A stretch of DNA of 33,572 nt from contig JAJZGI010000026.1 of the NCBI GenBank assembly GCA_021798575.1, forward strand, positions 1 to 33,572, written 5' to 3'. Position 1 is the first letter of the stretch, and each line of letters begins with the position of its first letter. Of the stretch, positions 1-33,572 are shown one piece after another. Source of the DNA: Pseudomonadota bacterium (lineage in GTDB: Bacteria; Pseudomonadota; Alphaproteobacteria; Acetobacterales; Acetobacteraceae). Under the pieces are notes generated by a model. The model made no database searches and had not been told where the DNA came from. It saw nothing but the letters and a program-made list of their open reading frames with translations. The position numbers and the translations under genes are program-made.

Positions 1-2
1 GC

Positions 3-116
3 CTCGGTGCCTGGACCGGGTATTATGGCAAACCCGGCCCCGCCACACTCTCACGCGGTCTCCGGCGCTATCACGAAATCAAATACGGCGCGCGAATAGC
101 AGCCGGAATTGTGTGA
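3..116 (+). pseudogene. C-terminal fragment of an IS4-family-like transposase (runs off the left edge)
   Basis: The frame starting at base 3 is open from the window edge to a TGA at 114-116 and encodes 37 residues. It contains a GYYGKPGP segment followed by a SRGLRRYHE helix. This resembles the extreme C-terminus of IS4/Tn5-type transposases, where an aromatic-Gly region with PGP precedes an 'RGWxRL' helix. Only the tail is visible, so whether the gene is intact to the left cannot be told. It lies directly upstream of another IS remnant, consistent with an insertion hot spot. The family call rests on this short motif alone. Confidence 0.5.
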
Positions 117-185
117 ATCGGATAGCCTGCGGATAAGGGGATTGATAAGTAGAATTTTCTCGGCATCTTGCACGAGGAGATTTGC

Positions 186-380
186 ATGAAAACATCGAGA
201 TATAGTGACCCCCAAATCCTTGCGATATTGCGCCAGGCTGAGGGCGGAGTGCCGGTTGCTGAGCTGTGCCGTGAGCACGGCATGAGCGATGCCTCATTTT
301 ACAAGTGGCGCGCCAAATATGGTGGGATGGATGCCTCGATGGTGTCGCAGATGAAGGCGATTGAGGACGAGAATCGGCGT
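186..380 (+). pseudogene. Truncated IS3-family transposase OrfA
   Basis: ATG at 186 is preceded by a GAGGAG ribosome site. The first 65 residues (MKTSRYSDPQIL..., then a helix-turn-helix around VAELCREHGMSDASFYKWRAKYGG, then SQMKAIEDENRR) match the N-terminal DNA-binding half of IS3-family OrfA proteins. Homology stops after ENRR at base 380, where a normal OrfA would continue into its leucine-zipper segment. The reading frame runs on to 524 only through antisense of the SDR gene and encodes nothing recognisable. OrfB and the right IS end are absent, so this is a dead remnant. The break coincides to the base with the stop codon of the neighbouring SDR gene. Confidence 0.8.
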
Positions 381-1138
381 CACCACGGGATGGTTTCGCC
401 TTCCCAGCGCGTGAACGTGCCAGTCGGTCCATCCGGGCCGAGTAGCGCCACGCGCACCGCTTCGCGCGCGCCGTCCTCCACGGTCTCCGTGCCGGAATAT
501 CCGTTGAGGTTGGTCTTGGTGTAGCCTGGGGAGACCGCATTGACCCTGATCCCCTCTGGCTCCAGTTCAATCGCCATGGCCAGCGTCAGGGCGTTGAGCG
601 CGGTCTTGGACGCCGAGTAGACGGGGCCGAAGATTCCGCGATAGGCGAACGCCGGGTCTGAGTTGGTGCTCAGCGACCCGACGCCGCTCGACACATTGAC
701 GATGCGCGAGCCCGGCGTGGCACGCAGGAGCGGCAGCATTGCCTGGTAGACCGCGAGGACGCCGAAGACGTTGGTGTCCCATACCGCGCGCATCTCATCG
801 AGGGACACGACGCTCGGGCGGGTCGTCTTTGAATGGTCCGCGATGGCCTGGCCGGGCAGCCTGCTCGTGTTCGAGATCGCCGCGTTCTGGATCAGCACAT
901 CCAGGCGGCCGAAGTCGCTCCGAATCCGCGCCGCCGCCGCGTCTATCGACGCCTGGTCCGTCACGTCGAGCTGGAGCGCTTGGGCGTCCGCGCCAACCTC
1001 CCTGACCGCGGCCTCGCCGCGCTCGAAATCGCGAGACCCAACCAGCACCGTGAAGCCGTGCGCTTTGAGGTCCTTGGCGATCTGAAGGCCGATGCCTTGA
1101 TTGGCCCCGGTGACCAGGGCGATGGGTTTGTCCTGCAT
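380..1138 (-). CDS. Short-chain dehydrogenase/reductase (SDR) family oxidoreductase
   Basis: A classical SDR of 252 aa, probably a cytosolic NAD(P)-dependent carbonyl or alcohol oxidoreductase; the substrate is unknown. Visible motifs are TGANQGIG (cofactor-binding Rossmann glycine motif, near residue 12), the NAA variant of the NNAG motif, the serine of NVSSGVGS, the catalytic YSASK, and the PGYTKT cofactor loop. Length and the IPW ending are normal for the family, so the gene looks complete although its stop touches the IS3 remnant. The start at 1138 is chosen because AAGGAGG lies 5 nt upstream; an in-frame ATG seven codons earlier lacks such a site. It is divergent from a TetR regulator, with operator-like repeats between them, so it is probably the regulator's target. 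SDR/TetR pairs of this kind often handle reactive carbonyls or xenobiotics (inference). Confidence 0.88.
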   Translation of the reverse strand: MQDKPIALVTGANQGIGLQIAKDLKAHGFTVLVGSRDFERGEAAVREVGADAQALQLDVTDQASIDAAAARIRSDFGRLDVLIQNAAISNTSRLPGQAIADHSKTTRPSVVSLDEMRAVWDTNVFGVLAVYQAMLPLLRATPGSRIVNVSSGVGSLSTNSDPAFAYRGIFGPVYSASKTALNALTLAMAIELEPEGIRVNAVSPGYTKTNLNGYSGTETVEDGAREAVRVALLGPDGPTGTFTRWEGETIPW

Positions 1139-1201
1139 GATAACCTCCTTGGATCTCACGTTGCGTTGAAACCTTCGCCTGGCTTCGCTACATACCCAGA
1201 C

Positions 1202-1239
1202 GGATCAATGTTCCGTATTAATATGGATCATTGTTCCGT
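1202..1239. promoter_or_regulatory. Tandem operator-like sites between the SDR and tetR genes
   Basis: Two copies of a 15-bp sequence lie at 1202-1216 (GGATCAATGTTCCGT) and 1225-1239 (GGATCATTGTTCCGT), differing at one base and spaced 23 bp, about two helical turns. The first 13 bases of each form an imperfect palindrome of the pattern GGAnCAnTGnTCC. An AT-rich TATTAATAT lies between them. The position in the divergent intergenic region, the dyad symmetry and the phasing suggest binding sites for the adjacent TetR repressor, controlling both genes. That the site is bound is inferred. Confidence 0.65.
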
Positions 1240-1254
1240 TTTGCAAGGGGAGAC

Positions 1255-1905
1255 ATGGTGGTCGACCGACCAGAAGATCATGCTGTCAGAGCGCAAGCGC
1301 CGGGCCGGCCGGAGCGTCGGGTGCGCGCCGACGCTCAGCGCAGCCTCGACGCTCTGATTCTTGCGGCCAAAGAGGTCTTTGCAACCTCGGGTGTCGATGC
1401 GCCGGTGCGGGAGATCGCGGATAAGGCCGGCGTTGGCCTTGGCTCCCTCTACCGGCATTTTCCGCAGCGCGCCGATCTGATCGCCGCCGTCTTCCGCCGT
1501 GAAATTGACGCTTGCGCCGACATTGCGCCCGTACTTGCAGAGTCATATGCGCCGCTCGACGCTTTGGCGCACTGGATGCAGCGATACACTGCGTTTGTAG
1601 GAACCAAGCGGGGGCTTGCCCAAGCTCTGCATTCGGGCGATCCAGCGTTCGACAATTTGCCAAGCTACTTCGACCGGAGACTCCGGCCGGCTCTCCGTGC
1701 ACTGCTCGATGCAGCGGTCACCGTCGGCGAGGTGCGCGCAGATGTCGATGCCGATGAGCTTCTCGGAGCTGTGACGAGCCTGTGCATGTCGGCTCACAAC
1801 GGCGGTCCCGGCCGCGCGGAACGCATGGTCGCTCTTCTCGTCGATGGACTTCGCTATGGCGCGAGCCGGTCAGCCAAAGCGCCTGCCTGGAGCGCGATAG
1901 GTTGA
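1255..1905 (+). CDS. TetR/AcrR-family transcriptional regulator
   Basis: This is a 216-residue TetR-type repressor. The N-terminal DNA-binding domain spans roughly residues 25-70: ALILAAKEVFATSG, then the helix-turn-helix VREIADKAGVGLGSLYRHF with the signature LYRHFP. The remainder is an all-helical ligand-binding/dimerisation domain (YAPLDALAHWMQRYTAF..., later LLGAVTSLCMSAHNGG). ATG 1255 is preferred over an in-frame start at 1231 because AAGGGGAG lies just before it. It is divergent from the SDR gene and separated from it by two operator-like repeats, which fits autoregulation plus repression of the dehydrogenase. The inducer is unknown. Confidence 0.88.
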   Translation: MVVDRPEDHAVRAQAPGRPERRVRADAQRSLDALILAAKEVFATSGVDAPVREIADKAGVGLGSLYRHFPQRADLIAAVFRREIDACADIAPVLAESYAPLDALAHWMQRYTAFVGTKRGLAQALHSGDPAFDNLPSYFDRRLRPALRALLDAAVTVGEVRADVDADELLGAVTSLCMSAHNGGPGRAERMVALLVDGLRYGASRSAKAPAWSAIG

Positions 1906-1930
1906 GGTTGGCGCACGAGCATCAACCTCA
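1903..1930 (+). terminator. Hairpin at the tetR stop codon, possible terminator
   Basis: TGAGGTTG (1903-1910, including the TGA stop) pairs perfectly with CAACCTCA (1923-1930) across a 12-nt loop. There is no U-run afterwards, so it may be a weak or Rho-assisted terminator, or only an mRNA 3' stabilising hairpin. Confidence 0.35.
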
Positions 1931-2015
1931 GCGCGCTCTAACTCTTTGCTTGGAGGCTGATTTACGATTTCGATTTCCTTGCAAAACGCGTCAACCTCAA
2001 ACGATCAGGCTCTAA

Positions 2016-2034
2016 GGTAGTGTCTCAGTTTGAA
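2016..2034 (+). repeat. Left terminal inverted repeat of the IS1-like element
   Basis: GGTAGTGTCTCAGTTTGAA is the exact reverse complement of 4565-4583. The target duplication GGCTCTAA is immediately to its left at 2008-2015. It contains the transposase stop codon (2025-2027, minus strand). Confidence 0.92.
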
Positions 2035-2902
2035 ATTCTCTGTTTATAGACGGTTGGGCGAACCGGCTTGGCGGCCCGTGCGTCAATTAGTGTCACCACG
2101 TCTTCCATGGTCCAAAGCGTGGCGCTGACCTTGGCAGCCATCGCAGGGGAACATTTTAGCGTCTTGTGCATCCGCGCGAAATTATACCAAGTGGTGTAGA
2201 GCGCAACCATATGCATATGGTTCTCGACCTTTTTACTGAACCCGTTCGTTAACCGGGTAAACCGGCGCATGGACATGCGCATGGTAAGGTTCTGGCGTTC
2301 CACATAGCTGGTCGAAATATGTGCCTTGTTAGGCTTGCCCTCAATCGTGTTTTTTTAATGCCGGTGCATTCAGCCGGGCTATATCGGCCAGTCGGTGAAG
2401 GCGTAGGGCCATAGAGCTTCACAAGCTGGGCGTAGTCGATGTCTGAACCAAACGCGCCGTCTACGGCTTCCAGATAGGCTTTCAAACCGTCCGTGGTGAG
2501 TTGCACCCGATTAGCCAAGCGGCTTGCCACATCCTCCATGAACTCGTTCGCATAGCCCGCATCGCGTCCGCCGATCAGGTAAGACACGATCAGCTTGCTA
2601 TCGGCGTCCAGGGCGGTCCAGGTCCATACGTCGCCAGCCTCTTCCGGTGCAGCTTTGGCCGTGGCGACGTTCTTTTGCTTGGCATAGCAGAAGGACCAAA
2701 TTTCATCGGCCTGAATGCGCTTGGAAGCCACGTTCCGCACCGTGCGGTCGTGATGGTCGGCGCAGGCTTTCCCAGCGTCCACAAGCAGCCCCGACACCGT
2801 GTTGATGCTCACATCTACCACGCGGGAGATCGACCGCATGGAGGAGCCTTCCACCAGCATGGAGAGGATTTGGACGCGCTTGGCGAGCGGGAGCTTGTTC
2901 AT
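2025..2902 (-). pseudogene. IS1-family-like transposase, reading frame broken near 2350
   Basis: The start at 2902 gives MNKLPLAKRVQILSMLVEG, then a helix-turn-helix (SMRSISRVVDVSINTVSGLL), then the DDE-type core with QADEIWSFCYAKQKN (first Asp), TTDGLKAYL (second Asp) and YSPAECTGIKK. After GIKKTR the frame fails, and the conserved continuation (IEGKPNKAHISTSYVERQNLTMRMSM, ending in RISN) is found in the -1 frame down to a TGA at 2025-2027. The switch lies at a run of seven A on the coding strand (2350-2356). A one-base deletion restores collinearity best. Programmed -1 slippage is known in IS1, but the codon phase around this run is not an ideal slippery heptamer. It is therefore scored as probably inactive unless slippage rescues it. 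Confidence 0.78.
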
Positions 2903-2962
2903 AGTTTTTTCATACTGAATTTTTATTATAATTGCAAGCATAATATCAAGTAATATGAAATA

Positions 2963-2997
2963 TTGACTAACTAAGCACATTACTTTATAAAGTAATG
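2963..2997 (+). promoter_or_regulatory. Promoter with overlapping 20-bp palindromic operator for the passenger ATPase
   Basis: TTGACT (2963-2968), a 17-bp spacer and TATAAA (2986-2991) form a near-consensus sigma-70 promoter reading towards the ATPase start at 3017. The -10 hexamer sits inside a perfect 20-bp palindrome, CATTACTTTATAAAGTAATG (2978-2997). A regulator bound there would block RNA polymerase, so repression of the passenger gene is likely. Which protein binds is not shown by the sequence. Confidence 0.65.
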
Positions 2998-3016
2998 ATC
3001 TTACTTGGAGATTTTT

Positions 3017-4285
3017 ATGGCTAAGATGACGGACGAAGACTGGGTGTCTTTGGGATTTGAGGCTGGTCAATTATTCAGCCCTGCTGCTCCAATAGATGAA
3101 AAAGACCTATTTGCGGGTCGTCGGGTTCAGATCGCCAAAATGCTCGAAGCCGTTAGCGAGAAGGGTAAGCACGCAGTCCTTTTTGGGGAACGTGGCGTAG
3201 GTAAAACATCACTTGGTCGTGTATTTCATGCGATGTTTCCTAAGACACTTCGACATATCCTTGCCGCAAGGGAGCAGGTTGATCCATCGGACGACTTTTC
3301 TTCCATTTGGCGAAAGGTTTTTAAGGATTTGCGCGTAAGATCAATTACAGCAAGTGAGGAATCTCCCCACGAACCTTTGGCAAACGACTACCCTGGGCAG
3401 ATCATGCCAGATGATATTCGGAGAGAATTTCAGGATATTTTCGGCCCAAATGACTTGCCAATTATTATAATTGACGAATTTGATAAGGCTCGCGAATCTG
3501 CGGACAAAAAAATTCACGAGACGATGGCCAACACAATTAAACACTTATCAGACTACGCCATTAATGCGACAATTATCATTGTCGGTGTTGCTGACGATGT
3601 AAACGATCTTATAGGTGAACATCCATCTATTAGCCGATGCCTTGAACAAATACCGATGCCCCGAATGACTAAAGATGAACTCCGAGAAGTTATAGACAAG
3701 CGCCTTCCTCGGTTGGGAATGAAAATGGATGGAGATGCTTACTGGAAGATAATAGAATTATCTCGGGGTTTACCTTCATATGTTCATTTGCTGGGTCTCT
3801 ACTCCTCGCAGGCGGCAATTAAGCGAAAAAGCCTAATGATTGTAGAGAGTGATGTCGATACGGCAATTCAACGGGCATTAGAAAAATCACAAGAATCTAC
3901 GCAAGCAGATTATAACGCGGCTATCCATAGCAATCGATCCGACAATTTATATCGGCACGTCCTGCTCGCTTGTGCGCTTGCAAAAACCGATGAACGCGGA
4001 CAGTTTAGCCCAAATTCGGTTGTGGAACCTCTCTCCAGCATACTCCAGAGGCCCGTTAAGATAGACGCATTCCAGCAACACTTAGAAAAATTCATTAAAG
4101 AGGACCGTGGATCAGTCTTAATTCGGCGCGGTAAAGAGCGGGCGTATAAGTTTCGCTTTCGCGACCCAATGATGCAACCGTATGTCATCATGCGCGGGAT
4201 TGATGAGAAGCTAATTCCTACGTCTTATCTTTCTGTTTTGTCTTTTCCTGCACAGACTGAACTTGACCTTCCCAGCGTGTCTTAG
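3017..4285 (+). CDS. IS passenger: Orc1/Cdc6-like AAA+ ATPase of unknown role
   Basis: A 422-aa protein. The Walker A motif GERGVGKT is at about residues 57-64, Walker B IIIIDEFD at about 149-156, and a sensor-1-like strand (TIIIVGVADD) follows near 190. The segment after that (MTKDELREVIDKRLPRLGM, then GLPSYVHLLGLYSS) resembles the lid of Orc1/Cdc6/TniB-type ATPases. The C-terminal 120 residues, with a KFRFRDPMMQPYVIM end, look like a winged-helix module. No signal peptide or membrane segment is seen, so it should be cytosolic. ATG 3017 follows TTGGAG at good spacing. It lies inside the IS1-like element, divergent from the transposase, and is more AT-rich than its neighbours. It could assist target selection, act on replication origins, or be a defence or addiction ATPase; none of these is demonstrated. 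Confidence 0.85.
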   Translation: MAKMTDEDWVSLGFEAGQLFSPAAPIDEKDLFAGRRVQIAKMLEAVSEKGKHAVLFGERGVGKTSLGRVFHAMFPKTLRHILAAREQVDPSDDFSSIWRKVFKDLRVRSITASEESPHEPLANDYPGQIMPDDIRREFQDIFGPNDLPIIIIDEFDKARESADKKIHETMANTIKHLSDYAINATIIIVGVADDVNDLIGEHPSISRCLEQIPMPRMTKDELREVIDKRLPRLGMKMDGDAYWKIIELSRGLPSYVHLLGLYSSQAAIKRKSLMIVESDVDTAIQRALEKSQESTQADYNAAIHSNRSDNLYRHVLLACALAKTDERGQFSPNSVVEPLSSILQRPVKIDAFQQHLEKFIKEDRGSVLIRRGKERAYKFRFRDPMMQPYVIMRGIDEKLIPTSYLSVLSFPAQTELDLPSVS

Positions 4286-4484
4286 CCGCATTACGAGCTA
4301 TGTCACGTCTGCGCTCGCTGCTTAGGCTGACGGCACGTGCGGCGCCACCCAACTTACCCAGGGCGGCGGCAGCACTGGCAGGGATGGTTGTTTCCTCTTC
4401 CTCCCCCGTCGCGATCCGCATGACCTTCACGGCGTTGCTGATCACGTCGGCAGGGCGCTTCTCGCCTTTGGGTCCTTTAGGCAT
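4218..4484 (-). CDS. IS passenger: small basic conserved protein (PKGEKRPADVI type)
   Basis: 88 aa, very basic. It starts MPKGPKGEKRPADVISNAVKVMRIATGEE and has a central GKLGGAARAVSLSSERRRDIARNAAKTRW segment. The GGxARAxxLSxERRxxIAxxAAxxRW pattern is shared by many small alphaproteobacterial proteins of unknown function, sometimes labelled RNA-binding in databases. The ATG at 4484 is preceded by AGGAG. The last 68 nt overlap the 3' end of the ATPase gene on the opposite strand, so the two transcripts are complementary there. An inverted repeat lies just upstream. A nucleic-acid-binding partner or regulator of the ATPase is possible but unproven. Confidence 0.78.
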   Translation of the reverse strand: MPKGPKGEKRPADVISNAVKVMRIATGEEEETTIPASAAAALGKLGGAARAVSLSSERRRDIARNAAKTRWEGQVQSVQEKTKQKDKT

Positions 4485-4493
4485 GATAATCTC

Positions 4494-4513
4494 CTATGCT
4501 TTACGGTAAGCAT
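4494..4513 (-). promoter_or_regulatory. Inverted repeat upstream of the small basic gene
   Basis: TATGCTT (4494-4500) and AAGCATA (4507-4513) form a 7-bp inverted repeat around a 6-nt centre, about 10 bp upstream of the small gene's start on its 5' side. It could be an autoregulatory operator or a 5' mRNA hairpin. Confidence 0.35.
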
Positions 4514-4564
4514 AAGGCTTGGGGGGTGGAATAGCCAGTTTCAACCCATCTCATTCTTGGGATA

Positions 4565-4583
4565 TTCAAACTGAGACACTACC
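4565..4583 (-). repeat. Right terminal inverted repeat of the IS1-like element
   Basis: The exact reverse complement of 2016-2034, followed directly by the second copy of the 8-bp target duplication GGCTCTAA at 4584-4591. Confidence 0.92.
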
Positions 4584-4652
4584 GGCTCTAAGGGATGCTT
4601 GACAACCTATGGTTGATCTGCTGACGTCGAACCAGTTCAACAGGTTTGTATC

Positions 4653-5183
4653 ATGCGGCTCCAGAATATTTGCAGGGTGTTGGTTATATCTTGCGCCGTG
4701 CTGTCTGGCCAGAGTGCGGCCCGGGCAGTGCCGTTCACGGGCGCTTTCTGGGGCCAGGGGGAGGGTTGCTGGGGCGGGCTGTTCGTCCGCGACAAAACCA
4801 TCCAATGGGACGCCGACCATTTCACCTGCAACCGGACCACCTACACGATCATCGTCAAGGACATCCACCACCCGTTCCGGAATTATGATCATATTGTTTT
4901 CCGACTCAATCACGCGAGCAACGGCTGCGATTATCCCTATATCGCGCTGTATTATCACCAGCCGCCGGGCGAAGCCGCAAGAAACGCGAGCATGCCCGAG
5001 ATTGGCCGCGAATACTACGACTGGTCTCTGGCCGCCTTCGCCACCGATGCGCAATATCGGGCGTTTCCCTATAAAGACTTTTTGAACCAAACCTTTAATG
5101 CATACGCAAGCAATATTTTCGTGTGCAACCTTCCCTTCCAGGAGAAACCATTTCCTCTTGGCAGACCGTTTTGGGGGCCGTGA
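4653..5183 (+). CDS. Secreted or periplasmic protein of unknown function, four cysteines
   Basis: 176 aa. An N-terminal signal peptide is evident: a short basic start, a hydrophobic core (VLVISCAVLSG), and an ARA cleavage site near residue 25 (SAARA, then VPF). The mature part is rich in aromatic residues and has four cysteines (C39, C59, C92, C158), enough for two disulfides, which fits an oxidising extracytoplasmic location. I recognise no family. ATG 4653 lacks a strong ribosome site but positions the signal peptide correctly. The gene starts about 60 bp right of the IS target duplication, so the insertion may have separated it from its promoter. The next gene on the same strand is a LysM protein, 74 bp downstream. 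Confidence 0.7.
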   Translation: MRLQNICRVLVISCAVLSGQSAARAVPFTGAFWGQGEGCWGGLFVRDKTIQWDADHFTCNRTTYTIIVKDIHHPFRNYDHIVFRLNHASNGCDYPYIALYYHQPPGEAARNASMPEIGREYYDWSLAAFATDAQYRAFPYKDFLNQTFNAYASNIFVCNLPFQEKPFPLGRPFWGP

Positions 5184-5257
5184 TCTTTTCTTTGTGCTAC
5201 CCATTGCCCATCCCTGCATGTTAGTATAAGTAACACTTTTACTGTGCAGGATGTCCC

Positions 5258-6058
5258 ATGCCCCAATCACCAGCCGATCTTATGGTTCCAGCCTATCCAA
5301 CCCAACCCGGGGCCAACTGGCGAATGAAGGGTTTAGCAGGCGCGCTTCAAGCAGATGTGCGCGCCGCAGAGAAGGCGCCCAACCCGGCCCGCGCGCTCTC
5401 ATGGAATGCGCACGACCAGGACACACAAAATATCGTATCGCAGTATAATGATTATCTGCGCAGCACCCCTGGCTATCAGTCGCTTGACTGGCAGTTGATA
5501 AAGGCGATGTTGTGGGTGGAGACAAGCCCGACGGCGCCGGATGATCAGTGGGATACAGCGCCGATGCAGTCAGCCAATAAAGGCGATGTGGGCTGGCGTG
5601 ACATGATGAATAATGCGAACAGAATGAGCCTCATCGTGCCGCCAAATTTACGCAGCGCGGTTGCCTTCCCCAATTTAAGAGCAACCGACAATATAGCTGC
5701 CGGTGTGGCCTATCTGCTCTACCGCGCAGCCACATTCGGTCCGCAAACACAACTGGACAAAAATAATATCAAGAGTGTCGTTGTTAGCCGTGGTGACAGC
5801 CTATACAGCATCGCCCGCAAAGTGGGGACAACCGAACAGATCTTGCGGGATATGAACTCCCATGCACCGCTCTACCCGCTCAAAGTCGGCATCAAACTAA
5901 ATTATGTCCCTGCGAATACCGTAACAATTATCATCGGGTGGCAGTCAATCAACCCACAAAGCACCTACCGTCTCTACAATGCCAATGGCCTCGGCGCCTA
6001 TGGTGACGAAGTTCAATTCTTATACGATCTGATCCGCAAAAATAAAATCCTCAACTAA
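5258..6058 (+). CDS. LysM protein with lytic-transglycosylase-like domain
   Basis: 266 aa. Residues about 75-160 resemble a lysozyme-like (GH23-type) fold: WQLIKAMLWVETSP carries a candidate catalytic Glu at 88, followed by PMQSANKGDVGW (a 'PMQxxNxGDxG' motif) and DNIAAGVAYLLYRA. Residues about 174-218 form a LysM peptidoglycan-binding module (VVSRGDSLYSIARKVGTTEQILRDMN, ending in LKVGIKLNYVP). No signal peptide is visible, which is unusual for a cell-wall enzyme; export by a dedicated secretion system or release by lysis would be needed. The start follows a CAGGA ribosome site. The neighbour upstream is a secreted cysteine protein. It could be a secretion-system cargo hydrolase, a phage-like lysin or a housekeeping remodelling enzyme. 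The domains are reasonably clear; the role is not. Confidence 0.75.
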   Translation: MPQSPADLMVPAYPTQPGANWRMKGLAGALQADVRAAEKAPNPARALSWNAHDQDTQNIVSQYNDYLRSTPGYQSLDWQLIKAMLWVETSPTAPDDQWDTAPMQSANKGDVGWRDMMNNANRMSLIVPPNLRSAVAFPNLRATDNIAAGVAYLLYRAATFGPQTQLDKNNIKSVVVSRGDSLYSIARKVGTTEQILRDMNSHAPLYPLKVGIKLNYVPANTVTIIIGWQSINPQSTYRLYNANGLGAYGDEVQFLYDLIRKNKILN

Positions 6059-6080
6059 CGGACAACGTCACATTTTTCCC

Positions 6081-6109
6081 TTGACTTCCCAGCCAAGTGT
6101 CATTATATA
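6081..6109 (+). promoter_or_regulatory. Sigma-70-type promoter giving a probably leaderless transcript
   Basis: TTGACT (6081-6086), a 17-bp spacer and TATATA (6104-6109) are close to consensus. The expected transcription start, about 7 nt after the -10 box, falls at 6116-6117, which is the ATG of the next gene. No ribosome site precedes that ATG, so translation would be leaderless. Confidence 0.6.
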
Positions 6110-6116
6110 TAACAAC

Positions 6117-6722
6117 ATGTCTGGCCACACCATCTCCCAGCGCCTCATCCGCATCGTGGGAAATCTCACGCAGTGCCTTAACCTCCATGCGCCGCGCGTC
6201 GCTATGCCACCCTCGCTGTGCCAGTCCATCACCCACCGCTTGACCCGCCTGATGGACCGCCTGCGTGTCCTCATGGCGCGCGGCCCCATGCCCATCCGCC
6301 CGGCGCGCGCCACGCCGCGCAACCCGCCCGCGAACCCAAAACCCGACACCACCGAACTCCACCCACCCACCAACTTCGGCTGGCTCTCGGCGATGTTCCC
6401 GGATACCGATATCAGGGCCATGCGCAGCCATCTGGTCTACCTGCTGGCCGAGCCCGAGACGCAATCCCTCATCACGAGCCACCCGATGCTGGCGCGCAGC
6501 CTCCGCCCGCTGTGTCACATGCTGGGCATCAAGCCGCCCGCCTGCCTAAAGCTCCCCTCAAGGCCACGCACCAAACGCGCGCCATCCCCCACGCCACCAC
6601 GGCCAAAACCACCCAAAACCCCGCGCCGAATCTGGCGCCCGGCCCCGCCCGTCGTCATGACTCCACTCCAGGCGCAATACGCCGCCCACCGCTTCCTCAA
6701 CCCGCGCGATTTTTTGCCCTGA
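6117..6722 (+). CDS. Pro/Arg-rich hypothetical protein, Acetobacteraceae type
   Basis: 201 aa from ATG 6117. It has a helical N-terminal region (SQRLIRIVGNLTQCLNL, THRLTRLMDRLRVLM), a Pro-rich linker, and a conserved-looking core around HLVYLLAEPETQSLITSHPMLARSLRPLCHMLGI. The C-terminal tail is strongly basic and Pro-rich (PTPPRPKPPKTPRRIW). The 'aRsLRPLCxmLGI' core recalls poorly characterised proteins scattered on Acetobacteraceae chromosomes and plasmids; this is from memory and gives no function. There is no signal peptide or membrane segment. The promoter position points to a leaderless mRNA, supporting 6117 over the in-frame upstream start at 6081. The gene is convergent with the HAD hydrolase. 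Confidence 0.65.
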   Translation: MSGHTISQRLIRIVGNLTQCLNLHAPRVAMPPSLCQSITHRLTRLMDRLRVLMARGPMPIRPARATPRNPPANPKPDTTELHPPTNFGWLSAMFPDTDIRAMRSHLVYLLAEPETQSLITSHPMLARSLRPLCHMLGIKPPACLKLPSRPRTKRAPSPTPPRPKPPKTPRRIWRPAPPVVMTPLQAQYAAHRFLNPRDFLP

Positions 6723-6750
6723 TCGCCGCTGCCGCTTTTGCACGGCCATA

Positions 6751-6770
6751 TTATTACGATATCGTAATAA
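6751..6770. repeat. Perfect 20-bp palindrome between convergent genes
   Basis: TTATTACGATATCGTAATAA is identical to its reverse complement. It lies in the 66-bp gap between the Pro/Arg-rich gene and the HAD gene, both ending here. It is AT-rich with no spacer and no clear U-run, so it is a poor Rho-independent terminator and looks more like a protein-binding site. Its ATTAC/GTAAT arms also occur in the palindrome at 2978-2997. Confidence 0.6.
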
Positions 6771-6788
6771 AATACCGCCGCCAAAGCC

Positions 6789-7595
6789 TCACCAGGCCAG
6801 CGAGTCGAGCACCGCGACCATCGGCAGACCCTGCGCATCCGCACCCCGCGCATCGATGCCCGAGAGCACCCAGCAGGCATCGATGCCCGCGGCTTTGGCG
6901 CCCGCGATATCCGTGCGCAGCGAATCCCCCACCGCCACCGTGCGGGCCCTGTCCGTGCCCAGCAGCGCCAGGGTCGGCGCATAGATGGCGGGGTCCGGCT
7001 TGCCGCGCGCGATCACCACGCCGCCACGCGCCTGATAGATGCGCGCCAGATACCCGGCGCAGAGAATACGCTGGCCATCGCGGATCACTTCCAGGTCCGG
7101 ATTGGCGCAGACCATGGGCAGGCCGGCGCGCAGCGCGGCCTCCAGCACCGGAAGGTACGGCTCGGCCCGTTGCGCGCCCAGCACATCATCCGGCCCGGTG
7201 TTCAACAAAAATTCCGCCTGGGCGGGGTGATCCATCTGCGCCAGTTCAAGCCCCATGAACACGTCCCGGTCGCGCGGCGGGCCAAGATGGTAGAAGCGCC
7301 GCCCGAGGGTAGAGAATTCCCCCAAACGGTCACGCAGCTGCGCGTGCACAGCCTCCCCGCTGGACATGATGGCGGTGTACAACTCCGCGCCGATGCCCAT
7401 GGCGGCGAGCGCCCGGGCAACCGTGGCGGCGCGGCGCGGCGCGTTGGAGAGAAACACCACCGGCTTGCCCGCATCGCGCAGCCGGGCCAGCGTCTCCGCC
7501 ACCCCCGGATATGGCCGCACGCCATCATGCACGACCCCCCACAGATCCAGAATAAAACCCTCATAACGCGCGGCCAGCGCGCCGAAACCGCTCAT
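6789..7595 (-). CDS. HAD-superfamily class IIA hydrolase
   Basis: 268 aa. Motif I appears as FILDLWGVVHDG with the nucleophilic Asp at residue 17; motif II as VFLSNAPRR; the C-terminal motifs as ARGKPDPAIYAPTLALLG (Lys) and TVAVGDSLRTDIAGAKAAGID (acidic). The D-x-W-G form of motif I and the class II cap between motifs fit the IIA subfamily of NagD/phosphoglycolate-phosphatase-like enzymes. It is probably a cytosolic sugar- or nucleotide-phosphate phosphatase; the substrate is unknown. The ATG overlaps the stop of pyrD by 4 nt (ATGA), so the two are translationally coupled. Confidence 0.88.
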   Translation of the reverse strand: MSGFGALAARYEGFILDLWGVVHDGVRPYPGVAETLARLRDAGKPVVFLSNAPRRAATVARALAAMGIGAELYTAIMSSGEAVHAQLRDRLGEFSTLGRRFYHLGPPRDRDVFMGLELAQMDHPAQAEFLLNTGPDDVLGAQRAEPYLPVLEAALRAGLPMVCANPDLEVIRDGQRILCAGYLARIYQARGGVVIARGKPDPAIYAPTLALLGTDRARTVAVGDSLRTDIAGAKAAGIDACWVLSGIDARGADAQGLPMVAVLDSLAW

Positions 7596-8620
7596 GCCAC
7601 CCCGGCACCTACCGCCTGCGCCACATTGGCAAAACCACGCGCGCGCAGCAGGCCCGCCAGGCCGGATTTAAGCCGCGGGAGCAGCGCCGGGCCATGATAG
7701 GCAAAGCTGGTATAGAGCTGCACGAGGCTTGCCCCGGCGAGGATTTTCTCCAGCGCGTCCTGCGCGGTGAAGATACCACCGACCCCGATGAGCATGAGCC
7801 GCCCGCCCGCCAGCCCGCGCACGCGCGCCAGCATCGCGGTGGAAGGTGCAAACAATGGCCTGCCGGAAAGTCCGCCAGCCTGGTCGGATTGCGCGCCACG
7901 CAGGGATTCCGGCCGGGCCAGCGTGGTGTTGGCGATGACAAGCCCGGCGATATTCTGCGCCAGGCACACGCCGACGATCTCCTCCAGGTCGGCATCGGAC
8001 AAATCCGGCGCGATTTTCACGAAGATCGGCTTCTGCCGGGGAATGAGCTTCAAAATTTCCGCGAGACGCGGCGCGGCCTGCAAATCCCGCAGCCCGGGCG
8101 TGTTGGGTGAGGAGACATTGAGCGTGACATAATCCGCGAACGGTGAAACCGCCGCCACCAGCATCGGGTAATCATGCTCGGGCCTGGCCCCTTGCTTGTT
8201 GATCCCGATATTGGCGCCCAGAGCGGGCCGGCCCTGCCCGGCGCGTTTGAGGTTCTGCAAAAAAACCTCCAACCCTGCATTATTGAAACCCATGCGGTTG
8301 ATCACGGCTTGGTCCTCGGCCAGGCGGAACAGCCGGGGTTTCAGGTTGCCCGGCTGTGCCAGAGGTGTCACCGTACCCGCCTCGAGGAAGCCAAAACCAA
8401 GCCGCCCGAGCGCCTCGATGGCCACTGCATTCTTGTCGAACCCGGCGGCTAGGCCGATAGGGTTGGGCAAGGTCCGACCAAAAGCGGCGGTGGCCAGAAC
8501 AGGGTCCGGCGCGCTCATATCCCGCCCGGCCAGGCCCAGGCGCAGCGCCCGGAGGGAAAGATGATGCGCGAATTCCGGTGGCAGGCGGCGCAGCAGCGGC
8601 AGCGTACATTGGGTGAGCAA
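7592..8620 (-). CDS. pyrD: Dihydroorotate dehydrogenase (quinone), class 2
   Basis: A 342-aa FMN enzyme that oxidises dihydroorotate to orotate with membrane quinone as acceptor, the fourth step of pyrimidine synthesis. Landmarks are the N-terminal membrane-associating helices (LLRRLPPEFAHHLSLRALRLGL), PIGLAAGFDKNA, VINRMGFNNAG, GANIGINK, the catalytic-serine segment NVSSPNTPGLRDLQ (around residues 169-180), and the phosphate-binding IGVGGI near the end. The length is typical of class 2 enzymes. Its start is unusual: the lipoprotein's TAG stop is in the same frame, separated by a single CCC codon from a TTG at 8618-8620. TTG is thus the only plausible start that keeps the N-terminal helix. 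It is co-transcribed with the lipoprotein upstream and the HAD gene downstream. Confidence 0.96.
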   Translation of the reverse strand: MLTQCTLPLLRRLPPEFAHHLSLRALRLGLAGRDMSAPDPVLATAAFGRTLPNPIGLAAGFDKNAVAIEALGRLGFGFLEAGTVTPLAQPGNLKPRLFRLAEDQAVINRMGFNNAGLEVFLQNLKRAGQGRPALGANIGINKQGARPEHDYPMLVAAVSPFADYVTLNVSSPNTPGLRDLQAAPRLAEILKLIPRQKPIFVKIAPDLSDADLEEIVGVCLAQNIAGLVIANTTLARPESLRGAQSDQAGGLSGRPLFAPSTAMLARVRGLAGGRLMLIGVGGIFTAQDALEKILAGASLVQLYTSFAYHGPALLPRLKSGLAGLLRARGFANVAQAVGAGVA

Positions 8621-8623
8621 GGG

Positions 8624-9040
8624 CTACTTCACATAGACCAGGATATCAGGGTTCAGCCCGGCGCTGCGGGCGGTGAGGTTGACGTTTGCGGGCGCGACGC
8701 CGTCCGCCACAATGGCCCGAGCAACGGCGGTCGCGGTGCCCGCCATGCTCTTCAACTGCGCGGCGCTGGCGGCGGGCGTGGCCGCGGCGGGCGCCTGCGC
8801 CTCCACATCGAACATCGCCGAAGGCTTGATGGCGAGCGCCTGATGCACGGCGCTGGCGAGCGGGGCGGCAAAATCCGTCGTATCGGGCAGGATGGTGACA
8901 AGCGGAATGCGCCCGGCAAAGGCCTGGGTGGCGCTGATGCTGGCAGTATCCGCGCCGATGGGCGCGGGAGCCAGGGTCTGGCGGCCGGGCAGCGAGCAGG
9001 CACCAAGGACGAGCAGGAATAAAAATGGAATAAAGCGCAT
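8624..9040 (-). CDS. Predicted lipoprotein of unknown function
   Basis: 138 aa starting MRFIPFLFLLVLGACSLPGRQ. The short charged start, hydrophobic core and LGAC lipobox predict lipidation at Cys15. The rest is Ala-rich, with segments IPLVTILPDTTDFAAPLASAVHQAL and a C-terminal ARSAGLNPDILVYVK. No catalytic motif is evident; the repeated Ala/Val pattern suggests a small alpha/beta fold. The start is set at 9040 because upstream in-frame codons would bury the signal peptide. It is the first gene of the lipoprotein-pyrD-HAD operon, 3 nt before pyrD, and is divergent from the methyltransferase. Confidence 0.75.
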   Translation of the reverse strand: MRFIPFLFLLVLGACSLPGRQTLAPAPIGADTASISATQAFAGRIPLVTILPDTTDFAAPLASAVHQALAIKPSAMFDVEAQAPAAATPAASAAQLKSMAGTATAVARAIVADGVAPANVNLTARSAGLNPDILVYVK

Positions 9041-9138
9041 GTCGCCCGTGTAGCTTTGCCCGGCCCGCGCCACAAGCCGCCAACCAAAATACAGCAAATA
9101 TTCATGAATTTTTAGGCTTTTGACGATAGGTGCAGCTT

Positions 9139-10047
9139 ATGGATGGGAACGTAACACCGGATCTGTGGGCGCAATGGCTGTGGCATCATCGCGACGGGCA
9201 AAACCCGGCCAGGGCGGCGGCGGTGCAGGCCGATGTTCTGCGCCAGGCGGACAGGGTGATCGACGCGGCGGCGCTCGAACCCGGCATGTGCCTCGTGGAT
9301 GTCGGGGCCGGTGATGGGCTGGTGGCGCTGCGGGCGCTGGCACGCCTGGGTGCGCTGCGGGTGATCTTAGCGGATGTCTCCGCCCCTCTGCTGCACGCCG
9401 CCGACGCCGCCGCGCGCGCCGCGGGCGTGCAGGCACAGTGCAGTTTCGTGCGCTGTGACGCGCGGGATCTGGTCGGCGTGGCGGATGGCTGCGCCGATGC
9501 ACTCACCACCCGCTCGGCATTCGCCTATGTGTCGCACAAAGCCGCCGCGCTGCTTGCGTTCCACCGGGTGCTGAAACCGGGCGGGCGCATCTCCCTGGCT
9601 GAACCCGTCTTCCGCGATGCCGCGCTGGAGGTCGCGGCGCTGAAATTGATGACCCAACGCGCTGGCGCTACTGAAGGCGGTTTCGCCGCCTTGCTGCACC
9701 GCTGGAAGGCGACGCAATTCCCTGATTCCGAGGCGCAGATCGAAGCCAACCCGCTCACCAACCACAGCGAGCGCGATTTGTTTCGTATGGCGCAGGCGGC
9801 GGGTTTCGAGCAGGTGCATCTGGAACTGCATCTGGACATGTGCGTGAGCGAGCCGATGGATTGGGAGATCTTTCTGGAACTATCCCCCCACCCGCTGGCG
9901 TCGCCGCTCGGCGTGGTTCTGGCGCATCGGTTCAACGCGGCGGAGCGCGCCGAGTTCGAACGGGTCCTGCGCCCACAAATCGAGGCGGGCGGGCAGCCCA
10001 GCACGGGCCGGATGGTCTATCTGACCGCCCGCAAGCCGGCAGGCTGA
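9139..10047 (+). CDS. Class I SAM-dependent methyltransferase
   Basis: 302 aa. Motif I for S-adenosylmethionine is LVDVGAGDGLVALRAL (about residues 53-68); the acidic end of strand 2 is VILADVS; motif post-II is FVRCDARDL; later comes LLAFHRVLKPGGRISLAEPVF, typical of UbiE/Ubie-like and related enzymes. The methyl acceptor cannot be deduced. The C-terminal part (ERDLFRMAQAAGFEQVHLELHLDM) is a normal substrate-side extension. ATG 9139 is chosen because AGGTG lies 7 nt before it; a GTG at 9130 is an alternative. The gene stands alone, divergent from the lipoprotein operon. Confidence 0.85.
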   Translation: MDGNVTPDLWAQWLWHHRDGQNPARAAAVQADVLRQADRVIDAAALEPGMCLVDVGAGDGLVALRALARLGALRVILADVSAPLLHAADAAARAAGVQAQCSFVRCDARDLVGVADGCADALTTRSAFAYVSHKAAALLAFHRVLKPGGRISLAEPVFRDAALEVAALKLMTQRAGATEGGFAALLHRWKATQFPDSEAQIEANPLTNHSERDLFRMAQAAGFEQVHLELHLDMCVSEPMDWEIFLELSPHPLASPLGVVLAHRFNAAERAEFERVLRPQIEAGGQPSTGRMVYLTARKPAG

Positions 10048-10129
10048 AATACCCGCATCCAGCACCGCAAAATTGCCAAAGCCGTGCGAGGCTCCCAAAT
10101 AGCGCCAGCACAGCAACAGGAGCGAGACG

Positions 10130-10879
10130 ATGAAGACCATTCTGGTGACGGGCGCCACTTCAGGCTTCGGCGCGGCCTTTGCCCGCCGCTTCATCCAGGA
10201 CGGCCACCGGGTGATCGCCACCGGCCGGCGCGTCGAGCGGCTCACGCAGCTCGCCGAGGAGCTGGGGAAGAACCTTCTTGCCGCGCCTTTGGATGTCACC
10301 GATGCGCCAGCGGTGGCAGGGTTTGTAGCGGCCCTGCCAACGGACTGGCAGGCGGTCGATGTGCTGATAAACAACGCCGGGCTGGCGCTGGGCCAGGGGC
10401 CGGCGTGGGAAGCCGAGCTGGCAGACTGGGACCGGATGGTGGCAACCAACGTGAGCGGGTTGATCCATATGACCCACGCGGTGCTGCCCGCGATGGTGGC
10501 GCGGGATAACGGCCTCATTATCAACCTTGGCTCGATCGCCGGGGTCTACCCCTACCCCGGCGGGCATGTGTATGGCGCCAGCAAGGCGTTCGTGCAGCAA
10601 TTCTCGCTGAACCTGCGGGCCGACCTGGTAGGCCGCAACATAAGGGTGACGGATATCGAGCCCGGCATGGTCACGGGCTCGGAGTTCAGCCAGGTGCGCT
10701 TCGGCGGAGATTCTGGCAGGGCAGCGGCGGTCTATGCGGGCACCAACCCGCTCACGGCAGAGGATATCGCCGAGACGGCGGCGTGGCTCGTCTCCCTGCC
10801 CGCGCACGTCAACATCAACCGGATCGAGCTGATGCCGACCTGCCAGGCCAACGGAGCGTTTGCCATCAAGCGGACATAA
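10130..10879 (+). CDS. ydfG: YdfG-type SDR, 3-hydroxy acid (serine) dehydrogenase
   Basis: 249 aa. The sequence shows TGATSGFG (cofactor site), ATGRRVERL (Arg pair suggesting NADP preference), LINNAGLALG, the NLGSIAGVYPYPGGHVYGASK catalytic Ser/Tyr/Lys set, the DIEPGMVTGSEFSQVRFGGD loop, and a VNINRIELMPTCQ ending. These match the YdfG family of NADP-dependent dehydrogenases acting on 3-hydroxy acids, L-allo-threonine and serine, also linked to malonic semialdehyde reduction. ATG 10130 follows a GGAG ribosome site at normal spacing. It follows the methyltransferase by 82 bp and precedes comM, probably as a separate unit. Confidence 0.88.
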   Translation: MKTILVTGATSGFGAAFARRFIQDGHRVIATGRRVERLTQLAEELGKNLLAAPLDVTDAPAVAGFVAALPTDWQAVDVLINNAGLALGQGPAWEAELADWDRMVATNVSGLIHMTHAVLPAMVARDNGLIINLGSIAGVYPYPGGHVYGASKAFVQQFSLNLRADLVGRNIRVTDIEPGMVTGSEFSQVRFGGDSGRAAAVYAGTNPLTAEDIAETAAWLVSLPAHVNINRIELMPTCQANGAFAIKRT

Positions 10880-10935
10880 GCATAGACAATCCTGCCGCGC
10901 ATTCGTAACCTGAACACAATTTTAACGGGTGATGT

Positions 10936-12456
10936 ATGTCGATTGCGCGCGTGAACAGTTTTGCCTTCGCCGGGATCGAGGCACAGCCCGTGGAAGTGCA
11001 GGTGCAGATCGCCAGCGGGCTACCTAATTTTTTGATGGTCGGGCTGCCGGACAAGGCCGTGGGGGAAGCGCGCGAGCGGGTGCGCGCCGCGCTCACCGCC
11101 ATGGGGCTGGCGCTGCCACCCAAGCGCGTGCTGGTGAATCTGGCTCCCGCCGATGTGCTGAAGGAGGGCAGCCATTTCGACCTGCCGGTGGCCCTCGCCG
11201 TGCTGGCGGCCATGGACGTGCTGCCGCGCGAGGAAATGGCGCAGTTCGCGGCGCTGGGCGAGCTCTCGCTCGATGGCAGGGTGAATGCGGTGGCGGGCGT
11301 GCTGCCCGCCGCGATCGCGGCGGCCGGGCGCGGGCTGGGGCTGATCTGCCCGCACGCCCAGGGCGCTGAGGCCGGTTGGGCGGGCGAGCTGACTGTGCTG
11401 GCTGCACCAGACCTGCTGTGTATCATCAATCATTTCCGTGGGACGCAGCTGATGGCGGCGGCACCTGCCGGGCAGCTCGGCGCTGGCGGCAAAATGCTCG
11501 ACCTTGTGGATGTGCGCGGCATGGAGACAGCGCGCCGGGCGTTGGAGGTAGCGGCGGCGGGTGGGCATAACCTGCTCATGGTCGGGCCGCCGGGCGGTGG
11601 TAAATCCATGCTGGCGGCGCGGCTGCCGGGCCTGCTGCCGGACCTCACGCCCCGTGAGGCGCTGGAGGTGAGCATGGTGCATTCCATCGCGGGGATGCTC
11701 GACGAGGGCAGGCTGGTCACGCGCCCGCCGTTCCGCGAGCCGCACCATTCCGCAAGCATGGCGGCGATAGCGGGCGGCGGCAACCGAGCGCGGCCGGGTG
11801 AGGTTTCCCTCGCGCACCGCGGCGTGCTGTTCATGGATGAGATGCCGGAGTTTCCGCGAGCCACATTGGAGGCATTGCGCCAGCCGTTGGAGGCCGGGCA
11901 CACCACCGTCTCGCGCGCGGCGGCGCATATCACCTACCCTGCGCGCTTTCAGCTGGTCGGCGCGATGAACCCATGCCGCTGCGGATATTTTGGCGATGCG
12001 GCCCGCGAATGTGGCCGTGCGCCGCGCTGTGGCGAGGACTACCAAAGCAAATTGAGCGGTCCGCTGCTGGACCGGATGGACTTGGCGGTCGAGATCTCGC
12101 CGCTCAGCCCCAAGGAGCTCTCCTGGGCGCAGCCAGGCGAGGCGAGCGCGCCGGTAGCGGCGCGGGTGGCCGCCGCGCGGGCCCGCCAGCGCACCCGTTA
12201 TGGCGAGGGCGGCGCCACCACGAATGCCGAGGCGCTGCCGGACCTGATCATCCTCAGCGATGAGGCCAAGGCGTTTTTGGAGATGGCGGCGACCAAGCTG
12301 AGGCTCTCCGCGCGCGGCTTCATCCGCACCATGCGGGTGGGCCGCACGATCGCGGACCTGGCGGGCTGCGAACAGGTACAGAAAAACCATGTCGCCGAGG
12401 CGCTGGCCTACCGGCAGCGGATGACTGGGCGCGCGGTAGCCCCGGCGCGCGGATAA
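10936..12456 (+). CDS. comM: ComM/YifB-family AAA+ helicase, Mg-chelatase-like
   Basis: 506 aa. The N-terminal ChlI-like domain (about 1-170) includes FLMVGLPDKAVGEARERVRAAL and LVNLAPADVLKEG; the AAA+ core has Walker A GPPGGGKS at about 217-224, and HRGVLFMDEMPEF as Walker B. The MNPCRCGYFGD...CGRAPRCGEDY segment supplies clustered cysteines, followed by YQSKLSGPLLDRMDL. A C-terminal Mg-chelatase domain ends in RTIADLAG...VAEALAYRQR. In naturally competent bacteria ComM is a hexameric branch-migration helicase acting on integrating DNA; homologues also occur in bacteria not known to be competent. Length and motifs are complete. It converges on the candidate sRNA, whose terminator U-run overlaps the comM stop codon. 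Confidence 0.93.
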   Translation: MSIARVNSFAFAGIEAQPVEVQVQIASGLPNFLMVGLPDKAVGEARERVRAALTAMGLALPPKRVLVNLAPADVLKEGSHFDLPVALAVLAAMDVLPREEMAQFAALGELSLDGRVNAVAGVLPAAIAAAGRGLGLICPHAQGAEAGWAGELTVLAAPDLLCIINHFRGTQLMAAAPAGQLGAGGKMLDLVDVRGMETARRALEVAAAGGHNLLMVGPPGGGKSMLAARLPGLLPDLTPREALEVSMVHSIAGMLDEGRLVTRPPFREPHHSASMAAIAGGGNRARPGEVSLAHRGVLFMDEMPEFPRATLEALRQPLEAGHTTVSRAAAHITYPARFQLVGAMNPCRCGYFGDAARECGRAPRCGEDYQSKLSGPLLDRMDLAVEISPLSPKELSWAQPGEASAPVAARVAAARARQRTRYGEGGATTNAEALPDLIILSDEAKAFLEMAATKLRLSARGFIRTMRVGRTIADLAGCEQVQKNHVAEALAYRQRMTGRAVAPARG

Positions 12457-12530
12457 AAAAAGGCGGCGCATAAAGCGCCGCCAAGTTTAGGGAGGAAACG
12501 TCCATAGGAGAGCAAGCTCATCCTATGAGC
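12455..12530 (-). ncRNA. Candidate trans-acting small RNA with anti-Shine-Dalgarno motif
   Basis: About 75 nt on the minus strand. From its 5' end it shows a hairpin (12527-12503: CATAGGA pairs with TCCTATG, plus GAG/CTC closing a CUUG tetraloop, with one bulge). Next is an apparently unpaired GACGTTTCCTCCCTAAACTT containing CCUCCC, complementary to Shine-Dalgarno sequences. Last is a GC-rich 8-bp hairpin followed by seven U. A -35/-10 promoter sits at the right distance upstream. The layout of 5' hairpin, exposed CCUCCC and intrinsic terminator is that of the alphaproteobacterial 'alpha-r' sRNAs (for example the ar14 group), which pair with ribosome sites of many mRNAs. Family membership is inferred from architecture; no open reading frame explains the conserved-looking structure. 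Confidence 0.68.
12462..12482 (-). terminator. Rho-independent terminator (sRNA; possibly also ispF)
   Basis: GGCGGCGC (12462-12469) and GCGCCGCC (12475-12482) form a perfect 8-bp stem with a 5-nt loop. On the minus strand it is followed by seven T (complement of 12461-12455). On the plus strand no T-run follows, so it is directed against transcription from the right. Confidence 0.85.
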
Positions 12531-12534
12531 CGAG

Positions 12535-12564
12535 TATATAGTTCAAAGCTTAATGGCGTCACAA
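12535..12564 (-). promoter_or_regulatory. Promoter of the candidate small RNA
   Basis: On the minus strand TTGTGA (12564-12559), an 18-bp spacer and TATATA (12540-12535) form a good sigma-70 promoter. It predicts a start near 12528-12530, directly at the base of the 5' hairpin. It lies downstream of the ispF stop codon, so the sRNA need not be processed from ispF mRNA. Confidence 0.6.
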
Positions 12565-12622
12565 TATAGGTTCTTGCAGCGCAGCATTGCTGAAAATCGG
12601 GGGGCTCGGGCATTTTTTCGGT

Positions 12623-13102
12623 TCAGGGCACCAGCACGAGCACGGCGGCCTGGGCGGCGATACCCTCGCCGCGCCCGGTAAATCCCAGGGTTTCGGTCGT
12701 GGTCGCCTTCACCGAGATGCAATCCACCGCCACGCCGAGCAATTCTGCCAGCCGGGCGCGCATGGCCGGAGCGTGTGGCGTGATTTTTGGCCATTCGCAG
12801 ATGATCGTGATATCCGCGTTGGCGAGCCGCCCGCCACGCGCGGCGATCCGCCCGGCGGCGTGGATGAGAAAAGCCGCGCTGTCGGCGTCCTTCCATGCGT
12901 TCTCGGAGGGCGGAAAATGCCGCCCGATATCGCCCTCGGCCAGGGCGCCATAGATCGCATCGCATAATGCATGAATCCCTACATCGGCGTCCGAATGGCC
13001 CGCCAGGCCGAGCTCGAAGGGAACGCTCACGCCGCAGAGGATCATCGGGCGGCCGGGGGCCATGGCGTGAACGTCAAAACCGGTACCGACGCGCGGGGTC
13101 AT
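12623..13102 (-). CDS. ispF: 2-C-methyl-D-erythritol 2,4-cyclodiphosphate synthase
   Basis: A 159-aa enzyme of the MEP isoprenoid pathway that cyclises CDP-methylerythritol 2-phosphate, releasing CMP; it acts as a homotrimer in the cytosol. It shows [11 protein letters not shown] (metal-binding Asp10 and His12), [21 protein letters not shown] (metal His), [21 protein letters not shown] and [24 protein letters not shown] 13102 follows AAGGAG at 5 nt; the upstream in-frame codons have no ribosome site. In many alphaproteobacteria IspF is fused behind IspD and sits beside dusB-ntrBC. Here only the IspF half is present, on the strand opposite dusB, so ispD must be elsewhere. All catalytic positions I can place are kept. 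Confidence 0.95.
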
Positions 13103-13225
13103 GCCTGCTCCTTTGGCGAGATTGCGCGCTGATGTGGCCAAACAGGGGCAAACGTCAACCTTTACGCCTTTATTGCGTCCACGGCGATTGCGCATGTCGG
13201 GCACGGGCGGTAGTTTGCACAAATC

Positions 13226-14323
13226 ATGAGCAATGCGACATTTCCACTCATCGGGCCGATTACGCTGGGCCAGGGGCCACGCGCGGTGACGCTGACGACG
13301 CCGGTGATCCTCGCACCACTCTCAGGGGTCACCGATCTGCCGTTCCGCGCCCTGGCGAAGTCCCTCGGCGCCGGGCTCGTGGTCTCGGAGATGATCGCCT
13401 CCTGGGCGATGGTTCGCGAGAACAAGAACACAATGCGCATGGCGGAGGTGGTGGCTGGCGGCGGCCCGTCCTCGGTCCAGCTCGCCGGATGCGATCCTGA
13501 GGCGATGGCCGAGGCGGCGCGCATCGCGGTCGCCAATGGCGCCGATATCATCGATATCAATTTCGGCTGCCCGGTAAAAAAAGTGGCGGTCGGGCAGGCC
13601 GCGGGCTCGGCGCTGATGCGCGATGAGGCCCAGGCCGCACGGATTTTGAGCGCCACGGTGCGCGCGGTCGAGGTCCCTGTGACCCTGAAGATGCGCATGG
13701 GCTGGGACCGCGAGAGCCTGAACGCCCCGGCGCTCGCGCGCATCGCGCAGGCTTGCGGCATCGCCATGGTCACGGTGCATGGCCGCACCCGCCAACAGTT
13801 CTATGATGGCATGGCGGACTGGGATTTCATCGCGCGGGTGAAGGATGCGGTGAGTATTCCGGTGATCGTCAATGGCGATATCACCAGCGAGGCGCGCGCC
13901 GCCGAGGCGTTGGCCCGCTCCGGCGCGGATGGCGTGATGATCGGCCGTGGCGCCTACGGGCGGCCATGGTTTCTGGCCCAGGTGGCGGAATATCTCACCA
14001 CCGGCGTGCGCTCGCCAGCGCCCGACCTGGCCCAGCAGAAGGCCGTGCTACTGCACCACTACACGCATATTCTGGCGCATTTTGGTGCGCGTGCCGGCGT
14101 ACGCCTCGCGCGCAAGCATGTGGCGTGGTATAGCCATGGGCTACGCGGCTCGGCGGCATTCCGCGCCGCGATGAACCGGCTGGACGATGCCGCCGCCGTG
14201 GTGGCGCTGATCGACGCATTCTACGACCCGCTGATCGACGCGGGTTTCGTCCGCCAGGATGAATCCCCGCCGGAGCATTCCTCAAACGCCGCGAACCTCC
14301 CGATAGGGACTTTGGCGGCGTGA
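13226..14323 (+). CDS. dusB: tRNA-dihydrouridine synthase (NifR3/DusB)
   Basis: A 365-aa FMN- and NADPH-dependent enzyme reducing uridines in the tRNA D-loop. The TIM barrel begins [28 protein letters not shown] and [18 protein letters not shown] follow; catalytic Cys115 lies in [11 protein letters not shown]; later come [25 protein letters not shown] and [14 protein letters not shown] (phosphate binding). The C-terminal helical domain ([18 protein letters not shown]) binds tRNA. It is slightly longer than usual because of a Ser/Pro-rich tail. It heads the ntr operon, as nifR3 does in other alphaproteobacteria, and overlaps ntrB by 4 nt. The ribosome site before ATG 13226 is weak. Confidence 0.95.
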
Positions 14324-15468
14324 GCGGGTTCAAAAGAGCTTTTGGCCTGATGAAGCGCAACCCCCGCGCGGCCAGCGAGCCGCGGGTGGATGCCGCGCGC
14401 ATCCTCGATGCACTGCCGCTGGCCATGGTGGTACTGGACGAGCAGGATAATATCTCCACGGTCAACTATGCGGCGGAGGAGTTTTTTGGCTCTTCCAAGA
14501 ACCTGCTGATGAACACGCATCTTAGCGAGATTCTGCCGCTCGATCATCCGATATTCCTGGTGCTGGAGCGCGCCCGGCGGGACGGGTTGACGGTCGCCGA
14601 GCATGACATGGCGCTGGAGGGCCCCAGGCTGGCGCGCCGGGGCTGCGCGGTACAGGCGGCACCCTTGCAAGATGCGCCCGGGTTCGTCGTGCTCACCCTC
14701 CAGGATGAATCGGCGGCGCGTGCGCTGGACCAACAGATGTCCGCTCGTAATGCGGCGCGCAGCATCACCGGCATGGCCGCGATTCTGGCGCATGAGGTGA
14801 AAAACCCGCTGTCTGGCATTCGCGGCGCGGCGCAACTGCTGGAGGCCAGCGCGCCCGCGCAGGACCGCGAACTCGCCGTGCTCATCCGCGACGAGGCCGA
14901 CCGCATCCGCGCCATGGTCGAGCGCATGGAAACCTTCGGTGAGAAAAAACTGGAGCGTCACGCAGTGAATATTCACCGTGTGCTGGAGCATGTCCGCAAG
15001 CTCTCGGGCTCGGGCTTTGCGGCGCGGATCAGATTCATCGAGAGCTACGACCCCAGCCTGCCGCATGTGCACGGCAACCGCGACCAACTCGTACAGGTGT
15101 TGCTCAACCTCGTGAAAAACGCCGCCGAGTCGATCGCCGGGATGGAGCGCGACGATGGCGAGATCCATCTCTCCACCGGGTTCCAGCATGGGGTGCGGCT
15201 CAGCGCCTCCTCCGGGCGGATGCGCGCAAACCTGCCGCTGTTCGTCGCAGTGCGCGATAATGGGCCCGGGATTCCGGAAGATATCCGGCGGCATCTGTTC
15301 GAGCCTTTCATCAGCACCAAGGCCTCGGGCAGCGGGCTCGGGCTCGCGCTGGTGGCCAAGATCATCGCCGACCATGGCGGTCTGATCGACATGGAGAGCC
15401 GCCCCGGCCGCACGGAATTTCGTATCAACCTGCCGGTGTTCGAGGAACCCGGGGAAAGTGACGGATAG
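14320..15468 (+). CDS. ntrB: Nitrogen regulation sensor histidine kinase NtrB
   Basis: A 382-aa cytosolic kinase/phosphatase that controls NtrC according to nitrogen status through PII protein. The PAS domain spans about residues 27-130 (ILDALPLAMVVLDEQDNISTVN...). The phosphoacceptor is His158 in ILAHEVKNPLSGIRGAAQLL. The ATPase domain follows with LLNLVKNAAESI (N box), RDNGPGIPEDI (G1), FEPFISTKASGSGLGLALV (F/G2 boxes). The start is a GTG at 14320 overlapping the dusB stop (GTGA), implying translational coupling. No membrane segment is present, as expected. It is followed directly by ntrC with no spacer. Confidence 0.95.
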   Translation: MSGFKRAFGLMKRNPRAASEPRVDAARILDALPLAMVVLDEQDNISTVNYAAEEFFGSSKNLLMNTHLSEILPLDHPIFLVLERARRDGLTVAEHDMALEGPRLARRGCAVQAAPLQDAPGFVVLTLQDESAARALDQQMSARNAARSITGMAAILAHEVKNPLSGIRGAAQLLEASAPAQDRELAVLIRDEADRIRAMVERMETFGEKKLERHAVNIHRVLEHVRKLSGSGFAARIRFIESYDPSLPHVHGNRDQLVQVLLNLVKNAAESIAGMERDDGEIHLSTGFQHGVRLSASSGRMRANLPLFVAVRDNGPGIPEDIRRHLFEPFISTKASGSGLGLALVAKIIADHGGLIDMESRPGRTEFRINLPVFEEPGESDG

Positions 15469-16923
<1,455 letters not shown>

Positions 16924-16928
16924 GCCGG

Positions 16929-19178
16929 ATGGCCGACAGTAGGCCAGCGCATATGGCACCAGAGCCGGAGGCTGCGCCACGCACCTGGACGGGCTTGGCG
17001 CTGAATGTGCTGCTGGGGCGGGTGACCACGCTGCTGGTCGCCTCGCTCACGCTGGCGCTGGGCTTTGCGTCCTTCGCCATTCTCGCCGGGCGGGTGAAGG
17101 TCAATGTGCACTCGGGCTTCGCGATCGGCCTGATCGTCGCGGATTTCGCCTCGCTGCTGTTTTTAATTTTGCTGCTGGTGGGCCGCGTGGCGCGCGTCGT
17201 CCTGGAGCGCAAACGCGGCGCCGCCGGTGCCAGGCTGCACATCCGGCTGATGTTTCTGTTCGGCGGCGTGGCGGCGGTGCCCGCGATCCTGGTAGCGGTA
17301 TTCGCCATCGTTTTTTTTAATTTCGGCATCCAGGCATGGTTCAATCAACGGGTGCAGACCGCGCTCGATGAGAGCAACGAGGTGGCGCAGGGCTATCTGG
17401 CCGAGCATAATAACGACATCCGGCTGGACGCGCTGGCGATGGCGAATGATCTGTCCGAAAACGGCTCGATATTTTTTGGTGACCCAAGCGAATTTGCCAA
17501 TTATCTGGTCAACCAGGCCACTGTGCGCGGCCTGACGCAGGCGGAGATTTTCGAGCCTCTGGATGGCGAGATTTTGGCCTCGGCCGGATTGTTCGCCGGG
17601 CTCGCCTCCACCATCCCCGACGCCCGCGAGATCGCCCTGGCGCAACATGGGAACGTGCCGGTCTACAGCCCGCCGGGCAGCACGGTCGAACAGGCGGTGA
17701 TCAAGCTCGATATCACGCCGCCGATGATGCTGATGATCGAAAAACCAATCGACCCCGCGATTCTCGACCATGTGAACAAGACCGAGCAGGCAGTGGCGGA
17801 ATATCAACGACTCTCGAAAAACCGCGCCGGGCTGGAGACCGCCTTCGCGCTTATCATTCTGGTGTTGACCCTGCTCGTGCTCTCCGCCCTGGTGGGTTTT
17901 GGCCTGGTCATCGCCAACCAGATCGCGCGGCCGATCGGCCATCTGATCCGTGCGGCGGAGAATGTGCGCGCGGGCAACCTCTCCGTGCGGGTGCCCGAGC
18001 GGCCAACCGGCGACGAGATGGCCGGGCTCTCGCGCGCCTTCAACCGTATGACGGCACAGCTCGCGGCGCAGCACAGCGAGCTGATGGATGTGAATGGCCA
18101 GCTCGATGAGCGGCGCCGCTTCACCGAGACGGTGCTGGCCGGCGTCTCCGCCGGGGTGATCGGCCTGGATCGGCTCGGGCGGATCGAGCTGCCCAACCGC
18201 GCCGCCTCTGAGCTGCTGCGCATGGATCTCTCAACCCACATCGGCCAAAGCCTGGCTGACGTCGCGCCGGAATTCGGCACGCTGATGACCGCCGTGCTGA
18301 CGACACCCGAGCGCCCTGCAACCGCCGAGATCGAGCATGGCCCGGCGATGCAGAAGCGCGTGCTGCTGGTGCGCATCGGCGCCGAACTGGAGGCAGGCGA
18401 ACCCGACGGGTTTATCGTGACCTTCGATGACGTGACTGAGCTGCTCGCCGCCCAGCGCAAGGCGGCATGGGCCGACGTGGCACGGCGCATCGCCCATGAG
18501 ATCAAAAATCCGCTTACCCCCATCCAGCTCTCGGCGGAGCGGCTCAAGCGCCGTTTCAGCCGCGAGATCACCTCTGACCCGGAGGGCTTCAGCCAGTGCG
18601 CCGATACGATCGTGCGCCATGTCGGCGATATTGGCCGAATGGTGGATGAATTCTCGACCTTCGCGCGGATGCCAGCGCCGGTGATGCGCGAGGAATCCCT
18701 GGAGCGGATCGCGCGCGAGGCCATGGTGCTACAGCGCGTGGCACAGCCGCGGATGCAATGGAGCGTCGAGATCATCCAGCCGCTGCGCGCGGTGTGCGAC
18801 CGTCGGCTTCTCGGCCAGGCGCTGACAAACCTGCTGGCCAACGCCGCCGATGCGGTGGCCATGCGGGCTGGCGCCAGCCATATCACGCTGCGGCTGGAAG
18901 CCTCCGGTGAGATGGCCGTGATGAGCGTGACCGACGATGGCATCGGCCTGCCGGACGCCGAGCGCGCGCGTCTCACCGAGCCCTATGTGACCCATAAGCC
19001 CAAAGGCACGGGCCTCGGGCTTGCGATTGTCCGCAAGATCATGGAGGACCATGGCGGCGCGCTGGAACTCGCGGATGCGCCCAGTGGCCCCGGGGCACAA
19101 ATTAGCCTTATTCTGCCTGCAATTCCGCAGCAGGCAGAAGCGCCGCCGGAAGATTTTAGGGAGTTGCCCACAATATGA
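16929..19178 (+). CDS. ntrY: Membrane sensor histidine kinase NtrY
   Basis: 749 aa. Three N-terminal membrane helices lie at about 30-52, 64-87 and 107-131, then an extracytoplasmic domain (132-300), a fourth helix (about 302-328), and a HAMP linker (QIARPIGHLIRAAENVRAGN, about 331-380). A PAS domain covers about 395-505, the phosphoacceptor is His523 in VARRIAHEIKNPLTPIQLSAERL, and the ATPase domain has LLANAADAV, VTDDGIGLPDAE and THKPKGTGLGLAIVRKIMEDHGG. This order is characteristic of NtrY, partner of NtrX, implicated in nitrogen, redox and envelope signalling in alphaproteobacteria. It begins 5 nt after ntrC and overlaps ntrX by 4 nt. Confidence 0.95.
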   Translation: MADSRPAHMAPEPEAAPRTWTGLALNVLLGRVTTLLVASLTLALGFASFAILAGRVKVNVHSGFAIGLIVADFASLLFLILLLVGRVARVVLERKRGAAGARLHIRLMFLFGGVAAVPAILVAVFAIVFFNFGIQAWFNQRVQTALDESNEVAQGYLAEHNNDIRLDALAMANDLSENGSIFFGDPSEFANYLVNQATVRGLTQAEIFEPLDGEILASAGLFAGLASTIPDAREIALAQHGNVPVYSPPGSTVEQAVIKLDITPPMMLMIEKPIDPAILDHVNKTEQAVAEYQRLSKNRAGLETAFALIILVLTLLVLSALVGFGLVIANQIARPIGHLIRAAENVRAGNLSVRVPERPTGDEMAGLSRAFNRMTAQLAAQHSELMDVNGQLDERRRFTETVLAGVSAGVIGLDRLGRIELPNRAASELLRMDLSTHIGQSLADVAPEFGTLMTAVLTTPERPATAEIEHGPAMQKRVLLVRIGAELEAGEPDGFIVTFDDVTELLAAQRKAAWADVARRIAHEIKNPLTPIQLSAERLKRRFSREITSDPEGFSQCADTIVRHVGDIGRMVDEFSTFARMPAPVMREESLERIAREAMVLQRVAQPRMQWSVEIIQPLRAVCDRRLLGQALTNLLANAADAVAMRAGASHITLRLEASGEMAVMSVTDDGIGLPDAERARLTEPYVTHKPKGTGLGLAIVRKIMEDHGGALELADAPSGPGAQISLILPAIPQQAEAPPEDFRELPTI

Positions 19179-20563
19179 CTGAGATCCTCATCGTCGATGA
19201 CGAGCCGGATATAAGGCTGCTGATTGAAGCGATTCTGCGCGATGAGGGGTTTGAGGCGCGCAGCGCGGGCACGGCGGACGAGGCCATCGAGGCCTACCGC
19301 GTGCGCAGGCCCAACCTCGTCATCCTGGATGTATGGCTGCAAGGCTCAAAGCTGGATGGTATCGGGATTCTGGACGTGCTGCACCAGGAGCAGCCGCGTG
19401 TGCCGGTGGTGATGATCTCGGGCCATGGCACGATCGAGACGGCGGTGGCGGCGATCCAGCGCGGCGCCTATGATTTTATCGAAAAACCGTTCAACTCCGA
19501 CCGGCTGCTGCTGGTGGTGCGCCGTGCGCTGGAAGCCGCGAAACTGACGGCTGAGAACGCCGAGCTGCGCCTGCGCGTGGGTGACGAGAACACATTGATC
19601 GGCGAGGGCAACGGCATCGCCGCGCTGCGCACGGCGGTGGAGCGGGTGGCCCCCACGGGCTCGCGCGTGCTCATCTCCGGCCCGCCGGGTGCGGGCAAGG
19701 AGACGGTGGCGCGCATGATCCACGCGAAATCCCGCCGCGCCGAGGGGCCGTTCGTGGCGCTGAACTGCGCGATTCTGGCGCCGGAGCGTTTTGAGGCAGA
19801 GATTTTCGGCATGGAGGCTGGGGCGGATGCGCACGCCACCCCCCGGCGCGTGGGCGTGCTGGAGCGCGCGCACGGCGGCACGCTGCTGCTCGACGAGATC
19901 TCCGACATGCCGTTGGAGACCCAAAGCAAGATCGCGCGCGTGCTGCAGGACCAGAGCTTTGAACGGGTAGGTGGCTCAGGCCAGCGGGTAAAGGTGGATG
20001 TGCGCGTGCTGGCCTCCACCGTGCGTGACCTGACCGTCGAGATCACGGCCGGGCGCTTCCGCGAGGATTTATATTACCGGCTCGCCGTGGTGCCGCTGCG
20101 CGTGCCGCCGCTGCGCGAACGGCGCGAGGACATCCCCGCTTTGGCCGCCAACTTCCTGGCGCGCGCGGCCCAGGCCTCCGGCCTGCCGGCGCGCCCCCTG
20201 GGCTCGGATGCGATCGCCGCACTACAGGCGCATGAATGGCCGGGCAATGTGCGGCAGTTACGCAATATCATGGACTGGCTGATGATCATGCACGCCGCCG
20301 AGGTGGAGATGTTCCGCGCCGAGCATCTGCCGACGGAACTGTCGGCGCACGCACCGCGCGCCCTGGCAATCGACCCGGCGGCGGATGTGATGGCGCTGCC
20401 GCTGCGCGAGGCGCGCGATGTCTTCGAGACCCAATATTTACAGGCGCAACTGCTGCGCCATGGCGGCAATATCAGCCGCACGGCGAATTTTGTCGGCATG
20501 GAGCGCAGCGCGCTGCACCGCAAGCTGAAACAACTGGGGATTGGCACCGACGACCGCGGCTAG
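19175..20563 (+). CDS. ntrX: NtrX-type response regulator without GAFTGA
   Basis: 462 aa. The receiver domain has phosphoacceptor Asp52 (NLVILDVWLQG) and Lys in FIEKPFN. The AAA+ domain has GPPGAGKE (Walker A) and GGTLLLDEISDMP (Walker B). Where NtrC has GAFTGA, this protein reads EIFGMEAGADAHATPRRVGVLERA, so the sigma-54 contact loop is missing. The C-terminal Fis-like helix-turn-helix (ISRTANFVGMERSALHRKLKQLGI) is intact. NtrX proteins commonly lack the loop and are thought to act through sigma-70 promoters or as repressors. ATG overlaps the ntrY stop (ATGA). hfq, which often follows ntrX in related bacteria, is absent; a very AT-rich gap comes next. Confidence 0.95.
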   Translation: MTEILIVDDEPDIRLLIEAILRDEGFEARSAGTADEAIEAYRVRRPNLVILDVWLQGSKLDGIGILDVLHQEQPRVPVVMISGHGTIETAVAAIQRGAYDFIEKPFNSDRLLLVVRRALEAAKLTAENAELRLRVGDENTLIGEGNGIAALRTAVERVAPTGSRVLISGPPGAGKETVARMIHAKSRRAEGPFVALNCAILAPERFEAEIFGMEAGADAHATPRRVGVLERAHGGTLLLDEISDMPLETQSKIARVLQDQSFERVGGSGQRVKVDVRVLASTVRDLTVEITAGRFREDLYYRLAVVPLRVPPLRERREDIPALAANFLARAAQASGLPARPLGSDAIAALQAHEWPGNVRQLRNIMDWLMIMHAAEVEMFRAEHLPTELSAHAPRALAIDPAADVMALPLREARDVFETQYLQAQLLRHGGNISRTANFVGMERSALHRKLKQLGIGTDDRG

Positions 20564-21009
20564 CAACCTTAAATTCTATCCACACACCTTTGAATTGATT
20601 GAAGAACCGATTTGGAAAACGCTTCACAATAAATTGACTGGACAGTTGATTTTTTGATAACTATACGAATAATAGAAATAATTTCAATTTAGATTTTATT
20701 TTTGGTATAAATATATGTTTTTATACTAATTTTGCTCTATTTTTATGCTGCAAGCAGGTTTTGATTGTTAATTACACCTCGAAAAATCCCTTTCAAGGTT
20801 AACTTTTTTGTAATTTTTATAGTTCAGCCTGCCGAAACGACGTCCGCGCGAATAACTATTTGACAAAATCCGTTATTTTCCATGTATTAGGCTTGAACCC
20901 TTACAGGTTTAGTCGTGGGAAGCGGAAATCAAATCGTTTCTCGTTAAAGATGTTTAAGTTTACCGACCCGTCTATTCCCCCTGGGAAATTATTTGCAAAG
21001 GAATTACTC
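20564..21009. other. AT-rich intergenic region and flp leader
   Basis: 446 bp strikingly AT-rich in a GC-rich neighbourhood, with many A/T tracts between about 20600 and 20820. No terminator for ntrX is obvious. Several -35-like hexamers occur (TTGACT at 20634-20639, TTGATT shortly after). The best promoter is at 20860 and is listed separately. The last ~115 nt form the predicted flp leader. No coding sequence is supported; an in-frame TTG extension of flp from 20860 lacks a ribosome site. The composition suggests a target for a xenogeneic silencer or nucleoid protein, or an UP-element-rich control region. Confidence 0.5.
20860..20888 (+). promoter_or_regulatory. Predicted flp promoter
   Basis: A perfect TTGACA (20860-20865) with a 17-bp spacer leads to TGTATT (20883-20888, 4 of 6 consensus). 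The very A/T-rich sequence upstream could act as an UP element. It predicts a leader of about 115 nt before the flp ATG. Confidence 0.5.
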
Positions 21010-21198
21010 ATGCTTGTTAACTACGTTCGTACCGCTCTCGCCGTTAAACTGAACGCTCTCAAACTCGACAAACGCGCTGTCACCGCGATTGAATATGCGC
21101 TGATCGCCGCCCTGATCGCCGTCGTCATCATCGGCGCGGTCACCACACTTGGCAAAAACGTCGGCAATACTTTCAATACCGTCGCGTCAGAGCTCTGA
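21010..21198 (+). CDS. flp: Flp/Fap-type major pilin
   Basis: 62 aa, the building block of Tad pili. The leader peptide ends at KLDKRA, followed by VTAIEYALIAALIAVVIIGAVTTLG, the hydrophobic helix with the Flp Glu-Tyr pair. Flp prepilins are normally cut after Gly in G/xxxxEY; here the residue at the cut is Ala (RA/VTAIEY), a conservative change that the prepilin peptidase may tolerate. The leader is also long (about 28 residues). ATG 21010 follows AAAGGA at good spacing. It has its own promoter and is separated from the assembly genes by a strong terminator, as expected for a pilin made in excess. Confidence 0.92.
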   Translation: MLVNYVRTALAVKLNALKLDKRAVTAIEYALIAALIAVVIIGAVTTLGKNVGNTFNTVASEL

Positions 21199-21236
21199 TC
21201 AACGCCCCGGCCGGGCCTATGGCCCGCCACATGAAT

Positions 21237-21270
21237 CGGCCGGTGGCTTGTTCCATCGGTCGATTTTTTT
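21237..21270 (+). terminator. Rho-independent terminator after flp
   Basis: CGGCCGGTGG (21237-21246) pairs with CCATCGGTCG (21253-21262) as a 10-bp stem with two G-U pairs and a 6-nt loop, followed by A and seven T (21264-21270). A smaller GGGCC/GGCCC hairpin lies just upstream near 21213-21225. Read-through would be limited, so the genes downstream need another promoter or partial termination. Confidence 0.85.
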
Positions 21271-21287
21271 GACAAATGCGTTTTTTC

Positions 21288-21316
21288 ATGACAAAAAATT
21301 CAGATTTCAGTATTTT
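21288..21316 (+). promoter_or_regulatory. Weak candidate promoter for the tad assembly genes
   Basis: ATGACA (21288-21293), 17 bp, TATTTT (21311-21316) lies in the AT-rich 180-bp gap between the flp terminator and the prepilin peptidase gene. The match is moderate; it is proposed because the terminator upstream makes a separate start likely. Confidence 0.3.
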
Positions 21317-21453
21317 AATCCGTATTTAGTCGATCATGGTTAAAATGTTGAAAATAATTAGGAAGAATCTTTCCTTTTAGGGTTATAGAGAGTCATGCGC
21401 GCAGACAGGGTGAAGTTTCGGCAACAAAGGGATGATGGATTAAGCGGATGATC

Positions 21454-21969
21454 ATGGCGGGGTTGGCAATCTTGGCGTGTTCCCTGCTGTTCTACGCGGC
21501 GATGCATGACCTCGCCGCCCGCACGGTGCCGAACTGGCTGTCCGTCGCGCTGTTCTGCATCGGCGTCGGCACCCGGCTGGCGGATCATACGCTGATCAAC
21601 GGCCTGATCATCTCCGCCAGCACCTTCGCCATTCTGTTCGTGCTGTGGGTTCTGGGCGGCATGGGCGGCGGCGATGTCAAGCTCTGGGCGGCGAGCGCGC
21701 TGCTGATCCCGCCGCTGCTGCACCCTGAACTCAACTTCCTCCTGGCGGTCGTGCTGTTCGGCGGCGTCCTGGCCGTTCTGTACCTTTGCCTCGGGCTGGT
21801 CATGCCCCGGCCGCGGGCCGCACGCACGGGCGGGATGCTTCGCCGCGTGCTGCGCGCCGAAGCCTGGCGGATCCACAAAAGAGCGCCCCTGCCCTACGCA
21901 TGCGCCATCGCGGGCGGTGCGATCCTCACGTTTTTGCCCCCTACCCTCCAGACATTAGGTCGCTCATGA
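21454..21969 (+). CDS. cpaA: A24 prepilin peptidase, TadV/CpaA
   Basis: An inner-membrane aspartyl protease, 171 aa from ATG 21454 (an in-frame ATG lies two codons earlier), that removes the Flp leader. The two catalytic Asp motifs are visible: FYAAMHDLAARTVPN early, and LGGMGGGDVKLWAAS in the middle (GxGGGDVK). Hydrophobic segments LAILACSLLFYAA, WLSVALFCIGVG, LIISASTFAILFVLWVLGG, LLAVVLFGGVLAVLYLCLGLV and a C-terminal CAIAGGAILTFL give about six membrane helices. The size fits short CpaA/TadV proteins lacking the methylase domain of PilD. It overlaps cpaB by 4 nt. Confidence 0.9.
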   Translation: MAGLAILACSLLFYAAMHDLAARTVPNWLSVALFCIGVGTRLADHTLINGLIISASTFAILFVLWVLGGMGGGDVKLWAASALLIPPLLHPELNFLLAVVLFGGVLAVLYLCLGLVMPRPRAARTGGMLRRVLRAEAWRIHKRAPLPYACAIAGGAILTFLPPTLQTLGRS

Positions 21970-22817
21970 TTTTCCGTGTTCTCATCTTCGGGCTGTTAAT
22001 CGTCGGGCTCGTCGCCGTGTCGATCTTCGGGGTCGAGATCCTGAACCAGCCCAAGCCGCAGCCCGTGGTGGCGGTCGTCGCGCCGCCGCCGAGCGAGCAG
22101 ATCATCGTCACAGCCGGCGCGCTACAGGCAGGCAGCCTGCTGCAACCCACCGATGTGACCGGCGCCGCCGTGCCGACCAACGCTGTGCCCGCTGGCGCCA
22201 CGCTGGACACGCCGCAGAACATGTCCTCGCTGGTGGGCTCCATGGTGCGCGCGCCGCTCGCCGCCGGCGCGCCGGTTCTCGCCACCGAGGTCATCCACCC
22301 TGGCGACCATGGGTTCCTCGCCGCGGTGCTGGCACCCGGGATGCGCGCCGTCACCGTCGCGGTGGATAACGTGACAGGCGCCAATGGGCTGATCTGGCCA
22401 GGAGATAATGTCGATGTGCTCCTCACCCAGACCATCGCCGGCGCGCCGGAGGATAAAAGCATCGCGGCTGAAGTGGTGCTGAGCGATGTACGGGTGATCG
22501 CGACCGGCGCCGAACTCGTGAAGAACGCCGCCGCCGGGGCGGATGGCGGACAGCCCGCGCAAACGGTCACGCTCGAAGTGACGCCTGAGCAAGCGTCACG
22601 CTGCCTGGTGGCGACCAACCTCGGGCGCTTGTCGCTCATCGTCCATTCGGCGCAGACCCTGGCTGATGGCAAGCCCGCCCGCAATGCGCCGCCAGCACCG
22701 GTATATGCGGGTGAGGTCTCCCCCGCCCTGGCCAGCTCCCAACCCGCGGCGCCGCCACAGGTTTCCACCGTGAAAGTGTTTCAAGGTTCACCCGCTGAGC
22801 AGGATTACAGCTTCTGA
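21966..22817 (+). CDS. cpaB: Tad pilus assembly protein CpaB/RcpC
   Basis: 283 aa. An N-terminal membrane anchor (VLIFGLLIVGLVAVSIFGVEIL) leads into a periplasmic SAF/beta-clip domain: SEQIIVTAGALQAGSLLQPTDV, then APLAAGAPVLATEV, GMRAVTVAVDNVTGANGLIWPGDNVDVLLT, and a C-terminal TVTLEVTPEQASRCLVATNLGRLSLIVHS. These are hallmarks of CpaB/RcpC, which works with the CpaC secretin at the periplasmic face. ATG 21966 overlaps the peptidase stop; the upstream in-frame extension is antisense-like and rejected. The stop overlaps cpaC by 1 nt. Confidence 0.92.
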   Translation: MIFRVLIFGLLIVGLVAVSIFGVEILNQPKPQPVVAVVAPPPSEQIIVTAGALQAGSLLQPTDVTGAAVPTNAVPAGATLDTPQNMSSLVGSMVRAPLAAGAPVLATEVIHPGDHGFLAAVLAPGMRAVTVAVDNVTGANGLIWPGDNVDVLLTQTIAGAPEDKSIAAEVVLSDVRVIATGAELVKNAAAGADGGQPAQTVTLEVTPEQASRCLVATNLGRLSLIVHSAQTLADGKPARNAPPAPVYAGEVSPALASSQPAAPPQVSTVKVFQGSPAEQDYSF

Positions 22818-24253
22818 TGCGCGCATTTTCAAAAAATCCCGGCTTCGTCGGCCTCCTCACTCTGGCGCTGGCTTTGGGTGCCAGCAGAGCGCAGGCGCAG
22901 CAACAGCTCACCGACACCAGCGGGGCCGCCGCCCCGGCCACGCAGGCCACATCGGTACCCCAGCCCTATTACGGCAGCATCTCGGTGAGTACGGGCTCCG
23001 GCAAGCTGCTCAAACTGCCCCACCCGGTTGCGAATATATTCGCCGCCGACCCGTCGGTCATCGAGGTGCGTCCGGCCAGCCCAGACACGATGTTCGTGTT
23101 CGGCAAATCCATCGGCGAGACCACCATCGTCGCCACCGATGCCGCCGGCAACCCGATCGCGCAATATTCGGTCTCGGTGAATCCGACGCAATATCCGGCG
23201 GATGAACTGCAAAACGATGCGCAAACCCTGGCACCCGGCAGCGGCGTGACAGCGCAGAGCGTACCAGGCGGCATGGTGGTTGGCGGCACGGTACAGACCG
23301 CCGAGCAGGCGAATAATGTGATGGAACAGGCCCGGTTGCTCGCCCCCAGTGGCACGGTGGTGAATAATCTTCAGGTGCAGGAGCCCATCCAGGTGCAGCT
23401 GAAGGTGCGTATCGCGCAGATGTCGCGCTCCATCACCCGCCAGCTCGGGATCAACTGGAGTTCCGTGGGTACCTCGGCGATCAGCATCGGGAAATTTACG
23501 CTCACGGGCAGCACGGCGTCCGGTTCACCGTCCATCTCCGGCACCTCGCCGGGCTATGTCGGCGTAACGTTCCCCGGCGGTACGTTCCAGGGGGTGATCG
23601 ACGCGCTAGCCTCGGACAATCTCGCCCATGTGCTGGCCGAGCCGACGTTGACGACGCTGAGCGGGACCAAGGCCAATTTCCAGGTCGGCGGGCAATTCCC
23701 CATCCCGGTCAGTTCCGTCAATGGCGCGGTTTCGGTCAGTTTCCAGAACTACGGAATTTTGCTGAGCTTTACGCCAACCGTTTTCTCCGACGGGCGGATC
23801 GCCCTGCAGGTTGCGCCGCAGTTCAGCGAGGTGAGCAGCGCCAATTCCGCCTCCATCAGCACCGCGGGGTCGAATAGCACGATCGTGGTGCCCTCGCTTA
23901 CCATCACCTCGGCCTCCACCACGGTCATTCTGGGAAGTGGCCAGGGTATGGCCATCGCCGGTTTGCTGGAGGATACCAGCAACCAGACCGACAACGGCGT
24001 ACCGGGCCTGAGCGAGGTGCCGCTGCTGGGTGCGCTCTTCCGCGGCGATTCCTTCCAGCGCTCTGAGCAGGAGCTGGTCATTACGGTGACACCTTATATC
24101 GTCAATCCGGTGAGCAACCCCGGCGTGCTGGCCTCGCCCGACGATGGCTGGACACCACCCAATGATTTACAGCGCATCTTGTTGCTACGGGATAACGGCA
24201 CGCAGACCGCCACCAACACGATCCCTGGTGACGCTGGATTCATGGTGCAATGA
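22817..24253 (+). CDS. cpaC: Outer-membrane secretin CpaC/RcpA
   Basis: 478 aa. A signal peptide (FVGLLTLALALGASRAQA) is followed by the pilus-specific N-domain (ISVSTGSGKLLKLPHPVANIFAADPSVIEVRP... GKSIGETTIVATDAAG) and a BON-like repeat. The secretin core then contains VQLKVRIAQMSRSITRQLGINW, LAEPTLTTLSGTKANFQVGGQFPIPV, and GMAIAGLLEDTSN...VPGLSEVPLLGALFRGDSFQRSEQELVITVTPYIV. This forms the multimeric gate through which the Flp pilus leaves the cell. Length is normal. It overlaps the next gene by 4 nt (ATGA). Confidence 0.95.
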   Translation: MRAFSKNPGFVGLLTLALALGASRAQAQQQLTDTSGAAAPATQATSVPQPYYGSISVSTGSGKLLKLPHPVANIFAADPSVIEVRPASPDTMFVFGKSIGETTIVATDAAGNPIAQYSVSVNPTQYPADELQNDAQTLAPGSGVTAQSVPGGMVVGGTVQTAEQANNVMEQARLLAPSGTVVNNLQVQEPIQVQLKVRIAQMSRSITRQLGINWSSVGTSAISIGKFTLTGSTASGSPSISGTSPGYVGVTFPGGTFQGVIDALASDNLAHVLAEPTLTTLSGTKANFQVGGQFPIPVSSVNGAVSVSFQNYGILLSFTPTVFSDGRIALQVAPQFSEVSSANSASISTAGSNSTIVVPSLTITSASTTVILGSGQGMAIAGLLEDTSNQTDNGVPGLSEVPLLGALFRGDSFQRSEQELVITVTPYIVNPVSNPGVLASPDDGWTPPNDLQRILLLRDNGTQTATNTIPGDAGFMVQ

Positions 24254-24573
24254 AGCGGGAGATGGCCATGCGGCGGGCGGTATTTTTCTCTTTTTGCGTC
24301 GGCCTGCTCACGTTGAGCGGCTGTGCCGGCGCGTTCAACCCCTATCAGCGCGTGGGGGACTGGTCGGAGACCGGTGCTGCCAACGAAACCATCGCGCAGC
24401 AGGTCGCCAACCCCGGAGATCTCATCCAGGGGCAATCCTCCACGACCTCGAATGGCGTCGCCGCCTCCGCTGCGATCGACGAGGCGCTCGGCCCCGATGG
24501 TTCGGGCACGGCGAAGGGCCTACAGACACCGACCGTGATCACCTCCAACACCGCCGCGATTTCAGCAAATTGA
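24250..24573 (+). CDS. cpaD: Short CpaD-like pilus lipoprotein
   Basis: 107 aa. A signal peptide with lipobox LSGC places the lipidated Cys at residue 25. The mature protein, NPYQRVGDWSETGAANETIAQQVANPGDLIQG, resembles the CpaD segment with Trp-x-x-[TG]-x-x-N-x-x-I/L-x-x-x-V-x-x-P-x-D-L. CpaD proteins are usually about 200 aa; this one keeps only that segment plus a Ser/Ala-rich tail. Position between the secretin and CpaE supports the call. ATG 24250 overlaps the cpaC stop; ATG codons at residues 5 and 7 are alternatives. Confidence 0.72.
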   Translation: MKREMAMRRAVFFSFCVGLLTLSGCAGAFNPYQRVGDWSETGAANETIAQQVANPGDLIQGQSSTTSNGVAASAAIDEALGPDGSGTAKGLQTPTVITSNTAAISAN

Positions 24574-24628
24574 CGATGTCGCAGAACATGAAACACTGCT
24601 TCACCTGCGCAACAAAAGGAGCCATGGG

Positions 24629-25891
24629 ATGAATCAGCAGGAGGTACGCACCCAGGCGTCCCAGGGCGGGCTGATCAGCCGGCCCGATAGGCTGACGGTG
24701 CTGGCTTTTCTGGGCGACCCCGCGACCGAGCAGGTGCTGCGCGACGGGCTGGGCGACCTCGCCGCCAATGGCATGGATGTCCGGCGCGGCACCGTGCGCA
24801 CCGCCATCGCCGCCATGGCCAAGCTGCAAACGCCGGAGGTGCTGATCGTCGATATCGCGGGCGAGGACCAGCCGCTGCATGCGCTGGGCGAACTCTCTGA
24901 TGTGGTGGAGCCTGGCGTGCGCGTGCTCGTCATCGGCGATACCGATGACGTGGATTTCTACCGCCATATCACGCGCGGCATGGGGGTGATGGAGTATATC
25001 TTCAAACCGATCACGCGCGAGGCGGTGGCGCGGCATTTCGCGCCGCTGGTCACGCGCAAAACCATCGGGCAGGACGCCACGCGCGGCGGTCGCGTCATCG
25101 CCCTGATGGGTGCCCGCGGCGGAGTCGGCACCACGACCATCGCGGGCAATCTCTCCTGGCTGCTGGGCGTTATCGCGAAGCGGCACACGGTGTTTGTCGA
25201 ATCCGATCTGCACATGGGCTCCGGCGCGCTGCTGCTTGGCGCCAAAACCGGCCCCGGCCTGCGCATGGCGCTGGAAACACCAGACAGGATCGACCCGTTG
25301 TTCGTGGAGCGCGCGGCCCAGCCCGTGGCCGAACGCCTGCAAATACTGGCCTCGGAGGAAAAACTGCACGAACCGCTGATGTATGCACCGGGTGCGGCGC
25401 TGCGGCTGATCGAGACGCTGCGGGTTCGTTATAATTTCATCGTGATGGACGTGCCATTTCTGCCGATGGCTTGCAACCGCGAGCTCATCGAATGCGCGCA
25501 TCACCGGGTGGTCGTGATGGACCCGACTCTGGCCAGCGTCCGGGATACCCTGCGGCTGCTCGCCTTGCCCAATGGCCCCTGGCAACCGCAGAGCCCAACC
25601 CTCGTGCTCAACCGCCAAGGCCGACCAGGCGGCCTAACCCGCAAGCAGATCGAGGAGGCGCTGAAGGTTAAAATTGACGTCGTGCTTCCCGATATTCCCA
25701 AGCAGTTGAACGAGAGTGCGAGCTTCGGCGAGCCCGCCGTGGTGGCACGCGGGCCGCTCCGCCAGGCGATCATCGATCTCTCGCGCGAGATCGGTTTTGT
25801 CGGCAACCGGGACGACGGGCTGGTGGGAAGCACGGCGCAGCCGGGCTCGGTCTCCGGCCTGTTCAAGCTGCTCGGTCTGCAAAAGGGCTAG
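24629..25891 (+). CDS. cpaE: Pilus localisation ATPase CpaE/TadZ
   Basis: 420 aa. The N-terminal receiver-like domain (about 20-145) lacks an obvious phosphorylation pocket, as in TadZ (VLIVDIAGEDQPLHALGEL, YIFKPITREAVARHF). It is followed by a MinD/ParA-like ATPase domain beginning VIALMGARGGVGTTTIAGNLSWLL. That Walker A is deviant: the usual GKT is GTT, a known feature of this family. FVESDLHMGSGALLLG, FIVMDVPFL and VVVMDPTLASVRDTLRLL follow. TadZ/CpaE proteins mark the cell pole or site where the pilus machine assembles. A GGAG ribosome site precedes ATG 24629. It is 6 bp from cpaF. Confidence 0.92.
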   Translation: MNQQEVRTQASQGGLISRPDRLTVLAFLGDPATEQVLRDGLGDLAANGMDVRRGTVRTAIAAMAKLQTPEVLIVDIAGEDQPLHALGELSDVVEPGVRVLVIGDTDDVDFYRHITRGMGVMEYIFKPITREAVARHFAPLVTRKTIGQDATRGGRVIALMGARGGVGTTTIAGNLSWLLGVIAKRHTVFVESDLHMGSGALLLGAKTGPGLRMALETPDRIDPLFVERAAQPVAERLQILASEEKLHEPLMYAPGAALRLIETLRVRYNFIVMDVPFLPMACNRELIECAHHRVVVMDPTLASVRDTLRLLALPNGPWQPQSPTLVLNRQGRPGGLTRKQIEEALKVKIDVVLPDIPKQLNESASFGEPAVVARGPLRQAIIDLSREIGFVGNRDDGLVGSTAQPGSVSGLFKLLGLQKG

Positions 25892-25897
25892 CGGTAA

Positions 25898-27358
25898 ATG
25901 AACGATGTCAGCAATCCGGTTTTTGGCCGTCGCCGTAATGAGGCGGCAGAGATCGCGGCCCAGGCCATGCCGCCATCCCCCGCCCTCACGCGCGGGCCAG
26001 TGACGCCAGCGCCAGCACCTACGCTGTCCGCCCGCACCACGGCCGACGCCGCCGCCAACGCAACCATCGCCGCCGCCGCGGCCGCCGCTTCCGCCGTCAC
26101 CACCCGGGCTGATATCACCGAGTTGCGCAACCTCTGCCTCACGCGGATGGACGCGACCGCCGTGGCCTCGCTGGCACCCGGACGGCTGTTGATCGAGGTC
26201 GAACGGCTCGTCTCCGACCTCGCGACCGAGCGGCGGGTCCAGCTCAACGGCCGCGAACAGCGCAACCTCGCCAATGAGCTGGTGGATGACATGCTGGGGC
26301 TGGGCCCACTGGAGCCCTTGCTGCTCGATGAATCCGTCAACGACATCATGGTCAACGGGCCGGAGCATACCTTCGTGGAGCGCAGCGGCAAGCTGGTGCA
26401 GGTGCCGGTGCGCTTCAGGGATTGGACGCATCTCACCAATATCTGCCAGCGCATCGCCGCCTCGGTCGGCCGCCGGGTGGATGAATCCTCGCCGATGTGC
26501 GACGCACGATTGAAAGACGGCTCACGCGTGAACATCATTCTGCCGCCGCTGGCCATCGATGGCCCCTCACTCTCGATTCGTAAATTCAGCAAAAAGCCCA
26601 TCGATTTCGAGAAGCTGATCGCATTCGGCTCACTCACCCCACCTATCGCCCGTGTGTTGGAGATCGCGGCGCGCTGCCGGCTCAACATCATCGTCTCCGG
26701 CGGTACCGGCTCGGGCAAAACCACGATGATGAACGCGATGAGCCGCTTCATCGACCCCGCTGAACGTATCGTCACCGTGGAGGATGCAGCGGAGCTGCAA
26801 CTCCAGCAGCCACATATCGTGCGGCTGGAAACGCGGCCCTCCAGCCTGGAGGGCAAAGGCGAGGTGAACGCCCGCGACCTGGTGCGCAACGCGCTGCGTA
26901 TGCGGCCAGACCGCATCATCATCGGTGAGGTTCGTGGCGCCGAGGCGTTTGACATGCTGCAGGCGATGAACACAGGCCATGACGGCTCGATGTCCACCAT
27001 CCACGCCAACAACACGCGCGATGCGCTCGCCCGTATCGAGAACATGGTGCAGATGTCCAGCATGGGGCTATCGCCCAAGGCCATTCGCACGCAGGTGGTC
27101 GCGGCGGTCAATCTCATCGTGCAGGTGGAGCGCCAGCGCGATGGCGGCCGGCGGGTCACGCAGGTGACCGAGATCGCCGGCATCGAGGGCGACACGCAAT
27201 TGCTGAACGATATCTTCAAATTCGAGGTCACGGGCGAGACCGCGACCGGGCGTCTGGTCGGCCGCTACGAGGTGAGCCGCATCCGCTCAACCTTCCAGGA
27301 GCGGTTGCAGTATTTCGGGCTGGACCGGCCATGGGCGCAGGCGCTGGAGGAGGCGTGA
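25898..27358 (+). CDS. cpaF: Secretion ATPase CpaF/TadA
   Basis: A 486-aa hexameric traffic ATPase powering Flp pilus assembly. A low-complexity Ala/Pro-rich N-terminus (about 20-70) precedes the conserved core: DDMLGLGPLEPLLLDESVNDIMVNGP, RIAASVGRRVDESSPMCDARLKDGSRVNIILPPLAIDGPSLSIRKF. Walker A GGTGSGKTT is at about 268-276, then EDAAELQLQQPHIVRLETRP (Asp box), LRMRPDRIIIGEVRGAEAFDMLQAMNTGHDGSMSTIHANN (Walker B and His box). Cytosolic, docking on TadB/TadC. The stop overlaps tadB by 1 nt. Confidence 0.96.
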   Translation: MNDVSNPVFGRRRNEAAEIAAQAMPPSPALTRGPVTPAPAPTLSARTTADAAANATIAAAAAAASAVTTRADITELRNLCLTRMDATAVASLAPGRLLIEVERLVSDLATERRVQLNGREQRNLANELVDDMLGLGPLEPLLLDESVNDIMVNGPEHTFVERSGKLVQVPVRFRDWTHLTNICQRIAASVGRRVDESSPMCDARLKDGSRVNIILPPLAIDGPSLSIRKFSKKPIDFEKLIAFGSLTPPIARVLEIAARCRLNIIVSGGTGSGKTTMMNAMSRFIDPAERIVTVEDAAELQLQQPHIVRLETRPSSLEGKGEVNARDLVRNALRMRPDRIIIGEVRGAEAFDMLQAMNTGHDGSMSTIHANNTRDALARIENMVQMSSMGLSPKAIRTQVVAAVNLIVQVERQRDGGRRVTQVTEIAGIEGDTQLLNDIFKFEVTGETATGRLVGRYEVSRIRSTFQERLQYFGLDRPWAQALEEA

Positions 27359-28344
27359 TGGCCGAGAAACTCTTCATCATTCTCGGTATTCTGCTGGCGC
27401 TGCTCGTCATGAGCGCCATCTCCGTCGTCTTCGTGATCAAGGAGCACGATCGGGATAAAAAATTCAAAGCCAGGCTGCAGGAAGCAGTGGCTCCCTCGAC
27501 CCGGCCCACGAGCGCGGTAGATGAGGAAATTTCACTCACCCGCACGGTCTCCCGGCGTGAACAGATCATGGAGCGGGCGGCAGCCCTCATCGGCGTCGAC
27601 CTCCAGCAGTCCGAGACCTACCCGATCAAATGGTGGCTCGTTCCCTTCCTCACGCTCGGCTTCGACCTCGGGATTCTCTTCCTCGCCTCGCACCCGCTCG
27701 GCGGCTATAAAGCGCTGCTCTGGTTCGTTGAATTCGTCGGCGGGCCGCTGATCTGGCTGCTGCTCACGAACATCACCTTCAAATGGTTTTCCAACCGGCG
27801 GAACGCGAGCCTGCTGGAGCAGTTTCCGGACGCGCTGGCCACGGTGGTGCGCTGTGTGCGCGCCGGTATTCCCATGGGGGAAGCGCTGCGCACCGTCGGG
27901 CGGGACGCCCAGGAGCCGACCAAGGCGGAGTTCAGCATTCTGGCGGACAAGGTCTCCATCGGCATCCCGCTCGATGTCGCGCTGCGAGAGCTATCAACCC
28001 GAATCAAGCTCACCGAGTATCAATTTTTTGCAACGGCACTCACTCTCCAGGCACGCTCCGGCGGCGGCATCACGCAAACGCTGGAAACCCTGGCCGAGGT
28101 GATCCGCAAGCGCGTGGGGCTGAAAGCGCGCGGCTACGCGCTGACCGCCGAGGCGCGGATGAGCGCCATGATCCTCTCGGTTCTGCCTTTTGTCGCGGGC
28201 GGCGCCATTTTTGTGATGCAGCGCAGCTATATGTCCCTGCTGTTCGACACCCCAAAGGGCCAGGCCGTGCTCGGCGCCGCCATTCTGTTGATGGGCATGG
28301 GGATGGGGACGATTCAGTTCATGATCAGCAACGTTCTGAAGTAA
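27358..28344 (+). CDS. tadB: Tad inner-membrane platform protein TadB
   Basis: 328 aa, a T2SSF-type (GspF-like) protein. Membrane helices are at the N-terminus (LFIILGILLALLVMSAISVVFVI), in the middle (WWLVPFLTLGFDLGILFLA, ALLWFVEFVGGPLIWLLL) and at the C-terminus (MILSVLPFVAGGAIFVM, AVLGAAILLMGMGMGTIQFMI). The cytosolic T2SSF core reads LLEQFPDALATVVRCVRAGIPMGEALRTVGRDAQEPTKAEFSILADKV...GGGITQTLETLAEVIRKR. ATG 27358 overlaps the cpaF stop; a GTG 27 bp upstream is possible but lacks support. It partners with TadC in the pilus platform. Confidence 0.94.
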   Translation: MAEKLFIILGILLALLVMSAISVVFVIKEHDRDKKFKARLQEAVAPSTRPTSAVDEEISLTRTVSRREQIMERAAALIGVDLQQSETYPIKWWLVPFLTLGFDLGILFLASHPLGGYKALLWFVEFVGGPLIWLLLTNITFKWFSNRRNASLLEQFPDALATVVRCVRAGIPMGEALRTVGRDAQEPTKAEFSILADKVSIGIPLDVALRELSTRIKLTEYQFFATALTLQARSGGGITQTLETLAEVIRKRVGLKARGYALTAEARMSAMILSVLPFVAGGAIFVMQRSYMSLLFDTPKGQAVLGAAILLMGMGMGTIQFMISNVLK

Positions 28345-28353
28345 CGCGCACCC

Positions 28354-29292
28354 ATGCCCATTACCTATATTTTCGGCGCAATCCTCGCCATGTTTGTGAT
28401 GGTCAGCGCGGCGGGGCTGTTTCTGGCCCGTGAATTTGCGCGGGCTGAGAAGCTCTCCAACCGGCTGGAGCTCATCACGACCGGCGGTCAGGCCCCCGAA
28501 AAACTCGTCACGCACGACGGCCCGCTTTATCTGCGGATCGTCTCCAAATTCGGCATGTTCATTGCCCGCAGCGGTCTGCTCTCCCGCAAAACCCTGGCGG
28601 AAATGACGGCAACGCTCGAGGCGGCTGGTTTCCGGGGTGGGCGCGGGCTTGGCCTGTTCATCGGCGCGAAGATCCTGCTGGCGATCCTGATGCCGTTTTT
28701 TGCGTTCGTCCTGCTGCGACATTTCGGCACTTCGCGGCTATGGGTGTCGGTTAAAATCGGTGGCGGCGCGTTGGCCGGGCTGCTACTGCCCGAGACGATC
28801 GCCACCAACATCCGTCAGCGTCATCTCACCCAGGTTGCCGCCGGCGTCGCCGATGCGCTGGACATGCTGGTCATCTGCGCCGACGCCGGGCTGGCACTTG
28901 AAGCCGGGCTGGCGCGGGTGGCGCAGGAGATCTCCCAGTTGAACCCGGCACTCGCCCAAGAGCTCACGCAGACCTCGCGTGAATTGCAGATCGGCGCGGA
29001 TATGCGCAAGGCACTTGATTCTCTGGGTGCCCGCACGGGCCTCGACTCGCTCAAGCGCCTGGCGACCACGCTGGCGCAATCCCTGCAATATGGCACGCCG
29101 CTCACCGCGGCCCTGCGTTCACTCTCCGCCGAACTACGTCAGGAGGCACTCGTGCTGTTTGAGGAGCGCGCGGGCAGGCTACCAACACTGATGACCATTC
29201 CGATGATTATTTTCATCCTGCCTTGTGTTTTTTTGGTCGTGGCGGGCCCGGCGATCATCAACGTCCTAGCAAGTTTCTCCGGACATAAATAA
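28354..29292 (+). CDS. tadC: Tad inner-membrane platform protein TadC
   Basis: 312 aa, the second T2SSF-type platform subunit. An N-terminal helix (YIFGAILAMFVMVSAAGLFLA), a middle pair (ILLAILMPFFAFVLLRHF, GGALAGLLLPETI) and a C-terminal helix (IPMIIFILPCVFLVVAGPAIINVL) surround the core VAAGVADALDMLVICADAGLALEAGLARVAQEISQLNPALAQEL...RTGLDSLKRLATTLAQSLQYGTPLTAALRSLSAELR, which is highly characteristic of TadC. It begins 9 nt after tadB. Confidence 0.94.
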   Translation: MPITYIFGAILAMFVMVSAAGLFLAREFARAEKLSNRLELITTGGQAPEKLVTHDGPLYLRIVSKFGMFIARSGLLSRKTLAEMTATLEAAGFRGGRGLGLFIGAKILLAILMPFFAFVLLRHFGTSRLWVSVKIGGGALAGLLLPETIATNIRQRHLTQVAAGVADALDMLVICADAGLALEAGLARVAQEISQLNPALAQELTQTSRELQIGADMRKALDSLGARTGLDSLKRLATTLAQSLQYGTPLTAALRSLSAELRQEALVLFEERAGRLPTLMTIPMIIFILPCVFLVVAGPAIINVLASFSGHK

Positions 29293-29356
29293 CAGCTTGA
29301 TGAATGCGCCGTAATGGTCAAAAAAGCATATATCTCGCACAGGGAAAAACCCAAAA

Positions 29357-30727
29357 ATGACCCCAGATTGGCTTAAGTCCCATAAAACCACGACAGGCGC
29401 CAGCGGGCGCGCCGGGTTCTGGCTCTTTGCAGCCTTGCTCCTGGCCGGGTGTGCGCAAACCCAGGCTACCAGCAGCCCACCGATGAGCGCCGCGGTGGGA
29501 CCGAACACGCTGAACGTCGCGGATGCGGCGATCGCGGGGGGCGACCCGGACATGGCGCTCTCCATCAGCCAGTCGGTGCTGGCCACGGACTCGGGCAATG
29601 TGGATGCGCTGGTGCATGAGGGCGACGCCTACTACGCGCTCAACCGCTGCCCGCCGGCGGAGGCTGCCTACCAGCTCGCCTTGCAGCATGATGCAAAGGC
29701 GACGGCGGCCGAAACCGGGCTGGGCCGCTGCCTGTTGAAGACCGACCCGCAGGCGGCAGACGCCGCTTTCTCGCTGGCCGTGCAGGATGACCCAGGCAAC
29801 GCGGCGGCGTGGAACGACCTTGGCATCGCCCGCGATCTGGAGGGCAACTTCGCCGGTGCGGTGAACCCCTATCAGCAGGCATTGCTGTCCGACCCGGCGA
29901 TGACGGCGGCTGAGGTCAATCTCGGGCTCTCGCTCGCGCTCTCGGGCAACGGGCCGGAGGCGCTGCAATATCTGGGGCCGTTGGCCACCGGCCAGGATGC
30001 GACCCCCAAAATCCGCGAGGATTACGCCGCGGCGCTAGTGGCCGATGGGCGGCCGGATGAAGCAAGGCAGGTGCTGGCGGTGGATCTGCCGCCCGATGAA
30101 GTGGATCGCGCACTGAACGGCTTCTCCGCGCTCATTGGGCAGTCCCTGCCGCCGCCGCCAGCGCCCGCAGCACCGCCTCCCACGGTGCCGAGCGTGCCAA
30201 CCGCCACGGTGACGCAGGCACCGATGGCCCAGGCCGCTGCGCCAGCACCCCAGGCCGCCGCTACCCCGGCGCCCATGGCGATAACGCCAGCCCCCGCTCC
30301 ATTGGCTTATGTGCCGGATAATTCCACGGCGGCCTATACCGGCCCGTCGCCAGTCCCGGTCACGGCGTCCTCCTCGACACCTGGGCCCGTGGCGTCGGCG
30401 CCGCCCGTCGTCACCGCAAGCTTCAAAGCACCCGCGCCGCCGGCGCTTCCGGCACCCACCACGGCGGAGGCGCCTGCCAGCACCGGTGCCAGCGTCCAGC
30501 TCGGCGCGCTGAACACGCCAATGGCCGCCGAGCGCGCCTGGCGGAATATGACCGCCGCTACGCCTGCGTTGTTCTCGGGCCGCGAGCCAGAGATCATTCC
30601 CGCCACAGTAAATGGCAAAACCTTCTACCGCCTGCGCCTCAGCGGATTTGGCGATGCGGCGGCAGCGCAGACTTTTTGCGGCAAGGTGCTCGCCACCGGG
30701 AACGTCTGCACAGTGGCAGATTTTTGA
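29357..30727 (+). CDS. tadD: TadD-like TPR lipoprotein with C-terminal SPOR domain
   Basis: 456 aa. A signal peptide with lipobox LLAGC predicts lipidation at Cys32. Residues about 50-250 contain TPR-like helical repeats (ADAAIAGGDPDMALSISQSVLATDSGNVDALVHEGDAYYALN; DDPGNAAAWNDLGIARDLEGNFAGAVNPYQQALL), as in TadD, which aids secretin assembly. A long Pro/Ala/Thr-rich linker follows (about 255-375), then a SPOR-type domain (GASVQLGALNTPMAAERAWRNM...KTFYRLRLSGFGDAAAAQTFCGKV), which binds denuded peptidoglycan glycans. That combination would tether the pilus apparatus to the cell wall. It starts 64 bp after tadC and closes the locus. Confidence 0.88.
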   Translation: MTPDWLKSHKTTTGASGRAGFWLFAALLLAGCAQTQATSSPPMSAAVGPNTLNVADAAIAGGDPDMALSISQSVLATDSGNVDALVHEGDAYYALNRCPPAEAAYQLALQHDAKATAAETGLGRCLLKTDPQAADAAFSLAVQDDPGNAAAWNDLGIARDLEGNFAGAVNPYQQALLSDPAMTAAEVNLGLSLALSGNGPEALQYLGPLATGQDATPKIREDYAAALVADGRPDEARQVLAVDLPPDEVDRALNGFSALIGQSLPPPPAPAAPPPTVPSVPTATVTQAPMAQAAAPAPQAAATPAPMAITPAPAPLAYVPDNSTAAYTGPSPVPVTASSSTPGPVASAPPVVTASFKAPAPPALPAPTTAEAPASTGASVQLGALNTPMAAERAWRNMTAATPALFSGREPEIIPATVNGKTFYRLRLSGFGDAAAAQTFCGKVLATGNVCTVADF

Positions 30728-30788
30728 ACCAGCCTCCGTCTGGGCGCGGTACCTTCCTTTAACGCCCTAAACAGTTTAATTCCCTGCC

Positions 30789-31649
30789 ATGAGCTGGCTC
30801 ACTGAATTCGTCCGCCCCAAAATCCGCACCCTGCTCGGCCGCCAGGAGGTGCCGGACAACCTCTGGCGCCAATGCCCTAGCTGCCAGCAGATGATCTTCC
30901 ACCGCGAGCTGGAAGCGGCAAAAAAAGTCTGCCCGCACTGCGGCCACCATATGCGCGCCACCGCGCAAGAGCGCCTGGCCTGGACCTTCGATGATGGCGC
31001 CTTCACCCGGATAGACTTGCCAAAAGCGGTGCCGGACCCGCTGAAATTCCGTGACCAGAAACGCTACTCCGACCGGCTGCGCGAGGCCCGGGACGGGACA
31101 CGGCAGGATGACGCGCTGCTGGTGGCGCATGGCAATATCGGCGGCGCGCGGGCCGTGGTGGCGGCGATGAGCTTCGAGTTCATGGGCGGCTCCATGGGGA
31201 GCGCCGTTGGCGAGGGGCTGGTGGCGGCGGCGCGCCTCGCGGTGCTCCAGGCCGCGCCGCTGGTCGTCTACACCGCCTCCGGCGGGGCGCGAATGCAGGA
31301 AGGCGCGGTCAGCCTGATGCAGATGCCGCGCTCGATCATCGCCACGCAGATGGTGCGGGAGGCCGGGCTGCCCTATATCGTGGTGCTGACCGACCCGACG
31401 ACAGGCGGAGTCTCCGCCTCCTTCGCGATGCTGGGAGACGTGCAGATCGCCGAACCGAACGCGCTGATCGGCTTCGCCGGCGCGCGGGTGATCGAGCAGA
31501 CCGTGCGCGAAAAACTACCCGAGGGCTTCCAGCGCGCGGAATATCTCTTCGAGCACGGGATCATCGACATGGTGGTCAAACGCGGGGAGCTGAGCGCTAC
31601 CCTGGCCCGGCTGATCGCGCTGATGACCGCGAACCAACGCGCCGCCTGA
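30789..31649 (+). CDS. accD: Acetyl-CoA carboxylase carboxyltransferase subunit beta
   Basis: 286 aa. AccD pairs with AccA to transfer carboxyl from biotin to acetyl-CoA, the committed step of fatty-acid synthesis. The N-terminal zinc ribbon is complete (CPSC then CPHC, 17 residues apart). The crotonase-like core shows SFEFMGGSMGSAVGEG, VVYTASGGARMQEGAVSLMQM (oxyanion glycines), VLTDPTTGGVSASFAMLGD, IGFAGARVIEQTVREKLPEGFQRAEYLFEHGIID. Length is typical. folC follows 21 bp downstream, a linkage seen in many bacteria. The 61-bp gap to tadD holds no clear terminator. Confidence 0.97.
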   Translation: MSWLTEFVRPKIRTLLGRQEVPDNLWRQCPSCQQMIFHRELEAAKKVCPHCGHHMRATAQERLAWTFDDGAFTRIDLPKAVPDPLKFRDQKRYSDRLREARDGTRQDDALLVAHGNIGGARAVVAAMSFEFMGGSMGSAVGEGLVAAARLAVLQAAPLVVYTASGGARMQEGAVSLMQMPRSIIATQMVREAGLPYIVVLTDPTTGGVSASFAMLGDVQIAEPNALIGFAGARVIEQTVREKLPEGFQRAEYLFEHGIIDMVVKRGELSATLARLIALMTANQRAA

Positions 31650-31670
31650 AAAAACTCAGACGCAGCGGCC

Positions 31671-32909
31671 ATGGGCAACTACCATTCCAGCCTGGAACGG
31701 CTGCACCAATTATATCCCAAGCTGATCGACCTAAAGCTGGACCGGCTGGTGCGGCTGCTGGATGCGCTGGGCAATCCGCAATGGCGCCTGCCGCCCGTGC
31801 TCCATGTGGCCGGAACCAACGGCAAGGGCAGCGTGTGCGCCTTTGCCAGCACGATGGCGCAGGCGGCGGGGCTGCGCGCGCATGTCTACACATCGCCGCA
31901 TCTGGTGCGCTTTAATGAGCGCATCCGGCTGGCGGGCGCGCTGGTAGACGACGACGCGCTGTCCGACGCGCTGGACGAGATCGAGCGCGTGAACCAGGCC
32001 AACCAGATCACCGTGTTCGAGGCGATCACCGCCGCGGCCTTTCTGTTGTTCGCGGCCACGCCCGCCGATATCTGCATCGTGGAGGTCGGGCTCGGCGGGC
32101 GGTTCGATGCCACCAGCGTGGTCCGCCCGGCGGCCTGCGCCATCACCGCCATCTCCATGGATCATCAGGAATTTCTGGGCGATACGCTGGGAGCGATCGC
32201 GGCGGAAAAAGCTGGCATTCTGCGCGCCGGCGTGCCCGCCGTGGTGGGTTGGCAGGCACCCGAGGCCATGGCGGCGATCACCCATGAGGCGCATGGGCTG
32301 GATGCACCCCTGCTGCGGCGCGGGCACGAATGGCAGGTTACCGAAACAGCCGAGGGTATGGATTTCAACGGTATCGCCCTGCCCCGCCCGGCGCTGGCGG
32401 GAGCGCACCAGTTGGAGAATGCCGGCATCGCGATGACGGCACTGGCCGCCGCCGGGTTCAGCCTGCCCGCCAGCGCGCAGGCGCAGGGTTTGCAGTCGGT
32501 ACACTGGCCCGCCCGGCTGCAACGCCTCACCGGGCGTCTGGTGGCATTGCTGCCCGCTGGCTCCGAGCTATGGCTCGACGGCGCGCACAACCCCGGAGGT
32601 GCGAGCGCGCTGGCGGCGCAGTTGCAGGCCTGGAGCGGGCCGACGACTTTGCTTCTGGGCATGAAGCAATCCAAGGATGTGGCCGAATTCATCCGGATTA
32701 TCCAACCCCATGCAGCGGAGATTTTCGCCGTGGCGGAGCCTGGCCAGCATCTGGCCCTGCCCGTGGCACAGATTATTCAGGCGGCAGATGATGCCGCGCG
32801 GCCCGGGCCGGATGTGCGCGGCGCACTGGCGCAGGTCATGGCACCCGGCCGCGTGCTGATCTGCGGCAGCCTGTACCTGGCCGGGGAAGTGCTGAAACTG
32901 GACGAGTAG
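31671..32909 (+). CDS. folC: Bifunctional folylpolyglutamate/dihydrofolate synthase
   Basis: 412 aa. It adds L-glutamate to dihydropteroate and to reduced folates using ATP. Mur-ligase-like motifs are clear: VLHVAGTNGKGSVCAFAST (P-loop near residue 45-55), YTSPHLVRFNERIRLAG, FEAITAAAFLLFA, EVGLGGRFDATSVV, ISMDHQEFLGDTLGAIAAEKAGI (Mg/ATP), and WLDGAHNPGGASALAAQL in the C-terminal domain. Cytosolic. Length is normal. Likely co-transcribed with accD. Confidence 0.96.
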   Translation: MGNYHSSLERLHQLYPKLIDLKLDRLVRLLDALGNPQWRLPPVLHVAGTNGKGSVCAFASTMAQAAGLRAHVYTSPHLVRFNERIRLAGALVDDDALSDALDEIERVNQANQITVFEAITAAAFLLFAATPADICIVEVGLGGRFDATSVVRPAACAITAISMDHQEFLGDTLGAIAAEKAGILRAGVPAVVGWQAPEAMAAITHEAHGLDAPLLRRGHEWQVTETAEGMDFNGIALPRPALAGAHQLENAGIAMTALAAAGFSLPASAQAQGLQSVHWPARLQRLTGRLVALLPAGSELWLDGAHNPGGASALAAQLQAWSGPTTLLLGMKQSKDVAEFIRIIQPHAAEIFAVAEPGQHLALPVAQIIQAADDAARPGPDVRGALAQVMAPGRVLICGSLYLAGEVLKLDE

Positions 32910-32973
32910 ACCGTTATTTTGGTCATGATACGGAAATTGACGAAACAAAACGCTCAGGTCTAGTTCTGTCATT

Positions 32974-33489
32974 ATGTGGTCCGCACAACGACGCCTTCAA
33001 TACATTAAAAATCTCTGGAAAGAGGGATTGTGGGGCGTATGGTTGGGTGCGGTTTACTTCGTTCTCAATTTTTTCGTTTTTATTAGAGACGACTTTTGGC
33101 GACCTGCTGATACTGGGCGCTGGTCACTCATTAATATGATCCCGCACCTATCTCTTGCTTCGTGGCTATTCGGCTGGACGCTAATTTTCTTTGTATGGGT
33201 GTTTGAATCATCTTATCGAACCTACAAGAGGCAAATAGATCAAAACGATGTCGTAGAAAGAGAAAAAGATGACCTACTTAATAAAATGACTCCAAAACTA
33301 AGAATCATTTTTGATGAGGATGAACCATATATAGTGTCGACCGAACCAGATGAGGGACAAGCAGAGCAGCTTATTTCGGTTGGCGTTGAAAATGTTGGCG
33401 GAATTTTCTTGGAGCACTGCCAGGTACGTTTGCAATATGGGCCGATTAGGGAACCTCTGCGTAGTCTGATTGGATCAGGCCTATTTTGA
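32974..33489 (+). CDS. AT-rich membrane protein of unknown function, possibly truncated
   Basis: 171 aa. Two hydrophobic segments (GVWLGAVYFVLNFFVFI, about 20-37; LASWLFGWTLIFFVWVFES, about 60-78) are followed by a charged coiled-coil-like stretch (YRTYKRQIDQNDVVEREKDDLLNK) and a beta-rich soluble region (KLRIIFDEDEPYIVSTEPDEGQAEQLISVGVENVGGIFLEHCQVRLQYG). This last part resembles the start of an Ig-like domain and ends abruptly, so the protein may be shortened. Codon use and AT content differ from accD-folC, suggesting acquired DNA. A TTGACG hexamer lies about 35 bp upstream. Function not recognised. Confidence 0.6.
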   Translation: MWSAQRRLQYIKNLWKEGLWGVWLGAVYFVLNFFVFIRDDFWRPADTGRWSLINMIPHLSLASWLFGWTLIFFVWVFESSYRTYKRQIDQNDVVEREKDDLLNKMTPKLRIIFDEDEPYIVSTEPDEGQAEQLISVGVENVGGIFLEHCQVRLQYGPIREPLRSLIGSGLF

Positions 33490-33572
33490 GATACATCGGC
33501 TTTTCTTCATGTTTTTACTTAGTTTTTTGGCAAAGTTTTCTATTTTTCCATGCTTGGACGCAATTATCCTAC

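Follow-up and report, generated by a model that had tools for sequence, protein, structure and literature searches.

Members of the IS1 family typically possess an InsA-type N-terminus and an insA-insB frameshift, some members being without the frameshift. Tn7-like elements possess several transposition genes. Insertion sequences that carry passenger genes are referred to as transporter IS (tIS), the term used in the accessible text of PMC9330008 and PMC7986276, and for the IS6 family just one such member is mentioned there, which carries one passenger. Variable cargo that includes defence systems is carried by Tn7-like transposons (accessible text of PMC8649781), and accessible parts of PMC10440598 ascribe a defence role to RosmerTA, which comprises the toxin RmrT and the protease-domain antitoxin RmrA.

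Here we describe an element located in a window of 33,572 nucleotides, the whole stretch of DNA that was analysed, together with the group to which it belongs. The group resembles IS1 itself in its 8-bp duplications and short terminal repeats, and transpos_IS1 is its best NCBIfam match, under the cut-off; its transposase lacks the start of the IS1 transposase model and is mostly encoded in a single frame, and the elements carry a small basic protein (SBP) plus cargo. Like the tIS of other IS families its members are IS-sized and combine one transposase with passenger genes; in contrast to those, passengers are the rule, accompanied by a constant companion gene, and the cargo is exchangeable. 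Tn7-like transposons likewise hold variable cargo including defence systems inside fixed ends, whereas the elements described here have one IS1-type transposase and measure ~2.6-4 kb. The cargo of sister elements matches the RmrA and RmrT models of RosmerTA, but the window element carries an ATPase instead. On balance we favour the reading that this is a cassette-type transporter IS related to IS1 which shuttles conflict or defence modules, and in which the SBP would act as regulator and the ATPase as a DNA-binding switch.

Boundaries, genes and transposase of the window element

Positions 2008-4591 of the window form one IS1-type element, in which a transposase, an AAA+ ATPase and the SBP are enclosed within exact ends. 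The features are as follows:

2008-2015, no strand: first copy of the target-site duplication GGCTCTAA, identical to that at 4584-4591
2016-2034, plus strand: terminal inverted repeat GGTAGTGTCTCAGTTTGAA at the transposase end; this 19-mer also terminates many other elements
2037-2357, minus strand: C-terminal part of the transposase, second frame, 75% identity to residues 183-289 of an intact relative (L005)
2333-2902, minus strand: N-terminal part of the transposase, IS1-type, 74% identity to residues 1-190 of the same relative
2350-2356, minus strand: run of seven A (coding strand) close to the frame break
2978-2997, no strand: perfect 20-bp palindrome preceding the ATPase gene
3017-4285, plus strand: cargo AAA+ ATPase, 422 aa, with a predicted Orc1/Cdc6- and archaeal-ATPase-like fold
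3185-3211, plus strand: Walker A, GERGVGKTS, within the ATPase
3461-3478, plus strand: Walker B, IIIIDE, within the ATPase
4218-4484, minus strand: SBP, 88 aa, basic, in tail-to-tail overlap with the ATPase gene; core gene of the group
4496-4513, minus strand: operator-like dyad ATGCTT-N6-AAGCAT directly before the SBP gene
4565-4583, minus strand: terminal inverted repeat at the SBP end
4584-4591, no strand: target-site duplication GGCTCTAA, copy 2, exact match to 2008-2015

The preliminary description had reported exact 19-bp inverted repeats and an exact 8-bp duplication around the three genes, as well as intact Walker A and B motifs in the ATPase. Both repeats were borne out, the inverted pair being complementary at 19/19 positions, and the Walker motifs are present at the positions given above. 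Two fixed positions agree exactly over 8 bases with a chance of 4^-8. The element is single-copy in the host genome, where besides itself it matched just 38 bases in which the palindrome aligns with itself; a search with the right flank for an empty target site returned one weak partial match among 40 relatives besides the host.

The transposase gene is broken into two frames near the run of seven T at 2350-2356, a break that had been overlooked in the preliminary description. Its N-terminal part matches the NCBIfam model transpos_IS1 with an E-value of 1.3e-15, under the model cut-off, and its C-terminal part matches Pfam DDE_Tnp_IS1 with 2e-4, slightly under the cut-off. Full-length relatives mostly comprise a single open frame of ~290-300 aa. 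A conserved programmed frameshift was considered and rejected: apart from the mostly single-frame relatives, a run of seven A was absent from all 84 distinct relatives aligned across the spot (the longest run, in one case, was six), a test from which relatives broken at the same place would drop out since an unbroken alignment was required there. The window element is a copy of the group whose transposase gene is now broken.

Three intact relatives have transpos_IS1 as their best NCBIfam match (9e-18 to 5e-20, 65-72 bits against a curated cut-off of 100), and in all three the match begins at model position 43-44. The model region before that position we take to be the start of InsA, which is therefore missing from these transposases. 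Target duplications of 8-9 bp and terminal inverted repeats, both characteristic of the IS1 family, are present; since the InsA-type N-terminus and the insA-insB frameshift are not, we name the element IS1-type or IS1-related.

A group with two constant ends and an exchangeable cargo slot

A cargo-blind census searched 385 alphaproteobacterial genomes for the transposase and found it in 38. Of 48 match rows, 32 were taken with wide flanks; the 16 left out comprise the two from the window and 14 others, mostly fragments, one of them near full length (G251:C99). Both repeats were found around 26/32 census transposases when up to 5 mismatches were allowed, and 17/32 passed a strict test (at most 3 mismatches and an exact duplication of at least 8); these strict elements are 2653-4021 bp in length. 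Among distinct transposases from all sources both repeats were present in 63/82 (at most 5 mismatches, duplication not demanded), a set from which the complete elements L258 and L259 had been removed as duplicates of the shorter loci L215 and L235 and in which the ATPase frequency is not representative, since most of its ATPase rows were collected by searching for that very gene. Of the 63 two-ended elements, 61 exceed 1.9 kb. Passenger IS had been called uncommon in this family, and for this IS1-related clade the opposite holds. The collected loci further yielded 56 distinct stretches, window included, in which the repeats pair with no more than 4 mismatches apiece and the flanking duplications of 8-9 bp are exact; 41 of these have a transposase signal, 37 the SBP and 9 the ATPase. 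The group thus has two constant ends, the transposase on one side, the SBP on the other and a cargo slot between them. We found no published description of it in the open literature; ISfinder and subscription papers lay outside this search, and the group may be known there.

The SBP, previously listed as a passenger, is better regarded as a core gene; the passenger status was rejected on its near-constant presence (17/17 strict census elements and 54/63 two-ended elements). Across the 385 genomes, host included, the SBP occurs in 39, the transposase in 38 and both in 31; 30 of 49 SBP match rows, the window among them, were checked for ends. The protein has no Pfam family, a match to Pfam KGG appearing in 3 of the 33 rows aligned (of 36), at best with E 0.019, and a PDB profile search gave a best E of only 0.085. 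The motif ATGCTT-N6-AAGCAT is found in the 63 elements at the SBP end in 26, in the transposase promoter in 26 and at both places in 21 (shuffles 1.0 and 0.0), with 12 further sites elsewhere in the elements, about the shuffle total (11.4); these counts are descriptive, the motif having been picked after the upstream sequences had been viewed. SBP and operator are associated (0/9 versus 26/54, Fisher 0.008, relatedness ignored), the left operator being missing in 28 of 54 SBP-bearing elements and the transposase promoter of the window element having no copy of the dyad. The SBP is probably a regulator of the element. It may be a repressor acting on the dyads of its own end and of the transposase promoter, in which case it would replace InsA and keep transposition low. 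This lineage is related to IS1 but has no InsA start, and so offers a test of alternative regulation of IS1-type transposition.

The slot holds RosmerTA-type HTH-M78 proteins, P63C, Panacea, BRO/DinD-like proteins, methylases, proteases, or the ATPase. Much of the cargo is not obviously related to defence, namely GNAT, a protein kinase, proteases, a P22-type antirepressor and unknown families, and in 2/17 strict census elements it was unclassified. Defence-like matches among 29 hand-picked census cargo proteins, counted per model, were RmrA in 4 (best 2e-180), RmrT in 1 or 2, PDC-S13 in 1 and PD-Lambda-2_B in 1. Cargo is exchanged between elements. On the transposase tree the 16 ATPase rows need 14 changes (shuffled mean 14.9) and all cargo groups together need 48 (shuffled 51.6), a nearly random distribution; in one genome two elements have transposase ends that are 91% identical and SBPs that are 80% identical, and carry unrelated cargo. 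The elements have, as transporter IS do, their own ends and duplication enclosing the cargo, and the exchange suggests that this cargo is dispensable for transposition. As the 19-bp ends and the SBP mark the slot, any unknown gene within it becomes a candidate conflict system. Defence genes travel on larger carriers, for example Tn7-like transposons (accessible text of PMC8649781), and an IS-type carrier of 2.6-4 kb with a swappable slot would rank among the smaller ones.

The ATPase and explanations for its presence

The preliminary description termed the ATPase Orc1/Cdc6-like, which stands at the level of the predicted structure and fails by sequence. Pfam ORC-CDC6-like (PF24389) gave E 0.064 and 12.4 bits against a cut-off of 27, and TIGR02928 gave 15.1 bits against 181.3, both far under the cut-offs. 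Among the VIA-list families the predicted fold, with an AAA+ domain of the Orc1/Cdc6 type, most resembles that of archaeal ATPases and of Orc1/Cdc6, families outside the list being possible. It matches 2qby, 2v1u, 1w5t, 2qen and 2fna at 12-17% identity and an rmsd of 6.4-9.8, and, as to the C-terminal winged helix of Orc1/Cdc6, here a candidate feature, the alignments to Orc1/Cdc6 chains extend to model residues 386-401. Unlike Orc1/Cdc6 and the archaeal ATPases, the proteins of this family are bacterial and either orphan or IS-borne. In 35 aligned rows, window included (35 of 45; L147 and L171 were excluded for stops and eight more omitted), G57, R59, G60, G62, K63 and S65 of Walker A and D153 and E154 of Walker B are invariant. 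PADLOC models gave nothing better than E 0.0019, and the protein does not register as a known defence gene.

Among 80 genomic relatives of the ATPase (kept from 102), 13 adjoin such a transposase in identical gene order and most are free of it; one further relative, L149, has the repeats, the duplication and the SBP without a transposase. IS-borne rows are scattered over the tree of the ATPase, which forces a minimum of 9 changes; there is slight clustering of the IS label (13 changes versus a shuffled mean of 15.7, with 25/500 shuffles as low), and 67 of 84 rows have no IS link. The ATPase gene is thus one of many cargos in the slot and also occurs free in chromosomes. As to the preliminary description, its claim of a genuine passenger inside an IS1-type element was upheld by recurrence between such ends in relatives. 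It had also held that the genes would be incidental if homologous copies never contained them and the ATPase were found in the same chromosomal context without IS ends; homologous elements do hold them, and ATPase loci without IS ends are common. A conserved partner gene was looked for and rejected, as only the transposase and the SBP recur among the neighbours, and no Pfam family was found in more than 2 members (75 proteins scanned of 128 ORFs).

A one-off capture that enclosed the ATPase and the small gene by accident would agree with the free occurrence of the ATPase and the single copy in the host genome, but many genomes show identical architecture inside these ends, the SBP being nearly constant, and on this recurrence we reject it; its likelihood is negligible. 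That the ATPase helps transposition by selecting targets for the IS1-type transposase, in the manner of TniB/TnsC/MuB, a role raised in the preliminary description as target choice, appears improbable, since ATPase-less relatives have transposed with exact duplications; the match to Pfam TniB is a near miss (22.2 bits against a gathering threshold of 22.4). A further reading is a replication-initiator module of ATPase and 21-bp repeats through which an excised circle or a host replicon would replicate or persist. Origin-DNA-bound Orc1/Cdc6 ranks with the top fold matches (335 residues), and iteron-like repeats lie directly 5' of the gene, in IS-borne copies as well as in others, but these repeats are in the promoter region and equally suited to autoregulation, and we hold this module to be very improbable. 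Components of toxin-antitoxin systems make up several of the cargo types (RmrA/RmrT, Panacea), as would be expected if the cargo consisted mainly of addiction modules against loss of the element with anti-phage effects as a by-product; the ATPase, however, has no recurrent partner gene except the SBP and the transposase, and this account is unlikely.

Our preferred reading, the cassette-type transporter IS, would have the cargo retained since it aids element and host against phages or other mobile DNA. A defence or addiction role of the ATPase is plausible given the company of the other cargo in sister elements. The ATPase may be a DNA-binding switch under its own control, with an Orc1/Cdc6-STAND architecture, which would bind the 21-bp-spaced repeats before its own gene and act on invading or replicating DNA. 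More tentatively, and in our view possible rather than probable, the group would be a large IS1-related assembly of minimal cassette transposons, each with one transposase, the SBP as dedicated regulator on a shared operator at both ends and a single slot sampling anti-phage and anti-plasmid modules, and the ATPase cassette would be an undescribed single-gene conflict system, in which an Orc1/Cdc6-type DNA binder would recognise the 21-bp repeats of its own gene and act as a switch on DNA that invades or replicates. The IS-borne ATPase ties a protein with a predicted Orc1/Cdc6 fold to mobile DNA in Bacteria.

Palindrome and repeats upstream of the ATPase gene

The ATPase had been credited with its own tightly controlled promoter. 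The perfect 20-bp palindrome does precede its start; tight control is an interpretation, as the gap at 2903-3016 contains no plus-strand match to the sigma-70 consensus and the promoter scan was uninformative. In the window TTACTT occurs at 2980 and 3001, 21 bp apart, the repeat here being just two copies of a 6-mer. With near-duplicates removed, 21-bp-spaced repeats lie upstream of 13/16 IS-borne ATPases and 37/69 others, where shuffled sequences averaged 2.0 and 9.2 and reached at most 5 and 18.

In a coarser count, 9-mers with at least 3 copies were found in 14/87 upstream regions, 9/85 downstream controls and 10/435 shuffles, the upstream figure being barely above the downstream control and the spacings clustered at 21. 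At lag 21, tested after these spacings had pointed to that value, 52/87 upstream regions compare with 21/85 downstream regions.

Anatomy of the element in the window

The preliminary description claimed exact 19-bp inverted repeats and an exact 8-bp target duplication, and we see both at 2008–4591 of the window, the duplication lying on the outer sides of the repeats. From left to right the element contains:

IS1-type transposase, minus strand, the leftmost gene
A+T-rich gap of 114 bp (21.9% GC), between transposase and ATPase
3017–4285, plus strand, AAA+ ATPase, right of the gap
4218–4484, minus strand, small basic protein (SBP, 88 amino acids), the right-end gene, overlapping the ATPase gene tail to tail

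With a GC content of 45.4%, against 56.7% in the transposase and 58.4% in SBP, the ATPase gene is unlike even its own element; window sequence beyond the right end of the element has 63.8%. Ten window genes scanned outside the element gave TetR, LysM, Mg-chelatase, Dus, NtrY, RcpC/CpaB and Mur ligase domains, with one gene lacking a family, and the surroundings look like ordinary chromosome. No second copy of the element was found in the host genome (2.37 Mb, 95 contigs).

The window transposase is distributed over two frames, an N-terminal part corresponding to residues 1–190 and a C-terminal part to residues 183–289 of an intact relative. The frame break is located close to seven consecutive A residues of the coding strand, where slippage may occur in this one copy; an A run longer than six is found at this spot in none of 84 other distinct relatives (only those aligning unbroken there being counted), and most full-length relatives have a single open frame, with a stop in a few. 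Judged by its reading frames, the window copy is in all probability broken. In three intact relatives the top model is transpos_IS1, with scores under the model cut-off and matches beginning at model position 43–44.

A cargo-blind census and the companion gene

An intact transposase, used as query regardless of cargo (the genes in the middle slot between the transposase end and the SBP end), detected 38 of 385 genomes of the host's class, host counted. Wide flanks were retrieved for 32 of 48 match rows; both repeats (≤5 mismatches) were present at 26 of these 32 transposases, and 17 passed a strict boundary test (each repeat with ≤3 mismatches, plus an exact duplication ≥8), some failing rows extending past contig ends. 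All 17 strict elements, 2653–4021 bp in size, include SBP.

Cargo of the 17 strict census elements, typed by their resemblance to selected representatives
HTH-M78 (RmrA-like): 5
Family of L316 type (L316, a related locus): 4, one with Panacea
Set with DUF6941: 2
ATPase: 1
P63C: 1
BRO/DinD-like: 1
One further single type: 1
Unclassified: 2

With all sources pooled, both repeats flank 63 of 82 distinct transposases; 61 of these 63 elements exceed 1.9 kb (L027 and L079 are the short ones) and 54 contain SBP. Among 200 genomes of the host's family, 21 contain the exact 19-mer end, the host being one of them (0 for the backwards-read control pattern); in IMG/VR it is present in at least 120 stretches (93 and 52 when separated by the following base). 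Among the loci collected at that stage, 56 distinct stretches of 133 to 4724 bp, window counted, possess paired repeats (≤4 mismatches) and exact 8–9 bp duplications. A transposase signal is present in 41, SBP in 37 and the ATPase in 9. Several short stretches bounded by repeats and duplications lack a full transposase, namely L209 1501–1633 (133 bp), L047 (277 bp) and L030, L076, L098 and L111 (396–454 bp); they look like MITE-type derivatives of the group.

An independent SBP search was positive in 39 of the 385 genomes, 31 of them within the 38 transposase genomes (hypergeometric 1e-31; host in both), and an element end (≤4 mismatches) lies near SBP at 27 of 30 loci checked, window among them, within the available flank of up to 1.5 kb. 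Instead of the passenger that had been supposed, SBP is a core gene of the group. No Pfam family was found for it; its alignment shows two conserved blocks, near RPADVIxNAV..IATGE and LGxxGGxARA...RRxEIAKxAAxxRW.

The dyad ATGCTT-N6-AAGCAT (≤2 mismatches in 12 positions) occurs near the SBP-end repeat, at a distance of 51–73 bp, in 26 of 63 elements; in 26 it lies 39–45 bp ahead of the transposase start, and 21 have it at both places. Shuffled sequences yield 1.0 and 0.0. All nine elements without SBP lack both sites (left site, Fisher 0.008, relatedness ignored). The window retains a perfect left copy at 4496–4513, and its transposase-promoter copy is absent. One regulator working at both ends would be the simple reading of this shared candidate operator; besides the transposase itself, SBP is the sole constant candidate. 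In L187, L135 and some other relatives a longer dyad, TGAAC..ATGCTT-N6-AAGCAT..GTTCA, precedes the transposase start and overlaps the presumed promoter; parts of it are enriched.

The ATPase and the exchange of cargo

A profile search of genome contigs gave 102 ATPase relatives, of which 80 were kept. The group transposase adjoins 13 of the 80, always with the transposase on the minus strand and the ATPase on the plus strand; SBP, visible at 11 of them, is on the minus strand. Exact duplications occur at 7 of the 80. L149 (element 3684–6791) has repeats, duplication, SBP and ATPase without a transposase match and is probably a non-autonomous cargo carrier. Outside such elements we found no recurrent ATPase neighbour; copies without IS ends and with unrelated neighbours include L137, L143, L148, L130 and L194.

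The ATPase tree has 84 rows; 17 of them are labelled IS-borne, L172 on the strength of a weak match to SBP. This label requires 13 changes along the tree, against a mean of 15.7 after shuffling, and well-supported branches force at least 9 of them. In the two closest IS-borne/free pairs the DNA match comprises the ATPase gene and about 100 bp upstream, stopping shortly past the gene (−92 to +13 in L129/L130, −104 to +61 in L185/L187); in the remaining pairs it is confined to the gene. An exact 21-bp repeat spacing precedes 13 of 16 IS-borne copies (shuffles 2.0, maximum 5) and 37 of 69 others (shuffles 9.2, maximum 18), the next peak lying at lag 42. The window has TTACTT at 2980 and 3001, which taken alone would not impress, and a perfect palindrome at 2978–2997.

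Over the transposase tree cargo is distributed nearly at random: 14 changes are needed for the ATPase (16 rows; shuffled mean 14.9), 16 for HTH-M78 (17 rows; shuffled 15.6) and 48 for seven cargo groups jointly (shuffled 51.6; as low in 19 of 200 shuffles). The transposases nearest to that of the window accompany P63C. Two elements of genome G550 are alike in the transposase end (91.4% over 1140 bp), SBP region (80%) and tip (87%) and share nothing in the middle; three in G014 (L178 taken as its contig C180) are 88–89% alike in the transposase end and 80–82% over a short SBP stretch. Cargo is exchanged between elements of the group. L176 and L178, both bearing the ATPase, reside on one contig, PLXO01000024.1.

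Relation to known systems and possible roles of cargo

Transporter IS are already known from several IS families (PMC9330008, PMC7986276), which have passenger carriage in common with the present group, and Tn7-like transposons are described as carrying defence cargo (PMC8649781). Our literature search, which did not extend to ISfinder, found no account of an IS1-related group with routine passengers, a constant companion gene and cargo exchange.

Among 29 hand-picked census cargo proteins (match limit 1e-10), four match models of RmrA (best 2e-180) and one or two match RmrT, the antitoxin and toxin of RosmerTA, which is described as a phage defence system (PMC10440598); one each matches PDC-S13 (3.5e-85) and PD-Lambda-2_B (9e-41). 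Further cargo of IMG/VR elements includes an AAA_21 protein matching HEC-04 (7e-53) and a methylase; in that scan five of the ten cargo proteins stayed without any PADLOC match at 1e-3. The ATPase has no good match among PADLOC models, and defence or conflict is our leading inference for its role, drawn from the matches of other cargo.

A recurrent cargo family of about 250–310 amino acids (L316:7152–7952, L323:6098–6925, L325:5938–6876, L327:6738–7496) gave no Pfam match in the single member scanned. A three-gene set also recurs (L310:2463–3790, L321:6011–7343, L100:4939–6375), with a DUF6941 match in the last protein of L310 and a middle protein that is HTH-like by eye. In L256, an element from the host's family, the cargo at 630–1670 and 3464–4063 consists of protein kinase and P22-type antirepressor genes.
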